A DNA stretch of 64,000 nt, taken from contig NZ_RXOB02000032.1 in assembly GCF_004143485.2 (NCBI RefSeq), forward strand, positions 62,001-126,000. Direction: 5' to 3'. The position numbers were made by a program, and so were the translations under genes. Below are positions 1 through 64,000 of the stretch, piece after piece. The stretch's first letter is position 1. Each line of letters begins with the position of its first letter. The stretch is from Halorussus amylolyticus. Its GTDB lineage: Archaea; Halobacteriota; Halobacteria; Halobacteriales; Haladaptataceae. The notes beneath the pieces were generated by a model. It was not told the DNA's origin and searched no databases. It was given only the letters and a program-made list of their open reading frames with translations.

Positions 1-2
1 CG

Positions 3-1175
3 CTCGAAGCACAGTTAGCGTGGACTGTCGATACCTGTAGACAGGTCTACAACCACTTCCTTCACCGACTCAACCGAACCGACGACACCTCGGCGTACTC
101 CGAGCAGAAACGCCTGCCGAGTCTCAAGAAGTGGTGGAACGACCTGAAACACGTTCACTCGAAGGTTCTTCAGAAAGCCGTTCAACGGTTGTACGACAAC
201 CTCTCGACGCTCCGTGGGCGCAAAGACAACGGCTACCGCGTCGGGACGCTCACGTGGAAAGCACCGGACGAGTACCGCAGTTTCACCTACAGTCAATCCG
301 GCTTCAAGCTCAAGAACACGAGCGGTCGGACGAAACTGTGGCTCTCGAAACTCGGCGAAATCCCGCTCACCCTCCACCGCGACCTGCCCGACGACGCCGA
401 CATCAAAACCGTCACGGTCAAGCAGGAACCGACTGGGAAGTGGTATGCCATCCTCGGCGTCGAAACCCCCGACGACCTGCCGGAGAAACCGGAAAAATCC
501 GAGAAGTGCGTCGGTATCGACGTAGGGATTCTCACGTATGCCCACGACACAGACGGCACCGCCGTCGAATCGCTCGACCTTTCAGACGAACGCGAGCGGT
601 TGGAACGCGCACAACGAAACCTCTCGCGGAAGGAACACGGGTCTGCGAATTGGGAGAAACAGCGCCGCGTCGTGGCCGAACGTCACGCCGAGTTGAAGAA
701 CAAGCGCCGCGACTTCCTCCACAAGCTCTCGAACTACTACGCCCGCGAATACGACCTCGTAGCGGTCGAAGACCTTGACGCGAAAGGCTTGGTCGAACTC
801 CCGGGCAACTCGCGCAACCGCGCAGGCGCGGCGTGGGGGACGTTCCTACGGATGCTCGAATACAAGTGCAAACGCGAAGGAACGCACTTCGTCGCGGTGA
901 ATCCGCGCGGAACGACCAAAGAGTGTGCGTCCTGCGGCGTTTCGACGGAAAAGCCGCTGTGGGTACGCGAACACTCCTGTCCGGCGTGCGGGTTTGAGGC
1001 GGGTAGAGATGCGAACGCAGCATGGAACATTCTTTCTCGCGGTATCACAAAGCGGTTAGGAGCGGGATACTCCGAATCAACGCCTGTGGAGACTGCGCTC
1101 CCTGTGGATACACTCGTATCTGCAAAGCGCGTCGTTGAAACAGGAAGCCCCACCCTCAAGGAGCGAACCGCGTAA
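3..1175 (+). CDS. tnpB: TnpB, IS200/IS605 (IS1341-type) RNA-guided nuclease, 5'-partial
   Basis: The reading frame is open to the left edge, so the N-terminus lies outside the window; about 390 residues are visible. The RuvC-like catalytic residues are present: Asp in GIDVGILTYAHD, Glu in AVEDLDAKGLV and the last Asp in GRDANAAWNIL. Between the second and third sits a zinc finger with CASC and CPAC pairs. The C-terminal tail ending SPTLKERTA is typical of haloarchaeal copies and overlaps the element's right end. TnpB is an RNA-guided DNA endonuclease whose guide derives from the 3' end of its own element. No TnpA (Y1 transposase) is visible here. The gene looks intact as far as it can be read. 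Confidence 0.95.
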   Translation, partial: LEAQLAWTVDTCRQVYNHFLHRLNRTDDTSAYSEQKRLPSLKKWWNDLKHVHSKVLQKAVQRLYDNLSTLRGRKDNGYRVGTLTWKAPDEYRSFTYSQSGFKLKNTSGRTKLWLSKLGEIPLTLHRDLPDDADIKTVTVKQEPTGKWYAILGVETPDDLPEKPEKSEKCVGIDVGILTYAHDTDGTAVESLDLSDERERLERAQRNLSRKEHGSANWEKQRRVVAERHAELKNKRRDFLHKLSNYYAREYDLVAVEDLDAKGLVELPGNSRNRAGAAWGTFLRMLEYKCKREGTHFVAVNPRGTTKECASCGVSTEKPLWVREHSCPACGFEAGRDANAAWNILSRGITKRLGAGYSESTPVETALPVDTLVSAKRVVETGSPTLKERTA

Positions 1176-1205
1176 GCGGTGAGCGAGTAGGGTGGGGTAG
1201 TTCAC
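1146..1205 (+). ncRNA. Right end of the TnpB element with omega-RNA-like 3' structure
   Basis: The segment begins inside the TnpB stop region. It contains complementary arms CCCCACCCT and AGGGTGGGG around a smaller ACCGCG/GCGGT stem, and ends with TAGTTCAC. In IS605-type elements the subterminal right-end fold is both the transposase recognition site and the scaffold of the guide RNA, with the guide read from flanking DNA. The boundary is supported because homology to an interrupted flanking gene resumes at 1206. Transcription as an RNA is inferred, not seen. Confidence 0.6.
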
Positions 1206-1496
1206 TTCCGACTCTCTCTACCGCCAGAAAGCGGGAAAAAAGCGGTAATCGACAACCCGGTCGCCTTCGTCACCCACGAGGAGACGAACGACGGGTGGCG
1301 GAGCGTCGTTGCAACCGGTCAACTTACGGAAGTGTCTGATATGCCGTACGATGCAACTGTCGTCCAAGCGATGTGGGCGGTCGACATCCCGGAGGTGGAT
1401 ATCTTTGACCGGTCACCGGAAGACATGCAGTTTCGCCAGTTCCGCCTCGACCCACAAAAGCTCACAGGGCGCAAAGAAGTGAAACACGATTCTTGA
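1206..1496 (+). pseudogene. 3' fragment of a PPOX/flavin-binding split-barrel gene cut by the TnpB element
   Basis: The frame begins directly after the element end with FRLSLPPESGKKAVIDNPVA and runs to a TGA. It aligns with the C-terminal two thirds of the intact PPOX-like protein next door (FRLAFGPETGKGDIVDENRP, then GWRSVVATG and a FRFFRL-like end). The 5' part is missing from the window, either left of the TnpB gene or lost. The family (pyridoxamine 5'-phosphate oxidase-like, FMN or F420 binding) is inferred from the paralogue. Confidence 0.85.
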
Positions 1497-1612
1497 GTGG
1501 AGAGCGAGGACAACACCCGGGGGAAAGATACGGACCGGGGTGTTCGACCCATCTCAAAACTATCAGAGGATGAGAAAACACCTTATTGCCTTGGCAGAAG
1601 TTGTCTTTCAGT

Positions 1613-2068
1613 ATGGAAGATGTCCGCTCAATTCAGATGAGTGACGAGGAACGGGGCGAATTTCTGGGCCGGGGTGGAACGGGCGTCATCTCGTTCGATA
1701 CGAGCGGCGACGAACCGCCGTACTCGCTGCCGATCTCGTACGGATACGATGCGGAGACGGCGACGTTCTATTTCCGACTCGCCTTCGGCCCCGAAACGGG
1801 CAAGGGAGACATCGTCGATGAAAATCGTCCGGTTTCGTTCGTCACGTACGACGACACCGAAAGTGGTTGGCGGAGCGTCGTAGCGACCGGTCATCTCGAA
1901 GAGATTACGAAGTCGACGCTCGATACCGATGTCGCCGAAGCGATGCAGCGAGTGGAAATCCCACTCGTGGACGTCTACGATAGACACCCGATCGAATTGA
2001 ACTTCCGATTCTTCCGACTGACATCGACCGAGGTGACGGGGAAGAAAGAAGCCCACACGGTGGAGTAG
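1613..2068 (+). CDS. Pyridoxamine 5'-phosphate oxidase-like (split beta-barrel) protein
   Basis: A 151-residue protein with the PPOX-like pattern: an N-terminal GRGGTGVISFDTSG strand pair, LPISYGYD, VSFVTYDD, GWRSVVATGHL and a C-terminal FRFFRLTSTEVTGKK. Family members bind FMN, F420 or heme, so substrate and reaction cannot be assigned. I chose the ATG at 1613 because a TATA-like CCTTATTG lies about 27 nt upstream, as for a leaderless transcript; an in-frame TTG at 1586 is the alternative. It is a paralogue of the interrupted gene just upstream and, more distantly, of the gene near 33.5 kb. Confidence 0.8.
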   Translation: MEDVRSIQMSDEERGEFLGRGGTGVISFDTSGDEPPYSLPISYGYDAETATFYFRLAFGPETGKGDIVDENRPVSFVTYDDTESGWRSVVATGHLEEITKSTLDTDVAEAMQRVEIPLVDVYDRHPIELNFRFFRLTSTEVTGKKEAHTVE

Positions 2069-2097
2069 CCGCGACAGCACCGATTTCCAAAGGTAAG

Positions 2098-2205
2098 GTG
2101 AGCGCACGGAAGCAGGTAACGATAGAACTGACCGAACATTTCGCGTTCGATCCGGACTCGACGACGATTCCGCCCGGAACGACCGTGATACGTCGTAATG
2201 ATTCT
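2098..2205 (+). pseudogene. Fragment of a halocyanin/plastocyanin-like copper protein
   Basis: About 35 codons read VTIELTEHFAFDPDSTTIPP followed by GTTVIRRNDSIV. This matches the strand before the first copper-ligand His in halocyanins, where the usual continuation is a GHT motif. Here the homology stops and no His/Cys/His/Met ligands follow before the next gene. It is a relic of an electron-carrier gene. Confidence 0.55.
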
Positions 2206-2285
2206 ATCGTCTGCGCCATAACTTCGGCCACGTACTCGCCGGGGGTGGCAAAGGCTATTTCTCGATGGTCGTCGTTGGCCTCGTT

Positions 2286-2714
2286 GTGACCCTACGTGTA
2301 CTCGTTCCGGTTGACGGTTCACCACCTGCTGACCGGGCGCTCGAATACGCGCTCGAAACGTTTACCGACGCGACGATTACGACCATCCACGTCATCGACC
2401 CGATAGATTCCGTCTATGCTGCAGAAGTTGGAGGTTTGCCCGTCGCAGACGAGTGGTACGATGACGCGCAGGAACGCGCAACCGAAATCCATGCGGAGGC
2501 AGAGGAACGCGCGGACGAATTCAGTGGTGAGGTAGAGACGGTGACGGAGGTCGGACGACCCGCTCGGACGATACTCCGGTATGCTGATGAACACGACATC
2601 GACCAAATCATCATCGGGAGTCACGGGCGGCAAGGAATCGAACGCGTTGTCTTGGGTAGTGTCGCAGAAAAGGTGGTCCGCCGTGCCGGAGTTCCAGTGA
2701 CCGTTGTCGAGTAG
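2286..2714 (+). CDS. Universal stress protein, single UspA domain
   Basis: A 142-residue one-domain USP. The N-terminal strand and loop VLVPVDGSPPADRAL and the ATP-loop GSHGRQGIERVVLGSVAEKVV fit the nucleotide-binding subgroup (G-x2-G-x9-GS). The GTG at 2286 is preferred because it places the conserved Val-Asp-Gly-Ser at the usual distance from the start; a longer reading from 2265 adds seven residues with no homology. It is the first of a series of USP genes over the next 10 kb. A role in stress adaptation is known for the family; the specific signal is unknown. Confidence 0.9.
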   Translation: MTLRVLVPVDGSPPADRALEYALETFTDATITTIHVIDPIDSVYAAEVGGLPVADEWYDDAQERATEIHAEAEERADEFSGEVETVTEVGRPARTILRYADEHDIDQIIIGSHGRQGIERVVLGSVAEKVVRRAGVPVTVVE

Positions 2715-2976
2715 TCAGATGTAGGCTTCGACCCACTCGAACTCGCTCGGCATGCCTCGGTTCGAGAGGTCCGAAGGTCCACGTCGAGCGCCGTACGAAA
2801 CCCACGGTGACCGAGAAAATAAAGCCACTCACGCCAGCGGATTTCTTCGAGGGTATCTGCATTTTGGGAGGCGTGTCGAGCGAATACCCGAGGATACAGG
2901 CTCTTTAGAAGTACTATTTCGATGATTCGTATAGCGTTGCTCAAGAAAGTTCGGACGAGTTGTCCGGTTCGGTAAA

Positions 2977-3468
2977 TTACTCGGATATGTCTTCAGATTT
3001 GGCTTCGCTTTCAGCGTCAGATTGTGGACCGCCTCCGGTTTGTTTCTCCTGCGCCTCGCCCCAGCCACCGGCGTCAGTAACTTCGAACAGCTTTCCCCAG
3101 TTCTCATCGTCTTCGCTTTCGGGGAGTTGGTCGCGTAGTTGCCAGAAGTCGGACTCCGGTACTGCGGTACTCACGAGATCCATGATAACTCGGGCGTGGT
3201 ACGCCGCCTCCGGTCGGTCTATCCCTTCGGTCTCGCTGACCCGCGAAATGAATTCCTGCCAGTCAAATCGCTGGCCATGTTCGTGCACGGCGCCCGTCAT
3301 GTACCACTTGATTTCCATTGGAAGCGATGCGGCAAGGTCCTCGGCCGCTCCCTCCGGAATTCGCTGTCCGACAGTCATGAGGGTCGCCCGAATTGCCCGC
3401 AGCGTCTCGGCAGTCCCCGGAAACTCAAGTCGGTGCTGTACTTGGCCTGTGAACTCATCGAAATTCAT
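2977..3468 (-). CDS. DUF2267 domain protein
   Basis: A 163-residue acidic protein with the DUF2267 pattern: MNFDEFTGQVQHRL at the start, then ATLMTVGQRIPEGAAEDLAASLP and EFISRVSETEGI, and a helical hairpin near AAYHARVIMDLV. The last 25 residues are a Gln/Gly/Ser/Glu-rich tail. DUF2267 proteins are small helical proteins of unknown biochemical role, often found near USP and stress genes, as here. A decayed second copy lies at 6.6 kb, so the pair once flanked the USP and transporter genes between them. Confidence 0.85.
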   Translation of the reverse strand: MNFDEFTGQVQHRLEFPGTAETLRAIRATLMTVGQRIPEGAAEDLAASLPMEIKWYMTGAVHEHGQRFDWQEFISRVSETEGIDRPEAAYHARVIMDLVSTAVPESDFWQLRDQLPESEDDENWGKLFEVTDAGGWGEAQEKQTGGGPQSDAESEAKSEDISE

Positions 3469-3734
3469 CTGTGATCCCCCACGATTCCCACGGCCTTGGG
3501 TGGCATAAATCCACCCGGAGAATCTGCCCTCTGGACAAGGTTAGTGCAGTCGCAATTAGATGAGCGCACGGTATGGAATCGCTTGCAGACCCGGTTACCA
3601 TAGATAGACCACCAGCATTCAAACCGATGCCTTCTGGACTTCTTGAGTGGCTGCAGTCTGTCGAACACGAATTAGACACTTGCGTATGTACGCGAGGCTG
3701 AGAGTCATTCTCGGAGAGGGAACGGAGGTTAAGG

Positions 3735-3923
3735 ATGTACAATTCCCACTCCAACAGAGCGAGGCAGTCGTACATGGAAGAACATGCGATCGACCTCGCT
3801 ATCTTGGGGACGCACGGGGAGACGGATTTCAGCCGATACGTGATGGGCGGCGTCAGCGCGAAAATCGTTCGAACGTCGCCAGTTCCGGTGATGTGGGTCC
3901 GTGAACCCGAGTCGAACGAATAA
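3735..3923 (+). pseudogene. C-terminal remnant of a universal stress protein
   Basis: The frame reads MEEHAIDLAILGTHGETDFS followed by RYVMGGVSAKIVRTSPVPVMWV, which is the last 55 residues of a USP including the G-T-H-G and GG-S nucleotide loop. No N-terminal VDGS strand can be found in any frame upstream, and the upstream DNA has stops in all frames. I read it as a decayed USP gene. Confidence 0.7.
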
Positions 3924-4062
3924 GAAATCGGAAAACTCATCCGAGCGATGGAAACAAGAACAGGGAATCTATTGTACGGCCTGGTGAGAATACCGATTCT
4001 TGAATGACCGCACCTACCCTATAGACACTTAGTCTGTCCTCTCTTGATTTTGAACGGGGGCA

Positions 4063-4935
4063 ATGTACGACACTATCCTCGTTCCGACGGATGGAAGCAC
4101 TGACGCAGAAACAGCGACGAAAACAGCGCTCGGCCTTGCGCAACGCTTCGACGCCTCGCTCCACGCGATTAATGTCGTCGAACTCGATAAGTTCCCGGCA
4201 AACGTCGGTTCAGAAGCCGCTGAGGAATTAACTCAGCATGGAGAGGAGATTCTGGCGACGCTCAGGAATCAGGCAACGGACGTCGGCATTTCAGCGACGA
4301 CTCACGTTATAGAAATCGCTGACTCAATCCACCAAGCGATTATCGACTACGCGGAAGACCACGATGTAGATCTCATCGTGATGGGGACGCAGGGACGAAC
4401 GGGGTTGAATCGTCTCGTCCTCGGTAGCGTCGCCGAGCGGACGCTACGTACCTCGCCAGTACCCCTTCTCACTGTCCACGGAGACACCACTCTCGACCCC
4501 AACTTCGAGGCGGTTCTCGTTCCGACGGATGGGAGCGACGCGGCGAATGTCGCTGCGGATCACGGGATAACGCTTGCTGAGGCGACCGATGCGGCAATGC
4601 ACGTCGTTCACGTCGTCGACCTCACAGCCGCCTCGGGAGAGTTCGGGAGTGCTGAGGTGCTGGATGCGTTAGAGAAGGCGGGTCAACAAGCGGTCGATGA
4701 TGTCATTGACCGGGCCGACGAAGCGGAACTACGGTCCGTCGAGGCATCGATTGTCGGTGGGTCACCTGCACAGGGCATCTTGGACTACGCCGAAGAACGT
4801 GATATCGATCTCATCGTGATGGGGACTCACGGCCGAACTGGCTTAGAGAGGTACCTCCTCGGAAGCGTTACCGAGAAAATCGTCCGCGTCGCAGACGTCC
4901 CAGTACTGACCGTATCACCGCCTGAAGATTACTGA
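4063..4935 (+). CDS. Tandem-domain universal stress protein
   Basis: 290 residues with two complete UspA domains in one chain. Domain 1 (about 1-142) has ILVPTDGSTDAET and GTQGRTGLNRLVLGSVAER. Domain 2 (about 150-290) has VLVPTDGSDAANV and GTHGRTGLERYLLGSVTEK. Both keep the Asp and the G-x2-G-x9-GS loop, so both could bind ATP. Tandem USPs usually fold as an internal pseudo-dimer. It stands alone on the + strand and faces the converging CaCA exchanger gene. Confidence 0.92.
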   Translation: MYDTILVPTDGSTDAETATKTALGLAQRFDASLHAINVVELDKFPANVGSEAAEELTQHGEEILATLRNQATDVGISATTHVIEIADSIHQAIIDYAEDHDVDLIVMGTQGRTGLNRLVLGSVAERTLRTSPVPLLTVHGDTTLDPNFEAVLVPTDGSDAANVAADHGITLAEATDAAMHVVHVVDLTAASGEFGSAEVLDALEKAGQQAVDDVIDRADEAELRSVEASIVGGSPAQGILDYAEERDIDLIVMGTHGRTGLERYLLGSVTEKIVRVADVPVLTVSPPEDY

Positions 4936-5006
4936 ACTCACAATCGGCCACCCGTCGTGAAAATCGACTCTCTCGTCAGTAGCTGTCACGTATAACTGTA
5001 GGAATT

Positions 5007-6035
5007 TCAAGCTAATATGAAAATAATACCAGAAATATATATGGCGAGGATTAGATAGCTTTCGGTTCCGATGTCCGTTCCCAGGTCTTCGGTCTCTCGG
5101 CGGATCAACATGATCATCAGGACGCTGTTCATGAGGATGGCTATCCCAGTGAGAAACAGCACTTCAGGATTTACGTCTCCATAGATCGGAGCTACCGAAT
5201 AGGCGAGGTCACCAAGCGCGATCATGAGCGTATCGAACACGTTTCCCCCGATGATATCCCCGATTGCTAGCGCGACCGCACCTCGTCTGACGGCTGAAAC
5301 GGCTGTGACCAGTTCGGGAATCGATGAGGCGATGGCCATCCCCGTCATTCCCACGAGTATCGGAGAGGTTCCCGTCTCAGCAACTAGTCCCTGTCCACTG
5401 TACGAGATCAACCACCCAGCCCCGCCGATGAGTCCAGCGATCAAGAGATACTCTCCGAAAAGGGTCAGTGGTAGGAGCGAGTCACGACGAGCACGTTCGG
5501 GCCCGGAACGAGTATCTTGCTGAGTGGTCTGCCCAGATAACCGGCGGGCGTACCACTTCGGTTCGATTTCAGATGTCTGAATCATCCGAAATCCGACGAA
5601 CACAGCGATAACGAGGGCGAACGACGCCGGGTGAAGGCCGAAGATAGTGAACGCGTTTGGGACCAGCATGGCCAGTAAGACGAGCGTCAACAGGAACAGC
5701 AGAATCGCCAATTGCATGAGACTCGCGGACACCGTCACCTCCTCGCTGAGCGGCCCGCGCCGCATCACGACGTCCGCAACGGCGATGAACACGGTCTGCG
5801 CTGCGATTCCGCCGACCGCATTACTCACCGACAACGTTGCTTGCCCACCGAGAGCCGTATCGAACGAGATAATGACACCTGGCAGTGAGGTACTCGCTCC
5901 TAAAAGAATCATCCCGCCGAGCGACTGTCCGATGCCGATGGCATCAGCGAGGTCCTCTGCGAGGCGACTGAGTCGGGGACCAGTAACTAAAATAACAATT
6001 GCACCCAGCACGAAGAGTGCGATCTCCTCCCACAT
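5007..6035 (-). CDS. CaCA-family sodium/calcium (cation/H+) exchanger
   Basis: A 342-residue membrane protein with about ten hydrophobic segments. The two inverted alpha repeats that define the Ca2+/cation antiporter family are present: GASTSLPGVIISF with SNAVGG in the first half, and SSIPELVTAVSAV with GDIIGGNVFDT in the second. The acidic residue of the second repeat (Glu in SSIPELV) is kept; the first repeat has Leu-Pro in place of the usual Pro-Glu, which may change the ion or inactivate that site. A hydrophilic loop (about residues 165-185) separates the halves. A USP gene ends 28 nt upstream on the same strand, so the two are probably cotranscribed. Confidence 0.85.
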   Translation of the reverse strand: MWEEIALFVLGAIVILVTGPRLSRLAEDLADAIGIGQSLGGMILLGASTSLPGVIISFDTALGGQATLSVSNAVGGIAAQTVFIAVADVVMRRGPLSEEVTVSASLMQLAILLFLLTLVLLAMLVPNAFTIFGLHPASFALVIAVFVGFRMIQTSEIEPKWYARRLSGQTTQQDTRSGPERARRDSLLPLTLFGEYLLIAGLIGGAGWLISYSGQGLVAETGTSPILVGMTGMAIASSIPELVTAVSAVRRGAVALAIGDIIGGNVFDTLMIALGDLAYSVAPIYGDVNPEVLFLTGIAILMNSVLMIMLIRRETEDLGTDIGTESYLILAIYISGIIFILA

Positions 6036-6063
6036 GGCCTTTCTTTACGCATTCAAAGGTCGT

Positions 6064-6495
6064 CTATCGAACGATGGAGACGAGGACAGGCGACCGTCGC
6101 ATAACCGTCTCGGCGACACTCCCTAATGGAAGTGGTGAGTCGTCGTCTCGACCGTGGCTCCCCATAATAATGTGACCGATATCGTTCTCCTCGGCGTATT
6201 CGACGATAGCCCGCCACGGTTCACCGACATCAACTCTCGTGGTTATCTCCGCACCGTAATCGGAGGCTAGTTCGCGTGCTTCATCCAGTACTTCGTCGGT
6301 CTCCTCTCGAGCCTCGTCGTACCAATTCTCGAACTGGGCCTGAGAAATGGGCCGGTCACCGTCGTTCCGAGCGCCGTGTGGGGTCATGACGGAGAGAACC
6401 GTGATCTCGTCCTCGGAATACGTCGTTACCGCGTATTCCAGTCCTTCTAGAGACTTTGGCGAGCCGTCCACGGGTACGAGGATTTGCCGTGTCAT
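6064..6495 (-). CDS. Universal stress protein upstream of the exchanger gene
   Basis: A 143-residue single USP domain. It starts MTRQILVPVDGSPKSLEGLE and has the loop GSHGRDDDSPLPLGSVAETVM, with an acidic DDD replacing part of the usual G-x9 spacer. It is the first gene of a likely two-gene unit with the CaCA exchanger, 28 nt apart. This suggests the USP may sense or modulate ion transport; that link is inference from position only. Confidence 0.9.
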   Translation of the reverse strand: MTRQILVPVDGSPKSLEGLEYAVTTYSEDEITVLSVMTPHGARNDGDRPISQAQFENWYDEAREETDEVLDEARELASDYGAEITTRVDVGEPWRAIVEYAEENDIGHIIMGSHGRDDDSPLPLGSVAETVMRRSPVLVSIVR

Positions 6496-6588
6496 ACGAT
6501 TATACTCACCTCGAAAACAGAAAACTCCCCCGTCTGAGTTGACACTTGTGAACGCATAACGAGCTAGTGCATCGGGGGGAGGTTACTT

Positions 6589-6770
6589 TTATAGCTGATT
6601 GCGGTGTTGTTGTAGTTCGGATGGGGCCATGAGTTCCATGATGACTTGGGTATTATAAGCAGCCTCCGGTCGATCTGTACCCTCGGTCGCCCTGACCCGC
6701 GAGGCGAACTCTTTCCAGTTGAATCGCTAGCCGTGTTCGTGAACTACTCCAGTCATGTACCACCGTCACG
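6589..6770 (-). pseudogene. Decayed DUF2267 gene
   Basis: Read on the minus strand the frame gives RWYMTGVVHEHG, a TAG stop, then RFNWKEFASRVRATEGTDRP and EAAYNTQVIMELMAPSELQQ before TAA. It aligns with the middle of the intact DUF2267 protein at 3.0-3.5 kb (KWYMTGAVHEHGQRFDWQEF), with the Gln codon mutated to the stop. The 5' third is absent. Confidence 0.8.
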
Positions 6771-6872
6771 GTTTCTCTCCGTAGAACTACGGGGCACGCT
6801 CTCACAACATCTCCCACGTCAAAATCGCTTTGGCAAACGATGAAGAGAGTCGCTCCCGAATTCCTACTCAAA

Positions 6873-7769
6873 ATGTACGACCGGATTGTAATCGCTGTGG
6901 ATGGGAGTGACGAAGCGCAACGAGCAGCAAGACGTGGTCTCGAACTCGCTCAGGATTTCGATGCGAACGTGGATGTCCTCTCCGTCGTCGAACAGAAAGC
7001 CCTCCGCCTCACGGAAACGTCTACGGAGAAAGCCCAGTTACGAGAACGCGGGGAGGAGGCCCTCACAGAAATCGAAGAACTCGCATCAGAGTTCGGCCAC
7101 GCTATCACCACGAAACTGCTCGAAGGCAAGCCCGCTGTCCAAATTTGCGCGTACGCAGACGAGAAGGACGCAGGCCTGATCGTCGTCGGGAGACAAGGAT
7201 TGACTGGGCTCGGTCGGCGTCTCTTGGGGGGCGTTACCGAGCAGGTGCTCCATCGAAGTGACATTCCCACACTCGTCGTGTCGGGGAGAAACCACGACGG
7301 TGAGGTAGAGGCCGATTATTCACGCGTCCTCATCACGACGGACGGCAGCGAAAACGCCGACGTGGCGATTCCCCATGGAAGCGAGATCGCGCGGCGCTAT
7401 GGTTCAACCGTTCACGTTTTGAACGTCGTGGACCTCCAGGCTGCAGGAGGCGCATTCAACGCGGGGGGTCTCGAAACGGAGTTCGTCGAACGGCTCGAAG
7501 CGAGAGGAGAAGACGCCGTTGACAGTGTTGCGCGCAAAATCGGAGATTCTGCCCCGAACCTGACTGTGGAAACTGCCGTCGAACGGACGACGTCGTTCGA
7601 GGGGGCAGCTGCCGGAGTTCGAGAGTACGTTGCGAAAAACGACATCGATCTCGTGGTAATGGGTTCGCACGGCCGGTCGAATCTCAAGCGTCAATTTCTC
7701 GGCAGTGTCGCGTCTACCGTGCTTCGGACTGTCGACGTCCCAGTCCTCGTGGTAAAGCAATCTGATTGA
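6873..7769 (+). CDS. Tandem-domain universal stress protein
   Basis: 298 residues in two UspA domains. Domain 1 has MYDRIVIAVDGSDEAQRAAR and GRQGLTGLGRRLLGGVTEQV; domain 2 begins RVLITTDGSENADVA and has GSHGRSNLKRQFLGSVASTV. The ATG at 6873 puts the first strand at residue 3; an in-frame ATG at 6840 would add an extension that runs into the DUF2267 relic. The second domain contains a longer helical insert (RLEARGEDAVDSVARKIGD) than the first. The next USP gene starts 49 nt downstream on the same strand, so the two are probably one unit. Confidence 0.92.
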   Translation: MYDRIVIAVDGSDEAQRAARRGLELAQDFDANVDVLSVVEQKALRLTETSTEKAQLRERGEEALTEIEELASEFGHAITTKLLEGKPAVQICAYADEKDAGLIVVGRQGLTGLGRRLLGGVTEQVLHRSDIPTLVVSGRNHDGEVEADYSRVLITTDGSENADVAIPHGSEIARRYGSTVHVLNVVDLQAAGGAFNAGGLETEFVERLEARGEDAVDSVARKIGDSAPNLTVETAVERTTSFEGAAAGVREYVAKNDIDLVVMGSHGRSNLKRQFLGSVASTVLRTVDVPVLVVKQSD

Positions 7770-7818
7770 CGCCCTCATCAAGAGAGCTATTTTGTAGGTC
7801 CACGGTGAACCGTACTGC

Positions 7819-8700
7819 ATGTCCTCCCGCATTTTAGTGCCAATCGACGGCTCGGAGGAATCACGGCTAGCTCTCGACCATGCTCTCGCGCAGTTCCCCG
7901 GAGCACACATTATCCTTCTGCACGTGATCGAACCGTTTCCCGACCACACGAAAGCAGGGGGACACACAGGAGGGCGAGCGAAACAGGTTTTCGAAAAAGG
8001 ACAGCACCTGTTAGACGAGATGGTGGAACGAGAAAATGAGTATACCGGGACGGTTACCACGGAGCTCATCTACGGTCGGCCGGTTCACGCGATTCCGCGA
8101 TACGTCGAGACTCACGGGATCGATGAGATCGTTATCGGCTCTCACGGGCACGACGGGACTGCACGGCTCTTGTTAGGGAGCGTCGCAGAGACAGTTGTAC
8201 GCCGCGCCCCGACTCCGGTGACTGTCGTTCGACCGATAGACAAAGGGGTCAAAGACGGTTACCACCCTCCCGAACACGTAGCCGTTCCTTTTGACCGGTC
8301 ATTCTGTTCGCGCAACGCCCTCGAATACGCGTTCGAGCAGTTCCCGGACGCAACGGTGACAGCGCTCTTCGTGAAGTCTCCGTTATTCGAAGCGTACGAA
8401 CCCATCGAATCAGAAGACGACCTCAACGACGTACTTGCGGACGGCGAAGAAACCGAGAACGAGACTCACGACGTCTTCGAGATGGCACGGCAAATTGCAG
8501 AGCAGCACGAACGGGGTGTTGAAACCGCAACTGAGGAGGGGGACCCGTCGCGGGGAATCCTCGGGTGGCTCGACGAGAACGACGTCGATCACGTGGTAAT
8601 CGGGTGTCACGGACGAGACGGAGTCGCCAGATGGGTACTCGGAAGCGTCGCAGAGACAGTCGTTCGCCGTACACCCGTTCCCGTCACTGCGATAAAATAG
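7819..8700 (+). CDS. Tandem-domain universal stress protein with divergent second domain
   Basis: 293 residues. Domain 1 (1-137) is canonical, with RILVPIDGSEESRLAL and GSHGHDGTARLLLGSVAETV. Domain 2 (about 152-293) has VAVPFDRSFCSRNALEYAFE in place of the V-D-G-S strand but keeps the C-terminal loop GCHGRDGVARWVLGSVAETV. Between its strands sits an acidic insert (ESEDDLNDVLADGEETENET). The altered first loop suggests weak or changed nucleotide binding by domain 2. It lies 73 nt upstream of the NSS transporter gene on the same strand. Confidence 0.9.
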   Translation: MSSRILVPIDGSEESRLALDHALAQFPGAHIILLHVIEPFPDHTKAGGHTGGRAKQVFEKGQHLLDEMVERENEYTGTVTTELIYGRPVHAIPRYVETHGIDEIVIGSHGHDGTARLLLGSVAETVVRRAPTPVTVVRPIDKGVKDGYHPPEHVAVPFDRSFCSRNALEYAFEQFPDATVTALFVKSPLFEAYEPIESEDDLNDVLADGEETENETHDVFEMARQIAEQHERGVETATEEGDPSRGILGWLDENDVDHVVIGCHGRDGVARWVLGSVAETVVRRTPVPVTAIK

Positions 8701-8773
8701 GTAATTCAGCTTCTGCTATCGTATTGAACAATACCGAGATATAACAAACCGAACTCTGAAGAGAACTGTATAA

Positions 8774-10174
8774 ATGGATCTATGGTCGTCACGCACTGGC
8801 TTTATTCTCGCTGCCACCGGTGCAGCCGTCGGCATCGGGAATATCTGGCGCTTCCCGTCAGTCGTCGGTCGAAACGGCGGCGGTGCGTATCTGATTCCGT
8901 TCCTCATCGCCGTGTTCGTCTTCGCGGTGCCGCTCATGATCCTCGAAATCAACAGCGGGCGGCGCACACGCGCCGACATCGTTACTACGTTCCGTGACGT
9001 TCGACCACGATTCCGGATCTTCGGCTGGTTCATCGTCGCTGTCGTCGTCCTGATACTCAGCTACTATCTCGTCATCACCGGCTGGATTCTCGCGTTCTTG
9101 GGTTCCGCGATAACTGGGAGTGAGATTTCGTTAGCCAGCTTCACTGCGTCGTACGCTCCGGTGCTTTCGTTCACCGTCTCTCTCGGTATCGTCGCAGCTG
9201 TACTTTCGTTTGGGGTGCGAGAGGGGATCGAACGGCTGACGACAATACTCATGCCACTCGTGTTTTTGATTCTCCTCGGTATGGCGGTGTTCTCGGTGAC
9301 GTTGTCGGGGTTTTCAGAGGGAGTGGCGTTCTTTTTGACGCCCGATCTATCTGTGCTCACTGATCCGCTCATCTGGAGCGCCGCGTTCGGACAGGCCTTC
9401 TTCTCGCTATCAGCAGGAATGGGGATCCTCCTCACGTACGGGAGCTACGTGGGCGAAGAGATGGACGTTCCCGAAGCCGCAGCTATCGTCGCGGTGGCGG
9501 ACGTTGTCGTCGCAGTTCTAGCTGGCATCGTCATCTTCCCGATTGTCTTTACGTTCGACCTCGAACCGTCTCTCGGAACTGAACTGGCGTTCTCTACTCT
9601 GCCTGCAGCGTTCTCGCTCCTTCCCGGTGGGCGGATTGTTGCTGGGGCATTTTTCGGTCTCCTCTTCGCGGCCGCGATTACCTCAGCCGTCTCCATGATG
9701 GAAGTAGGAGTTTCGACCGTTCGAGGTGCGACACCGTTCTCACGGCGACAAGCGACGGTACTCGTCTCTGCTCTGGTGTTCGTCCTCGGGATACCGTCAC
9801 TGCTGAGTTACACACCGTTCCAACTCCGCGTGTGGGGGATACCCTTCCTTGACCTCTTGGACAACTCTGTCGGGACGCTTGGGCTACCTGTTACGGCGTT
9901 CATGATTTCCATCACGTTCAGCTATTTTGCAAGACACGAGGAAGTTCGGGTACCGCCCATCGAGCGATTGGCGGTTGTGTCTACGAAATACCTCCTTCCC
10001 CCGGTTCTCGTCGTAATCATCGCCTCTCAGCTGCTTCTCGGGTTCGATTTCCCTGGCTGGCATATTCTTCCCGGTAGTACGCTAGACCGAGCGCTCCTAT
10101 CCGTCGTAATCCTCTCTTTTATCGGTCTGTTAGCCTACTTCCTGCTTCGTCTCCAGCGAGCAGGGGCCAAGTGA
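8774..10174 (+). CDS. Neurotransmitter:sodium symporter (NSS/SNF) family transporter
   Basis: A 466-residue integral membrane protein with about 12 hydrophobic helices. The N-terminus SSRTGFILAATGAAVGIGNI followed by WRFP is the TM1 sodium/substrate-site signature of the LeuT fold. GGGAYLIPFL marks TM2, and FGQAFFSLSAGMGILLTYGS marks TM6-7. Family members import amino acids or related solutes with Na+; the substrate cannot be told from sequence. It is preceded by USP genes on the same strand and fits the ion- and solute-transport theme of this stretch. Confidence 0.93.
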   Translation: MDLWSSRTGFILAATGAAVGIGNIWRFPSVVGRNGGGAYLIPFLIAVFVFAVPLMILEINSGRRTRADIVTTFRDVRPRFRIFGWFIVAVVVLILSYYLVITGWILAFLGSAITGSEISLASFTASYAPVLSFTVSLGIVAAVLSFGVREGIERLTTILMPLVFLILLGMAVFSVTLSGFSEGVAFFLTPDLSVLTDPLIWSAAFGQAFFSLSAGMGILLTYGSYVGEEMDVPEAAAIVAVADVVVAVLAGIVIFPIVFTFDLEPSLGTELAFSTLPAAFSLLPGGRIVAGAFFGLLFAAAITSAVSMMEVGVSTVRGATPFSRRQATVLVSALVFVLGIPSLLSYTPFQLRVWGIPFLDLLDNSVGTLGLPVTAFMISITFSYFARHEEVRVPPIERLAVVSTKYLLPPVLVVIIASQLLLGFDFPGWHILPGSTLDRALLSVVILSFIGLLAYFLLRLQRAGAK

Positions 10175-10554
10175 CTGGTACGTCTGTTTCGGGTTCCCCG
10201 ACCGACAATACGAAATGAGATACGAAGTTGAGCGATTCAATGTGGCTGTCAGCGAGAGATCAGAGTAGTTCGCTGGAAGTGCTACGCTGACCCCGCCAAA
10301 TCGTTCACCTGTTCTGAGGAAGGTGTGTGACATACGAACATGGGCGAGCGATACTCACAATCAAAGAAGCAACAGTCTATGGTGTCGAGGAGAAGTATGA
10401 GCCGTATCACAGTGAACGCGTTGTTTAGGACGTTTGAATGCGATGTCTTGTATTCAGAATTACAAACAGTACCGATTTAGATGAACTTCGACGTCCGACA
10501 ATTGCTCGGATGGCCCTCACCGATTAGTGTTGGGGCGGTCGTAGCTGACGTGTG
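10175..10554. other. Non-coding interval between transporter and PAC2 genes
   Basis: I see no convincing gene in these 380 bases. All frames are short or stop-rich, with no recognised motif. The last 60 bases before the PAC2 start contain ACAGTACCGATTTAGATG, which may be part of its promoter. Confidence 0.5.
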
Positions 10555-11316
10555 ATGCCATCGATAGAGACGATGCTGTTCAACGAATATGCCGAACTGC
10601 CGACGGACGGGGCCACGCTAATCGAGGGGCTTCCCGGTCACGGGATGGTCGCGTTGATAGCAGTCGAGCAAATCATAGACCAGTTGGACATGCAACACGA
10701 CGGCAGCGTTGAATCTGCAGACCACTTCCCGATCCTTTCCTATGAAAATGGCGACATCCAAGACCCAGTGAGGGTGTACTCGCATTCTTCAACACCAGTG
10801 GTCACGCTGGTGAGTGATACCGCAATTCCCCCAGACGCGTTTTCCGAACTAGGAGAGACGTTGGTGGATGAACTCTCCGACAGTCTTTCACGGGCAATCT
10901 TTCTCGTCGAAGTCCCGTCAGTCGTTGGTACGGAAGATGCCGTCGTTTCCGCAGTCGGATCTACTGCAGAACTTCGGTCGTCTTTCGAGGACGCCGAAGT
11001 CACTATCGAGACCGATGAGGGGCTAATTATCGGTCCAACCGGGGCGTTGGCCAGTGCCTTCTTTCACGCAGGAATCCCGACCGCCGTCCTACTCGTCAAA
11101 ACCGATCTGGATCCGTTTGTTCCCGACCCGATTGGCGCGAAGGTGCTCATCGAAGAGGCCCTCGAACCCTTGGTCGAGTTTTCAATTGATACGACTCCGC
11201 TCGAAGAGCAAGCCGAAACAATCCGTGCGGATATGCAAAATACCGCGTCTCAACTCAAACAGCTCTCTAACGGAAATAATTTCGCTGAATCGGCATACGA
11301 CAAAATGTGCCAATAG
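10555..11316 (+). CDS. PAC2-family protein (proteasome assembly chaperone-like)
   Basis: 253 residues with the PAC2 pattern: an N-terminal LPTDGATLIEGLPGHGMVAL, the central VTLVSDTAIPPDAFSELGET, and the later GLIIGPTGALASAFFHAGIP with AVLLVKTDLD. The C-terminal 35 residues form a Gln/Leu-rich helix. Archaeal PAC2 homologues (PF09754, PbaA/PbaB-like) are ATP-independent chaperones related to eukaryotic Pac1/Pac2, although most haloarchaeal paralogues have no tested role. I chose the ATG at 10555 over the GTG one codon upstream. Confidence 0.88.
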   Translation: MPSIETMLFNEYAELPTDGATLIEGLPGHGMVALIAVEQIIDQLDMQHDGSVESADHFPILSYENGDIQDPVRVYSHSSTPVVTLVSDTAIPPDAFSELGETLVDELSDSLSRAIFLVEVPSVVGTEDAVVSAVGSTAELRSSFEDAEVTIETDEGLIIGPTGALASAFFHAGIPTAVLLVKTDLDPFVPDPIGAKVLIEEALEPLVEFSIDTTPLEEQAETIRADMQNTASQLKQLSNGNNFAESAYDKMCQ

Positions 11317-11423
11317 TCCTGAGGGGAGATACTGTCCAGAGTCCTCCGTGCTCACAACACAGTGGAATACCGTGACATGTGATACGTGGATGGCTTAGAG
11401 ACACGAGAGCAGCATCGGGGGTA

Positions 11424-11855
11424 TCACTCGCCAGTACTATTGGCGACCAAAATAGAGACCTTATCTGCCTGTAGAAGCGCTTCCGTTGTGCTTCCAAGCA
11501 GAATCGTCTTGAAGGCGGATTGTCCCTTCGCACCCATGACCGCGAGATCGATTCCATGGTCCTCAATGTACGAGAGAAGTTCTTCGTGCGGAACTCCTTC
11601 TCGAATTGAGGTGACAACGGAGACATCGGGCTCACCCTCCGTCTCGATGGCTCTTAGTGCTTCTACTCCCTCCTCTCGAAGATTTTGCCGTACGGTGTCG
11701 GGATCGACGATTGCGTTATCGTACCCTGTTCGAGTTTCGATAACGTAGACTGCGTGGAGTTCGGCTCCATACTGCCGGGCCAAGTCGAGGGCTTGGCGTG
11801 TGGCGCGCTGCGCACTGTCACTCCCATCTGTTGCGATGAGGATCCGATTGTACAT
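11424..11855 (-). CDS. Universal stress protein, single domain
   Basis: 143 residues. It starts MYNRILIATDGSDSAQRATR; the nucleotide loop is GAKGQSAFKTILLGSTTEAL, in which the usual His is Lys and the end of the loop is GST, close to but not identical to the ATP-binding consensus. It is transcribed divergently from the DASS transporter gene 170 nt away. Confidence 0.9.
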   Translation of the reverse strand: MYNRILIATDGSDSAQRATRQALDLARQYGAELHAVYVIETRTGYDNAIVDPDTVRQNLREEGVEALRAIETEGEPDVSVVTSIREGVPHEELLSYIEDHGIDLAVMGAKGQSAFKTILLGSTTEALLQADKVSILVANSTGE

Positions 11856-12024
11856 CGCACTCCACTACGCGTTGAGGAGCAAAGAAACAAGGGCTAAAAC
11901 ACGATATTTGGGAATGGTTCCCTGTCAAAATCGTGCTCGTGGCAGAACGTACTCGTGCCAGAAGCTTCACTGAACCGTACCGTGTAGCCGTTCACAGTCC
12001 CGTAAACTGACTCAGCCTACAGAA

Positions 12025-13554
12025 ATGGTCACTCACACTCGGTTCTCTAATTTCGCCACCCGACAGCAGATCGGATTGGTTCTTGGGCCATCACTGTTCA
12101 CCGGCTTTCTCCTGTTTCGACCGTTCGACATCTCTTCGTCCGCAAATGCAGCGCTCGCAACCACGCTCTGGATTGCAGCCTGGTGGGTGACCGAAGCAAT
12201 CCCGATTCCAGCGACGAGTCTCCTCCCAATCGTTCTCTTTCCGCTAACTGGTGTCGTCGATGCCGGGGCATCGACGGCACCGTATGCCGATCCAGTTGTG
12301 TTTCTGCTATTGGGCGGGTTTCTCCTCGCACTCGGTATCGAGCGTTGGGGCCTCCACAGACGAATTGCTCTCACGGTCGTGAGCCTCGTGGGAGTTCAAG
12401 CTGACCGGCTCCTGCTCGGGTTTATGATGGCAACTGCGTTCCTCTCGATGTGGATTTCGAACTCGGCGACAGCAATGCTGATGGTGCCGATTGCTATCGC
12501 GGTCATCGTCTCGGTCGGGTCCATAGACGAACACGGGCCAGAGCTGACTGCGGGTTACGAACCAGACGAACTCGCCGCAGGAGTCCGTCCGGATCCGGAC
12601 GACCGTCCTGGGGGAGCCTTTGGACTCGCACTGATGCTCGGAATCGCGTACGGCGCATCGATTGGTGGTGTGGCAACACTGATCGGGAGTCCCCCAAACG
12701 CCGTCTTCGCAGGCGTGGCAGAGTCTCGCTTGGACATACAGATCAGCTTTCTCGACTGGCTGCTGTTCGCTGGGCCGCTTTCTATCGTCTTTTTGTTTGT
12801 CACGTGGCTATTATTGGTGAAACTTCTTCGACCGGAGATTCCACTCAACCGGGGGGCTGAAGCCGTGATTCGGACACAACGTGAGGAACTTGGAGCCATC
12901 TCTCGCGGCGAGCGACGGGTGTTGGCGGTCTTCACACTCGTCGCAACTGGATGGCTCCTCCGGCCGTTTGTCCTCCAGCCACTGTTCCCAGCAATCACAG
13001 ACACGGTCGTAGCCATCGCTGGCGGGGTGCTCCTGTTTGTCATTCCCGTTGACTACGAAAACCGTGAGTTTCTGCTCGACTGGAGTGATGCAACGCGTGT
13101 GCCGTGGGATGTCCTCATTCTCCTTGGAGCCGGATTTTCACTGGCGAACGGGTTTCAAGAGAGTGGGCTAGACGCGGCTATCGCACAAGGCTTGGCCGAG
13201 ATTGCGGGAGTTCCGGTATATGTTCTCGTCCTTGTGGTCGCTACGGTCGTCGTGTTCCTGACGGAGGTCACGTCGAACACGGCGACAGCGACGGTCTTCA
13301 TGCCGATTATGATCAGCCTCGGGCTGACCCTTGGCGTGTCGCCGCTCATGTTGATGGCGACCGCCGCTCTCGCGGCGTCGTTGGCGTTTATGCTACCGGT
13401 GGCGACACCCCCTAATGCGGTTGTCTTCGGGAGTGGTTACGTAACGATTCCGCAGATGTCGCGCATCGGTTTGTGGTTGAACCTACTCGGTATCATCGCC
13501 ATTATTGTACTCACGTATCTATGGCTACCAATTGCCTTCGCAACCGCAGGATAG
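12025..13554 (+). CDS. DASS/SLC13-family sodium:anion symporter
   Basis: A 509-residue membrane protein. Both Ser-Asn-Thr type signatures of the divalent anion:sodium symporter family are present as SNSATAMLMVPI (about residue 147) and TSNTATATVFMPI (about residue 420), at the tips of the two re-entrant hairpins that hold Na+ and substrate. AAWWVTEAIPIPATSLLP is the conserved early motif. A cytoplasmic acidic loop (TAGYEPDELAAGVRPDPDDR) follows the first repeat. Substrates in the family are dicarboxylates, tricarboxylates, sulfate or phosphate; which one is not decidable here. Confidence 0.93.
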   Translation: MVTHTRFSNFATRQQIGLVLGPSLFTGFLLFRPFDISSSANAALATTLWIAAWWVTEAIPIPATSLLPIVLFPLTGVVDAGASTAPYADPVVFLLLGGFLLALGIERWGLHRRIALTVVSLVGVQADRLLLGFMMATAFLSMWISNSATAMLMVPIAIAVIVSVGSIDEHGPELTAGYEPDELAAGVRPDPDDRPGGAFGLALMLGIAYGASIGGVATLIGSPPNAVFAGVAESRLDIQISFLDWLLFAGPLSIVFLFVTWLLLVKLLRPEIPLNRGAEAVIRTQREELGAISRGERRVLAVFTLVATGWLLRPFVLQPLFPAITDTVVAIAGGVLLFVIPVDYENREFLLDWSDATRVPWDVLILLGAGFSLANGFQESGLDAAIAQGLAEIAGVPVYVLVLVVATVVVFLTEVTSNTATATVFMPIMISLGLTLGVSPLMLMATAALAASLAFMLPVATPPNAVVFGSGYVTIPQMSRIGLWLNLLGIIAIIVLTYLWLPIAFATAG

Positions 13555-13630
13555 AGGTGGCGTTGAATGAGACGAATCAAGTCTGAAAAGATGTCGACCT
13601 TGCTCAATTACCTGAATTGAGGCGCTAAGG

Positions 13631-13673
13631 CCCCTTCCTCAACGAGCCAGCGGAGCGAGCGAGTAGGGAGAGG
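13631..13673 (+). mobile_element. Relic right end of an IS605/IS1341-type element
   Basis: The segment has complementary arms CCCCTTCCTCAA and GTAGGGAGAGG around an AGCGGAGCG core. It repeats the layout and several words (CTCAA, GAGC, GAGCGAGTAGGG) of the TnpB right end at 1146-1205. No TnpB coding sequence remains beside it. A DUF2080 gene follows, which is a usual companion of this element type. I read it as a solo element end. Confidence 0.5.
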
Positions 13674-13764
13674 ATACAGCGCCGCACGGTTCTCAAACAC
13701 GCTCGGCGCTCGGTCCACAGGCCCACCGCCACCTTGATGTTGAAATATAGTTTAAATACAGGTG

Positions 13765-13905
13765 ATGGATAGACACGAAATCGAAGGCCACGAAGTCATC
13801 GACGGGACGGCCAAAGCCACCGGAAACGGCGCTCACGTCCTCGTCCCGAAACGGTGGCGTGGCGCGGACGTGAAAGTCGTCCGAACCACCGACCCCGACG
13901 AGTAG
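13765..13905 (+). CDS. DUF2080 transposon-associated small protein
   Basis: A 46-residue protein: MDRHEIEGHEVIDGTAKATG, then NGAHVLVPKRWRGADVKVVR and a short acidic tail. This is the form of the haloarchaeal DUF2080 family, small AbrB-like proteins coded beside TnpB-type transposases. A TATA-like TTTAAATA lies 18-25 nt before the ATG. Its transposase partner is missing, so it is probably a leftover of the element whose right end lies just upstream. Confidence 0.75.
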   Translation: MDRHEIEGHEVIDGTAKATGNGAHVLVPKRWRGADVKVVRTTDPDE

Positions 13906-13925
13906 CACCAGTTGATGAATTACAA

Positions 13926-14090
13926 CTACAGATATCGACTCCGACCGTCCGACGCGCCGTGGACGTATTCGTAAAATTCCTCCTCTCCAAAGGCGGGTTC
14001 GGTCATCGGTGTTTCAACGAATCCTGGACAGACACTGTTGACCCGAACGTTCTGTTTGGTGTAATCGACCGCGACCGACCGTGTGAGTTC
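13926..14090 (-). pseudogene. 3' fragment of a short-chain dehydrogenase/reductase gene
   Basis: The frame reads ELTRSVAVDYTKQNVRVNSV, CPGFVETPMTEPAFGEEEFY and a short end. ALTRSLAVDYAxxNVRVNSVCPG is the classic SDR stretch after the YxxxK catalytic motif. The Rossmann N-terminus and catalytic Tyr are absent; upstream the frame merges into a winged-helix gene fragment. It is dead. Confidence 0.8.
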
Positions 14091-14428
14091 GTCTCCCGCC
14101 GTCCGACCGCGTCGATCAGTGCGGGAGTGATCGTGTACTTTCGGTTACCTGCGGTCGTCGTCACGGTTAGGTCGATTTCGCGGGCGGCGTACTGCCGGGG
14201 TTGCTCGTCGTGGGTTACCTTGACGACGTCGGCGTCGACGAGACGATTGACGTAGGAGTAGGCGGTGCCCTGGGCGAGTTCGAGGTCGCCCATCACGTCT
14301 TGGACTGTTGCCTCGCCCTCCCGGGCGAGATACGCGTACAACTGGGCTAGCTGTGGCTCTTCGAGGAGATCCGCGACCGAGAGGAAGTCGCGGACGATGT
14401 CACGGTCGGCCCGGTTTGGGATGTCGCC
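14091..14428 (-). pseudogene. Winged-helix regulator fragment (DUF7437-like)
   Basis: The minus-strand frame reads DIVRDFLSVADLLEEPQLAQ, LYAYLAREGEATVQDVMGDL, ELAQGTAYSYVNRLVDADVV and DLTVTTTAGNRKYTITPALI, a haloarchaeal ArsR/MarR-like winged helix. The 3' end is cut by the SDR fragment near ALIDAVGRRET. The 5' end has no usable ATG or GTG before a stop. Both ends are therefore broken, although the DNA-binding part could still be made from a TTG at 14341. Confidence 0.7.
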
Positions 14429-14764
14429 GGTTTTGTGAACGACCTCTTCAACGGCCGCATCCTCGACGAATCAGCTCTTGACGCGATTCGGACGTTCGTT
14501 GACGCACCCGATGAAGATGTCACGATGCAGGTGGAGTATGGCCTCGGCATCAGACATCTTCGCATCGACCGCGAAGACCTCTACGGGCATACCGGAACCA
14601 TCTCCAGGTACTCCGCGAACGCTATGCACCACGACGACCCTGAATACACGATCGCCGTCCTCAGCAACGTCTCTACGATCGGCCAGACAGGAATCTACGG
14701 CGCTCTCCAACGGATTACTCTCGAGGAATACGACTGGTCTGAATCACTCACCGCCGAATCTTGA
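14429..14764 (+). pseudogene. C-terminal fragment of a serine hydrolase (beta-lactamase family)
   Basis: The frame FVNDLFNGRILDESALDAIR, then VEYGLGIRHLRIDREDLYGH and SNVSTIGQTG, matches the end of class-C beta-lactamase-like hydrolases, where YGLG and the GHTGTI box (KTG-equivalent, HxG) close the active site. The SxxK and YxN motifs of the N-terminal half are missing. The left junction abuts the winged-helix fragment. Confidence 0.75.
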
Positions 14765-14816
14765 CCGATTTCTGGAGGAGTATGATTAAGTACGGTCTCT
14801 ATCATTAATATTGTTG

Positions 14817-15716
14817 ATGAGCTCCGGGATCCGCGCGTGGATCGATCGCCATCGCCTCCTAAGCTTCGTCGCAATCGCGTACGCGTTCACCTGGACGGTC
14901 CAGGGCGCGCTCGCGTATTCAGGCATGGAAGCATCCTGGGCACACTCAATCCTGATCGGCTTCGGCGGGTTCGGGCCACCGATCGGCGCGGCAGTCGTCA
15001 TCTGGGCGTCCGGTGGTAGCCTCCGCACCTGGGTCGGCCAGATGTTCAAGTGGCGAATCGGCGCGAAATGGTGGGCACTCGCACTCGGATTCCCGTTCAT
15101 CATCCTCTCACTCGGCGTCCTGCTGTTCGTCGTTGCTGGTGGCCCGATCACTCTCACCGACTTCGAATCACCGTTCATTTATCTGTTCGCGATGGCGTGG
15201 GGGACCGCGTGGGGTGGCGGCCAAGAAGATCTCGGGTGGCGTGGCTTCATGCTGCCCATTCTTCAGAACTCCTACAGCGCGCTGGTGTCGAGTGCCATCG
15301 TGGGCGTCACGTGGGCTGTCTGGCATCTCCCGCTGTTCCTGAACGCCACGACCACCCACGGTGGCTGGCCGCTCTCCCAGCAACTCCTCTGGATGGTCTC
15401 CATCCTTGCTGGATCCATCCTCTGGACGTGGATGTACAACAGCACTGGCGGGAGCGTCCTCGCCGTCGCGGTGTTCCACGCCGGCATAAACACCATGGGA
15501 ATCTTTCATCCCGCCGACCAGGAGGCGCTCATTCCGGACGGTGTGCCAGACCCCTGGCTGAATCTGCTCGCCGAAGTTACCGGCGCCGTTCCCCTCGTGT
15601 TGGTCGCGATCATCTTGGTCGTCGTCTACGGCGCGAACCGCCTCGCGAATCGCGACCCACCAACCCCCCAAGACGCTGGCCTCCCACCGGAGACCAAACC
15701 AGACGCCGTCGAGTGA
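14817..15716 (+). CDS. CPBP-family intramembrane glutamic protease
   Basis: 299 residues, with about eight membrane helices. The three motifs of the CAAX protease/bacteriocin-processing (CPBP, ABI) family are visible: QEDLGWRGFML (motif 1, here with Glu-Asp in place of Glu-Glu), WAVWHLPLF (motif 2) and FHAGINT (motif 3). These would bind the catalytic water within the membrane. Substrates of archaeal members are unknown. The ATG at 14817 is preferred over two TTG codons just upstream. It is the only intact gene in a 4-kb stretch of relics. Confidence 0.88.
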   Translation: MSSGIRAWIDRHRLLSFVAIAYAFTWTVQGALAYSGMEASWAHSILIGFGGFGPPIGAAVVIWASGGSLRTWVGQMFKWRIGAKWWALALGFPFIILSLGVLLFVVAGGPITLTDFESPFIYLFAMAWGTAWGGGQEDLGWRGFMLPILQNSYSALVSSAIVGVTWAVWHLPLFLNATTTHGGWPLSQQLLWMVSILAGSILWTWMYNSTGGSVLAVAVFHAGINTMGIFHPADQEALIPDGVPDPWLNLLAEVTGAVPLVLVAIILVVVYGANRLANRDPPTPQDAGLPPETKPDAVE

Positions 15717-15863
15717 GCACGCACCAACGCTGGACTCCGCGTGAGTCCCGAGGTGCTACGCCTTGAACCAATAATTTCCCAGGCCATGACTCGGACGGGA
15801 TCACGGGGCCGAATAGAATTTATTTATGGCAGGGCGAACCCATCTACTGAGGTGTGAGAACAC

Positions 15864-16100
15864 GTGAGTCCTGTTCTGGTACTCTACGGGACGGGCGAAG
15901 GCCGGACGGCGAAGATTGCAGAGCGGATTGCGGTGATGAAGCAAATCGCAAAAGACCTTCTCACCGAGGACCGAGAAACGGACGGTGACATGGAGTTCAC
16001 CGACTGGGGCACGGTTGACGCCTTCGCAGCAGATATCGCCGTGTTCGTTGAAAACCGCCTCGGTGTCGTCTTGGATACCACCGAGGATCCGGCGTCATGA
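15864..16100 (+). pseudogene. Internally deleted flavodoxin-domain gene
   Basis: The first 22 codons, MSPVLVLYGTGEGRTAKIAE, give the FMN-phosphate loop (T-G-x-G-R-T) of a flavodoxin. The frame then jumps to MKQIAKDLLTEDRETDGDME and WGTVDAFAADIAVFVE, the last part of haloarchaeal protoporphyrinogen-oxidase-like flavodoxins. About 100 residues in the middle are missing, so the product cannot bind FMN normally. A TATA-like TTTATTTAT lies near -40. Confidence 0.7.
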
Positions 16101-16377
16101 CGGCCTCACAACCCACCCGGCGCCTCACTCGGCCGTATTAATTGCATCGACGCTCGCCCCTCTGCTCGCGGTTATCGCGACCGGTGTCGGACTATTCGTC
16201 CCAGGGTTCTACCGGGACGCCGAGGTCCTCCTTCCACAGTTGTACGGGCAGGACCTGTTGACACTCGTCGTCGCCGTCCCCCCACTCGCCGTCGCTGTCG
16301 TCGGGTTCGGTGCCGTCCTGAACACGTACTTCGGTCTCCAGCGGTTCGAACCCATCACGATCCCGGGAGGAACGTGA
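16097..16377 (+). pseudogene. Frameshifted small membrane protein
   Basis: A start ATG (MTASQPTRRLTR) runs into a stop after 14 codons. In the next frame AVLIASTLAPLLAVIATGVG, LFVPGFYRD and QLYGQDLLTLVVAVPPLAVA encode two hydrophobic helices, followed by FGAVLNTYFGLQRF. This looks like a four-helix haloarchaeal membrane protein with a frameshift and a central deletion. I cannot name the family. Confidence 0.5.
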
Positions 16378-16429
16378 CTATGCACACGGCACTCCACGAT
16401 TCGAGTATCCGAACCGAGGTGGCCAATCG

Positions 16430-16744
16430 ATGGTGACTGCACTCCACATGGGTTGGCGACACGTTCTGTTCGTGAACTGCCCCGTCGATTCAGACCTCCT
16501 CAAAGCGCACCTCCCGTCGACATTCACGGTCGATACGTACGACGGCGACGCGTGTCTCTCCGTCGTGCCCTTCACGAACGTCGACGGCCGCCCGACATGG
16601 GCCCCCGAAGGCTGGGAACTTCCGAACCCCGGAAGACTACGGCATTCCCGAACTGCCCACTTGGCAAATCTGTCGAACGAAGTGTGGTGGGTTGGCGCTC
16701 GCGGATCCTGGCACTGACGCGTTCATCGCCGCTGAAAATCCGAT
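16430..16744 (+). pseudogene. 5' fragment of a DUF2071 (YqjF-like) gene joined to an unrelated 3' piece
   Basis: The first 60 codons read MGWRHVLFVNCPVDSDLLKA and YDGDACLSVVPFTNVDGRPT, the start of DUF2071 proteins. The frame then breaks, and another frame reads EDYGIPELPTWQICRTKCGG and AFIAAENPMKVRR before a stop, apparently the tail of a different protein that I do not recognise. Neither part is complete. Confidence 0.6.
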
Positions 16745-16761
16745 GAAGGTACGACGATAGT

Positions 16762-16980
16762 ATGAACACAACACCAGCAGAAGACATCGAAACCGGCTTG
16801 GATTCGTCTGGCAACCACAATATCGCCATCGTCGGCGATGATATCGCTGGCCTCTCGGTAGCCACCTTCACTGCACGTCATCGACTGGACACGCTCGTCG
16901 TTGACGCAGGCGAATCGATACCATCACCAGCTCGATCGTCCTTCTCTCCCGATCGTTGTCGTCGCTCGCGAGGACGGCTA
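16762..16980 (+). pseudogene. N-terminal fragment of an FAD-dependent oxidoreductase
   Basis: The frame has IAIVGDDIAGLSVATFTARH and LDTLVVDAGES, a Rossmann dinucleotide-binding beta-alpha-beta fold of thioredoxin-reductase type with the usual GxGxAG altered to GDDIAG. After about 55 codons the homology ends and other frames take over. Confidence 0.6.
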
Positions 16981-17057
16981 GCAGGTCACGATCGCCTCTT
17001 CAGGCGACTCCGAGCCGTCCGGGCTCGTTAGCGCTCTCATCCATTCAGAGGGATACC

Positions 17058-17513
17058 ATGCCGGTCACGACTCACATCGACCAAGCCAGAGAACGCGTCG
17101 ACGCCGAACGGGTTGCCGTCGCCGCGAAACTCGACGGCTTCGACGCGTTCATCGATCGTCTCGAGGCCCTCTCACCGGTGCCGGTACGATCCGTCTCAAC
17201 GAATATGACCGCAACTGCAGGCACGCTCGCTGGACACACTGCGTCGACTGAAGACCGCTGTCGGCCTGTGCGAACGGCCTTTGCTGAGACAATCCGCTCG
17301 CATAGCGTCGCCGACATGGACGAATCCGAGTCACTCCTCAAGACAATCGAAGCCGAGTTCTCGCCGTCAATCGCCGTCGCGCTTGCACCGTCGAACGAAA
17401 CGGCGTTTTCGCCGGAACTCAAGCGGACGGTAATCTCGGCGGCGACAGCGCGCCGAGCTGAGACCGAGGTGTTGCTCGAAGCACTTGATCACGAAGCGAC
17501 ACAGCTTGATTGT
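17058..17513 (+). pseudogene. 3'-truncated haloarchaeal helical protein (DUF7260-like)
   Basis: It begins MPVTTHIDQARERVDAERVA and continues through STEDRCRPVRTAFAETIRSH and SFSPELKR-like AFSPELKRTVISAATARRAE, a pattern I associate with the haloarchaeal DUF7260 family of predicted helical proteins. The homology stops near residue 152, where the converging methyltransferase gene begins; the last 200 nt of the open frame are antisense to that gene. Function unknown. Confidence 0.55.
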
Positions 17514-17525
17514 GCAAGGGATTTT

Positions 17526-18227
17526 TCATCTCGGGGTGGCGTCGATAGCGGTAACGAGACCGAAGAACGCGGTCGAGGCGTTCCCGACTGGGAGTCCTGC
17601 TCGCTGGACAGTCTCCAAGGGTTCGTGATCCAACCGGCAGCCGTTCTTTTCGTAGTGGGACTCGGCGCGCCAGTCCTGGACCCAGGCAAGCGGAGCGGCG
17701 TCGCTACGACGGTGTTCAAGTAGCAGTATCTCGCCGCCAGTTGTGCAGACCCGTTCCATTTCGTGGAGTGCGGCAATCGGGTCGGGAAACGTGCACGTCG
17801 AAAACGACGAGATGACGGTGTCGAAACTATCGTCTGGGAAGCCGAGTTCTTGGGCGTCCATTTGATGGACTGTGCCGTCCAGATCGAGTCTTTCGAGTTC
17901 TTCACGGGCGTGAACGAGCATGTCGGCACTGATGTCAATGCCGACAACCTCGCCCGACGACGGAAGGTAGCGGAAGTTCCTCCCGGTGCCACAAGCAACG
18001 TCGAGCACTCTACCAGTCGCGTCCTCGAACTGGCTTCGACGGTACCGACCGGCGAACAGTTGGTCGACCTTTCGCCACCGTGCGAGTTTATCAGCCACGT
18101 CGGCGTACGCGTCGGCAATCTCGTCGGCTGGCTTCGAGTGTCGCTGTGCCGACTGCTGTTGGTCGGAATTTTCGCTTTGAGTTCGGTGCTGCTGGTCTGT
18201 TGGTTCGTGAGGATTGCTCAATTGCAT
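17526..18227 (-). CDS. Class I SAM-dependent methyltransferase
   Basis: A 233-residue protein with a UbiE/Methyltransf_11 pattern: motif I VLDVACGTGRNFRYLP, motif II GIDISADMLVHA, motif III DAQELGFPDDSFDTVISSFS and the later FPDPIAALHEMERV with GGEILLLEHR. The first 45 residues are Gln/Ser/Glu-rich and probably disordered. The substrate is unknown. Codon use and completeness differ from the decayed genes to the left. Confidence 0.88.
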   Translation of the reverse strand: MQLSNPHEPTDQQHRTQSENSDQQQSAQRHSKPADEIADAYADVADKLARWRKVDQLFAGRYRRSQFEDATGRVLDVACGTGRNFRYLPSSGEVVGIDISADMLVHAREELERLDLDGTVHQMDAQELGFPDDSFDTVISSFSTCTFPDPIAALHEMERVCTTGGEILLLEHRRSDAAPLAWVQDWRAESHYEKNGCRLDHEPLETVQRAGLPVGNASTAFFGLVTAIDATPR

Positions 18228-18426
18228 GGGTGGAACCTCCGTTGATCGCGATTATGGGTCGGGCCAGCGATGCCAATAAAACTATTGTATATTTGATAAT
18301 TCGTCGTCTCTATTTCAAAACTTGGATTGAGCTGACAACGAAGAGATTGCGCTCTTAATACTGACAATCAGAAAATCACCCGGTCAGCACCGATATCCAC
18401 TCAACGCCTCTTTCGTAATACTCCTG

Positions 18427-19350
18427 TCAGGAACTCCGAAATACACCGCTCTCGCGTCGCACGCGCTCCGTCCGCACCACCGTCGCAGTCGAATCGAGAT
18501 GGAGTCGAACTGCATCGTCCCCGTGACGCAATACGACCTCGTATTCGTCGGGATCTGACGCAGTCTGTTCGGAGGTCCAGCGGCCCTCGTAGATATATTC
18601 GTGGAACTCCCAGATGCCCCGAGTAGTCATATCGACCCCACGATCCCAATGGAATGCAATCGACGCTGGGTGGTAGACGACGCTGTAGGTCAATGGGCTG
18701 TTGTACTCTCGGAGACACTCCTCACAGGTACTCGTCACCACGAATGAATCCGCATCAGGCAACGGACTCCCCGGCATCTCAACCACGTCAGCAGAAAGAT
18801 GTGCCCCACACTCCGGGCACATTCCTCGTCGAATCTGCCTAGCGTCCTCGGCACTCCGTAACTTGGCACTCTGTACGAGAGTGTCGGCGTCTCGTGTCTT
18901 GACCTGTGCGGGCGTTATCGGCTGACCCGTAACCTGCTGCCCACACGCGGTACAGTCGATCCGAAAAAACTGATGCGAGAGACTGGCTTCGAGTGCGTCC
19001 TCTCCGCAGAAGACGCATACTCCATCGACCGGTTGCGGACCAAATGATTCCGGTTGCTCGTAATTTCCCGATAGGATGAACCGAACGATTCGCTCACCGG
19101 CGTGCGAAAGCGAATACCCATCATCGCTTTTTCGCAGGTAAGTCCCCGTAAGTTCGCCAAGGTGGTACGACAACTTCGACGTATTCTCCACTTCTACATG
19201 GTCATAGATCTCAGAAAATGAGAGTTCAGCAGGTCCCGACCCGACCTGTCCAAGTTCGTATTGCGCAACAGCGACAGCGCGGAGAATATCAACACGGGTG
19301 TCGTCAGCGAGAAGACGAAAGATGTCTGTGGCCGAACGGTTCTCCATCAT
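18427..19350 (-). CDS. ArsR-type winged-helix regulator with zinc ribbons
   Basis: 307 residues. The N-terminal 100 (ATDIFRLLADDTRVDILRAV, KLSYHLGELTGTYLRKSDDG) form an ArsR-like winged helix. The rest contains CVFCGED with CTACGQQ and CPECGAH with CEECLRE, four Cys pairs that probably bind two zinc ions, followed by a beta-rich domain (IAFHWDRGVDMTTRGIWEFH). This layout is common among haloarchaeal regulators annotated as DUF7351. It probably binds DNA; its ligand and targets are unknown. Confidence 0.82.
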   Translation of the reverse strand: MMENRSATDIFRLLADDTRVDILRAVAVAQYELGQVGSGPAELSFSEIYDHVEVENTSKLSYHLGELTGTYLRKSDDGYSLSHAGERIVRFILSGNYEQPESFGPQPVDGVCVFCGEDALEASLSHQFFRIDCTACGQQVTGQPITPAQVKTRDADTLVQSAKLRSAEDARQIRRGMCPECGAHLSADVVEMPGSPLPDADSFVVTSTCEECLREYNSPLTYSVVYHPASIAFHWDRGVDMTTRGIWEFHEYIYEGRWTSEQTASDPDEYEVVLRHGDDAVRLHLDSTATVVRTERVRRESGVFRSS

Positions 19351-19748
19351 TGTCCGTACGTACTCTCAGTTCGGCGCCGATATTGAAACCTCGGTCCGAT
19401 ACCCCTTTGCACACGAGGATATCGAAATATATTCCGGCATTTACAGCAAAAGTGCATTTAATCCCCGATATGAAAACCTTGTTACTGAAACCGAATACCG
19501 AGACGATTTTTTGAGTGCCGCTGTCGCCACATCTCCAAGTTCGTCAGCTGCTGCGACAGCAAGCATCTGGTCAAGGTCATCGCGGTCGAGGGCGGGATTG
19601 TCGTACCGGGGGTCTTCACTGAACGGCCGAGGATACCCCGAATAGGGAAAATCAAGCTGGTCTTCTGAGGGCAGAATCCGGCGAAGGCGGCTGATAGCAG
19701 TTATCTGTCGCGATTGATTTAAGTACCAAAATCAGATACGTATTTAGT
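19351..19748. other. Intergenic interval with a possible decayed minus-strand coding piece
   Basis: On the minus strand from about 19739 to 19507 one frame reads ISRLRRILPSEDQLDFPYSG, YPRPFSEDPRYDNPAL and MLAVAAADELGDVATAALKK. It looks like protein but has no start, no recognised family and ends without partner sequence. The + strand shows TATA-like TTTAAGTA and CGTATTTAGT before the CetZ-like gene. Confidence 0.4.
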
Positions 19749-20825
19749 ATGAAAATTGCGGCTGTTGGCATCGGTGGTGCAGGTGGACGCATCGTCGATG
19801 CACTCGCACACGATAGCGACACTCGCCCCGTACCGTACCTTACAGGCGCCCATGCCCTCGATTCGGACATCGAAGCCCTCTCATCACTCACTACGATTCC
19901 CGAACGTGCTCGCCACTCGTTCGGTCATCTAGAAACCAAAGGAACAGGTACTGATGGAGACCGTCGCAGTGGCATCGCAGCTATCAAAGAAGATACTCAG
20001 GAAGTACGTCGCGCACTGGATACCGCGATCACGCCAAAAACGAATGCACTCCTCGTCGTGGCAGGACTTGGGGGTGGCACCGGCTCAGGCGCAACACCGC
20101 ATCTCGTCAACGCCCTTCGAGAGGTTCACGCACTCCCCGTCTATGCCGTTTCTGTCCTCCCGGCTAATCACGAACCCGTCCCACGGGAAAACACCGTTCG
20201 TGGACTCAAAGCCATCGGGGAGGTGACTGATGCCCAGATTGTGTTCAATAATGAGTCATGGCTGAGTGCGAGTGACCAACTCGGGGAGAAGACTCCAGAG
20301 CTAAACCGGATACTGACGGAGCGACTAGGAGCACTCTTCGCTGCGGGCGAGGTCACACCAGAGTCCACTGTCGGACAACGAGTCGTGGATGCAAGCGAGA
20401 TAATCGCAACACTGGACGGCGGTGGACTCACTACAATTGGCTATGCGACCCAAGAGCTCAAAGATACAAACGGCACGGAATCACAGTCACTGCTGGGCCG
20501 AATTCGCCAGCAATTCGACACCGAGGAGGAGTCGGTCGATGACGTAACTGCAATTAAGGCAGTCGAATCAACGCTTCGTCGGGCGGTTAACGGCAAACTC
20601 ACCGTCGAATGCGACCGACAGACGGCACAGCGGGGACTCCTCGTTTTTTCTGGGCCGCCAGCGTGGCTCCACGGCCAGGCCATCGCAGACGGTCGGGCCT
20701 GGGTGTCTGAAGAAATCGATTCTGCGGAGCTTCGGAGTGGCGATGCACCACATCCAGACGCCACCCACCTTACGATACTTGCGCTTCTAACTGGCGTCGA
20801 ACCATCCACGCAATCAATCAGTTAG
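19749..20825 (+). CDS. cetZ: CetZ-like tubulin/FtsZ-superfamily GTPase
   Basis: 358 residues. The start MKIAAVGIGGAGGRIVDALA is the first nucleotide loop and GLGGGTGSGATPHLVNAL is the tubulin/FtsZ signature (G-box, T4). LPANHEPVPRENTVRGLKAI fits the following helix, and EVTDAQIVFNNESW the base-contact region. Length and N-terminal layout match archaeal CetZ proteins, which control cell shape and motility in Haloferax, rather than FtsZ1/FtsZ2. The part after T4 is divergent, so this is a diverged paralogue rather than CetZ1. It is a monocistronic gene with a TATA-like element (CGTATTTAGT) directly before the ATG. Confidence 0.88.
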   Translation: MKIAAVGIGGAGGRIVDALAHDSDTRPVPYLTGAHALDSDIEALSSLTTIPERARHSFGHLETKGTGTDGDRRSGIAAIKEDTQEVRRALDTAITPKTNALLVVAGLGGGTGSGATPHLVNALREVHALPVYAVSVLPANHEPVPRENTVRGLKAIGEVTDAQIVFNNESWLSASDQLGEKTPELNRILTERLGALFAAGEVTPESTVGQRVVDASEIIATLDGGGLTTIGYATQELKDTNGTESQSLLGRIRQQFDTEEESVDDVTAIKAVESTLRRAVNGKLTVECDRQTAQRGLLVFSGPPAWLHGQAIADGRAWVSEEIDSAELRSGDAPHPDATHLTILALLTGVEPSTQSIS

Positions 20826-21069
20826 ACCGACAACGAGGCGTTCTTGCCAGGCGTCGGGGCGGTCGGTGGAGAATGAAAATGGTCGCGTGTATTATCAGGG
20901 GTCGGATGACGATTTCACTGGCACTCCCAAGTGCACACTGAATGCACGTCGCGATAATAGGCCTTGAAATCATCATTCGTATACCAGCGAACGCTAAGAG
21001 TAGCCTCGTCGACGATCGCTGGATACCCACGCTCCGAGACAGCGGAACGGTCCTCCTCGGAAACTCATG

Positions 21070-21430
21070 ATAAGGAGACGTAGAGATGGGAATTCAGCAG
21101 AAACTCAGGTGCTCTCCTCAATCTGAAGACAGACTCCACGGGCGTTGTTCCTCGCTGGGTAGTTCGGAGTGTCCCACTCCTACCGATTCGACACTCGGAC
21201 CACGCGTTCGACGCACGCTTTTTGTTGCGTTTGAACGGCGGACGCGATGTGGTGAGCGTCTTACTCCCCTCGTTTGACCGTTGGGGGAGTACGGCCATGC
21301 CGTCCAGTGGAAATGAACTCGATTCCGGACGCTGTCTCCCTTGGCGACTCGGGCCTTCGGTGCTCGCTGGTGGAGGGGGTTTAGCCCCCTGTACCGTACG
21401 ATTAAAATTGCGTAGTCGACCAACATGTCG
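21070..21430 (-). pseudogene. Probable TnpB 3' relic with an element-end hairpin
   Basis: Minus-strand words GGAGTGGGACACTCCGAA and AACGCCCGTGGAGTCTGTC match the 3' coding part of the TnpB gene at the left edge (GGAGCGGGATACTCCGAA, AACGCCTGTGGAGACTGC), with a short insertion between them. The rest is too diverged to align by eye. A hairpin AGGGGG-TTTAG-CCCCCT lies at about 21376. No intact transposase can be read. The + strand frame running through here is not part of the formate dehydrogenase. Confidence 0.4.
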
Positions 21431-21500
21431 TGAGCGAGAACGCGATTCGAATCGATCGACTGCCGTTAGAGCCATGGTATTCACGGTCGGTAGTAGCACC

Positions 21501-23555
21501 ATGACCGACACCCCGGAGCGCTCGTTCCAATCCCGGCCGAGCATCTGCCCCTTTTGTGGCGTCGGATGCGGAATCGAGTACGCACCGAAGTCGGGGAAAG
21601 CAACCGGGTGGAAGGCGCCGGTGAACGAGCGAGGAGAAATATGCCCAAAGGGTGCCGCCGCTTTCGACGTCGTCGATGACGAAGACAGACTCACCGAACC
21701 GCTAGTTCGCGAGAACGGTCGATTCGTCACCGCGTCATGGGACGAAGCATTCACTCGAATCGCCGACGCGTTCTCCGGAATCGTCGCAGAAGATGGTGCC
21801 GACGCGCTTGCGTTCTTCGCGTCGTCGAACTGCACGAACGAGGAGAACTACCTCCTCCAGAAAGTCGCGCGAGTCCTCGGGACGAACAACGTCGATAACT
21901 GCGCGCGGCTGTGTCACTCCTCGACTGTCGCGGCTATGCAGAATCGGTTTGGCGCGGGGGCGATGACCAATACTCTCGAGGACCTCGGCGAAGCGGACGT
22001 CTTCCTCGTGACAGGGGCCAATCCCGCCGAGCAACACCCCATCATCTTCCGGTCGTACCTGCTGCCCGCGGTCCGGGATGGGACAGACCTGATCCACATC
22101 GACCCGCGAGCGAACGACACTACCGAGGCCGCGACGCTCCACCTACCGGTTCGCCCGGGGTACGACATTCCACTGCTCAACGCCATGGCCGCCGTGTTGG
22201 TTGAGGAGGGATTGGTCGACGAGTCATTCCTCAACGACCGAGTGACGGCCTTCGACCAGTTCCGGAAGTTCGTCGAGTCCGTCGATGTCGAGGAGAACGC
22301 CGACCTCGCTGGCGTCGAGGCGGACAATCTCCGGGAGGCCGCGCAACTGTACGGCGAGGCGGACCGGGCGGCCATCTTCACTGGAATGGGGATGAGCCAA
22401 CACCACTGCGGCACCGACAACGTCCACGCGCTCCTGAATCTCGCACTCTTGACGGGGAATCTCGGTGAGCGCGGCGTCGGCGTCAACCCGCTTCGCGGCC
22501 AGAACAACGTCCAGGGTGCTGGTGACGTGGGGGCACTTCCTGACGTCCTCCCAGGGTACCAGTCGGTTATCGATAATGAGGCACGCCAGCGCGTCGCCGA
22601 AGTGTGGGACGTGGAACTGCCGCCGACGCCCGGCCTGACCGAGGTCGAGATGACCCATCGCTTTGGTGAAGAGATCCGCGCGGCGTACGTCTTCGGTGAA
22701 AATCCCGTCGTCACCGAGCCGAACGCAAACCGGGTCGCTGACGCATTCGAGAATATCGAGTTCCTCGTCGTCCACGACCTCTTCCGCACGGAGACCGCGG
22801 AATACGCCGACGTCGTCCTCCCCGGGAGTTCGTGGGCCGAGAAGGCCGGGACCGTGACGAACACCGACCGGCAGGTAATGCGAATGCGGTCCAACGCCGA
22901 CCTCCCGGGCAACGCGCGGCAGGACCTGGAAATCGTCCGCGAACTCGGTGCGAGAGTCACCGACCTTGAGTTCGACTACGAGGGGCCAGCAGAGGCGTTC
23001 GACGAGCTGACGCGCGTCTCACCGATATACGCCGGAATGCGCTACGACGCCATCGGGACCGACAGCCTCCGATGGCCGTTCCCCGCAGGCGCGTCGTCGG
23101 GCGTCGGTGTTCTTCACGCCGACGAGTTCGCCTCCGGAGACGAGACCGCGGAGCTACGGTCGGTCGAACACGTCGACCCCGTCGACTCGGTTGCGGACGA
23201 TGAACTCGTGCTGACGACAGGCCGGGTGCTTCAGCACTTCAACAGTGGCGCCGTGACTCGCCGCTCGGGGACGCTGATGCGGATGCGCGACGAAGACGTC
23301 CTCCAGATTCACCCCGAAGACGCGAGCGACCGTGACGTCACTGACGGCCAGCGGGTCCGAGTCGAGAACGACCGCGGCGACGTGTCTGTTCGAGCCGAGG
23401 TCACCCCCGCCATCCGCCGGGGTACCGTGTTCATGACATTCCACTACGCCGACCCGCTGGTGAACGCCCTGACGCCGGACGAACTTGACCCGGTCGCGAA
23501 GATTCCGGAGTACAAGCACGCCGCCGTCCGGGTCACCGTGTCGGGAGACGCATGA
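21501..23555 (+). CDS. fdhA: Formate dehydrogenase-type molybdopterin oxidoreductase, catalytic subunit
   Basis: 684 residues. The N-terminal 4Fe-4S site is CPFCGVGCGIEY with ICPKG closing it. The metal-ligand region reads NVDNCARLCHSSTVAAMQNR, which aligns with the formate dehydrogenase ARVUHGPSVA motif, so the Mo/W ligand is Cys and is followed by the conserved His. PLRGQNNVQGAGDVG and the C-terminal cofactor domain (TTGRVLQHFNSGAVTRRSG) complete the family. It should oxidise formate; no FdhB-type electron-transfer subunit is adjacent, so the partner is coded elsewhere. The ATG at 21474 is an alternative start. Its stop overlaps the start of the next gene (ATGA). Confidence 0.9.
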   Translation: MTDTPERSFQSRPSICPFCGVGCGIEYAPKSGKATGWKAPVNERGEICPKGAAAFDVVDDEDRLTEPLVRENGRFVTASWDEAFTRIADAFSGIVAEDGADALAFFASSNCTNEENYLLQKVARVLGTNNVDNCARLCHSSTVAAMQNRFGAGAMTNTLEDLGEADVFLVTGANPAEQHPIIFRSYLLPAVRDGTDLIHIDPRANDTTEAATLHLPVRPGYDIPLLNAMAAVLVEEGLVDESFLNDRVTAFDQFRKFVESVDVEENADLAGVEADNLREAAQLYGEADRAAIFTGMGMSQHHCGTDNVHALLNLALLTGNLGERGVGVNPLRGQNNVQGAGDVGALPDVLPGYQSVIDNEARQRVAEVWDVELPPTPGLTEVEMTHRFGEEIRAAYVFGENPVVTEPNANRVADAFENIEFLVVHDLFRTETAEYADVVLPGSSWAEKAGTVTNTDRQVMRMRSNADLPGNARQDLEIVRELGARVTDLEFDYEGPAEAFDELTRVSPIYAGMRYDAIGTDSLRWPFPAGASSGVGVLHADEFASGDETAELRSVEHVDPVDSVADDELVLTTGRVLQHFNSGAVTRRSGTLMRMRDEDVLQIHPEDASDRDVTDGQRVRVENDRGDVSVRAEVTPAIRRGTVFMTFHYADPLVNALTPDELDPVAKIPEYKHAAVRVTVSGDA

Positions 23556-24048
23556 CGGTAGATGTCGGCAACGACGAGACCGGGAGTTCTCTCGTCAGGG
23601 CACTCGATGCCGAGCGCGGCGTCACCTGCGTCGTCGGTGCTGGCGGAAAGAAGGCCACGCCGTACGCGCTCGCATCCCGGCTGTCGCTCCCCGTCGCGAC
23701 TTCTACCGTCCGAATTCCGGCGTTCGAAGAGCGCGTGGCGTCGCTTTTGGTTACCGAGCGACCGACGAGCGTCTGTCGCGGTGTCGACGAGTGGCCGTTC
23801 GGAGTCGTTCCTGCTCGCGACGACTCGGCCAGATACTGAGGGTACTACCCCGACGACAGTCGACACCGTCGTTCCTATCACGAGCGTTCACGTCGTCGTC
23901 GAGAAACTCGATGACCGAACAGTCACCGTCCCGGGCGTGTCGCGGCGACACCGGTCTCGCGATGGGGGTCCTCAAACGGGCGGATGTTCCCCGCGTCGTG
24001 GTCGCGCGGATGACCGCTGTCCGTCCTGTAGTCGATGTCATGTCCTGA
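23552..24048 (+). pseudogene. Broken YqeC-like accessory gene
   Basis: The start overlaps the fdhA stop by 4 nt. The first 95 codons (LVRALDAERGVTCVVGAGGK, KATPYALASRL, FGVVPARDD) match YqeC-family molybdenum-enzyme accessory proteins, including a P-loop-like GAGGKK. The frame then stops. Further pieces follow in other frames (TVVPITSVHVVVEKLDD, then RADVPRVVVARMTAVRPVVD and a stop), so the C-terminal half has suffered deletions and frameshifts. It was cotranscribed with fdhA, and its loss may affect enzyme maturation. Confidence 0.7.
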
Positions 24049-24228
24049 CCAGCGCCGATATCGACCAGAGTCGCTCGTCGGCCTCTCGAAATGCGTCTCG
24101 GGTGTCGACGCCAAAGAACGTCTCGGTGGCAATGCCATCAAGCCCGTCCGCTGAGACGAGCGTATCGTCGAATATCGAAGAATCACTCTCTGTTCGTCCG
24201 CGGGCGTCATCAAGAGTTGGAAGTAGCG
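24042..24228 (-). pseudogene. 3' fragment of an unidentified gene
   Basis: The frame reads FDDTLVSADGLDGIATETFF, GVDTRDAFREADERLWSISA and ends VRT-stop. The residue pattern is protein-like but I do not recognise it, and a stop lies just upstream in frame. It converges with the broken YqeC-like gene. Confidence 0.4.
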
Positions 24229-24240
24229 AACGTCGTCAAC

Positions 24241-24642
24241 TCAGTTTTGAACCGGCACACTCTCCTCGACCGCGACGTACTTGTCCTCGAATTCTTGGAT
24301 GAGTTGGCCCATTTTAGCGTACCAGTCGTTGAGCATCCGTTGCATGTTGTCGGCGATCTTCTCGGGGTTGGTCGGTCGGTAGACGTGGTAATAGCCACCT
24401 TGGTCGTAGTTCACCTGCTCCTTCTGGATGAAGCCCGCCTGGAGCAGTCGCTGGACCGACCGGTAGGCGGTCGAGCGCTCGCGGTCGACGCGCTCGGCGA
24501 GTTCGTCGATGGTCAGCGGTTCCTCACTCTCGACGAGTCCCATGAAACATTCTTTGTCGAGTTGCTTGAGTCCGTGGAAACATTCCAGTAGTCCTTCGCA
24601 CTCCATGTCCTGTTGAAGGTACTCCGCCATTGAATTGCTCAT
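24241..24642 (-). CDS. Winged-helix transcriptional regulator (TrmB-like)
   Basis: 133 residues. ECFMGLVESEEPLTIDELAE, RVDRERSTAYRSVQRLLQAG and FIQKEQVNYDQGGYYHVYRP form a TrmB/MarR-type winged helix with the wing at GGYYH. The C-terminal NMQRMLNDWYAKMGQLIQEF is a likely dimer helix. It lies 120 nt downstream of trxB on the same strand and may regulate or be controlled with the thioredoxin pair. Cys residues (MECEGLLECF, KECF) near the N-terminus could allow redox sensing; that is inference. Confidence 0.8.
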   Translation of the reverse strand: MSNSMAEYLQQDMECEGLLECFHGLKQLDKECFMGLVESEEPLTIDELAERVDRERSTAYRSVQRLLQAGFIQKEQVNYDQGGYYHVYRPTNPEKIADNMQRMLNDWYAKMGQLIQEFEDKYVAVEESVPVQN

Positions 24643-24762
24643 TTGTCGTACTAAGTGTACGGCTCGGGGAACTAAAAGTGTTGTGTGATGCGCACAATTC
24701 TGGCCACAAATACTCTATTTTCGGGTTCAGCAATCGGTCGAACGAATAGCCACCGGCTCAGA

Positions 24763-25758
24763 TTACTGCGGATTGGGCGCTGCCAACTGTCGCGTTTCAA
24801 GCCACGCTTCAGCGTCGAGCGCAGCCATGCTTCCCGTTCCGGCAGCCGTGATTGCCTGCTGATAGCGGGAATCCATCACATCTCCTGCTGCGAATACGCC
24901 GTCCACGGTCGTCCCTGTGTCACCGCCAGTTACGATATGACCGTCCGTATCGAGTTCGACGGGCGTTTCACGGAGGAAATCCGTGTTCGGGACGTGACCG
25001 ACGGCGTAGAACACGCCGCCGACGTCGACTGTTTCGACCTCCACGCTCTCACCATCTTCGTACTTCTCTGCCGGATAGCCATCCGGGTGAGAGACGAGTT
25101 TCGCGCCGGTGACACCGTCCTGCTGGGACCCTCGAAGCCTGACTAACTCCGTGTTCCAGCGGATTTCGACATCTTCGTGGTCGAATACTCGCTGGGTCAG
25201 AATCTCCGACGCCCCCAGTTCGTCTCGCCGATGGACGACCGTGACCGAACTAGCGAAGCGAGCGAGAAACGCAGCCTCCTCCATCGCCGAATCGCCACCG
25301 CCGACCACAAGTACGTCGTCGCCGCGGTGGAATGCGCCGTCGCATGTGGCGCACGTCGAAAGGCCGTATCCCATCAGTTCGTCCTCCTTGTCGGCACCGA
25401 CCCAGCGGGCGCTCGCTCCGGTCGCGACGACGAGCGCCCGAGTGCGGATAGTCTCGTCGTTCGATAGTGAAAGCTCGAAAGGCCTGCTGTCGAGGTCGGG
25501 TGATTCGATGCCCGCTCGACGGAACTCGGCACCGAACTGCTCTGCCTGCTTACGACCGCGCTGGACGAGGTCCATCCCACCGATTCCCTCGGGAAAGCCG
25601 AGATAGTTCTCGACCTCGGTGGTGAGCGTGAGTTGGCCACCCGGTTCGTCGCCTTCGAGGACGACAGGGTTGAGGTCGGCTCGTGCCGCGTAGACCGCGG
25701 TCGAGAGCCCAGCGACCCCCGAGCCTGCGATCACCAGCTCGCGTAGGTTATCAGTCAT
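24763..25758 (-). CDS. trxB: Thioredoxin reductase
   Basis: 331 residues from the ATG at 25758. FAD-binding GSGVAGLSTAVYAARADL, redox motif CATC in YGLSTCATCDGAFHRG, NAD(P)-binding VVGGGDSAMEEAAFLARFA and the C-terminal GVFAAGDVMDSRYQQAITAA are all present. It reduces thioredoxin with NAD(P)H. A GTG at 25776 directly abuts the trxA stop (TAAGTG) and is an equally possible start. Together with trxA it forms a tight operon. Confidence 0.95.
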   Translation of the reverse strand: MTDNLRELVIAGSGVAGLSTAVYAARADLNPVVLEGDEPGGQLTLTTEVENYLGFPEGIGGMDLVQRGRKQAEQFGAEFRRAGIESPDLDSRPFELSLSNDETIRTRALVVATGASARWVGADKEDELMGYGLSTCATCDGAFHRGDDVLVVGGGDSAMEEAAFLARFASSVTVVHRRDELGASEILTQRVFDHEDVEIRWNTELVRLRGSQQDGVTGAKLVSHPDGYPAEKYEDGESVEVETVDVGGVFYAVGHVPNTDFLRETPVELDTDGHIVTGGDTGTTVDGVFAAGDVMDSRYQQAITAAGTGSMAALDAEAWLETRQLAAPNPQ

Positions 25759-25776
25759 CTTGTTCGTAGTAGTCAC

Positions 25777-26136
25777 TTACTCCGTGTGGTCTTCGATCGT
25801 CGCTTCGAACTGTTCCTTGCTCTGGAGTCCGACCATTCGGTCGACGAGTTCGCCGTCTGCGAACAGGACGAGTGTCGGAACGCCCTGCACGCCGAAACTA
25901 GCTGCGAGTTGCGGGTTAGCGTCCACATCGACCTTCGCCACCGTCGCCACGGTGTCTGCGGCCAGTTGTTCCAGTGTCGGCTCCAACATCTGACACGGCC
26001 CACACCAGTCGGCATAGAAGTCCGCGAGGACTACGTCATGCTCGTCGACGAGTTCGTCGAGCGCCGTTCCGTCATTGACGCTAACGGGGGTGTTAGGTGT
26101 CGATTCGGTTCCATTCGTGGTCGTGTTGTTTGCCAT
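25777..26136 (-). CDS. trxA: Thioredoxin
   Basis: 119 residues. A Thr/Asn-rich N-terminal extension of about 25 residues is followed by a thioredoxin fold with the active site DFYADWCGPCQMLEPTLEQL and the cis-proline loop GVQGVPTLVLF. It is cotranscribed with trxB, whose first possible codon follows the stop directly. The pair provides protein disulfide reduction in the cytoplasm. Confidence 0.95.
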   Translation of the reverse strand: MANNTTTNGTESTPNTPVSVNDGTALDELVDEHDVVLADFYADWCGPCQMLEPTLEQLAADTVATVAKVDVDANPQLAASFGVQGVPTLVLFADGELVDRMVGLQSKEQFEATIEDHTE

Positions 26137-26191
26137 CAACTGGGGGTACGCACTCGCGCTATTTAATAGTTTTGTGGATACTATACAATAC

Positions 26192-26376
26192 TACCTGGGT
26201 AAGAGGCCGACGATGCTGCTGTACACGACGGCTCCGGTGACCACGAGCGCAGAGCCGAGGATCAGCACGAGGCTGACGTAGTTCTCGAGTCCAGGTCGGT
26301 GTCGACCGCGATGGGGACCGGGGCGCCGATGAGGTAGAATAGCGCGGGCATGTGCACGAACCCGTCGTCCACGCGG
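26192..26376 (-). pseudogene. Frameshifted membrane-protein remnant
   Basis: One minus-strand frame gives MPALFYLIGAPVPIAVDTDL and, after a frame change at an AC-rich site, GLENYVSLVLILGSALVVTG with AVVYSSIVGLLPR and a stop. Together these would be two membrane helices of a small protein. No family recognised. Confidence 0.45.
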
Positions 26377-26399
26377 GATCACACCCGACCGCAAGGCCC

Positions 26400-26740
26400 C
26401 GATTCGACTCGCTGTTCCGGCATATCTGGATTCAGGGCGTAACCGGCTACGGGAAATCTACGGACCTGAATACCATCTCGGTGTAATTAGCGTACGCTGG
26501 CCGTGGCTTCGTGTCCGTTGACCCGAAAGGTCGTGATTCCCGTGACCCTCTGCGGAAATTCCCTACCCACCGTCTCAAGGATGTAATCTGGATTGAGCCG
26601 GGGTCATCCAAGCACGATAAGACGGTCGGGCTGAATTTTCTCGAAGTCCCCGAATGTGAGACTGAGGAGGAGTACGAGAACGAGATCGAGGGTCGAATCG
26701 AGAATCTGAAGGCGGTTTTCGATACCGACGAGTACTGCGG
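26400..26740 (+). pseudogene. Fragment of a VirD4/TraG-like coupling ATPase
   Basis: The frame has FRHIWIQGVTGYGKST (Walker A), an in-frame TAA, then LAYAGRGFVSVDPKGRDSRD, RLKDVIWIEPGSSKHDKTVG and LNFLEVPECETEEEYENEIE. This matches the N-terminal part of the type IV secretion DNA-binding domain of haloarchaeal VirD4-like proteins. It is killed by the stop and cut at about 26740, where a transposase frame begins. Confidence 0.75.
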
Positions 26741-27040
26741 TTTTCTCTATCGAACAGATTCGCGAGATGTACCGGCAGGCGATCCGGCACCTCATCGACG
26801 AGGTCGCAGAGACAGAGGAGTTCTTCCGCGCCGGTATCGTCGCCATCGACATTACTGAAGCCGACTCTTTCACGGGCGATAGTCACAAGGACAAAATCAT
26901 CGGGACAAAAGAGCAGACCGATGAGTATGCCTATCAGTGGGCCACGGTTCAGTTGGTCGGCAACGCCGTCCCAATCGTGTTAGACGCACGCCCGGTTGGG
27001 AAAGGCGAGACTGTTAACGCCGAGGTCAGTACCGAGGACT
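26741..27040 (+). pseudogene. Fragment of a haloarchaeal IS transposase
   Basis: MYRQAIRHLIDEVAETEEFF, RAGIVAIDITEADSFTGD and AYQWATVQLVGNAVPIVLDA are characteristic of a haloarchaeal DDE transposase of the ISH type, covering the first catalytic Asp (VAIDITE). The frame then enters unrelated sequence. It is fused directly to the VirD4-like fragment, so this junction is an old recombination point. Confidence 0.7.
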
Positions 27041-27213
27041 GTTTCGTGCTCGGTAGCTTCCGAAACCTCTGTGTCCTCACCGTCGGTTTCCTCTCCGGCC
27101 TACTCGCCCCTTCGGTGCTTCTTGAGGCCGGAGGCTCACCCTCGGAAATGCTGAAATCCACGACGGACCGGAACTTAACACATATATCCGACGACCGTGT
27201 ACCCCTACTTTAT

Positions 27214-27531
27214 ATGCAATTCTGTGACGAGTGTGGCTCGATGATGCACACGGAGGGCGACACGTGGGTGTGTCGCTCCTGTGAGAACGAGGAGCCACGG
27301 GACTCGCAAGCAGAAGCGGCGATGACGACCCAGGATGGACAGCGGGACGACGGAGCACCCGCCGTGGCCGACGCGACCCAGGGCTCCACCGAGACGATGC
27401 AGGAACCCTGTCCGGCGGACGACTGCGACGGCGACCGGGCGTACTACGAGATGATGCCGAAGCCAGGCGGCTCCTACGAGGTTCGGCTGTTCACCTGCGT
27501 CGAGTGCGGCCACAAGTGGCGCGAGACCTGA
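27214..27531 (+). CDS. TFS-like transcription factor (TFIIS/RPA12 type) lacking the catalytic acidic pair
   Basis: 105 residues. The N-terminal zinc ribbon is CDECGSMM...CRSC and the C-terminal ribbon is CPADDC...CVECGHKW. TFS normally stimulates transcript cleavage by RNA polymerase through an Asp-Glu pair at the tip of the second ribbon (RxADExxxxFFxC). Here that tip reads PKPGGSYEVRLFTC, with Gly-Ser in the DE positions, and the first Cys pair is spaced CX4C rather than CX2C. It may therefore bind polymerase without promoting cleavage. A TATA-like CATATATC lies about 27 nt before the ATG, so the transcript is likely leaderless. Confidence 0.85.
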   Translation: MQFCDECGSMMHTEGDTWVCRSCENEEPRDSQAEAAMTTQDGQRDDGAPAVADATQGSTETMQEPCPADDCDGDRAYYEMMPKPGGSYEVRLFTCVECGHKWRET

Positions 27532-27538
27532 TACGGTT

Positions 27539-27604
27539 TGCTGTAGGAAGTTATCGTCTTGACCGCCCAGCGGGGCGGCGGTCAAGCGGTAACCGTCTAC
27601 AGCA
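27539..27604. terminator. Long imperfect hairpin after the TFS-like gene
   Basis: Arms TGCTGTAG and CTACAGCA enclose GTTATCGTCTTGACCGCC and GGCGGTCAAGCGGTAAC around a GC-rich loop, so the fold is about 66 nt long. It begins 8 nt after the stop codon. It could be a transcription terminator or a small mobile palindromic element; no T-run follows, which argues for the latter. Confidence 0.5.
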
Positions 27605-27920
27605 GACAGTATGACGGTGCATCTCGCGAACTCCGCCGCTGAAATTTGCACAGACCGTCACATCAGGCTCTCAAATCCCGGGGTTACTCGGTCTCAAGTG
27701 GAGCCACACATCGACTCCAAACCGACTCCCGCAACGTTCTTGAGGCTAACACCAGCCGCTGTCACAAGAGCCTTTGTTGGGATGTTCGTTCCCCTGATTA
27801 TCGGTGCGGTAATCGTTGGAACACTCTATCTCCAGAAACGGAACCGAAGATGGGGCAGTGTTCGTCGATGCCTCTGGGGACCTACTCGCCGCAGCCGTTC
27901 ACTCCGCTTCGTTCGCTGGG

Positions 27921-28145
27921 ATGACGGACCCTAAACGAATCCCGAGCGAGTGGCGGATTGGAACGACCGGAATCGGAGTCGGGCTGGTAGTTGTGTACAC
28001 GACGCCGTTTGTCGGGGGATCAGGCGGGAAATTGGGGACGATAGCTTTCGGTCCATGTCTGGGTATCCACGGGACCTTCCGGACATTCAACATCTTTCAG
28101 CTCTCCCGCCGTGGCTATCAGCCCCCGAAAAAAGAGACGACCTGA
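27921..28145 (+). CDS. Small membrane protein, unknown
   Basis: 74 residues. MTDPKRIPSEWRIGTTGIGV leads into a hydrophobic stretch (VGLVVVYTTPFVGGSGGKLG) and a second weak one (TIAFGPCLGIHGTFRTF), then a basic tail. I do not recognise the family. The 300 bases upstream contain fragments of other membrane-like frames (MFVPLIIGAVIVGTLYLQKR) that look decayed, so this may also be a remnant. Confidence 0.4.
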   Translation: MTDPKRIPSEWRIGTTGIGVGLVVVYTTPFVGGSGGKLGTIAFGPCLGIHGTFRTFNIFQLSRRGYQPPKKETT

Positions 28146-28396
28146 ATGGTATTCCCGGGAGCGGCCAGCCCCTCCACTAGATTCTCTGGGGGTGAGATTC
28201 TAGACGACCGAGAGCCTCTCACCACGATTGTTCATCCGACTGCTTCTATCTCAATATGAGCAGTTTCGAGCATCCTCTGCGTCTACCACGGTATTTTGTC
28301 AATCTACGGTGAGTCCGGTGTTAGAGCTGAGGTTTCTTTTGCTGCCCCCCTATCATCTGTGTAGCCTTGATGGCGTCTCCGCTCTAAGTGAGAGAT

Positions 28397-28816
28397 ATGT
28401 ACAACAATATCTTGGTACCGACAGACGGGAGTCAAGGAGCGGAAGCCGCTCTCAAACATGGCATAGAGATCGCGTCACAGTGAGAGGCGACCTTGCATAC
28501 CCTGTACGCCGTCGATACTCGCCTGGCGCGCTCCGGACCGTTGCTCGAAACGCTCCGGGACAAAGGACGCAAGGCAGTACGAGATGTCGAGGTGACTGGA
28601 ACCCAAGCCGGCCTGACCGTCGTGATCGAAATCGTCGAGGGGAACTCGCACGAAGAGATTGTGGACTACATCACCGAGCACGGTATCGACATGGTCATCA
28701 TGGGAACCCACGGCCGGACAGGTCTCGACAGAGTCGTTATGGGAAGCGTCGCAGAACGAGTGGTTCGGCGGTCGCCTGTTCCCGTCGTAACCGTTCGGGG
28801 TGAGGAGCAGAACTGA
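28397..28816 (+). pseudogene. Universal stress protein gene with an internal TGA
   Basis: A complete USP frame (MYNNILVPTDGSQGAEAALK to GTHGRTGLDRVVMGSVAERV) is broken by one in-frame TGA at 28481, after GIEIASQ. Other USPs have Cys, Tyr or Phe near this position; TGT or TGC to TGA is a single change. Nothing else is damaged, so inactivation is recent, or the call rests on a single base of the assembly. Restart at the TTG at 28493 would lose the nucleotide loop. Confidence 0.85.
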
Positions 28817-28820
28817 GTTT

Positions 28821-29355
28821 CTAGCAGACTCCAATCTTTAGACCTCCTTCTCGTGGGTTTGCGAGGATGACTGTTCCTCTGTCTCGGAGTGTGGGGTACC
28901 GCGCTTTCCAGCTCAGTTTGTGGAGTTCGATAGCGACGGCGATGGTCAGGGCAATCCCGCCGAGAACAAGCCACTGTTCTAGCCCGACAGGTGCCGTTCC
29001 GAGGACCGCCTGAGCGGGCGGAAAGTACATTCCCCCGAGATGGACCAAGAACGCTGTAATCGTTCCGGTGAGCAATATCGGGCTCCGAAACGGTGAAAGC
29101 TGGAACAGCGAAGTCGTCTCGGATCGGGCATTGCCAATATTAATCATCTGGAACAGGACAACCAGGAGACGCAGGTGGTTGCGGACGGCAGCCTCCGAGA
29201 GCTCCTGGTCCAGCAACCGGACGAACGTCCCGAACCCGATCACGCCGATCACCAGCGTGGCGACGAGCGTCCGTTCGATCATGATTTGATTGAAGATTCG
29301 CTCGTCCGGCGAGCGCGGCGGACGATTCAATACGTCTCCCTCCTTGGGTTCGAAG
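28821..29355 (-). pseudogene. C-terminal fragment of a cation-transporting P-type ATPase
   Basis: The minus-strand frame reads ALAFEPKEGDVLNRPPRSPD and ERIFNQIMIERTLVATLVIG, then three further membrane helices, as in the Cation_ATPase_C domain of PMCA/SERCA-type pumps. The phosphorylation (DKTGT), ATP-binding and actuator domains are missing. Its broken 5' end lies against a copy of the primase C-terminal module, so the pump gene was cut by that rearrangement. Confidence 0.85.
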
Positions 29356-29364
29356 GCGAGGGCG

Positions 29365-29540
29365 ACATCGAACTCGAAATAGAAGTGGAGCGGCTCACGG
29401 CCGAACTCGCGGAGCGTGACCAAGCGACGGGTCAGACTCACGAGGAGCATATTGGTAGTGGGAGCTCAGACGAAGAGGAGTCCCACTCGGAGTCTGTCTG
29501 AGGTCGGACGAAGCGGCTGTTCGGAAACGACCCTGACTCG
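29365..29540 (+). repeat. Primase C-terminal module, copy A (damaged)
   Basis: The + frame reads ELEIEVERLTAELAERDQAT, GQTHEEHIGSGSSDEEES and then GRTKRLFGNDPD, with TGA in place of the Trp codon of SVWGRTK. It repeats the coiled-coil tail of the NrS-1 polymerase-like gene (copy B near 38.8 kb) and the orphan copy C near 43.8 kb. No primase body is attached. Confidence 0.8.
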
Positions 29541-29596
29541 TGGGTGTTCGTAGAGAAATGTTAGTATGGTGAACAGTGGGCGCAAACTGCAAGCGG

Positions 29597-29830
29597 TTAG
29601 ATGCGAGGCGGAATACGTAGTTCGTCGTCGACCTCGTACAGATAACCTTTCAACAACAGTTGCTCGACGAGCTCATCGGCGTCGGCACGCGTGATTCCTT
29701 GCTCACTGAGGTATGTGACAGCGCCTGTTTGCGAGATACCCTCATCATCTGCCGTGGTCTCGACATACGTGTCGAGGTGATCGAGCACAGCCTGCTCGCT
29801 CGTGCTCAGGGGCCTCCGTGAACTCGGCAT
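29597..29830 (-). CDS. Small winged-helix-like protein
   Basis: 77 residues: SEQAVLDHLDTYVETTADDE, GISQTGAVTYLSEQGITRAD and ADELVEQLLLKGYLYEVDDE, a helix-turn-helix with a short wing, typical of small haloarchaeal regulators of unknown target. It is complete, with an ATG start. No operon partner is visible. Confidence 0.6.
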   Translation of the reverse strand: MPSSRRPLSTSEQAVLDHLDTYVETTADDEGISQTGAVTYLSEQGITRADADELVEQLLLKGYLYEVDDELRIPPRI

Positions 29831-30061
29831 TACTGGATGTATTGGACGCCATCAAATAGACTGTTGGGGTCCGAGCGAACACGTCGGTTCGGACTCGTTA
29901 TCTTAGCGGTCGATACAGAGACAGCGTGTTCACTGTTTACAGTGGCGGGCGTTGAGTTGGAGTTGGTGCAGGATGCCCCGATCCACGTCATCGATTGCAT
30001 TGAACTCCATACCATGCCTCTGAAGGGCGCGAATGAAAAAGTCGTACCGCCCACTTCTCCG

Positions 30062-32290
30062 TCACTCGACAAATTCGAACGTCTTGATTGCAGTGACGTT
30101 GTCGGCTGCGTGGCCGACCTGCACCTCAAACTCGCCGGGTTCTGCGGCGTACTCTTCGTCGGCCGTCCAGAACTCGAGGTCGGCCGTCGTCAGTTCGAAC
30201 GAGACGGTCGCCGATTCGCCTGCGTCGAGGACGACGTTCTCGAAGCCGACCAGTTCTTTGACCGGCCGTGCGCGACTCCCGACTAGGTCATTGATATACA
30301 CCTGAACGACCTCGGTTCCGGCCCGGTCGCCAGTGTTTTCGACAGTCACATCGACAGAAAGGGTCTCATCGGTCGAGACCACCGCTGCATCGAGTGACAC
30401 GTCGGTATACGCGAAGGTAGTGTAGCTCTCACCGTGACCAAAGGCGTACAGCGGCTCGTTTGGAATGTCGAGATATCGTGACAGGTACTTCTCGGCAGGA
30501 CCTGTCGGTGGTTCCGTCAGATCCACGTCGGCGTCCTCAGCCGGTCGCCCGGTTCTCAGGCGGTTGTAATAAATCGGGATTTGACCTTCAGTGATGGGGA
30601 AGGTCATTGGCAGACGACCCGATGGGTTGTACTCACCGAGAAGTACATCGGCAATAGCGGGACCAGCCTCGAGACCTGGAAACCAAGCTTCGAGAATCGC
30701 AGGGACGTGTTCGGCCTCCCAGTTGATAGCCAACGGCCGGCCGTTGAACAGAACGGCGGCTACGGGTGTCTCTGTCTCGATGAGCGCTTTGAGCAGTGCA
30801 CGCTGCTCGCCGGGCAAGTCGATGTGGGCGCGACTCGCTGCCTCACCGCTTCGACTGTAGCGTTCGCCGACGGCAACGACGGCGATATCTGCAGACGTGA
30901 CGGTCTCAACTGCCGTCTCCAATTGCTCGTCGCTGACAGAGCCGTCCCGGTCACAGCCTTCGACGTACGCCAGATTCTCGATGCGGTCTGTGAGTGTGGT
31001 TCTAAGGGTTGTCACGTCGTCTGGGTCGCCTTCGGCACGCCAGGCACCGAGCATATCAGTGGCGCTATCTGCGAGTCCGCCGACGAGTGCGACTTCTTCG
31101 CTATCATCCAGTGGCAACAAATCGCCCTCGTTTTTCAACAAGACTTGAGACTCACGGGCAACCTCGCGGGCGGCCTCGCGGTGCTCGTCGGTGAGGATGC
31201 GCTGGGACTGGCGTTCCTCGTCGAAGTACCGATAGGGGTCTTCGAACAGGCCCAGGGCACCTTTGACGGTCAGGAGGCGTCGAACCGCTTCATCGACCAG
31301 CGACTCGTCAATGATATCGTCTTCGACCAGTCCGACCAGTTCGGTCGCATATGCACCGCTGACCATGTCGATGTCAGAGCCAGCCTCGATGCACGCTCGT
31401 GCCGCTTCACGCAAATTCCCGGCGACGCCGTGCTCACCGAGTTCACCGAATGAATCCCAGTCAGAGACGACGAGGTCTTCGAAGCCGAGTTCGGCGCGCA
31501 GTAAATCGCTGACGAGCGCCTCGTTGCTGCTGGCCGGGATGCGCTCGTAAAGGTTGAAGGCGTTCATCACGCTACCGACGCCCGCTTCCAGACAGGCTTC
31601 GAACGGTGGGAGATGAATTTCACGGAGGTTCGTCTCGGAGATGTCGACAGTGTTGTACTCGCGACCAGCCTTGGAGGCACCATAGCCGATGTAGTGCTTT
31701 GCGCACGCGAGGATGGTGTCGTCCGCAGAGAGGTCGTCGCCTTGGAACCCACGGACGCGTGCGTTCGAGATTTCACCGGAGAGGTATGGGTCCTCGCCCG
31801 CTGCCTCCATGACGCGGCCCCAGCGTGGGTCGCGACTGACGTCGACCGACGGTGCGAACGTCCATTGGACCCCGTCGGCGGCCGCTTCGGTCGCAGCGAC
31901 ACGAGCCGACAGCTCTGCCATCTTCGGGTTCCACGACGCCGCCTCGCCAAGCGGAATCGGGAAGATTGTCCGGTAGCCGTGGATGACATCGAGAGCCAGC
32001 ATGAGCGGGACCCCGTGGTCGGACTCCTCGACTGCGAGTTCCTGGAACGTGCGGGCTTCTTCGAGGTTCTCGAAGTTGAGAACCGAACCGATGTCGCCAT
32101 CTATAATCCCCTGCTGGATATCCATGTCGGCGACGGCAGTCCCCGTCGCGAAGTCGGCGTTCAGCAGATTCAGTTGCCCCACTTTCTGTTCGAGAGTTAA
32201 CTCAGAGACCAGCGTCTCAACGTGTTCTTCGATTTCGGCTCGCCGCTCAGATGAGAAGTGTTCGAGTAACGACCGTGTCTGCGCTTCCAT
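30062..32290 (-). CDS. Glycoside hydrolase family 3 (beta-glucosidase-like)
   Basis: 742 residues. The GH3 N-terminal barrel shows LTLEQKVGQLNLLNADFATG, KHYIGYGASKAGREYNTVDI (substrate-binding KH) and the nucleophile region ELGFEDLVVSDWDSFGELGE (Asp in SDW). The alpha/beta sandwich carries the RGKP-like acid/base region, followed by a fibronectin III-like domain (VSVDVTVENTGDRAGTEVVQ) at the end. No signal peptide is seen from the ATG at 32290, so the enzyme is probably cytoplasmic and acts on imported beta-linked oligosaccharides. Upstream codons in frame belong to a duplicated non-coding segment and are excluded. Confidence 0.92.
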   Translation of the reverse strand: MEAQTRSLLEHFSSERRAEIEEHVETLVSELTLEQKVGQLNLLNADFATGTAVADMDIQQGIIDGDIGSVLNFENLEEARTFQELAVEESDHGVPLMLALDVIHGYRTIFPIPLGEAASWNPKMAELSARVAATEAAADGVQWTFAPSVDVSRDPRWGRVMEAAGEDPYLSGEISNARVRGFQGDDLSADDTILACAKHYIGYGASKAGREYNTVDISETNLREIHLPPFEACLEAGVGSVMNAFNLYERIPASSNEALVSDLLRAELGFEDLVVSDWDSFGELGEHGVAGNLREAARACIEAGSDIDMVSGAYATELVGLVEDDIIDESLVDEAVRRLLTVKGALGLFEDPYRYFDEERQSQRILTDEHREAAREVARESQVLLKNEGDLLPLDDSEEVALVGGLADSATDMLGAWRAEGDPDDVTTLRTTLTDRIENLAYVEGCDRDGSVSDEQLETAVETVTSADIAVVAVGERYSRSGEAASRAHIDLPGEQRALLKALIETETPVAAVLFNGRPLAINWEAEHVPAILEAWFPGLEAGPAIADVLLGEYNPSGRLPMTFPITEGQIPIYYNRLRTGRPAEDADVDLTEPPTGPAEKYLSRYLDIPNEPLYAFGHGESYTTFAYTDVSLDAAVVSTDETLSVDVTVENTGDRAGTEVVQVYINDLVGSRARPVKELVGFENVVLDAGESATVSFELTTADLEFWTADEEYAAEPGEFEVQVGHAADNVTAIKTFEFVE

Positions 32291-32820
32291 AATCGGTAGG
32301 TATTCTGCGCAATGATAAACTACCGGATCTATTGAAACTCTCAGAACGGGATCGATTTCGGTGGTCGTGCTGAATACAGGATGCGAACTTATTATTGGAC
32401 CAGCTTGCAACCCGGATCGTGAACTCACTAACGGCGTTCAGTGGGATGAACCAATCAGCTGAAAGGTGGCCGCAGTCACTCACCGATAAATCACGAGAGT
32501 ATTATCAGCCGACCGCTGACGTGACTGGCTTCGGCGGCTGAGAACACAGGTCTGTGATTAGCAGGGGATATTCCGATGACCGTTACTCCACCGAAGGAGA
32601 CCTGCTCATCGAAGAGGAATCGATCTATACGCAAGATTCGGCCGCAGTCAATGAGTCGGCAGCCGACGTCGGACTGGATGATTCACCGCCAGGGTGGCAG
32701 CAGCTGCAGTGGGACCGATCCCATCGATAACCTCGAAAGCTCCCGATTGCTCGCGGTCGCTCAGCGGGATATCTGTGCCTCTCAGCACCAGTCAGCACAG
32801 ATAGTCGCCCCCAGAGGCGA
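32257..32820. repeat. Duplicated ~565-bp segment, copy 1
   Basis: This stretch and 46380-46944 are about 90 percent identical by eye. It covers the first 11 codons and promoter of the GH3 gene, the intergenic DNA, and a + frame reading DRYSTEGDLLIEEESIYTQD then VNESAADVGLDDSPP. In the second copy that same frame is kept with mostly conservative changes, so it was once coding. It contains one GTGCTGAATACAGG motif (32367-32380). Confidence 0.85.
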
Positions 32821-32829
32821 ATACGAACA

Positions 32830-33250
32830 GTTCAAAACGGGAAATAGGACGCATGCCGAACAGGCGATCACTGGGAGCGTCGCCCACGGCATCGACTACG
32901 ACGACTACCTTGCAGCATTGGCGCCCCGACCTGTCTGCGTCGGCGCGGCGGCCTCGGATCGGTACTTCCCAATTGAGGGGGTCTATGAGACTGTAAACCG
33001 CGTCAGAGACATCTATGCACTCTACGACGCCGAAGGTCGAGTTGACCTTGTCGTCGGCCAGACGACGAACTGTGCCGTCTACGAACTCCGAGACGGTGTG
33101 TTCGAGTTTCTGTGTGACCACCTCAGCGACGACACGTATGATACACAGGCTGACATCTCGGTTCTCGACGAGTCTGAAACCCGGTGTACGCCTGACGGGA
33201 GCGTCCACAGCGCGTACCCCAACGAACACGTAGATTATGTAATTAAGCAG
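32830..33250 (+). pseudogene. C-terminal fragment of an alpha/beta hydrolase (esterase-like)
   Basis: The frame reads HGIDYDDYLAALAPRPVCVG, AAASDRYFPIEGVYETVNRV and VVGQTTNCAVYELRDGVFEF. This matches the last part of haloarchaeal acetylxylan-esterase-like hydrolases, in which the Asp of ASDR.FP and a late His complete the triad. The late His position reads TNCAVY instead of THCAVY. The nucleophile half is missing; upstream the frame enters the duplicated segment. Possibly once a partner of the GH3 gene. Confidence 0.65.
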
Positions 33251-33251
33251 T

Positions 33252-33683
33252 TCAGGAATCGAGAGATGCAGAGTTGCAACTTTCAAATATTCTCCCTGAG
33301 AATTCGGTAGGCTTCAATCGATAGAACGTCATTGAGAGCTCTTCGGGAGTTGTTTCAGGAAGGACATTGAGCGTAGGAATCTCTGCATTCTCTGCGATTG
33401 CTGCCGCTGCACGTGATTGGTCGGCCTTTGGGACTTGTTCAAGCCGTCCACGAACGACGACACTTTGTGCGGGATTCTCAGAAAAAATCGTAATGGTGGC
33501 GATCTCCGTTGTGTTAATAAATGCCATCTTCTGGCTCTCCTCGTCATACACAAACTGAAAATAGAGATATTCACCATCATACCCAAATGACTCGGGCACA
33601 GCGTACGTTTCTGCACCATCAGTCAACGATAACACGCCAGCGTTCGCCTCCTCAAGAAGTCTATCAATTTTGGACTTACTCAT
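33252..33683 (-). CDS. PPOX-like (split beta-barrel) flavin/F420-binding protein
   Basis: 143 residues from the ATG at 33683. MSKSKIDRLLEEANAGVLSL, YAVPESFGYDGEYLYFQFVY and ESQKMAFINTTEIATITIFS, then VRGRLEQVPK and MTFYRLKPTEFSGRIF, follow the PPOX-fold order. It is AT-richer than its neighbours. The family binds FMN or F420; substrate unknown. It is a distant relative of the two PPOX-like genes at 1.2-2.1 kb. Confidence 0.78.
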   Translation of the reverse strand: MSKSKIDRLLEEANAGVLSLTDGAETYAVPESFGYDGEYLYFQFVYDEESQKMAFINTTEIATITIFSENPAQSVVVRGRLEQVPKADQSRAAAAIAENAEIPTLNVLPETTPEELSMTFYRLKPTEFSGRIFESCNSASLDS

Positions 33684-33792
33684 CTTGACAGTCATTACCT
33701 AAACAATATCAATCTGATTATTTACAACTGTCGCATCGGTCGGCTCCCTCCCGTGGCTCAAATCGTGGGCTTTCGCATGAAAATGGCTCTGT

Positions 33793-33992
33793 GGCACTGT
33801 CTAGTTGAGCCAGTTTAAGGAACGAGCAGGTCGTTGAGTGAATTGGACTAGAACGAACGCATACCTGCTCAACGAGAGCTACGACGCGGATTTAGAAGAT
33901 GAACAGTTCATGCACTACTACAACCGCCAGAGACCGAATCAAGCTCTCGACGGAAAGACGCCGACCGAGAAGGTGCAGAACTAGACAGTGCC
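33793..33992 (+). mobile_element. 200-bp internally deleted IS481-like element (MITE-like)
   Basis: Perfect 14-bp terminal inverted repeats, GGCACTGTCTAGTT and AACTAGACAGTGCC, bound exactly 200 bp. Inside, only the end of the transposase frame remains: NESYDADLEDEQFMHYYNRQ, RPNQALDGKTPTEKVQN and a stop, the C-terminal end of an integrase-core DDE transposase. The stop codon lies inside the right repeat. No clear target duplication is visible. It could move only with help from a full-length relative. Confidence 0.85.
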
Positions 33993-34119
33993 GATGGATT
34001 TCAGTTGGACCAGAATTCCACCGAATTCTGAGGTGTGTTCAAAAATGGCCGACTCATTTCGCTGGCGACTCTCCGGGCAACGCGGTCGCCTCCTAGAGGA
34101 CCTCGTCGATGTAACGGAC

Positions 34120-34262
34120 GAACAGACGAAATCTACTCCCCCCTCTCTGGAACGTGGGCGGCCGAACTCTGACCGCTGAACAGTCGAAATGTACTCCTTC
34201 CCCTTCGCAAAAGCGCCAGCATAACCCCGTTCTTCTCGTGCGGAACAGACGAAATGTACTCT
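34120..34262 (+). repeat. Three spaced direct repeats
   Basis: The motif GAACAG(A/T)CGAAAT(C/G)TACTC occurs at 34120, 34178 and 34243, with starts 58 and 65 nt apart. The spacers share no sequence. Too few and too irregular for CRISPR; they could be binding sites or decayed element ends. Confidence 0.7.
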
Positions 34263-34530
34263 CCACGTGAGAAAGCACTGGAAAACTGGGGTGTGGACGT
34301 GTGCGAAAACCGGTGTCTACCACAAGATGAAGGGGCTCACGACGTATCCCTTAGTCGCTGTTGAATCGAGCCTTCTGAGCGAGAAAGAGGTAGAACCGGA
34401 TTGCGAACTGTCACGAAGATATTGCTATTCAACAGAGTATTTGAAGGAGAGGATTGAGAAACTACATATCAAATCTATAGGGGAGGTGTACTCACTCCGT
34501 GAGAACATCGTAGTTCGAAGACGACCGTCC

Positions 34531-35187
34531 TCAGACTACCTGTGCCCGGAGAACCCGCGATTCGGCTTTTCGCAGGTGTTCAGCAACGGTACTCGGCGCA
34601 CACTCCAGTTCAACGGCAATGTCTTTTTGAGTAGTGGTTCGAGGAATGTCGTAGTAACCCAGTTCAACCGCCGTTTCGATAACTTCTCGCTGGCGGTCGG
34701 TGAGGGGGGTCTCGACAGCAGCCGTCGTACCAGCGAGACCGCCCACTGCGTCAACAGTCACATCAACCGGAACAGAGATACTGTCCATTGCATCCTGTAG
34801 CTCGTCTTCAGGACCGAATATCGAGAACACCACTGTCCCATCAGAATTGTATTCGATGGGGGGAACGATGACCAGTCCGCCGGAGGAGATCGGTTCGAAC
34901 ATTTCTTGGAGCGAGTCAGTCGTCGCGTCGCGAACGTACACATAACACGACCGCTCATCGATGCGTTCTATGTCATAGCCGACAACCACCGGAATCTCCT
35001 GCATCGTTCTCTCCAGTGCATCGGCGTCACCTACCACATAATGGAGGATACCGAGCGCGTCTCCGGTGTAATTCCATTGGAGTGCCGTCGCTCGCTCGAT
35101 AAACGGTTCCTCGGTCATCACGCCGTACATCGGGTGGATATCTCCCGCCCGACCGTGGGCCGTAATTCGCACCCGGACGTGTTTCAT
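34531..35187 (-). CDS. Bat-type (bacterioopsin activator-like) HTH_10 regulator
   Basis: 218 residues. The C-terminal 60, LTDRQREVIETAVELGYYDI with TTTQKDIAVELECAPSTVAE and HLRKAESRVLRAQ, are the HTH_10 domain of Bat-family haloarchaeal activators. The first 150 residues (RATALQWNYTGDALGILHYV and later) are the usual sensor-like domain of this group, with no PAS or GAF motif I can see. It is transcribed divergently from the NAD(P)-binding protein gene, 84 nt away, which it may regulate. Confidence 0.88.
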   Translation of the reverse strand: MKHVRVRITAHGRAGDIHPMYGVMTEEPFIERATALQWNYTGDALGILHYVVGDADALERTMQEIPVVVGYDIERIDERSCYVYVRDATTDSLQEMFEPISSGGLVIVPPIEYNSDGTVVFSIFGPEDELQDAMDSISVPVDVTVDAVGGLAGTTAAVETPLTDRQREVIETAVELGYYDIPRTTTQKDIAVELECAPSTVAEHLRKAESRVLRAQVV

Positions 35188-35271
35188 AAACGGTGATACG
35201 GAATCTAGAACTTAAACCCGCCGAGCGTACTCGGCACTAACCACTCGGAGTGATAGAACAAATTATCTCCT

Positions 35272-36087
35272 ATGATCCGAACGCTGGTAACCGGCGCAAC
35301 AGGGACACTCGGGACGGCACTCTGCCAGCGACTCACCGCAACCGGACACGCTGTCCGGGCGGCAAGCCGTTCACCTCCCACAGAGACTGAACAGAACTTT
35401 GAGTGGGTAGAATTCGACTTGAGCGAGGGTACGGGCATCGACACAGCGCTCGAAAACATCGATATCGTCATCCACACGTCGACGGCCCCACAAGGCGATA
35501 CAGCGGCGGTTGATGTACAGGGTACCAAACGACTTCTCGAAGGAGCCGAGAAGGCCAGCGTGGAGAATTTCATCTACCCCTCCATCGTCGGTATCGACGA
35601 CATCCCATTCTCCTACTACAAACACAAGGTCACCGCCGAGACGGCAGTCGAGGAGAGCGATGTACCCGCGACTATCGTCCGGGCGACGCAGTTTCACTCG
35701 TTCGTCGCGGAAATGCTGGACTCCATAGCGAAACTCCCGGTGTGGCCTCTCCCAACAAAAATGCAGATTCAGCCCATCGATGTGGGCGAAGTCGCGGATA
35801 GTATTGTGGACCACGCGACGCTGACAGCGAGCGGTCGAGTCGGCCCGGTTGGTGGCCCTGAAATCCACTCAGTCGGCGAACTCGCACAAGCGTACCGCGA
35901 GTCGCGCAGTCTCCGACGTCCTATCATCAGGTTTCCTATCCCCAGCAAAACTGTGACGGCGTTTCGGAGTGGTAATGCGACCTGTCCTGATCACATGGTT
36001 GGGAGAGTCACTTGGGAAGAGTGGCTCACGAACCGCTATGCGAGTGGAGTAGACGAAACCAACTCTCGTGCGCAGTCGCCAATGTGA
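35272..36087 (+). CDS. NmrA/atypical SDR NAD(P)-binding protein
   Basis: 271 residues. MIRTLVTGATGTLGTALCQR is the GxxGxxG Rossmann start of atypical short-chain dehydrogenases. DIVIHTSTAPQ and the region around YPSIVGIDDIPFSYYKHKVT (Y-x3-K present) follow. The C-terminal half resembles NmrA/NAD(P)H quinone-reductase-like proteins rather than classical SDRs. It probably binds NADPH and may act on quinones or sense redox state. Divergent from the Bat-type regulator gene. Confidence 0.85.
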   Translation: MIRTLVTGATGTLGTALCQRLTATGHAVRAASRSPPTETEQNFEWVEFDLSEGTGIDTALENIDIVIHTSTAPQGDTAAVDVQGTKRLLEGAEKASVENFIYPSIVGIDDIPFSYYKHKVTAETAVEESDVPATIVRATQFHSFVAEMLDSIAKLPVWPLPTKMQIQPIDVGEVADSIVDHATLTASGRVGPVGGPEIHSVGELAQAYRESRSLRRPIIRFPIPSKTVTAFRSGNATCPDHMVGRVTWEEWLTNRYASGVDETNSRAQSPM

Positions 36088-36090
36088 CTG

Positions 36091-36438
36091 CTATTGGAGC
36101 GACACTACCGAATTCTCGCCACGAATCTGGATCCATTGATCATTGGGGTAAACGCGATTGTCGCTCATAATGAGTTCTGGCGGGACAACCTCGTAGTCAA
36201 CGTACAATTCGTCCAATCCGATTGCTCTCGCCACTATACCGCGGTGGTGCCCGTCGTCCATCACATAGAAGCCGCCGCCGCGCCGCTGAAGCATCGGTGG
36301 AACCGTATTCTGTATCTCAAAGTCTCTGTTGAGCATGTACGCCAATATCTTCTTGATACGGTGCTTCTCCAGTCGGTTCGTCGGAAACGGCGTGGGCCGA
36401 ACGTGTCGAGGGGATTCTCTCCCCGCCAGTTCGACACC
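36091..36438 (-). pseudogene. ParB-like nuclease/partition-domain gene, 5' broken
   Basis: The open frame reads ESPRHVRPTPFPTNRLEKHR, IKKILAYMLNRDFEIQNTVP, FYVMDDGHHRGIVARAIGLD and ELYVDYEVVPPEL. D-G-H-H-R followed by A-R-x-x-G is the ParB/Srx N-terminal signature (usually DGxHR). No ATG or GTG precedes these motifs before an upstream TGA; a TTG at 36345 could start a shorter product. Plasmid partition or regulatory role inferred from the fold. Confidence 0.55.
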
Positions 36439-36565
36439 TCAAGAGTGGTGAGACACACTTCTACACGCACGACTCTAACCTTACGTTCAACGGTGGTGCG
36501 ACCGAAGACGGCGGAGTTACTGCCGTCCTATCGCAGGAGAGACAAACACAAACCGTACGGTTTGG

Positions 36566-37324
36566 GTGCGTGAGGATGATGCAATCATCCTCCGGGACGA
36601 GACTGGAACGGAGCATCTCCGGACGTCGTCGCTTGCGTCCGTAACTAAAGACCGAGTGCCAGCAATATACAGCTACGATCAGACTGCAAACGAGTATATT
36701 GTCCATGCTCATGGTGAGACGTACACCTACGAGTCGAAATCCGCATTTGAGGACGCCTGGGTTCCCATCAAAAAGCCGTTCGTCCCTGAGGATGAGCTTC
36801 CACACCCAACCTACGGGAGCGATGCGTACGGAATCGTGATTCTCCCGACAGACGGTGATCCGATGTTCTACAAAAACGGGACAACGAGTTCACTCCACGC
36901 GCTGCTCGACACATCGTTTACCGTTAGCTCTCCGGACTCACTTGAGAACCGAACCCAGTCCGGTCGGGGTCAAAAGACTACAGAACCGGAGACACCGGAT
37001 GGACTCACTTCTGATGACCTTGAGGTTTCTGAGCTCCCCCTACAGGATGAGAATTGGAAGGAAGATCCGGACACCGCAATCGGACGCTTCGCGGCCGAAT
37101 GGATTCGCGAGGACGAAGACGAATCAGTCACCTCTGCAGAGGTGTACACGGTCTACGAAACGTGGGCTGACACCCATGATGTAGACCCAGATTCAAAGAG
37201 TTGGTTCGGTCGTCGTCTCGGTAATCACGTGACCTTCGACCGAACAACTGAGCGGAAAGGTGGGTCACAAGTGCGGTGCTACGCTGGCATCGCACTTCAC
37301 CAACTGGAGGAGGACGATGAATAG
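36566..37324 (+). CDS. Plasmid replication-associated protein with primase C-terminal winged-helix-like domain
   Basis: 252 residues from a GTG. The N-terminal half has no recognised domain (SAFEDAWVPIKKPFVPEDEL). The C-terminal 85, DTAIGRFAAEWIREDEDESV with SAEVYTVYETWADTHDVDPD and SKSWFGRRLGNHVTFDR, follow the pattern of the winged-helix domain at the end of D5/NrS-1-type primase-helicases. The open frame continues upstream with no better start, so the 5' end is uncertain. It precedes the NrS-1 polymerase-like gene by 346 nt on the same strand. Confidence 0.6.
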   Translation: MREDDAIILRDETGTEHLRTSSLASVTKDRVPAIYSYDQTANEYIVHAHGETYTYESKSAFEDAWVPIKKPFVPEDELPHPTYGSDAYGIVILPTDGDPMFYKNGTTSSLHALLDTSFTVSSPDSLENRTQSGRGQKTTEPETPDGLTSDDLEVSELPLQDENWKEDPDTAIGRFAAEWIREDEDESVTSAEVYTVYETWADTHDVDPDSKSWFGRRLGNHVTFDRTTERKGGSQVRCYAGIALHQLEEDDE

Positions 37325-37435
37325 CGGATTCAGCCATTTTGGACTAGCTGAACGTCTCAAACAGCATTTTATGGTATGGCAGCAGCCCCAGATATCCGTC
37401 GGCCAGCAATCTCGGGAAAAACGCAAGACTGCGTC

Positions 37436-37467
37436 GTGTTACGGCAATAGGTGGATTGCCGTAACAC
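37436..37467. promoter_or_regulatory. Perfect 13-bp stem-loop upstream of the primase-like gene
   Basis: GTGTTACGGCAAT and ATTGCCGTAACAC are exact complements separated by the 6-nt loop AGGTGG. The structure lies 203 nt before the primase-like start and 111 nt after the preceding gene, in a non-coding stretch. No T-run follows. It could be a replication-origin feature, an operator or an RNA structure. Confidence 0.7.
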
Positions 37468-37670
37468 GCAAACCAGCCTCTCGAAATGCTGTAAATGCTG
37501 TTCAAATGCATTTCACGGACTGTACGTTGGAATGGCGGATTCAGTTACAGCAAAAACCAACTACTATAGAATGGGGGTTCCCATTGGAACTCTCGGATTG
37601 AGTGGGGAGCGAGATGGTGGGGAGTTTCTGGTGGCTCGCTTGGGGCGAGAGCCATGCGAGGTGACTTCGA

Positions 37671-38915
37671 GTGAGTGTTGATGCGAGTATCCTGCCAGAT
37701 GAGTTGTGCGAGCGCGAGCAGTGGGTGTGTTGGAAGGAGGAAGAACGGGATGGGAAGGCAACGAAGATTCCGGTAACACCGGGAAGTGGTGGGTTCGCGT
37801 CCTCGACGGATTCGGAGACATGGACCGAGTTGAAAACCGCACTTGAGTACGTTGAAGCGGGGAATGCTGACGGTGTAGGATTCGTCTTTACCGATGATGA
37901 TCCGATTGTGGGTGTAGACCTCGACGACTGCCGGGACCCCGAAACCGAGGATTCCGACGAGGCGGCACGAGACATTATCGAGCGTCTCGACTCGTACACC
38001 GAGGTGTCTCCGTCCGGCACTGGGTATCATGTCCTGATCAAGGGCGACCTCCCCGAAGGAAGGAATCGACGGGGGAGTTTCGAGTTGTATGAGACGGTGC
38101 GGTTCTTTACTGTGACCGGCAACCATGTCGATGGAACACCAACCCGCGTCGCCCGGCGACAGGACGCGCTCGTGGCGATTCATCGTGAGTACGTCCAAGA
38201 CACCGATGACAATTCAAATGCCGAACCTGACCACTGTGAGAGCGCTGATGAGCCGTCCGCGACGGACGGATCGGCCGATGTCGATGTGGACCTTGCGGAC
38301 GAGGAGTTGCTTGAGAAGGCAGTGAATGCCGCGAACGGTGCAAAGTTTGAGCGCCTCTGGAACGGGAATACAGGCGGGTACGATAGTCAGTCAGAGGCCG
38401 ATATGGCGCTCTGTAATCTGCTTGCGTTCTGGACTGGGGGCGACCAAGCGCGGATGGACGATTTATTCCGGCAGTCGGGATTGCTTCGTGAAAAATGGGA
38501 CGAGGTCCACTACGCAGACGGGTCGACGTACGGGGAGAAGACGATTGAGCGAGCAGTTGGAAATACCTCGGCATTCTACGATCCAGAACCGAGGAAGGAA
38601 TCGACTCGGGACTCCGCTTCGACTGCGGACTCGTCTGTCGATACTGACCGTGGTCAGGTGTATCTCGTCGAGAAAAATCGGCTGTTATCGGAGCGTGTTG
38701 AGGAGTTAGAGACACTTCTTGAGTGGAAGAACGAGCACATTAAAGTACTTGAAGCGGAAGTGGAACAGCTTACAGTCGAATTTGCGGAGCGTGATCAAGC
38801 GACAGATCAGACCCACGAGGAGCGTGTTGATGATGCGAACCTGGATAATGATGGGGCGCAACTGGGGTCTGTCTGGGGTCGGACGAAGCAGTTGTTCGGG
38901 AAAGGCTCCAAGTAA
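37671..38915 (+). CDS. NrS-1 polymerase-like primase/polymerase domain protein
   Basis: 414 residues. ELCEREQWVCWKEEERDGKA, TKIPVTPGSGGFASSTD and GVGFVFTDDDPIVGVDLDDC (D-x-D catalytic pair), then SPSGTGYHVLIKGDLPEGRN and FFTVTGNHVDGTP, follow the archaeo-eukaryotic primase-like core of the phage NrS-1 polymerase family. After a Ser/Asp-rich linker, ADMALCNLLAFWTGGDQARM and FRQSGLLREKWDE are the helical domain usual for the family. The last 60 residues are the coiled-coil module that recurs at 29.4 and 43.7 kb. No helicase domain is attached. Probably plasmid or virus replication. Confidence 0.82.
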   Translation: MSVDASILPDELCEREQWVCWKEEERDGKATKIPVTPGSGGFASSTDSETWTELKTALEYVEAGNADGVGFVFTDDDPIVGVDLDDCRDPETEDSDEAARDIIERLDSYTEVSPSGTGYHVLIKGDLPEGRNRRGSFELYETVRFFTVTGNHVDGTPTRVARRQDALVAIHREYVQDTDDNSNAEPDHCESADEPSATDGSADVDVDLADEELLEKAVNAANGAKFERLWNGNTGGYDSQSEADMALCNLLAFWTGGDQARMDDLFRQSGLLREKWDEVHYADGSTYGEKTIERAVGNTSAFYDPEPRKESTRDSASTADSSVDTDRGQVYLVEKNRLLSERVEELETLLEWKNEHIKVLEAEVEQLTVEFAERDQATDQTHEERVDDANLDNDGAQLGSVWGRTKQLFGKGSK

Positions 38916-38990
38916 TGGTTTTTGTGTGCCAAAGAGGTGAGGCGCATACTGTGGGAGAGTAGGGAAGTTGTGACAGTAGTTAGTAGCACG
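38742..38990 (+). repeat. Primase C-terminal module, copy B (in its parent gene)
   Basis: VLEAEVEQLTVEFAERDQAT, DQTHEERVDDANLD and GSVWGRTKQLFGKGSK form the intact version, followed by shared non-coding DNA (TTTTGTGTGCCA and GTGAGGCGCA) that also follows copy C. The three copies thus share both the coding end and part of the 3' flank. Confidence 0.8.
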
Positions 38991-39024
38991 GTTTCATTAT
39001 TCAGGATTGCCTGTGTAACCGTCG

Positions 39025-39112
39025 CTCAATCCGGAACGTGTATCTATCACTGCCACTGACGGTTTGACGAACAGTTGTCAGAAATAGCGTGCTGAATACA
39101 GGGCGCATATCG
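39025..39112 (+). repeat. ~90-bp dispersed repeat, copy 1
   Basis: The stretch GAACGTGTATCTATCACTG ... TCAGAAATA ... GTGCTGAATACAGGGCGCAT recurs in inverted orientation at 62306-62400 with about 80 percent identity. It lies in a 350-base non-coding interval between the primase-like gene and the GNAT gene; nothing else is seen in that interval. Probably the end of an insertion sequence or a MITE. Confidence 0.75.
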
Positions 39113-39268
39113 GTTACTGAACTATCGCGCTAACCCCCTACAGAGTATCGACGCTGGGAAGAATTCACCTTCCCCGTCGTCGTCTTCGTGAGTCCGACAG
39201 CCCCCTATGTAAGGCACTCACACGCGAACCGCCCTAATACTCAAGAGTGGTCAATATGATGTGCCAGT

Positions 39269-40363
39269 ATGCAGATTCGGCGTGTTCGCAACGAAGAGGC
39301 GGCTCTACACCACTACGTTGAGAAGTGCTGGATACCCTACCACGAGGAGTTGAGTGAAACCGTCGCCTCGCATTCCCTGATCGACGACCTCGATATACAG
39401 GATGTAGTCGAGTTCCACCTCGACCTGCTCGATACACCATCGAACCGTTTGTGGGTTGCACTTGACGACGTTGACGACCCCACGAGGTCACTGTCGACGG
39501 TCGACGCCACGTTCGCCGGGTTCGTGCGGACGCGTCTCAGAGAATCTCCTAAGCACTTCGACTGGCCAGACAGACTCAACGTCAGTGATGTCTGGGTACA
39601 CGAGTCCTATCGGGGGTCAGGACTCGCCGACGACCTCATTGCACGCGTGATGCAACAAGCGCGGGAGGACGGCTGTGCAGAGCTGACACTCGACGTCGCA
39701 ATCGAGAACGAGCGAGCGATTGCCTACTACGAGAACCTCGGCTTCGAGGTTCAGGGCTTTCGGATGCACGTGCCTCTGCAGGACGTCACGCTGGAAGTCA
39801 GTGACAGTGAACCGATGACCGGTGCTCACTCGACTGTCCATCTCCGCCGGGTTCGGGTCGATGAAGACACCATGCATCGGTTCGTTGAGGAGTGCTGGTT
39901 CCCGTTCTGGCGAGATCTGGGTGACGCCGTCGGTGAGCAACATCTCGTTCCGGACATCGACCGGGACGCGCTGGTCGAGGAACACCTCGAAGGGTACGAC
40001 GTGCCAGACAGGCGATGTTGGGTCGCTCTCGACGACGTTGAGGACGAGACAGTCCGCCTTGACGAGACTGACGCAGTCTTTGCCGGTTGGCTGAATGCCG
40101 GGGTCGAACCGGGTGACCGATTCCTTGACCCGCCGGAACGGCTATTCATCGGCAATCTGTATGTCGAATCCACTTACAGAGGGTCAGGACTTGCCGATCA
40201 TCTCATCCTGCGGGCGATGCAATACGCACGTGAGGAAGGGTGTGGCGAACTCTCGCTCGGAGTGGAAGTTGGCAATGAGCGAGCAGTGGCGTACTACGAG
40301 AAACTTGGGTTCGAACCACATCGACAGCGGATGTCTGTCTCCCTTGATGCTGTCGGAGTGTAG
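39269..40363 (+). CDS. Two-domain GNAT N-acetyltransferase
   Basis: 364 residues made of two homologous GNAT domains of about 180 residues each. The acetyl-CoA loop (R/Q-x-x-G-x-G/A) appears as VHESYRGSGLADDLIARVMQ in the first and VESTYRGSGLADHLILRAMQ in the second. Each is followed by NERAIAYYENLGFE or NERAVAYYEKLGFE. The halves are close to each other, so this is an internal duplication. Substrate unknown. A short TATA-like element precedes the ATG. Confidence 0.9.
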   Translation: MQIRRVRNEEAALHHYVEKCWIPYHEELSETVASHSLIDDLDIQDVVEFHLDLLDTPSNRLWVALDDVDDPTRSLSTVDATFAGFVRTRLRESPKHFDWPDRLNVSDVWVHESYRGSGLADDLIARVMQQAREDGCAELTLDVAIENERAIAYYENLGFEVQGFRMHVPLQDVTLEVSDSEPMTGAHSTVHLRRVRVDEDTMHRFVEECWFPFWRDLGDAVGEQHLVPDIDRDALVEEHLEGYDVPDRRCWVALDDVEDETVRLDETDAVFAGWLNAGVEPGDRFLDPPERLFIGNLYVESTYRGSGLADHLILRAMQYAREEGCGELSLGVEVGNERAVAYYEKLGFEPHRQRMSVSLDAVGV

Positions 40364-40694
40364 CGTTTGCTAGCTCAGCGAACGGATACTAGGAGGCTGA
40401 ATTTCGAGGTTTCGTCAGGGCCGAGAATCTTGCCGGGGGTGCTTCAGGCCTTGGTTCCAAATCGGACGAGTTCGTCACTACTGAATACACCCTCTGTATT
40501 CAGCACGCATCCTGAGACATCATATGTGGATAGTAGGAAGTCTCATGGTCAATTCGCACCACGCATCTACTACCACCTGTTTTCCAGTTACTACTCGTTT
40601 CAACATCGCCTACCCAATCTCTGTGAGCGAACCCTGTCCTGTGAGTTCCGCCACAGAATGACGTTTGTACTTCCCCTTCGTTCGATACAGCCAG
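40364..40694. other. Intergenic interval with a GTATTCAG palindrome
   Basis: No gene is seen. CTGAATAC and GTATTCAG (40481-40503) form an inverted repeat with a 7-nt loop, continuing into the GTATTCAGCACGC word that recurs at five places in the window. Confidence 0.6.
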
Positions 40695-41618
40695 ATGAAT
40701 GCGGAGGATTTTCTGACCCAACTCCACACGACGTGTGCTGAAGCCATTACGGAGTATCGGACTCAATTCCTGGACCATCCACCATTGTCCGAACGCCTCC
40801 GCTACGACAGTGACACTCCCTTCGCGAGTGAGGCGGATCTCCATCGGTGCTTTCAAGAATTCATTCAGATCTACGACGACCTTTTCGAGGTGGATTCAAC
40901 GCCCTACCGAAACCAGTGGCGCGATCATCTCGTCTATGATGTGTCTCGGCGAGAGCATCTCAGGCTCATGGCCAGCGACCCACCGTCCTCACTCATGTTA
41001 GTCTGGATTGGGGGTCGCTACGCTGGGAGTACAGGCCACATCGGCGTCAGTACTGGCCGACTTCCCGTGCCGAGAGCATACTCACTACTTGCCTCCGAAC
41101 TCCTCCACGCATACCAAGACTGCTTTGACTCCCCAACCGGGAACCACCCCTACCTCCAGGAAGGAATGGATCGTGCAGCTTCGGCTCAAGCACTCGCACA
41201 ACTTCCTCACACCCTCGACGAAGATAATGCAGTGGCTCATGCTGCAAACAGGCAACGAGCAAAAGCGCTCCTCGCAGGGACGCTCGCGCATGGTACTCGC
41301 CACGGCGGGATTACACCAGCATCCGTCCGTGACCTTGGCGTCACCACCGACGAACTCTCAGCCCTCCAAGCAGCACTTCCATGGCGGGTACTTGGTAGGG
41401 TTCAGCCCCGGTATCGATGGGGAAGTGTTGCATTCCTCCCGAATTACGACCTCTTCGGCTCCCTCCTACTAGTCAGCGAGACTATGGGCGTCTCGGACAC
41501 CTACAGCCGTGCATTCTGGGGTGACCACCCGTGGGACGAACTAATTGCGGATATTCAATCAATCAAACCCGGTTGGTTGTGGCGGTACTACCACCGGCCG
41601 AAAACGAACCGCCTCTGA
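40695..41618 (+). CDS. Uncharacterised haloarchaeal protein
   Basis: 307 residues from the ATG at 40695. I recognise no domain. Visible features are DLFEVDSTPYRNQWRDHLVY, SLMLVWIGGRYAGSTGHIGV, SELLHAYQDCFDSPTGNHPY and GDHPWDELIADIQSIKPGWL WRYYH. The spacing ELLHAY/LQEGMDRAAS/HAANRQRA suggests a mostly helical protein. There are no membrane segments or signal peptide. Composition is typical for the host, so it is probably real. Confidence 0.6.
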   Translation: MNAEDFLTQLHTTCAEAITEYRTQFLDHPPLSERLRYDSDTPFASEADLHRCFQEFIQIYDDLFEVDSTPYRNQWRDHLVYDVSRREHLRLMASDPPSSLMLVWIGGRYAGSTGHIGVSTGRLPVPRAYSLLASELLHAYQDCFDSPTGNHPYLQEGMDRAASAQALAQLPHTLDEDNAVAHAANRQRAKALLAGTLAHGTRHGGITPASVRDLGVTTDELSALQAALPWRVLGRVQPRYRWGSVAFLPNYDLFGSLLLVSETMGVSDTYSRAFWGDHPWDELIADIQSIKPGWLWRYYHRPKTNRL

Positions 41619-41624
41619 ACTCCT

Positions 41625-41798
41625 CTACGAAGGAAAATTGCTGGCAGTCGTCGAATTGGCGATTGTAGAATCGGCAGTGGTAGTGTCTGACGCCGAGGAG
41701 CTATCGCTACCATCTTGACAGCCTGCGAGAGCGACTATTCCGGAGACAGTCAGACCGTTAAGGAACTTCCTTCGATCCAGAATACGGTCCTCGCTCAT
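41625..41798 (-). pseudogene. Tat-lipoprotein signal fragment
   Basis: 57 codons: MSEDRILDRRKFLNGLTVSG then IVALAGCQDGSDSSSASDTT and a Thr/Ser tail. DRRKFLNG is a twin-arginine motif and LAGC a lipobox, so this is the export signal and linker of a haloarchaeal lipoprotein. The mature domain is missing. It precedes an intact lipoprotein gene on the same strand and may be a severed relative. Confidence 0.6.
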
Positions 41799-41940
41799 CG
41801 ATAAGTCACGTTATGACCACTGTCTACAGACAGGACGTATATATCTTAATAAAGATAGTGTGCGCACACTTCGGAGAGTGCTACGAATACTTTGAGATAT
41901 CGCCCTGAACAGATAGGGACGGGATAGCTGGTAGGATCGT

Positions 41941-43698
41941 TTAGTCCGGTTGCTGGAATTGCTTGATGATCTCCAAGTACACCGTTCCGTAGTCCGTTCC
42001 TCTGAAGGAACCGGGTTCGATCTGGGTTCCCTCGGCCCAGTCGTTCCACGTGGCGACGTTGATCATATCGGTCGTGGCGTACTCCGCCGCCATCTGGAGG
42101 ATCTCCTCGAAGCGGTCGGTGCTGCGCGGGATGTGTCGGTCGTCCCCCCATCGCGCATTCGCTCGGTCGTCGAAGCCCGGAAAGACGGTGGGGAAAAACT
42201 CCATGTCGTTGTTGGTCGTGAACTCGCGGGTGGCGCTGTACTGCGCTTCGAGATCAGTGATCACTTCCTCCCAGTCGTAGGTTTCACCGCCATCGTGGTC
42301 GCCGAGGTCCGGCCCGGTCCACGTGGAAATACCGTCCCACTGCGTCGCCATCGTTCGGAACTCGTCGTCTTCGTACCCCGTCGCTGCTGGGCCCATGTTC
42401 GCGACGAGGAACGGTTCGACCCCATCGACGGTGAGCCGTGACCGGATATCCTCGACGAACGCCTCGTAACTCCCCCACTCGTCCATCAGTTTCGCGCGTT
42501 CCTCCTCGACGTATACGAACGCGTGGACCCACCAGAAGTTGAAGACCGGACGACCGTCGTAGGTTGCGGCGTTATCGCGTTCGATGATGTTCTTTCGGAG
42601 AAATTCCATGTCCTCCGGGACGACGTCCTCCTTCCAACTCTGGTCCATCGTCTCCGCGAACGCGTTGTGTGTAACTTTGGCGTGGATATCGATCTGGTCG
42701 GTCAAGTCCGACTCGAGGACATTCTCGAGCGTCCGCCGCGCCGTTCCGCGGCCAGAATAGGTGTATATGAGTCGGTCGATCCCGTGACCGGTCATCTGGT
42801 CGATGTGCCGACTCACCGTCTCGCGGGGATACGGTTGGTCGTACTCCGAAGCCGGATCCGCAATATCGTCCGGGAGCACTTCTGCAAGGACTTCTCCGGT
42901 GAACGGCAGATAGTACGTCCCAATATCCATCTGCGTTTCGTCCATCGAGTCGTACTTCCGGACGTAGGTGTCGGCCTCGCCTTCCGTCGCGTTGCCGTTC
43001 CAGTCTTCGAGGAATGCTGTCACCGTATTCTGCTGGAACGTGGCGTCTTCTGGGGTGTCGATCACCCGATCCGTGCTGTATTCTTGCTGGCCCGAAACGC
43101 TTTCTTGGAACCGTGGCTCTTCTCCGAGAAGCGCCGCGACGTGTTCGAGACCGACGTCGTCCCGTCCCTCTAGGGAGAGAGCAATTTCTCCGACGTTCTT
43201 TGTCGGCTCGGCCGAGAAGCCAAGTAGCTCCGGCGCGGTTTCGTCCGGGACGAGAGTCGCGGTCGTCTCCTGGCCTGCCGTGTTCACGAGACGGAACCGA
43301 ACGCGCCCCGGTCGGTCGGACAGCGATGCCTGCTGGAGGTCGGTGAACTCGCCGTCGAGCGTGACCGTCTCTCCCTCGACGTCGGTGCGCTCGGTTTTGT
43401 CGCCGTATGAGACGACTACGGCCTGGAGTTCCTGCTCGTCCTGGCCCTCTAGGTGGAACGTGAGCACCTGCCCGTCGTCCCGTGGAGTAGCCTGACGCGA
43501 AACGATTCGCGGAGGACGGTCGGAACTGTTGGTGGTCGTGGCGGTCGTCATTTCCGTGGTAGACTGCGAAGAATCGGTCTGTTGGGCATTACAGCCCGCG
43601 ACAGCCGGGAGCAACGCGGTCGCCAGAACTCCACGCAGGTACTCCCGGCGCGTGGACGCGTCGTCTCGTCCATCCATCACGTCAGCGTCGAGAGGCAC
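41941..43698 (-). CDS. Secreted Tat lipoprotein, GH99/WbsX-like glycan-active protein
   Basis: 585 residues. The N-terminus TRREYLRGVLATALLPAVAG ending in a GC lipobox is a twin-arginine lipoprotein signal; a Thr/Ser linker follows. Residues about 60-240 are beta-rich. The catalytic-like domain contains DIGTYYLPFTGE, VFNFWWVHAFVYVEEERAKL, FFPTVFPGFDDRANARWGDD and the end motif INVATWNDWAEGTQIEPG, as in GH99/WbsX-like glycosidases (endo-mannanase type). Probably anchored outside the cell and acting on surface or environmental glycans. An ATG at 43677 is an alternative start. Confidence 0.8.
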   Translation of the reverse strand: MPLDADVMDGRDDASTRREYLRGVLATALLPAVAGCNAQQTDSSQSTTEMTTATTTNSSDRPPRIVSRQATPRDDGQVLTFHLEGQDEQELQAVVVSYGDKTERTDVEGETVTLDGEFTDLQQASLSDRPGRVRFRLVNTAGQETTATLVPDETAPELLGFSAEPTKNVGEIALSLEGRDDVGLEHVAALLGEEPRFQESVSGQQEYSTDRVIDTPEDATFQQNTVTAFLEDWNGNATEGEADTYVRKYDSMDETQMDIGTYYLPFTGEVLAEVLPDDIADPASEYDQPYPRETVSRHIDQMTGHGIDRLIYTYSGRGTARRTLENVLESDLTDQIDIHAKVTHNAFAETMDQSWKEDVVPEDMEFLRKNIIERDNAATYDGRPVFNFWWVHAFVYVEEERAKLMDEWGSYEAFVEDIRSRLTVDGVEPFLVANMGPAATGYEDDEFRTMATQWDGISTWTGPDLGDHDGGETYDWEEVITDLEAQYSATREFTTNNDMEFFPTVFPGFDDRANARWGDDRHIPRSTDRFEEILQMAAEYATTDMINVATWNDWAEGTQIEPGSFRGTDYGTVYLEIIKQFQQPD

Positions 43699-43709
43699 GC
43701 GTAAAGAAA

Positions 43710-43945
43710 GTGATGGTACGTGAACTCGAAGCAGAAGTTGAGCGGCTCACAGCCGAATTCACGGATCATGATCAAGCGACAGATCAGACCCACGAGGAGC
43801 AAGTCAGTAATGCGAGTGCGGATGATAAGGAGTCACAACCAGGGTCTGTTTGGGGTCGAACAAAGCGGTTATTCGGAAGCGACCCTGACGAGTAGTGATT
43901 TTTTGTGTGCCAGAAGAGTCAGGCGCACTCTGTCCGAGATCTTGA
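43710..43945 (+). repeat. Primase C-terminal module, copy C (orphan)
   Basis: VRELEAEVERLTAEFTDHDQ, ATDQTHEEQVSNASADDKES and GSVWGRTKRLFGSDPDE then stop, followed by the same 3' DNA as copy B (TTTTGTGTGCCAGA, CAGGCGCA). No primase core is attached; the module begins right at the end of the GH99-like gene. Intact frame of 61 codons, but probably not an independent gene. Confidence 0.8.
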
Positions 43946-43982
43946 GAACGCGGTAAACTACTCACCACCGAGTGCCAAATAG

Positions 43983-43998
43983 TTCGTACTAGTACGAA
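43983..43998. promoter_or_regulatory. 16-bp perfect palindromic operator
   Basis: TTCGTACTAGTACGAA is an exact palindrome 14 nt before the ATG of the DUF7342-like regulator gene, overlapping or next to its TATA region (ACTATTAGTAAA). The position suggests autoregulation by that protein. Confidence 0.7.
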
Positions 43999-44012
43999 AC
44001 TATTAGTAAACC

Positions 44013-44582
44013 ATGACGAAGACACTACTCATGAGTACGAAAGACCCACGCTGGCCCGAAAACACGGATGCAGCAGCACGTGTCCGCCACGTAGCACTAA
44101 CGAGAACAGAACCACGGAATGCAGGCTGGATCGCTGAGGAAGCAGACGTCTCACGCGATACGGCCGTGAAGTACCTCGAACGGATGGCCGACCGCGGCGA
44201 TCTGAAAGTTGTCGAGACAAACGAGGGGAGAAGCTACAAACCAGATAGCCTCACTCAGTTCCTCCGTGAGGTTCGTGAGCTTGCTGAAGAACACTCACTC
44301 GACGAACTCACACGAGAACTCAACGCGATCGGTGAGGAGATCGATGCGTGGAAGGACGCCTACGAAGTCGAGTCACTTGCAGAACTGCGCCAGAGCATTG
44401 GCCGTGAGGATTTGACTGGCGACGAGCGCCGTGAGCGCCTCGAAATTATCGAAGAGTGGGAGTACAACGTCGAGATGCGTGAGTCGATCCAACTGGCAAT
44501 TCGTCTCAAGAGTTCGCTCACAACACTGGGCGCTGAGTCGCTTGGTGATGGGCTATCCACGAAACTTCCGCAGGAAGGTTAA
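44013..44582 (+). CDS. HTH regulator, DUF7342-like
   Basis: 189 residues. RVRHVALTRTEPRNAGWIAE with EADVSRDTAVKYLERMADRG forms a clear winged helix. The second half is helical and charged (LAEEHSLDELTRELNAIGEE, EIIEEWEYNVEMRESI), probably for dimerisation. It starts 14 nt after a perfect palindrome, and the next gene starts 8 nt after its stop, so it likely heads and controls a three-gene unit with the toxin-like and HVO_A0114-like genes. An ATG at 44031 is an alternative start. Confidence 0.8.
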   Translation: MTKTLLMSTKDPRWPENTDAAARVRHVALTRTEPRNAGWIAEEADVSRDTAVKYLERMADRGDLKVVETNEGRSYKPDSLTQFLREVRELAEEHSLDELTRELNAIGEEIDAWKDAYEVESLAELRQSIGREDLTGDERRERLEIIEEWEYNVEMRESIQLAIRLKSSLTTLGAESLGDGLSTKLPQEG

Positions 44583-44590
44583 CGAGACGA

Positions 44591-45037
44591 ATGGTGCTAC
44601 TGCTTGCAGGTGGTCGGGGATTCACCCGGCGTGAAGGCCTTCGTTGCATCAAAGAACGAATGGAGAACGTCCCCGGGTTCAACAGCGTTCGCTACGACCC
44701 CTCGCGGCTTCGCCCACAAACCGTCGTTGCAGACGTCAATGTGGAGATATCCATTGGGGAGTCATTCCCCCGGACAGAAGCAAAAATAGAAGTGCTCTGG
44801 CGGCCGCGTGAGGGGACCGACGTTCAGCGCGTCCACTGGGCGGACGATGTCGTAAGTCTTGGCTGGCACAAAGACGATGACCATTCAGAGCTCGGGACAA
44901 CACACTTTCAGCTTGAGGCTGGGGACGGATCAGTGCATGAACCGGGAGAGATTGAGGTTGAAGCCCCGCTCAGCTTCCTCGAAATCTGTCTTGATCGTCT
45001 CCCCGAACGACTACAAGAGACGATTAGGACTCAGTGA
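44591..45037 (+). CDS. Putative toxin-like protein paired with an HVO_A0114-type regulator
   Basis: 148 residues. No signature is certain. NVEISIGESFPRTEAKIEVL, WADDVVSLGWHKDDDHSELG and ETPLSF-like EAPLSFLEICLDRLPERL resemble small proteins coded before HVO_A0114-type regulators in haloarchaea, where TumE/DUF6516-like toxins are found. The toxin role is inferred from the pairing. A later ATG at 44660 would remove 23 poorly conserved residues. It is 8 nt after the DUF7342-like gene and 31 nt before the regulator. Confidence 0.5.
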   Translation: MVLLLAGGRGFTRREGLRCIKERMENVPGFNSVRYDPSRLRPQTVVADVNVEISIGESFPRTEAKIEVLWRPREGTDVQRVHWADDVVSLGWHKDDDHSELGTTHFQLEAGDGSVHEPGEIEVEAPLSFLEICLDRLPERLQETIRTQ

Positions 45038-45068
45038 ACAACGCAGATTTCCGTAGCCACACCGCACC

Positions 45069-45500
45069 ATGACCACGCTTTACATCACCGTCGGCGACCG
45101 CACACACCTCCGTGAGGACACCCTCAAATTCATTCAGCATACCGAAGCCGAGGAATCAGAGGAAATCGATGAACATGCCGTCCTACAATTTGGAACCTAC
45201 GATGATCTTGTCGACAGCCTTACTCCACTTCGCGTCGAACTTATTCAAGAGATTGCCAACAAACAGCCTGACAGTATGCGTGCGGCTGCCCGCCTCGTTG
45301 ACCGTGATGTGTCCGATGTTCATTCAGATTTGAAGCACTTGGAAGTACTCGGGATTCTTGAACTCAAGGAGGGTGGTTCCGGTGGCGCAGTCCGGCCAGT
45401 TGTGCCCTTCAACAAGATTGAGATGCACATCGACTACCCCTCCTCGACGACGGTGACGCAGAGGGGACACCCGCGAGCGCAGACTAATTGTTCATCGTAG
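45069..45500 (+). CDS. HVO_A0114-type DNA-binding protein (TumA-like antitoxin)
   Basis: 143 residues. LTPLRVELIQEIANKQPDSM, RAAARLVDRDVSDVHSDLKH and LEVLGILELKEGGSGGAVRP is the winged helix of the HVO_A0114 family, ending in a short strand VVPFNKIEMHIDY. Such proteins accompany TumE-type toxins and probably repress their own operon. The last 15 residues are unlike relatives, so the 3' end may have been altered. A second member of this family is at 48.4-49.0 kb. Confidence 0.78.
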   Translation: MTTLYITVGDRTHLREDTLKFIQHTEAEESEEIDEHAVLQFGTYDDLVDSLTPLRVELIQEIANKQPDSMRAAARLVDRDVSDVHSDLKHLEVLGILELKEGGSGGAVRPVVPFNKIEMHIDYPSSTTVTQRGHPRAQTNCSS

Positions 45501-45574
45501 TGCAGAAGACTTCGCCATGATTTCTCATGAGAGCACACATGAGGCTTAAGAGAGTTGAGTACGAACAACCGCCT

Positions 45575-45835
45575 ATGGCTACGAATGGCGAGCAAACAAC
45601 TATCAACGACCACTATTCGGTCACTGTCCCGGCAGCGATTCGTGACCGACTCGATATCCAACCGGGAGACAAAATCGAGTGGGAAGTGACCGACGGAGGT
45701 GAGTTGACAATCGAAGTTGTGAAACAACGGTTCGGTGCGTTCGATGATTTCGAAGCAGTCGATATGGGAGAAACGGACGTCACAGCAGACCACAACATTG
45801 CAGGCATAGAGCAAGAATACGATGAGGGACAGTAA
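45575..45835 (+). CDS. vapB: AbrB/SpoVT-type antitoxin (VapB-like)
   Basis: 86 residues. INDHYSVTVPAAIRDRLDIQ and PGDKIEWEVTDGGELTIEVV is a swapped-hairpin AbrB DNA-binding domain. The C-terminal acidic segment (DDFEAVDMGETDVTADHN) would wrap the toxin. Its TAA stop overlaps the ATG of the PIN-domain gene by one base, the standard VapBC arrangement. I use the ATG at 45575 because homology begins there. Confidence 0.9.
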   Translation: MATNGEQTTINDHYSVTVPAAIRDRLDIQPGDKIEWEVTDGGELTIEVVKQRFGAFDDFEAVDMGETDVTADHNIAGIEQEYDEGQ

Positions 45836-46272
45836 TGGCTGTCGCAGCGGTTGATACGAATGTACTCGTCGCACGAGTGAGTGCACGAGATATTAACCAT
45901 GATGCTGCTTGCGCAATCGTAGATGCTGCAGATCATGGGAAGTTACCCACGATGCGTGTGACAAATTATGTCCTGACTGAAACCCTGAATTACATCCACG
46001 AGCGCCAACACCATCATGTCGCAGTTACGTTCTACGAACGACTTACAGAAGCGGCAGGTTTCGAGTTAGTGCATTCAGCGAAAGCCGATTTCTCACAAGC
46101 GGTTGAGTTATTTGAACAGTACGAGGGTCTCTCGTTTGGCGACGCGACTATTGCGGCCTACATGATGCGAGAAGAGATTGAGTATCTGTATAGCTTCGAT
46201 ACGGACTTCGAGGCAATTGATGATCTCACTCGATTAGACACCGCGACGAACCCATTCAAACCCGGTGAGTGA
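45835..46272 (+). CDS. vapC: PIN-domain ribonuclease toxin (VapC-like)
   Basis: 145 residues. The four acidic PIN residues are visible: Asp in AAVDTNVLVARV, Glu in NYVLTETLNYIHE, Asp in SFGDATIAAYM and Asp in YLYSFDTDFEAIDDL. VapC toxins cut tRNA or rRNA in a Mg-dependent way and are held by VapB, here the overlapping upstream gene. The module appears intact. Confidence 0.93.
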   Translation: MAVAAVDTNVLVARVSARDINHDAACAIVDAADHGKLPTMRVTNYVLTETLNYIHERQHHHVAVTFYERLTEAAGFELVHSAKADFSQAVELFEQYEGLSFGDATIAAYMMREEIEYLYSFDTDFEAIDDLTRLDTATNPFKPGE

Positions 46273-46379
46273 AGCCGGTAGTACAGTCATCCCGTCTCTG
46301 ACATTTGACTCGTCTTACGGAAAACCAAGGAGAAGGCCCTGGACTCCGGGCAAGTATCGCCGACCTCAACGATTCTGAG

Positions 46380-46944
46380 GAGTTCGAGCAACGAACGTGT
46401 CTGCGTTTCCATAATCGGTAGGTATTCTCCGCGATGATAAACTACCGGATCTATTGAAACTCTCAACACGGGATCGGTTTCGGTGGTCGTGCTGAATACA
46501 GGACGCGAACTTATTGTTGGACCAGTTTGCAACCCGGATCGTGAACTCACTAACGGCGTTCAGCGGGATGAACCAATCAACTGAAAGTCGGTCATGGCCA
46601 CTCACCGACAAATCACGAGAGCATCATCAGCCGACCGCTGACGTGACTGGCTTCGGCGGCTGAGAACACAGGTCTGTGATTAGCAGGGGATATTCCGGTG
46701 ACCGTTACTCCACCGAAGGAGACCTGCTCATGGAAGAAGAATCGATCTATACGCAAGATTCGACGGCGGTCAATGAGTCGGCAGTCGACGTCGGACTGGA
46801 TGATTCACCGCCACGGTGCGGGCCGCTGCAGTGGGACTGATCCCATCGATAACCTCGAAAGCCCCCGATTGCTCGCGGTCGCGCAGCGGGATATCTGTGC
46901 CTCTCAGCACCAGTCAGCACAGATAGTCGCCCGCAGAGGCGACC
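46380..46944. repeat. Duplicated ~565-bp segment, copy 2
   Basis: It matches 32257-32820 throughout. The minus strand holds the first codons of the GH3 gene (METQTRSLLE) but no gene body. The + strand holds GYSGDRYSTEGDLLMEEESI and TAVNESAVDVGLDDSPP before a TGA. A GTGCTGAATACAGG motif is at 46489-46502. The left breakpoint falls 11 codons into GH3 and the right one just after AGAGGCGA. Confidence 0.85.
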
Positions 46945-47359
46945 ATGTGAACGCGAGCAATCGGCCCCTTTCAATCCCACCCCGTGGACAATTCGACCGC
47001 TCTTGAGCCCGTTTTGTTCGGTGTGTACGCGTTGTCCGCCCGCTCGCCGTCCCATATGTCCGGACACTCGCTCGCGCTCTCCGGACGCCAGCGGGTTAGT
47101 CAGTCGGTTCCTGCAACCGCGCAGGAACACGCCAGACTAACTCCGCTGGCCGCGTCAGTCCGGCCGGGACGGCGCGCGCCCTTGTTTGGGCGTTCGATGT
47201 ACTGCTCTCGCTCGCGCCCAGACCGCACTGAAGGCGCGAGCGAGAGCGTAGCAGCTGAACTGTAGGAACGTGTTGAGTTGTGACTCATGTAGTGGTGAGT
47301 CTCGAAGAAGACGCGGTAGTGGGCGCGCCTTCGGCGGTAGCACGGTGAATGTGATACCA
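46945..47359. other. Non-coding interval with two large inverted repeats
   Basis: At 47087-47150 a nested palindrome pairs GCCAGCGGGTTAGTC with GACTAACTCCGCTGGC, and inside it GTTCCTGC with GCAGGAAC. At 47202-47254, CTGC plus CTCTCGCTCGCGCC pairs with GGCGCGAGCGAGAG plus GCAG. No gene is seen. The interval lies directly upstream of a plasmid-type ssDNA-binding protein gene, so an origin-like or regulatory role is possible. Confidence 0.65.
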
Positions 47360-48214
47360 ATGAGTACTACGAACGAGATCGGTAATGAGCTTTCGGTTGC
47401 ACAGAGCCAAGAACAAGATGACGAGCGAGTCGAAGTCGTCGAAGAGACGGCGGAACTGCGGCCGACGGTCGAGCTAGAGATACAGGCGAAGGTGGACTTG
47501 AACCACCCCGAGGGGGTTGGACGTGGATTGACCCTTGAAGCAGAAGAGCGACTGCTAGCACGCGAGTGGGAGATCGCGCGGACGCGCCACCGAATCGACA
47601 AGGGACAGGACTCAGATCGGGAGGCACGAACGAGGAAAGTAGCCGAAAGAGGAAGCCAGAAGCGACGTACGGAGTTTCAGAAACGAGCGGCAAGCGTGGA
47701 CCCGTGGGTGGACCCGGAGCGAGACGATCCTCGGACGGAACTGTCACAAGACGAATTGGCGATAGTGAACAAGCAGGCAGCGCGATTAGACGAGAAACTT
47801 CCGGGGTGGACGCGGGCAGCGATCAGTCGGCGGTTGGCCAAGCGAATTGTCGATGGCGCAGATGTGATGAGTGCGGTCGTTGGGACGTTCGAAGAACTCC
47901 AAGCAGCACCTGGACACGTGATTCCAATCGCGGCTGTCTGGGAGGTAGCGCGACGAGAGGTCGATATTCGCGGCACAGTCACCCAACTGTGGGAGCCAAG
48001 CCATCACCGAATTTCCCAAGTTGGATTACTCGAAGACGAGACGGGGAGAGTCAAATTCACGGCGTGGCGCAAAAGCGGCGTGCCCATAGTCAGGGAAGGC
48101 GAGCAAGTAGAGTTCCGGAGTGTGGCCAAAAACTGGTACGAGGGCCGATGCTCGGTTGCACTCACCGGGTGGAGTACGATCTATTTCCCCGAGCGCGGTC
48201 AGTACTGGGAGTAA
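47360..48214 (+). CDS. OB-fold ssDNA-binding protein (RPA-like, plasmid type)
   Basis: 284 residues. After a charged N-terminus with a helical middle (LAREWEIARTRHRIDKGQDS), the C-terminal 90 residues, REVDIRGTVTQLWEPSHHRI, SQVGLLEDETGRVKFTAWRK and GEQVEFRSVAKNWYEGRCSV, follow the RPA OB fold, in which W.PS.....GLL.DETG..KFT.W is conserved. It should bind single-stranded DNA in replication or repair of the element. It is not adjacent to a Zn-finger RPA partner as in chromosomal operons. Confidence 0.82.
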   Translation: MSTTNEIGNELSVAQSQEQDDERVEVVEETAELRPTVELEIQAKVDLNHPEGVGRGLTLEAEERLLAREWEIARTRHRIDKGQDSDREARTRKVAERGSQKRRTEFQKRAASVDPWVDPERDDPRTELSQDELAIVNKQAARLDEKLPGWTRAAISRRLAKRIVDGADVMSAVVGTFEELQAAPGHVIPIAAVWEVARREVDIRGTVTQLWEPSHHRISQVGLLEDETGRVKFTAWRKSGVPIVREGEQVEFRSVAKNWYEGRCSVALTGWSTIYFPERGQYWE

Positions 48215-48425
48215 TCAAACGCCACTCCCTTCTTTTTTATTGTTACCAGCCACCCAACACCCACCTCCCCACCCACCGCTCCGTGCTCGCTCCATTCGGA
48301 GCTGCGCGCGCAGCCACAACCGTGCTATCAATAATGTTATAGAATAGGGTCAGGTCGCTCCTCAAGCGAGCCAGCTTGGCCCCGAGGCGGTTTACCGGCG
48401 AACAATTCTAAACTGCCGATCACTC

Positions 48426-48953
48426 TTAGGCGGGTGCCGCATCATCAACCGAGTGCGGCGTCGTAATCTCAAGGCTGACTTCGATGGTGTCGTAGGGGAC
48501 AAACGGACGCTTTGCGCGACCAGCCTGCTCAAAGTGGACGATATCGTACTCGGCGAGAACCCCCAAATCAGTGTGAACGGTCTTGACATCACGGTCGAGG
48601 CGCTCTGCCAGTTGGCGGATACTATCCGGCTGTTCGGCCATGATACTCCGAAGGAGTTCAACACGCCTGTCAGTAAGCAGTGCCCGGAGGTCGCTCGGGT
48701 TCTGGAAATTAATGACGTGTGGAACGTCCTCGCCAGCCTCCCAGCGCTCAAGGCGGTCAAGTGCCCCGTTGCGATGTGACTCCTCGGAATCGGAGGTGAT
48801 TCGCAGTACTGAGGGATACGCTTCGGGGTCGCGATCCTCCAAGAACCCCGCCTCCGCTTCGAGATCGTCCATCACAATCTCCTCATCCGCAGAGGCGGTA
48901 CTGTTCACGTCGGTGGTGTCGTCGGGTGCGTTGGTGTTTGGTTTATCGGGCAT
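48426..48953 (-). CDS. HVO_A0114-type DNA-binding protein (TumA-like antitoxin)
   Basis: 175 residues. After an acidic, disordered N-terminus (about 60 residues), LTDRRVELLRSIMAEQPDSI, RQLAERLDRDVKTVHTDLGV and LAEYDIVHFEQAGRAKRPFV form the winged helix, ending VPYDTIEVSLEI. It closely follows the pattern of the 45.1-kb paralogue. Its gene starts 6 nt after the TumE-like gene on the same strand. Two inverted repeats upstream of the pair are candidate operators. Confidence 0.85.
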   Translation of the reverse strand: MPDKPNTNAPDDTTDVNSTASADEEIVMDDLEAEAGFLEDRDPEAYPSVLRITSDSEESHRNGALDRLERWEAGEDVPHVINFQNPSDLRALLTDRRVELLRSIMAEQPDSIRQLAERLDRDVKTVHTDLGVLAEYDIVHFEQAGRAKRPFVPYDTIEVSLEITTPHSVDDAAPA

Positions 48954-48959
48954 ACGTGG

Positions 48960-49259
48960 TTACCTCGTTCGGTAGTCGTCTATTTTCTCATAGAACGCCT
49001 GAACGTGGGCTTTCAAGCTGCTGTATTCAATGTCGTCATAGACGCCCTCAGGCGTGTGGTAGTGGTGGCGGTCAACGTCGGGATGGTCCGGGAAGTTATC
49101 GAACCGAAGGAGGGTTCGTCCATTCTCGGCCATGTACTGGAATCGGTACTTCACTCCGTCAGGGTACTCGTCGCTTTCTGGGATCGCAGTCGCAATCATT
49201 TCGTACCGGGTACCGTCGTCGAACGTGTCTGAATCTTCGTAAATGACTGTCGAACCCAT
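48960..49259 (-). CDS. TumE/DUF6516-family toxin-like protein
   Basis: 99 residues. YRFQYMAENGRTLLRFDNFP with DHPDVDRHHYHTPEGVYDDI is the DUF6516 core (R-x-D-N-x-x-H-H-P...H-H-H). TumE is the toxin of the TumE-TumA pair described in bacteria. The order toxin then antitoxin, with a 6-nt gap, fits a toxin-antitoxin operon. I use the ATG at 49259 because upstream in-frame codons show no homology and cross the operator repeats. Confidence 0.85.
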   Translation of the reverse strand: MGSTVIYEDSDTFDDGTRYEMIATAIPESDEYPDGVKYRFQYMAENGRTLLRFDNFPDHPDVDRHHYHTPEGVYDDIEYSSLKAHVQAFYEKIDDYRTR

Positions 49260-49269
49260 CTCTACTACG

Positions 49270-49325
49270 TATGTTGGTGTAGAATGCCAACATACAAGAA
49301 CCTTCCGTTGGCGTGAGACACCAAC
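49270..49325. promoter_or_regulatory. Paired inverted-repeat operators of the TumE/TumA-like operon
   Basis: TATGTTGG-N9-CCAACATA (49270-49294) and GTTGG-N9-CCAAC (49307-49325) are two dyads of the same design, with centres 34 nt apart. They lie 11 nt and 48 nt upstream of the TumE-like ATG. This is the layout expected for cooperative autorepression by a toxin-antitoxin complex. Confidence 0.7.
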
Positions 49326-49392
49326 AGTATGCGAATCCCCTTTCGAAATAGCAGACTGAGAGCCGGTATAACGAGAATCCGCCTCTTTTTTT

Positions 49393-49415
49393 GCGCCCGG
49401 CAGGGGTGCGGGCGC
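49393..49415 (+). promoter_or_regulatory. Start-proximal stem-loop, member 1
   Basis: A T-run (TCTTTTTTT) is followed by GCGCCC-(11-nt loop with GGGGTG)-GGGCGC, then ACC and an ATG at 49419 in the frame of the DUF6735-like gene. It belongs to a family of five such stem-loops in this window (others at 50089, 62483, 63069 and 63341). Confidence 0.65.
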
Positions 49416-49439
49416 ACCATGTTGTGCCTGCGAGATACA

Positions 49440-50060
49440 ATGGGACATCGAGCACTCATCGCATACGAACGGCCGGACCGCCTGTACAACCTGCATTACT
49501 CGCACTGGGGCGCGCTCAATTTGAGACTTAGACAGAAGATCACTGAGAGAACGCCCTTCGGTGACGAAATAGAATCAGAGTGGAGTCAACATTACTACCG
49601 AGAACTGCTGGGGGCTCAGAGTACCCCCGAGGAAATAGAGACGGGAATCGTCGAAGACCGCCCACACTGCGATGTCGACCCTGCTCCGGTTGCACTTCGA
49701 GTAACGATTGACGACATCCTCTCGACGTATCTCGACTTCCTTCATCATGAGGCGTTGTACGTCGTTTCACGGGAGTTCGAGGTGTATCGAACCCTCTGGT
49801 TTGGCTTACAGTACGACTGCGAGACTGTAAAGGGCGCGTCGACCGTTGGAAATGGTGCACTCTGCACGAGACGGTGGTTCAGGGGCGAGCCAGTCTCGGA
49901 TGGATTCATCCGTGGACAATTTGAGGGGCTGAAAGACGTTGTCGGAGATCTAATTGACGACGGCGTGTACACCCCAGAAGAAGCAACAGAGTACATGGTC
50001 GAGAAACTCAGCGAGTGGAGTGGCGACGAGTTAGAATATCTCGTTCGACTACTCTCGTAG
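49440..50060 (+). CDS. DUF6735-like haloarchaeal protein
   Basis: 206 residues from MGHRALIAYERPDRLYNLHY, the conserved start of a haloarchaeal family I recognise as DUF6735. Later motifs are SHWGALNLRLRQKI, FLHHEALYVVSREFEVYRTL and the helical C-terminus TPEEATEYMVEKLSEWSGDE. Function unknown. An in-frame ATG at 49419, 3 nt after a stem-loop, would add seven residues and may be the true start if the stem-loop presents the ribosome site. It is transcribed divergently from the TumE/TumA-like operon. Confidence 0.7.
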   Translation: MGHRALIAYERPDRLYNLHYSHWGALNLRLRQKITERTPFGDEIESEWSQHYYRELLGAQSTPEEIETGIVEDRPHCDVDPAPVALRVTIDDILSTYLDFLHHEALYVVSREFEVYRTLWFGLQYDCETVKGASTVGNGALCTRRWFRGEPVSDGFIRGQFEGLKDVVGDLIDDGVYTPEEATEYMVEKLSEWSGDELEYLVRLLS

Positions 50061-50088
50061 TACCTACTCGCGTTTGGTGGTCTATGTA

Positions 50089-50108
50089 CGCCTGCAGGGG
50101 TGCAGGCG
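50089..50108 (+). promoter_or_regulatory. Start-proximal stem-loop, member 2
   Basis: CGCCTGCA-GGGG-TGCAGGCG is a perfect 8-bp stem. It lies 25 nt before the GTG of the next small gene. The downstream word GCGCACC is shared with member 1. Confidence 0.6.
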
Positions 50109-50133
50109 CACCTGCGTCTGTGAGGTACTACCT

Positions 50134-50355
50134 GTGACTCCTCAAGCATTATTCCAACCGAGTCGAATCGATGCGATCGAAACAACCCGTGGGTACTGGC
50201 TCTGTATCCAGACAAAAGTGGACGTACCCCGGTGTGTCCTCATTCGGATAGGCAGAGACGACGCGGAGACACTCAAAGATCAAGACATCATCGTTCATTC
50301 GACACGAATGTACGTGGGAGAAATCGGTCGGTCAATGAGATATCCTCGGCGATGA
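50134..50355 (+). CDS. Small uncharacterised protein
   Basis: 73 residues from a GTG: MTPQALFQPSRIDAIETTRG, YWLCIQTKVDVPRCVLIRIG and DAETLKDQDIIVHSTRMYVG, a probable small beta-rich protein. No family recognised. It follows a start-proximal stem-loop and lies between the DUF6735-like gene and a tiny zinc-ribbon gene, all on the + strand. Confidence 0.5.
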   Translation: MTPQALFQPSRIDAIETTRGYWLCIQTKVDVPRCVLIRIGRDDAETLKDQDIIVHSTRMYVGEIGRSMRYPRR

Positions 50356-50402
50356 CTATCCCTCATCTCGTTTGATTACTCATTAGGACGCACCGCGAAC
50401 CA

Positions 50403-50507
50403 GTGGCGATCTACGAATGTCGTACCTGTGGGACGACAGTGGCTTCAAGTACGGATGCATGTCCGTACTGTGGGCCAGCAGATATCGTTGAATACGAACT
50501 CTCGTAG
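50403..50507 (+). CDS. 34-residue zinc-ribbon microprotein
   Basis: From a GTG the frame reads MAIYECRTCGTTVASSTDAC then PYCGPADIVEYELS. The CxxCG...CxYCG pair arrangement is a minimal rubredoxin-like zinc ribbon with almost nothing else. Such microproteins are common but underannotated in haloarchaea. Start choice is supported by the first Cys pair lying at residue 6. Confidence 0.6.
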   Translation: MAIYECRTCGTTVASSTDACPYCGPADIVEYELS

Positions 50508-50808
50508 GAGAGCAAGAATAGCTAGCACCAAACCTCGCTCTGTCGGTGGGCTAGACTTCGTCTGATTGGATGTGCATCTTCTCGTGACCTTACCTCGTTC
50601 GCTTCGCTCACTCGGCAACCGCGCTCGCTCACTGCGTTCGCTCGCGCGGTTATCAAATTCGGTGAATCGCCAAAATCCACCGACGAGATAGTGATATCAG
50701 CCCGTATCATATCCAATTCAGTGCGAGTTCCGATATATTTTCTACCTCAAATTATCGTTTTTGATACTACAAGACAGATATTTAGTATGTCTATTTGTTG
50801 ACCACGAT
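50508..50808. other. Non-coding interval before the toxin-like gene
   Basis: No gene seen. It contains the palindromic repeat described separately, and close to the ATG an AT-rich stretch (GATATATTTTCTACC, then AGATATTTAGTATG) that probably holds the promoter of the 5.4-kb gene. Confidence 0.6.
50611..50656. repeat. Palindromic flank repeat, copy 1
   Basis: AACCGCGC and GCGCGGTT pair around GAGCGA-type words (TCGCTCACTGCGTTCGCTC). A copy with three base differences is at 59699-59745. The two bracket the toxin-like locus. Confidence 0.75.
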
Positions 50809-53800
50809 ATGCACCGTCGGACACGTCGCATCCTCGCCGTCGTCCTCTCCATCCTCGTCGTCACCGCCACGCTCACCCCCGCGACTGCAGCTTTTGAACC
50901 CACACATCAAAATGACTCTCCAAGTGTCCTCCCCGAAATCGACATCCCCTTCTTCGGAGATACTTCCGAAAAGAATGGGTCTAACGGAAACGGGAATGGA
51001 AACGGCAACGCTCCGACCCAGACACCATCGACGACGGCCGTCGCAAACGATGCCACGACCACCGTCTCAACTCCCGGTGGCCCCGGCAATGACAATGGAA
51101 ACGGTGGGAACGGTTCGCCCGGGGCTCCGGGTGAAGGGCCGCCCGGAAATGAGAGCGAAAATACCTCCGACTCTCCGGGTGGCGGCCCTCCCGAGAATCG
51201 CAGTGGTGGCCCACCAGACAACCCCGGTGGAGGGCCGCCAGATAACCCTGGGAACGGCCCACCGGAGAATCCGGGCGGCGGACCACCGGATGACCGAGGT
51301 GGCGGTCCACCAGATAATCCGGGTGGGGGTCCGCCGTCGTGGGCCGGGCCGCCGAGTTCGGACGACGAGCGCGGGCCACCCGACTGGGTGCAGAGTTCCG
51401 AGACACCGCCCGGCCTCGACAAAAACCGCTCAGACCTCGGCACCAACAACAGCGCGTTCGAGAACGCGACCATCAACGTCACCGTCGCAGACAACGCCTC
51501 GGCCGCCGACTACCGTCTCGCGGCTATCGATGCGCTCCAAACAGCTGAGTTCGACGGCCCGGGCAACTCGGCCGCGAGCCACCGGACGGAGGCGCTCGAA
51601 GCCCTCGACGATTCACTCGACTACGTCCTCGACGCGAATCGAACCAACTCGACGCGCTTGTTCGACCTCGACAAACAGGCGAGTACACCCCCGAAATTCG
51701 CGCCGAACGTAACGCGACTGCTCGTGGCATCCGACGAACGCCTCACCCGGAGTGCCATCGCGGACGCCGAACGCGTGAATACGACTCTGCACGCTCGAAA
51801 CATTTCGTTCGACACCGAAGCAGTCCGTGAGAATATCACCGACGCAAAGGACGCCCGCGACCGCGCCGAGCGCTTCCGCGACCGCGGTCAGTACCATACC
51901 GCCATCACCCACTACAAGGTGGCGTGGACGCACGCTCAGCGCGCACTCGACGTGATGGACCTCGCCACGCGCCCGAACGTGACCATCAGTACGCGCGAGG
52001 ATATGCCTCGCGAGGAGAATGCGACGTATCGAGTCGCTGGTCGGGTCTTCGACGTGCGCGGGCACGAACTCGACCCCCTCCGAGTGTCGCTCAACGGCGC
52101 GAATCGCTCCGTCTCGCTCGACGTGAACACCACACCCGGCACGGTCGGCACGTTCGAAACAAATCTCACACTGACTGAGCAGGTCGCCGACATCGACGTG
52201 GTGGCGACCGACCCGAACCGACGCTGGGCGTCCGAGGACAGTGGGGACGCAAACGCGACGAGTAGCGTCAGCCACCTCAAATTAGACGGCGACGGCCTAC
52301 CCGACTGGTACGAACTGAACGTTACGGGTACCGACCCGCTCGACCCCGACAGCAACGCGACCCAGACCTCTCAAAACGAATCGGGGAATAACGCGACCGA
52401 CGGAGCCGAGGACTTCGACAGTGACGGCGAAACCGCCTACGAGGCGTATCGGTTCGGCACCGACCCGCTCGATAATGATACCGACGGCGACGGCCTCCGC
52501 GATGGTTTCGAACTCGATACGCGAGGTATTGACCCGCTCGAAACTGATACTGACAACGACAGCGTGGCTGACCCCGCTGAAGACCCCGACAACGACACAC
52601 TTTCGAACGAGCGCGAGCAGGCCGCGGGAACGAATCCGATTCGAGCCGATACCGATGGTGACGGTCTGAATGATTCGGCGGAGTTGGCGAACGGCACCGA
52701 CCCGCTCGTTCGCGACACCGATGCCGATGGGTTGAACGACAGCGAGGAACTCGTTCTCGGGACCGACCCCACGGATAACGACACCGACGGCGATGGTGTG
52801 CTCGACGGTAACGAGACGTTCTCGACCGAGACAGAAAACGAGTCGGTCGGAGCAGGCGTCGAGATTTCGGGGGAGGGGAATATTGCGGAGACGGTCTCTA
52901 TTGAAAACGAATCGAACGAGCAGATTCAGACTGAAACAGTGTCGAACGCGTCGGCCTCGGAGGTCCTGAACTTCGAGGCTGACGCGGAGTTCGAGGAGGC
53001 AAACCTCTCGATTGAGTACGACGAGACGACGGTGAGCAACGAGAAAGACGTGGCAGTCTACACGTACAACGAGTCCCAGCAGACGTACGTCAAACTCCCC
53101 TCGGAAGTGGATGCAGCGAATAATACGGTGACAGGGACGACACCGCACTTTTCGACGTTTGTGGCAATGAACGCCTCGGCGTGGGAGAAGTACATGGACT
53201 CGCCCGCGAAGCCCGACCCGAACTACGTGCTCGAAGAGTCGTTCGGGAATCTGAGCGGGTGGAACTGTACGGGCGACTGTGAAACGAGTGACGGAAGTGC
53301 GATTGTCGGTGTTGACGCACCCGAGACAGCGAGCGCACTGAAAAGCGGCGACTCAGCCCAGGACGATGGAGCGGGTATCGAGTGTATTCCGACGCCCGAC
53401 GGCGACTGTGTCCAGCCGCCAGACGATGGAGACGACGACGGAACCGGGGGCGATGATGATGAGAGCGACGACGATGGTGGCGGAACCGGTGACGACGACC
53501 TGTGCATCTACATCGAGAGGTGTCCGGGCCACGGTGACGACGGCGGTGATGATGACCCGGAGGAGACAACGACCACACCGGAAGATGACGACCCCCAGAA
53601 CGGTGGTGGCGGGTCGCCTGACCCCCCGACACAACTCGGGTCGGCCGAACTTGACCGTTCAATTTCGATTCCGGCCGACGCCGTCGAAGTCGATGTCACC
53701 GGATTGGTGTCAGCGTTCGCTGAAGAAAGCAACGCGAGCGCCGAGGTCGCAGTGTCGGTCGGAAGCGAGACGCGGACGATAGTCGACCTCGATGGAGAGA

Positions 53801-56181
53801 ACGGCGAGCGTGTGCATGAGGGTGCGTACATCGACGAGACATTCGAGCCGCCGTCGGGCGAACAGGTAACCATCTGGGTGCGCACGGAGAATCTTTCGGG
53901 TGCGAGCGTTAGTTACGTCGATGTCGAACTCAAGCGTGACAGCGACGGTGACGGCCTGACGAATCGCTTGGAGGAACACGGTATCAAGACGGGTACGGGT
54001 CGGGTGTACACTGACCCGTACGATTCGGATACCGACGGCGACGGGCTCTCAGATGGTGAGGAGGTCGCTGGCTACATCTCGGGATACGTGGATAATGGGT
54101 ACTTCGAACTCGAAAGTGACCCGACGAAAGTCGATTCAGATAGTGATGGACTGGATGACTACGAGGAAACGTACGGTACCCAGACTGTCCGATACACCGA
54201 TTCGCCCCAAAGTTCGAAGCAGTTCCTGAACGCACTCTACGGCGAGACAGATCCGGGCACCTATCTCGACACGCAAAGCGTGCAGACAGACCCCTACGAT
54301 GCCGACACCGACGGCGACGGAATTCCCGATGGCAAAGAAGTCGAGTTCGGGACGAACCCCGCTGCTACGGATACGGATGGCGATGGTATCGCGGATAGTG
54401 AGGAACTCGCAGAAGGCACTGACCCGACAATTCACGATTACAAGGGACCGGAGATCGATGTCTTCCGTGCGAACTTCGGGACCGATGGTGGAGAGACGAC
54501 GTATTCGCTCGGATACTCGGCCGATGACCCGAGCGGGCTCGATACGACGGCGGTGGTGAAAGGCGACGAGGTACGGTTTAGCGAGCAGTTCGACGACGCC
54601 CCCGAAGCCTACAGCGCTAGCACGCAGTTCCAGACGGGCGTGCTCGAATCGACGTTCGATGGGGTGTTCGGCACGACCGTGACGGTTCGCGCGAGCGACC
54701 GCCATGCCAACACGCACCAGCGCGTTGGAATGGAGCGGTCGAACTTCTACGGCACACTCGCAGGCGAGTTGGGGTCGATGGCCGATGAGGACACCGCAGG
54801 CAATCTCGGCCTGCTGTCGGGATTCACCGCGGGCATGGGCGGGACCGCCCGCACGATTGAGGCGATTGCTGACGACCCGTTCGGGGTCTTAGGCGCACTC
54901 GGGCAGCTGGTCGAGGTGATGACCGACCTCGGTCTGCTCTCGAAGTTGCTGGCGGCGATGCCCCAACAGATGGTCGAGGACGTGAAAGAAAAGCAGGATC
55001 GGAACAATCCGTACGACCCCGCCACGGAGACGAGCCACTATCAGACGTTCGAGACGGGCTACTACCTCGGATATGGGGTTTACTTCCTCGCGTCGATGGT
55101 GGTGGGCGACCAGGCCACGAAGTCGATTAAGAGTTCGACTCAGTTCCAGAAAGTGGTCGAGAGACTCGACAGCAATGGCCGAGTGACGCAGGCGAATCGG
55201 TATCTCGACACGGCGAAAGGCCGGACGACCGAGCCCGTCAAGAAAGGCGGATACAGGCTGGGTGCGCGTGCGGCGAAAGGGAGTCTCCACTTAGGGAAAG
55301 CGAGTGGGCGGCAAGTACTGTCGGGGGTGAAGACGGCAGGCCAGCAGTATCGCGTCTATCAAAAGCTCTCAGACGCGAATGGAGTCGCACTGTCCAAGAT
55401 CGACGGATTCACTGAGCGAACCCAGCGGAAGCTCGGTCGGGGAATCGCACGAGGAGAGAGTCCGAAAAGGGTCGCCGACGGTGGGCAAAATTATGTGGAT
55501 CTACTCGATGAGCTTGATGACGTTGACCCTAAGACAGCTAGACGGCTGAATAAAATCGAACGGGACGGCAGGGACGTTGCGCCTCTCGTTCGGGCGTACA
55601 AGCGCGACGACATCGGTGGGAACGACCTTCGGCGGGCGTCGAAGTTGATGGATGATAGTAACGAGGAGTATTTGGGTGACTCTGATTTGAGTGCCCAGCA
55701 ACTCCTCGAAATCGAGGAGAGAAGTGGCGATCTGAGTACAACAGAACTTGTTGTTGAAGATATAGATGGGAACGTTCGGTGGATGGAGTTGGGTGACCAC
55801 GACGGCGGTTGGATCCACATCACCAGTCGTCACGTGCTCGGTAGTACGGATCTTCAAACGACAGGGAAAACTTCCTTCTTCCCTCTCGGACAAACTGTCC
55901 AAGGGCGAAAATTACCGGATACTATATCCGAGACTGAATTAAAAAGGATTATCGTCAAAGCAGTGAAGGACCCCGATCAGGAATCAAAATATAATGACAA
56001 GTACTACTTCGAGCCGACTAACAACGGATACCCGTATTCTGGGATTGGGAAAATGCGGGTGCTAGTTAATAATGATGGCTCAGTTGAAACCGCTATTCCT
56101 CTGGAAGGCGACGCAGTTAGGAAGTGGCGTCCCGATCTCTTAGAGGGAAGAGGTGGCTGGGAGGATATCCATGATGACTGA
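50809..56181 (+). CDS. Giant secreted protein with Ca-binding repeats and a C-terminal nuclease-toxin-like domain
   Basis: 1790 residues. Residues 1-28 are a Sec-type signal peptide ([20 protein letters not shown]). Residues about 95-190 are a Gly/Pro/Asn-rich stalk of GGGPPDNP-type repeats. Residues about 490-670 and 1040-1210 carry DxDxDGxxD thrombospondin-3-like repeats that bind calcium, separated by a beta-rich part and an Asp/Gly-rich linker. An Ig-like stretch, a helical Gly/Ala-rich section with one hydrophobic segment ([17 protein letters not shown]) and a charged helical region follow. The last 145 residues ([40 protein letters not shown]) resemble EndoU/barnase-like (BECR) toxin domains. 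A putative immunity gene overlaps its end. Probably a contact-dependent or secreted polymorphic toxin; activity untested. Confidence 0.8.
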
Positions 56182-56677
56182 TATCACAATCGAAATTGAT
56201 TACGGAGAAGGGTTCGAACGGCAAATCAAGAGTGGAACTGCCGATCCGATTGTCGTGATGAGTGTCTATATAGGCGGCAAAGAAGTCAAAAAAGCAGATA
56301 GTTTTATGTCTCGAACAATCGCGGAGTTGCTGGAAGCAGTTGATAGTATCTTTGCTGGTGAAAAACAGATCATTGAGTACACCGGTGGACCGACCTATCT
56401 CGTTTTTGAGCCACGAGATGAGGAAACCATATTTGTAACTGGCTGTGGAGGTTACGAAGCGGCCCATAATCCCGAGGAACGACTCTCAATAGACACGACT
56501 GCTATTTGCGATAAGCGGGCGTGGGTCACTGAACTCGTTCGGGAAGCCGAGGAATATCGGGAGAAAATATTGAATCTAAACCCTGAACTTGAAGATGATA
56601 TGTTTCTCCAGCGAATTCAAGCTAGTATCGCGAACGCCAACCGTTACCTTGATGAATCAGAAAATAAACCAAAATAA
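56171..56677 (+). CDS. Putative immunity protein for the C-terminal toxin domain
   Basis: 168 residues from an ATG that overlaps the end of the giant gene by 11 nt. It is acidic and mixed alpha/beta: [40 protein letters not shown] and [20 protein letters not shown]. No known family. The translational overlap with a toxin-like C-terminus and the presence of a paralogue downstream (57959-58485) argue for an immunity role. Composition is lower in GC than its neighbours, as is common for such cassettes. Confidence 0.6.
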
Positions 56678-57055
56678 CTCGTTCGTCCGATCGGAAGATT
56701 ACTGTTATTAGGCAAGCCTTAGCTGATGAAATACTCCGTCTCTCTCACGAAGCAATCGACAAAGAACTAATCTTGACCCTGACGTAGGTGACCACCATCA
56801 AATCCGTGAATTTCGGGAGTACCTCCAAGAACGGGAAGAAACACTGTAGAGCAAAAAATATAAGACACACAAGAGATTTAACGATAATGGCTATCGAAAC
56901 GTATTATCACGAACGCTGTAGCGAGTGCGGGGCCATCTGGGGTGCCCTAAAAAGTAGGGACGTCGATTATAGTGATTGCTTGAACACGAATGAAGACAGA
57001 CGACGTAAAAATACTCAAGTAAACCCCATATTCCTCGTCAAAGAGACATTCCGAA
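56678..57055. other. Interval with short decayed reading frames
   Basis: Pieces in shifting frames read ADEILRLSHEAIDKEL and DVGDHHQIREFREYLQEREE before a stop, as if from the end of another small cassette protein. From 56887 a frame MAIETYYHERCSECGAIWGA runs past the next gene's start; its Cys pair is suggestive but the frame overlaps a better gene. Confidence 0.4.
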
Positions 57056-57754
57056 ATGAAAAACGAATCGTTCGTCGCCAACCGGGTCGACATCGACACG
57101 GCATGGGTCTTCAAGACGGTATCGGACGCCGAACCGTCCGCAAACATCGAAGAAGCCGTCTCTCTCGTCAACGACCTGCTCGCTTCTTTTGATGGATTCG
57201 TCTGTCCGACGAACACAGAGTACGTGCTGTGGATTCCCGAACCCGACTCGGACGGGGATGTCCCGGTAACAGGTAAGATTGAGTCGCCTAACGGACTAAC
57301 CGCCGCCGAGATAACCACGGAACTCCGTGAGTATACGGACGGCGGAACGGGGACGTTCCGGCGACTCACAATCAATGGAAATAGGACACGAATCGACCTC
57401 AAAGACGGTGAGCATCTAATAGACGCGACATCCGATCGGTATCGCCAATGGACGGGTGAGGAGGTTATAGACCAGTCGCCTGTCGAAGACGTGTTTCGAA
57501 TCGACGTGTTCTATAACGATAGTTCGGACGATAGGTGCAACTATTATCAGATCGCCGTTTGGACGTACACCGACATCTGGTTCGAAGACACCGAACTCGG
57601 TGAGCGGAACCGCGAACGATTGGCGGTAGCACTTGACCGATTGGTCGATGCTCTTGATGTGATCTGCGTCGACTTTGAGTCTCGGGTTATTTCCGAACAC
57701 AGCCTGAAGCAGGGGGAGTTTTCGAATCTCTTCCCCGACAGAAAGAGCGAGTAA
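57056..57754 (+). CDS. Uncharacterised protein in the toxin/immunity region
   Basis: 232 residues, acidic, with no signal peptide. FVANRVDIDTAWVFKTVSDA, YVLWIPEPDSDGDVPVTGKI, RLTINGNRTRIDLKDGEHLI and YYQIAVWTYTDIWFEDTELG alternate strands and helices. No family recognised. Its position between an immunity-like gene and its broken paralogue makes another immunity or accessory function possible. Confidence 0.6.
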   Translation: MKNESFVANRVDIDTAWVFKTVSDAEPSANIEEAVSLVNDLLASFDGFVCPTNTEYVLWIPEPDSDGDVPVTGKIESPNGLTAAEITTELREYTDGGTGTFRRLTINGNRTRIDLKDGEHLIDATSDRYRQWTGEEVIDQSPVEDVFRIDVFYNDSSDDRCNYYQIAVWTYTDIWFEDTELGERNRERLAVALDRLVDALDVICVDFESRVISEHSLKQGEFSNLFPDRKSE

Positions 57755-57958
57755 CGAACACCGCTCCCGCTGCCAACATTCAAGCGTCGCCGTGTCTAAC
57801 GTCTCTCTGAGCAGGCTAGCGGCTTGAATGGACACAACCGCTACAACCTCCTCGTTTCTCAAACTGTGCTGACTAGACGGTGCGGTGAAACCAGACTCGT
57901 GGTTAAAGATTCAGATAAAAAGATTATTTAGCTCAAAAAGGGAGACTCCACAACAAGA

Positions 57959-58485
57959 TTGGCGAAAATAAGTAAAAAGCATCTACAGGACTTCATCGAG
58001 AAGTACGGCGGTGTCGATGACGAAGTTGAGTACACGGAGAACTTCCAGCAACGGTTTGTGCCGAGAATGACTCGGATCCGTTCGGTCCTTTAATAGTCAC
58101 GGTCGATGGAGTGTATCTGATCGGAACCGACGATACGCACGTCGGTGTGTGGCTATCGGAAGACCTCGCGCGTCTCCTCGCTACCACGGAGGCAATCGTC
58201 ACGGATTCTGAAACGATGCTTACGTTCCGCACCGGCCCGTCATATCTCGTAATCGAACCTCATGACGATGCCGAGACAGTAAACCTCACCCAGTTCCTCC
58301 TCTACTCGGGCGTTGAAGATCCCGACAAGCGACTCCCGATAGAGGAGACGTCCACAGTTTCAAAGCAGGCGTGGATCGAAGAATTGGTTCGGGTCAACCC
58401 AGACATGGTCAGGGTAACTGCGGCCTTCCCTGAAGGCGAAGGTTCGGCAGTGAAACAATGGTCTAGTGGGCTCGAAAAAAGATAA
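57959..58485 (+). pseudogene. Frameshifted paralogue of the putative immunity gene
   Basis: From a TTG start, KKHLQDFIEKYGGVDDEVEY and TENFQQRFVP run in one frame. The product continues one frame over as AENDSDPFGPLIVTVDGVYL, GPSYLVIEPHDDAETVNLTQ and SKQAWIEELVR. The second part aligns with the intact gene ([31 protein letters not shown]). A single-base loss near 58065 would explain the break. The 3' part can still be translated from a GTG at 58111. Confidence 0.65.
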
Positions 58486-58517
58486 ATTTTTGTCGTTAGT
58501 TCATGAAGTCCTGTTAA

Positions 58518-59387
58518 ATGGAAGACACGACCGTAGACCGCGGTCAAGAGAGCCACGCTCTCGACCACGAGGATGATTTCGGACCGACTGCTGCCCCCAG
58601 CGATGAGTTCTTTGCAGTTGTCGACCGCGAGGTGCTCGCGGCGTTAGCCGACGTATTCAGCCACGTCGGACCCAACGCCCTCCTCTTCGTGGAAGCCAGC
58701 GAAGGTCTCAAAGCTCGAGGGATGAGCAAGCACTGCTACTGGCCGTACGTGGATATTCCCGTTGACTCGTTCCAGGTCTTCCAAACGGAGGGGGTCAAGC
58801 TCGGACTAGACACGGACGCCCTCGCAAGCGCACTTGACACCACTGACCCAGGCGAGCGTGTAGCACTTCACTACTCACCTACGGCCGGGTTCGAACTGGA
58901 CACGGGGCGCGAAAGGTTCGATATCGACGGGGAGCGACCGCCGTTCGACGATTCGGACGACCAGCGGGAATCGATTCTCGAAACGTACTGGACGTACAAA
59001 CACGTCGACTTTGTGATTCCGTCGGGGCGACTGGAAGCGCTGGTGAACCTCATACGGCCACATCAGCACGTGCTCATCGAAAGCGACCTCGATACGGAAT
59101 GCGTTACGTTCACATTCGTGGACGCACCGGACGACCGCCCCCAGTTAGAGTTTGAGGCCACCCCGGATGATTTAGTAGAGTCTCCGTTCCTTCCCCACTG
59201 GAATAACTCGATAGCTCCGGAGAGCAAGATCTGTACGGAGTCACTGGCCCCGGCGATTGAGCCAATGCGTGGACCCGTAACAGTCCACCACAATGGCATG
59301 TTCGGGGTCCCGACAATGTTCGAGTACACTCGGGCGAACGGGCGCGTCTCTGTTGTCGCCTCGATCATGCACAAAATCGGCGAGTAG
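58518..59387 (+). CDS. Divergent PCNA-like sliding-clamp protein
   Basis: 289 residues. After 25 acidic residues, EFFAVVDREVLAALADVFSH, LLFVEASEGLKARGMSK, YVDIPVDSFQVF and VKLGLDTDALASALDTTDPG repeat the order of the PCNA N-domain. The second half has HVDFVIPSGRLEALVNLIRP and ends with GPVTVHHNGMFGVPTMFEYT followed by VSVVASIMHKI, like the PCNA C-terminus. Overall similarity is low. It may form a clamp for the element's polymerase or bind host clamp partners. It is not adjacent to a primase-polymerase gene here. Confidence 0.6.
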   Translation: MEDTTVDRGQESHALDHEDDFGPTAAPSDEFFAVVDREVLAALADVFSHVGPNALLFVEASEGLKARGMSKHCYWPYVDIPVDSFQVFQTEGVKLGLDTDALASALDTTDPGERVALHYSPTAGFELDTGRERFDIDGERPPFDDSDDQRESILETYWTYKHVDFVIPSGRLEALVNLIRPHQHVLIESDLDTECVTFTFVDAPDDRPQLEFEATPDDLVESPFLPHWNNSIAPESKICTESLAPAIEPMRGPVTVHHNGMFGVPTMFEYTRANGRVSVVASIMHKIGE

Positions 59388-59874
59388 ACTCCGACGCGAG
59401 GACGAACTTCGAATGGTTCGAAGCGGTGCCGTACTCGCGTAATCGACACGGCGAGTGGGCCAACACGCCCTTGCTGCATTCGTAGCCCAGTACCTCAGTA
59501 CGGGCGTGGCGACCGAAGTCTACATTCACACGACGGATATCGCCGGTGGCGAGGAAGCCAAAACTGTCCTGGAGAGTGAGGGTACGAGGACTCAGTCACG
59601 TTGATCAATGGCATCCGGTTCATTGAAGATTTAGACTCAGACAACAGTTGGCGCTATTTGGTTTTTAATAGTGGACCACTACTGAGAATCCGCGGCCGCT
59701 CGGCGACCGCGCTCGCTCACTGTGTTCGCTCGCGCGGTTACCAAAGCCAACGGAGTCCGTTCATTGCGCGGGTAATTGTTGGGTGAGGATTCAAGAACAT
59801 CAGGCAGAACTCTGTCTATCCTTCGCCCCCTCGAACGTTTAGACGGTTTCGGGAGGACTCCGGCGTAGTAGGAG
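59388..59874. other. Interval with one small possible remnant and a flank repeat
   Basis: A + frame at about 59455-59604 reads VGQHALAAFVAQYLSTGVAT, EVYIHTTDIAGGEEAKTVLE and a stop; it looks like the end of a small protein, without a recognised family. The rest is non-coding apart from the palindromic repeat at 59699-59745. Confidence 0.4.
59699..59745. repeat. Palindromic flank repeat, copy 2
   Basis: GACCGCGC and GCGCGGTT pair around TCGCTCACTGTGTTCGCTC. Same orientation as copy 1 at 50611. It lies 310 nt downstream of the PCNA-like gene. Confidence 0.75.
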
Positions 59875-62169
59875 ATGTGTATACCCCCTAACTACCGAAT
59901 AACAAAGAGTGACCCGCAACACTACGGTTACACATTGACTCCATTCTCGCTCGACTCGCTTTATGATCAACCAACGAGACGGATCGTGCTCAAGGATATT
60001 GCGTCATCAATGGCAATCATCTCGAATCTGGCATCGGCTAGTAGTCGCGCAGACGCACGAGAGCAGCGGATCGACGATCCTTCACGCCGGACCGATGACT
60101 TTATTTCGTCTTCATCAACATTCACCCCACCTCGACTCGACTGGAGGCGCACCTACGGTGGAGACGATTGGGACGGGTGTGATGATATGACGGAAACCGA
60201 CGACGGAGGGTTCGCTCTTGTTGGGAGGACACGGTCGTTCAGCGACAGTGGCTATACTAGCTGGCTCGTACGGACGGATTCATCCGGAGAGAAACTCTGG
60301 GGGCGGGTCTTCTCAGAATCCTTCCCAAATGCGGTCGTTCGAGCGGGCGACGGCGATATCGTTGTGGCCGGGGGGAGGGGGAAATTTCTCTGGCTTGCAA
60401 AAATTGATTCTGACGGAAGGGACGTCTGGTCCAAGACCGTCGACAACTTTGCAAAAGCTTCGGCGGTCGACCGTACGTGTGACAATGGATTCGGACTCTT
60501 TGGGAGGTCATATGAAGCCTTTCAGGGGTGGGGGGTCGTCAAAGTTGACGAAAATGGTGCCCTCAAATGGGCCGATGCCTACGATCTCCCCGGAGGAAGC
60601 GGGTTCACAGCCACCGCCGATGGTGGTTTCGCCGCTGCGGTGTGGACTGGACCACGGGATCGAAGACAGGGACTACTGATCAAGTGGGATTCTGACGGGG
60701 ATGTCGAATTACGAAAGGAATACGGGGGAGACGGCCACGATTATTTCAGTTCACTAACTCAATCTGGCGATGGCGGGTTCGCACTCGGTGGAAGGACTGC
60801 TCCAGAAGAGTGTGACGAAGGGCAGGGCTGGCTCGTACGAGTAGACCAGAATGGTGAGGAGAAATGGACATTCACCTCCGATGACTTACGGGAGATAACA
60901 GCTGTCGTTGAAACGTCTGATGGCGGGTTCATGTTGATCGGCGAACCCCTTTGGTTGGTGAAAATCGACGCATCAGGCGAAGAACAATGGACGACCATGC
61001 TGGAAGGTTTTCGTGCAGAGGCAGCCATGCAAGCGGCCGACGGACAGTTCGTCGTCGGAGGGAAAACAGAGAGGGGGTCTTGGGAGCAAAGCCCCCATGC
61101 TTACACAGGAGACGGTGATTTCCTGTTGGTAAAACACGAGAAGCACGAAAAATTCCCCAATACAGAGGAGTTATTGAAGCGCCCAGCATTCCCACCAACG
61201 AACGGTGAGTTTTTCTCCCCCGTAGTTTACGAAGCATCGCCAGCGAAGGCCCCTCCCTATTGGGACGTATACGAAGCCGAAAGCGGGCGACGACTCAGAC
61301 GGACGCTCGAACGACGCTTCTGTCCCAATCACGACCGTGTTGAGGACGCAACTGCCGTGTTCGATGACGAGGAAATCCGAGAGATCGTTCCGTATCCTCC
61401 GCTTCGAGCCGCACTCGCGTCACTCTACGGCACCGTCGGAGAACCCGCGATCAACGCTATCAAGGATGGGCACTTCGATGCAGTCCGTCTCGGTGACGTT
61501 CCTCACGATGGGATTGCATGTATCCGTCTGCCTGAATCGGGGTCGAAAGCACCTGAGATCGTTTTCAACGACCGCCATCAGTCGCGTCACCAGTCCGAGC
61601 ATCACCGCTTATTAGCGCCAGTGCTAACCCACATGACGCTTCATAGGGATTCGATGAACACCGGGCAAGAAGTGTTGATCGCGAGAGCGATTGAGGTGCT
61701 GGTGTTCGGGCAGTTTCTGCTTGAATGGCCTGAGTTAGCCACCTATCGGACGAAAGCGTCGAGACGAAACTCGACAGGTCTCCTCGCGCGGATAAATAGT
61801 CGGGACAAGGACGGTGCCCTCAGGCTGCTGACGTCGGAAGAGAACGTGTTCCCCTGTTCGGCGGTGTCCCTTCCCAGCTTCGCGGCCGGCTTCGACTGGG
61901 AAGACGATTCAGCCACACCCGGGAACGCGACTCTCAACCGGATGCTCGAAATCGTCACCAACCACTCGGTCGACGATGCCAAGTTCAGCCATGAGACAGT
62001 CGAACTACTTGATGAGCATCAAGCCGTTTTCTCCCCGCAGGAACTGGTCCAGCTCGGGCTGGTTCTTCGATTATCACTTGATCCCACCGATGACGACTGT
62101 CCCGTCGATCCAGGTGTCGGGGGTGATGCAATCCTCGATCCGAACGGCTGCACAGAATCCACTACTTGA
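59875..62169 (+). CDS. Beta-propeller repeat protein with uncharacterised C-terminal domain
   Basis: 764 residues. Residues about 95-430 hold six or seven repeats of the type DGGFALVGRT...WLVRTDSSGEKLW, as in haloarchaeal secreted propellers. The N-terminus contains TRRIVLKDIASSMAIISNLA, possibly a degenerate twin-arginine signal. The C-terminal 330 residues (CPNHDRVEDATAVFDDEEIR, APEIVFNDRHQSRHQSEHHR, LLAPVLTHMTLHRDSMNTGQ) have no recognised fold; the His-rich segment lacks a canonical HExxH. Location and function are unknown; a scaffold or binding role is likely for the propeller. Confidence 0.7.
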   Translation: MCIPPNYRITKSDPQHYGYTLTPFSLDSLYDQPTRRIVLKDIASSMAIISNLASASSRADAREQRIDDPSRRTDDFISSSSTFTPPRLDWRRTYGGDDWDGCDDMTETDDGGFALVGRTRSFSDSGYTSWLVRTDSSGEKLWGRVFSESFPNAVVRAGDGDIVVAGGRGKFLWLAKIDSDGRDVWSKTVDNFAKASAVDRTCDNGFGLFGRSYEAFQGWGVVKVDENGALKWADAYDLPGGSGFTATADGGFAAAVWTGPRDRRQGLLIKWDSDGDVELRKEYGGDGHDYFSSLTQSGDGGFALGGRTAPEECDEGQGWLVRVDQNGEEKWTFTSDDLREITAVVETSDGGFMLIGEPLWLVKIDASGEEQWTTMLEGFRAEAAMQAADGQFVVGGKTERGSWEQSPHAYTGDGDFLLVKHEKHEKFPNTEELLKRPAFPPTNGEFFSPVVYEASPAKAPPYWDVYEAESGRRLRRTLERRFCPNHDRVEDATAVFDDEEIREIVPYPPLRAALASLYGTVGEPAINAIKDGHFDAVRLGDVPHDGIACIRLPESGSKAPEIVFNDRHQSRHQSEHHRLLAPVLTHMTLHRDSMNTGQEVLIARAIEVLVFGQFLLEWPELATYRTKASRRNSTGLLARINSRDKDGALRLLTSEENVFPCSAVSLPSFAAGFDWEDDSATPGNATLNRMLEIVTNHSVDDAKFSHETVELLDEHQAVFSPQELVQLGLVLRLSLDPTDDDCPVDPGVGGDAILDPNGCTESTT

Positions 62170-62305
62170 CGTGATCGTTGAATGACGAACCAAATCTGAA
62201 GGAAAAGCAGAGCGGTCATACGTCTATATTCACCCCCAAAAGTAACTGTTACAGTAGCGATAACTCACCGGTTCTCAATTACTGGAGATTCAAGAAAAGA
62301 GTCTG

Positions 62306-62400
62306 CAGATATGCGCCCTGTATTCAGCACATTATTTCTGACTACTGTAGGTCAAGTCGTCGGTGACAGTGATAGATACACGTTCTGTATTGCTCAGCGC
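62306..62400 (-). repeat. ~90-bp dispersed repeat, copy 2
   Basis: Read on the minus strand it matches 39025-39112 (GAACGTGTATCTATCACTG, then TCAGAAATA and GTGCTGAATACAGGGCGCAT). It lies in non-coding DNA between the propeller gene and the SWIM gene. Confidence 0.75.
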
Positions 62401-62482
62401 CGATCCAGTCCTATCCGCAGCTGAGGGTTTCAACAAGGCTGTACAACACGGTTTTGAAACCGATTCGCTCCGTTGTTTTTGT

Positions 62483-62506
62483 GTGCCCCTGACGGGTGCG
62501 GGGCAC
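62483..62506 (+). promoter_or_regulatory. Start-proximal stem-loop, member 3
   Basis: TTTTTGT precedes GTGCCCC-(10-nt loop with ACGGGTG)-GGGGCAC. The SWIM gene ATG follows 27 nt later; an out-of-frame ATG at 62518 would open an 18-codon leader frame. Confidence 0.65.
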
Positions 62507-62533
62507 TCGATTCATCGATGTCCCGGTCAACGA

Positions 62534-62806
62534 ATGAACAGACCAGCACTCGCCCGACTAGAGACGACAAGTAGAGTCCGAAAACGCGCCCAGTACGAAG
62601 CCTTCGAGTTCGAACTTCAAGACGATGATGTGCGTGTTCGGAATCGAAGCCATGCAAATCCGGAGGATCACGAGTACATCGTCCGAATCGAAGACGACCT
62701 CCCCACTGCATGCACCTGTCCAGCGGACGTGAAGTACAGCGGGGCGTGCAAACACCGTGTTGCCGTTGCAATTCGGCAACCGATTCTCGATGCCGTCCGC
62801 CACTAA
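62534..62806 (+). CDS. SWIM zinc-finger protein
   Basis: 90 residues. MNRPALARLETTSRVRKRAQ leads to a beta part (YEAFEFELQDDDVRVRNRSH) and the SWIM motif C-x-C-x(n)-C-x-H as CTCPADVKYSGACKHRVAVA. SWIM domains bind DNA or proteins; small single-SWIM proteins are abundant on haloarchaeal plasmids. The ATG at 62534 is favoured since codons upstream have no homology and cross the stem-loop. Followed 21 nt later by a Cys-rich small gene. Confidence 0.82.
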   Translation: MNRPALARLETTSRVRKRAQYEAFEFELQDDDVRVRNRSHANPEDHEYIVRIEDDLPTACTCPADVKYSGACKHRVAVAIRQPILDAVRH

Positions 62807-62827
62807 CAACTGGTAGCCGACGGCGGT

Positions 62828-62983
62828 GTGCAGTCTCCGACTTCGAACCAATCTCCCAGCGGTGAGGAGAACGGAACCGAATCAGCAGACTCAGAAGACG
62901 ACGACTGTGACTGTGCGAACCTTTCTGGTGATTTCCCGTGCTGGGAGTGCTATCGAACTGGCCGACGTGATTTCCCCGACTAG
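62828..62983 (+). CDS. 51-residue Cys-rich small protein
   Basis: From a GTG the frame reads an acidic, Ser-rich 26-residue start (SGEENGTESADSEDDD) and then CDCANLSGDFPCWECYRTGR RDFPD before TAG. The CxC...CxxC set is a probable metal site. This C-terminal pattern recurs in small haloarchaeal plasmid proteins next to SWIM genes. Probably cotranscribed with the SWIM gene. Confidence 0.6.
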   Translation: MQSPTSNQSPSGEENGTESADSEDDDCDCANLSGDFPCWECYRTGRRDFPD

Positions 62984-63068
62984 TCCGACGGTCAAAAACG
63001 AGTGATGAACTGTGCGATAGCGTCTTCACCATTGTCACTCCCCAGTACGCCGCTTTCGCTTGTTTGTA

Positions 63069-63093
63069 TCGCCTCCAAGAGGAGCGGAGGCGA
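63069..63093 (+). promoter_or_regulatory. Start-proximal stem-loop, member 4
   Basis: TCGCCTCC-AAGAGGAGC-GGAGGCGA: a perfect 8-bp stem with a 9-nt loop containing the Shine-Dalgarno-like GAGGAG, ending 6 nt before the GTG of the next gene. Confidence 0.7.
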
Positions 63094-63099
63094 CAACCA

Positions 63100-63315
63100 G
63101 TGAGCAACACCACAGACAATGAATCGAGCGGACTCTCACCAGAACAACGACTTGAGCCACCGAACATCCGACTCATCGACCCGAGTATTGCGACGATAGG
63201 GGACATGGACACGCTTCGTGCCTGTGTCGCCTACGAAAATACCCACCAGAATCGCATTCAGATTCTTCGACGGCTCAAGCGACGTGCAGAAGAAATCCGC
63301 TCAGAGAAGGCGTAA
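63100..63315 (+). CDS. Small uncharacterised helical protein
   Basis: 71 residues from a GTG placed 6 nt after a stem-loop: MSNTTDNESSGLSPEQRLEP, PNIRLIDPSIATIGDMDTLR and ACVAYENTHQNRIQILRRLK, ending in basic helices. No family recognised. Gene order here (SWIM, Cys-rich, this, next) suggests one small-gene cluster. Confidence 0.55.
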   Translation: MSNTTDNESSGLSPEQRLEPPNIRLIDPSIATIGDMDTLRACVAYENTHQNRIQILRRLKRRAEEIRSEKA

Positions 63316-63340
63316 CGCTCCGTCTCGCGGAGAGTTTTTT

Positions 63341-63365
63341 CGAGCCTCAAATGGGTGGAGGCTCG
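63341..63365 (+). promoter_or_regulatory. Start-proximal stem-loop, member 5
   Basis: After a TTTTTT run, CGAGCCTC-AAATGGGTG-GAGGCTCG forms an 8-bp stem and 9-nt loop, again ending 6 nt before the start codon (ATG 63372). Stem, loop and spacer lengths are identical to member 4 while the sequences differ. Confidence 0.75.
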
Positions 63366-63371
63366 AAGAAC

Positions 63372-63671
63372 ATGAGTAATCAACCGAAGATAGCGATTCA
63401 ACACCAGACCGCGTTTGGAGATGATGGCCAACTCTTGGTACTCGAAGGGAGCGTCGAAACCTCCTTAGAGGATTTCGGCGCAGCAGTCGACCACCGCGAG
63501 CATGATTCTCAATCGGAAAAGCCGGAAGTAGACCAATTCGGCGTCGACGACCGCCCCAAAATAGCGCGCTTGTCCGAGAGCGACCAATCCACCCTGTTCG
63601 CCGATACCGATGATGACCAGCAAACTCTGACGGGTGAGGATGCCGCCACTCGATGTCTCTTCAAAGGTTAA
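63372..63671 (+). CDS. Small uncharacterised acidic protein
   Basis: 99 residues from the ATG following the stem-loop: MSNQPKIAIQHQTAFGDDGQ, LLVLEGSVETSLEDFGAAVD, DQFGVDDRPKIARLSESDQS and TLFADTDDDQQTLTGEDAAT. The last part (QSTLFADTDDDQQTL) resembles peptide tails seen in haloarchaeal plasmid proteins, but I cannot name a family. Its end overlaps an inverted repeat. Confidence 0.55.
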   Translation: MSNQPKIAIQHQTAFGDDGQLLVLEGSVETSLEDFGAAVDHREHDSQSEKPEVDQFGVDDRPKIARLSESDQSTLFADTDDDQQTLTGEDAATRCLFKG

Positions 63672-63708
63672 CCAACAGAGAGCCAATATTCTACCTAGTG
63701 TTGGTTAA
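63668..63708. terminator. 10-bp perfect inverted repeat at the right edge
   Basis: TTAACCAACA and TGTTGGTTAA are exact complements with a 21-nt loop. The left arm includes the stop codon of the preceding gene. It may end that transcript or mark the end of an element that continues past the window. Confidence 0.55.
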
Positions 63709-64000
63709 GAACTGCTCGGCATCTCGCAACCCACACTACGGATTCTTCCCCTGCGATGCTTTCGGGGTCGGGGGACGTTCACGGCACTTTGCGCCGTGTG
63801 CTCAGAAGACGGAGCCTCCCGGTGACCGAGACGGCCTCGCCCTTTCTGAGTCCACCAGGATGTCGGCTGTGTTACTGAGCGTCGGGCTTGGTTGAAACGG
63901 GTGGTTCGGTACGGTACGCCCCGCTCGCCGTGTTCCACCTTCCTGTGAGCAAAGCTCACCGAGGTTCCACTCTTCTGCATTTGTTGAAGAATATCATCCC
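63709..64000. other. Right-edge sequence, probable mobile-element end
   Basis: No gene is recognisable. On the minus strand there is a hairpin GTGAGC-TTT-GCTCAC flanked by CCTC and GGAAGG, and GC-rich words typical of IS605-type element ends and guide-RNA regions. The longest frame (minus, ending GCEMPSSS) has no recognised homology and an odd composition. Confidence 0.35.

Follow-up and report, generated by a model that had tools for sequence, protein, structure and literature searches.

The window analysed here, a stretch of 64,000 nucleotides from Halorussus amylolyticus, encodes a paralogue of the transcript-cleavage factor TFS in which the acidic pair at the tip of the C-terminal zinc ribbon is replaced by Gly-Ser. 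The replacement defines a subfamily, hereafter the GGS type, that is found alongside intact TFS proteins in about a third of Halobacteria genomes. Our preferred reading, to which we give roughly even weight, is that the GGS type is an accessory, naturally cleavage-dead TFS that would occupy the NTP channel of RNA polymerase in competition with the canonical factors, without promoting cleavage, and that would be expressed only conditionally. Here, we lay out the evidence for this reading and weigh it against other functions that such a protein could have.

The tip was compared between 105 distinct GGS sequences and 101 canonical ones (45 TFS1, 26 TFS2 and 30 outgroup sequences). Canonical tips follow the pattern Q-x-(R/G)-x-A-D-E, fixed in TFS1, TFS2 and outgroup TFS, with Q, A, D and E at 100% in every group. 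At the positions of the invariant Asp and Glu, the GGS type has G86 (100%) and S87 (99%), and its tip residues P, K, P, G, G, S, Y and E are each conserved at 99–100%. The resulting tip is fixed, nearly without exception, as PKPGGSYEVRLF; in the window protein it reads M81-P-K-P-G-G-S-Y-E89 (MPKPGGSYEVRLF). Besides the lost acidic pair, it has Lys where TFS1 and the outgroup have Arg (100%), Tyr where Ser/Pro follows the Glu, and a deletion that makes it one residue shorter than the TFS1 tip. The exchange of Asp-Glu for Gly-Ser, which an initial annotation had claimed for the single protein, thus proves to be an essentially invariant difference between the two sets, and the acidic residues are not supplied nearby: E89 is the sole acid of the tip region and is aligned to a non-catalytic Glu of TFS1.

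Mutagenesis of TFIIS has shown that the loop residues Gln, Arg, Asp and Glu are important for cleavage. From the alignment, we infer that the GGS type is a cleavage-dead TFS subfamily, in keeping with the requirement for Asp-Glu cited in PMC5715097. A modified cleavage or fidelity factor, in which special ionic conditions would let PKPGGSYE still assist RNA polymerase, for example via Ser87 or E89, strikes us as highly improbable. The requirements could shift in a high-salt cytoplasm and the tip is strongly conserved, but TFS1 and TFS2 of the same cell retain Asp-Glu with no exception, E89 lies outside the catalytic pair, and the tip Gln, plus the Arg of TFS1, is gone as well.

The gene and its surroundings are summarized in Table 1. 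ORF finding extends the reading frame upstream to 254 aa (26767–27531), which we considered as a fusion protein and rejected; the subfamily-specific promoter falls inside this extension, so that 27214 is the true start. Orthologues that are 80–96% identical to the window protein are spread over many haloarchaeal families. All eight zinc-ligand Cys residues are present and conserved in the GGS type (C7, C20 and C23 are invariant and C4 almost so in TFS alignment A1), with the C-terminal ribbon following the pattern C66-x4-C71...C95-x2-C98. The N-terminal ribbon of TFS/RPB9 is the part that docks on RNA polymerase. Its match to Zn_ribbon_RPB9 passes the Pfam cut-off and is non-discriminating, as the family spans subunit M/15-kDa proteins generally. 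The TFIIS ribbon PF01096 matches weakly (16.7 vs 21 bits cut-off), and the archaeal TFS model TIGR01384 (TFS_arch) aligns over residues 2–104 at 41.2 bits, below its cut-off of 64.75. In the linker, Glu60 takes the place of a Pro that is invariant in canonical linkers.

Table 1. Features of the GGS-type TFS locus (window positions) and canonical paralogues elsewhere in the host assembly
Feature	Position	Strand	Basis or remark
GGS-type TFS paralogue, 105 aa + TGA stop	27214..27531	+	ORF call and orthologue comparison
N-terminal zinc ribbon, residues 1-31 (C4, C7, C20, C23)	27214..27306	+	Pfam PF02150, 1.2e-9
Linker, residues about 32-65	27307..27408	+	Fastest-evolving stretch; low model confidence
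C-terminal zinc ribbon, residues 66-105 (C66, C71, C95, C98), hairpin strands 76-82 / 89-95	27409..27528	+	Alignment and model
Hairpin tip P82-K-P-G-G-S-Y-E89, in place of TFS1 Q-I-R-A-A-D-E-S-E	27457..27480	+	Alignment columns
Subfamily-specific promoter core CCGGAACTTAACACATATATCCGA, BRE/TTAA box + conserved block	27168..27191	+	~23 bp 5' of ATG; conserved at unrelated loci
Near-perfect palindrome, about 80 bp (TACGGTTTGCTGTAG...CTACAGCAGACAGTA)	27532..27611	.	TGA on both flanks (stop codon and second TGA); sequence comparison
Canonical TFS1	C2:612121		Tip QIRAADESETRFF
Second canonical paralogue, named TFS2 here	C2:241509		Tip TGAADEPPTRFF

Across 77 intact GGS genes, dN/dS is about 0.22, and pN is lowest in the tip (0.023), followed by the ribbons (0.06) and the linker (0.098). 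Judged by these values, the GGS type is under purifying selection, and the Gly-Ser tip is no damaged one-off: its occurrence in about 126 copies, at this dN/dS and as the least divergent region, is far above chance. That the gene is instead a decaying, functionless duplicate hitch-hiking on megaplasmids is hardly credible to us. Broken copies do occur, namely in Halobacterium NRC-1 pNRC200, on a Halorubrum ezzemoulense plasmid and in genomes G348 and G193, but the low dN/dS, the invariance of tip and zinc ligands, and a promoter conserved over dozens of genera speak against decay.

Phylogeny with chromosomal TFS, as called for in the initial annotation, places the GGS type in one clade. A maximum-likelihood tree built on 146 rows and 108 columns, in which many shallow forks are without resolution, sets the GGS type on one side of one branch (support 100/100), nested within haloarchaeal TFS1 of family f3. 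Its closest relatives are the Asp-Glu TFS1 proteins of genus g56, which are 58% identical to the window protein, and at the level of sequence the GGS type is thereby shown to derive once from haloarchaeal TFS1. The g56 proteins likewise carry a CX4C pair (CPxxDC; CPNPDCDGERARYEM) while bearing Asp-Glu, so CX4C is older than the loss of the acidic pair and uninformative on activity; its earlier treatment as a telling feature has to be dropped. One genome of genus g56 (G156) contains a very divergent GGS-type copy with the tip PEPRGSY, immediately 5' of an Asp-Glu CX4C TFS1. This tandem pair (L142, 2018–2725) is compatible with an origin of the subfamily by tandem duplication, of which it would be a remnant, but the long branch of the divergent copy makes its position unsure. 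Elsewhere, at L192 (G041, 2717400–2718097), a canonical TFS2 has beside it, on the other strand, a diverged copy of the TFS2 type that has lost its last Cys pair (KCENRISVSNSYQIR), another decaying TFS duplicate.

The host assembly contains three TFS genes: the GGS type, canonical TFS1 and canonical TFS2. Among 59 sampled Halobacteria genomes, the TFS1 + TFS2 pair is almost universal; the GGS type is present in 19, all of which retain two Asp-Glu TFS, and it is therefore an addition and not a replacement. A wider search gave a strong match in 140 of 391 Halobacteria genomes (47 of 84 genera). After leaving out the matches in G250 and G356, which are merely the Asp-Glu TFS1 of genus g56, about 138 of the 391 genomes, in 46–47 of the 84 genera, carry the GGS type, several Haloferax, including H. 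gibbonsii, H. larsenii and H. denitrificans, and Haloarcula among them. From these, 126 GGS copies were extracted. The gene resides on both chromosomes and megaplasmids, with at least 18 plasmid records holding a full or nearly full copy, and broken or partial copies are found in at least four genomes (G089, G193, G348, G395). On Halobacterium NRC-1 pNRC200 (about 274835–275076, L262), a frameshifted GGS remnant that is unannotated as such lies near an ISH3-type element, its promoter still recognisable.

Several observations bear on how the gene spreads. Haloarchaeal families are intermixed within the GGS part of the tree. Between genomes, the median of fourfold-degenerate differences is 0.17 for the GGS type vs 0.50 for TFS1, and protein identity is 0.91 vs 0.67, for genome sets that differ between the two genes. 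Similarity between loci covers the gene and about 50–110 bp upstream, and at fewer loci also about 100–300 bp downstream. No recurrent gene neighbour or operon partner was found among 81 loci, and 118 flanking ORFs scanned with Pfam and PADLOC gave at most four members per family, with no common function and no defence association. Together, this sequence-based picture is one of a gene that is transferred between families as a single-gene unit with its own promoter, and that is gained and lost. Neither a set of 50,697 phage records nor IMG/VR gave a viral match, which rules out a viral origin of the GGS type as far as these collections reach. Nor do these searches and scans place it in a class of virus- or defence-island-encoded RNA polymerase inhibitors, its neighbours differing from locus to locus, and the role under phage attack or stress that the initial annotation had envisaged finds no backing in these searches.

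The upstream region is conserved in its own right. Within the 100 bp preceding GGS genes lies a CACATATATCCGACA block, and the conserved block has the consensus CGGAAGTTAACACATATATCCGACAnCCGTGTATTCC and ends ~10 bp before the ATG. TFS1 promoters have in common with it only the TTAA box at about the same distance. A search of 292 genomes for CGGAARTTAACACATATATCCGA with at most two mismatches found it 65 times, in 62 genomes. Matched by eye to gene positions, all 65 sites lie just 5' of a GGS gene; the reversed control gave no site in the same 292 genomes. The host genome has a single site. Dedicated regulatory input of the GGS gene is therefore likely from the sequence pattern. A regulon sharing this element was ruled out, as no other gene carries it at up to two mismatches in the 292 genomes or up to three in the host genome. 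We also do not claim the inverted repeat in the promoter (TCGGA/TCCGA arms) as an operator, since changes in the left arm occur without matching changes in the right arm. About six copies (L082, L086, L090, L102, L108, L109) have an alternative promoter of the AAACCTATATTTGTCACGnnCGTAGAT type in which CTATATnnGnCA and CGTG are retained, hinting at one regulator site that may have been kept in two promoter backgrounds.

The palindrome directly downstream of the gene has a folding z of -7.5 and is an incidental, MITE-like insertion that separates the stop codon from the usual 3' flank of the unit; palindromes of similar length with other interiors occupy the same place at three unrelated loci (L054, L079, L087), and its left arm has no second site in the host genome. 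On the 5' side, at about 26400–27150, remnants of P-loop ATPase-like ORFs (GYGKST) with frame breaks look like a decayed gene beside which the TFS unit landed; Pfam gave no match on the fragments tested from this region. Further upstream (24241–26139), genes for a TrmB-like regulator, thioredoxin reductase and thioredoxin follow each other on the minus strand. Downstream are a truncated universal stress protein (28493–28816) and a C-terminal fragment of a P-type ATPase (28821–29450), truncated genes suggesting that the region has been rearranged.

An AlphaFold2 model of the window protein (pLDDT 72, pTM 0.39; domains not placed relative to each other) has a six-residue loop, KPGGSY, between the hairpin strands, and a modelled TFS1 (pLDDT 68; strands 72–77 and 87–92) has a nine-residue loop. 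Between C71 and C95 the GGS type counts 23 residues vs 24 in TFS1. By sequence and model, the GGS hairpin is thus near full length, unlike that of TFS4, which is about 8 residues shorter (TFS1 84–98 being replaced by TFS4 72–78; PMC5715097). When TFS4 is bound to the polymerase, its C-ribbon occupies the funnel, with jaw and trigger loop displaced (PMC8448823). The shortened TFS4 hairpin is defined by 2–3 Lys/Arg at its tip, and inhibition requires three Lys, as TFS4-AAA is inactive (PMC5715097). The initial annotation had likened the protein to this inhibitor. A TFS4-like global shut-off, with funnel binding, opening of clamp or jaw, and a stop to initiation and elongation during, for example, infection or stress, seems unlikely to us. 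The architecture is the same, with Asp-Glu likewise lost in an additional, conditional copy with its own promoter, TFS4 (7oqy_Y) is among the fold matches, and K83 with the rigid Pro-rich tip could give inhibitory contacts. However, the GGS type has one Lys where three are needed, its hairpin is one residue shorter instead of about 8, it scores 26.7 bits on the TFS4 model NF047723, mainly over the N-terminal part and far under the cut-off of 120, and it has no association with viruses or defence in phage records, IMG/VR or flanking ORFs.

The best PDB sequence matches are RPC11/RPB9/RPA12, the best Foldseek matches RPC11, RPA12 and RPB9, with TFS4 in 10th place, and PGAP names the GGS type 'RPA12/RPB9/RPC11 family' or 'subunit M'. 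RPB9, itself paralogous to TFIIS, has no cleavage activity (PMC5715097). The GGS type might then be an exchangeable subunit that alters termination, start-site choice or pausing, with a tip that has no role at the active site, which we also consider improbable. Canonical TFS relatives generally match in the same way, so these matches hardly discriminate, and the fold search was set aside as a means of telling RPB9-like from TFS-like proteins. That the gene is accessory, patchily distributed and recently derived from TFS1 counts against a core subunit, and the invariant tip implies that the tip has a job.

The near-full-length hairpin, the missing acidic pair and the lack of a positive cluster match the GGS type better to TFS1-AA than to TFS4. 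TFS1-AA reduces processivity in a different manner than TFS4, comparable to dominant-negative TFIIS-AA and GreA mutants, and TFS1 and TFS4 compete for RNA polymerase (PMC5715097). For the cleavage-dead TFS that we favour, docking would occur as in TFS1, with the N-ribbon on the lobe/jaw and the C-ribbon in the NTP-entry channel, in competition with TFS1/TFS2. The GGS tip would not stabilise Mg-B, preventing assisted cleavage of backtracked RNA, and the bound polymerase would stay paused or backtracked, with lower processivity, as with TFS1-AA or TFIIS-AA. The protein would be made only in certain conditions, from its dedicated promoter. Docking may differ from that of TFS1, given a linker that has lost the invariant Pro and is less conserved than any other part. 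A negative effect on RNA polymerase, which the initial annotation had also proposed, is what we infer as the best explanation. The absence of Asp-Glu by itself would demand far less conservation than the new tip shows, which suggests specific contacts beyond passive blocking. Such extreme conservation argues for a specific action that is left unexplained in detail by a brake, by TFS4-like or by RPB9-like behaviour. More tentatively, and with less than even weight, the promoter-plus-gene unit could be a mobile one-gene brake on RNA polymerase, exchanged among haloarchaea, whose product, with its dedicated PKPGGSY tip, takes the place of TFS1 in the NTP channel and conditionally imposes dormancy or global pausing in a way unlike TFS4 or plain loss of cleavage.

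The initial annotation had regarded such a regulator as new to haloarchaea. That Halobacteria have multiplied their tfs genes is on record (PMC5715097), so the paralogy as such is not new. In the literature that we searched, we came across no description of this paralogue, and neither the invariant GGS class nor its promoter or mobility seems to have been reported there; the main text of the paper on the transcriptome of HFTV1-infected Haloferax gibbonsii does not feature the gene. If our reading is true, a cleavage factor was turned into an inactive or inhibitory one independently in haloarchaea, via a different tip solution, and mobility as an accessory gene can carry such a factor across an archaeal class, genetically tractable species included. 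It also raises the testable question of what use antagonism of transcript cleavage has in cells that already have two active TFS.

Among known systems, haloarchaeal TFS1 (TIGR01384) shares with the GGS type its length and two Cys4 zinc ribbons, including CX4C in genus g56, and differs in having Asp-Glu, Gln (and Arg) where the GGS type has PKPGGSY; the latter also scores under the TIGR01384 cut-off and is accessory and mobile, with its own promoter. Sulfolobales TFS4 (NF047723; PDB 7oqy) is likewise an Asp-Glu-less paralogue beside TFS1, but its hairpin is much shortened with 2–3 Lys, whereas the GGS type has a near-full-length hairpin with PKPGGSY and one Lys, arose independently inside haloarchaeal TFS1 and has no known virus induction. 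The laboratory mutants TFS1-AA, TFIIS-AA and GreA also lack the acidic pair on a near-intact hairpin, and their dominant-negative behaviour is predicted for the GGS type, which in contrast is natural, fixed by selection and wholly remodelled at the tip instead of carrying two Ala. RPB9, RPA12 and RPC11 share the order of the two zinc ribbons, with RPB9 devoid of cleavage activity, but are stable universal subunits, unlike an accessory protein of about a third of genomes. Finally, Thermus Gfh1, a non-homologous coiled-coil protein, offers a functional analogue: a relative of a cleavage factor that has turned inhibitor via the secondary channel.
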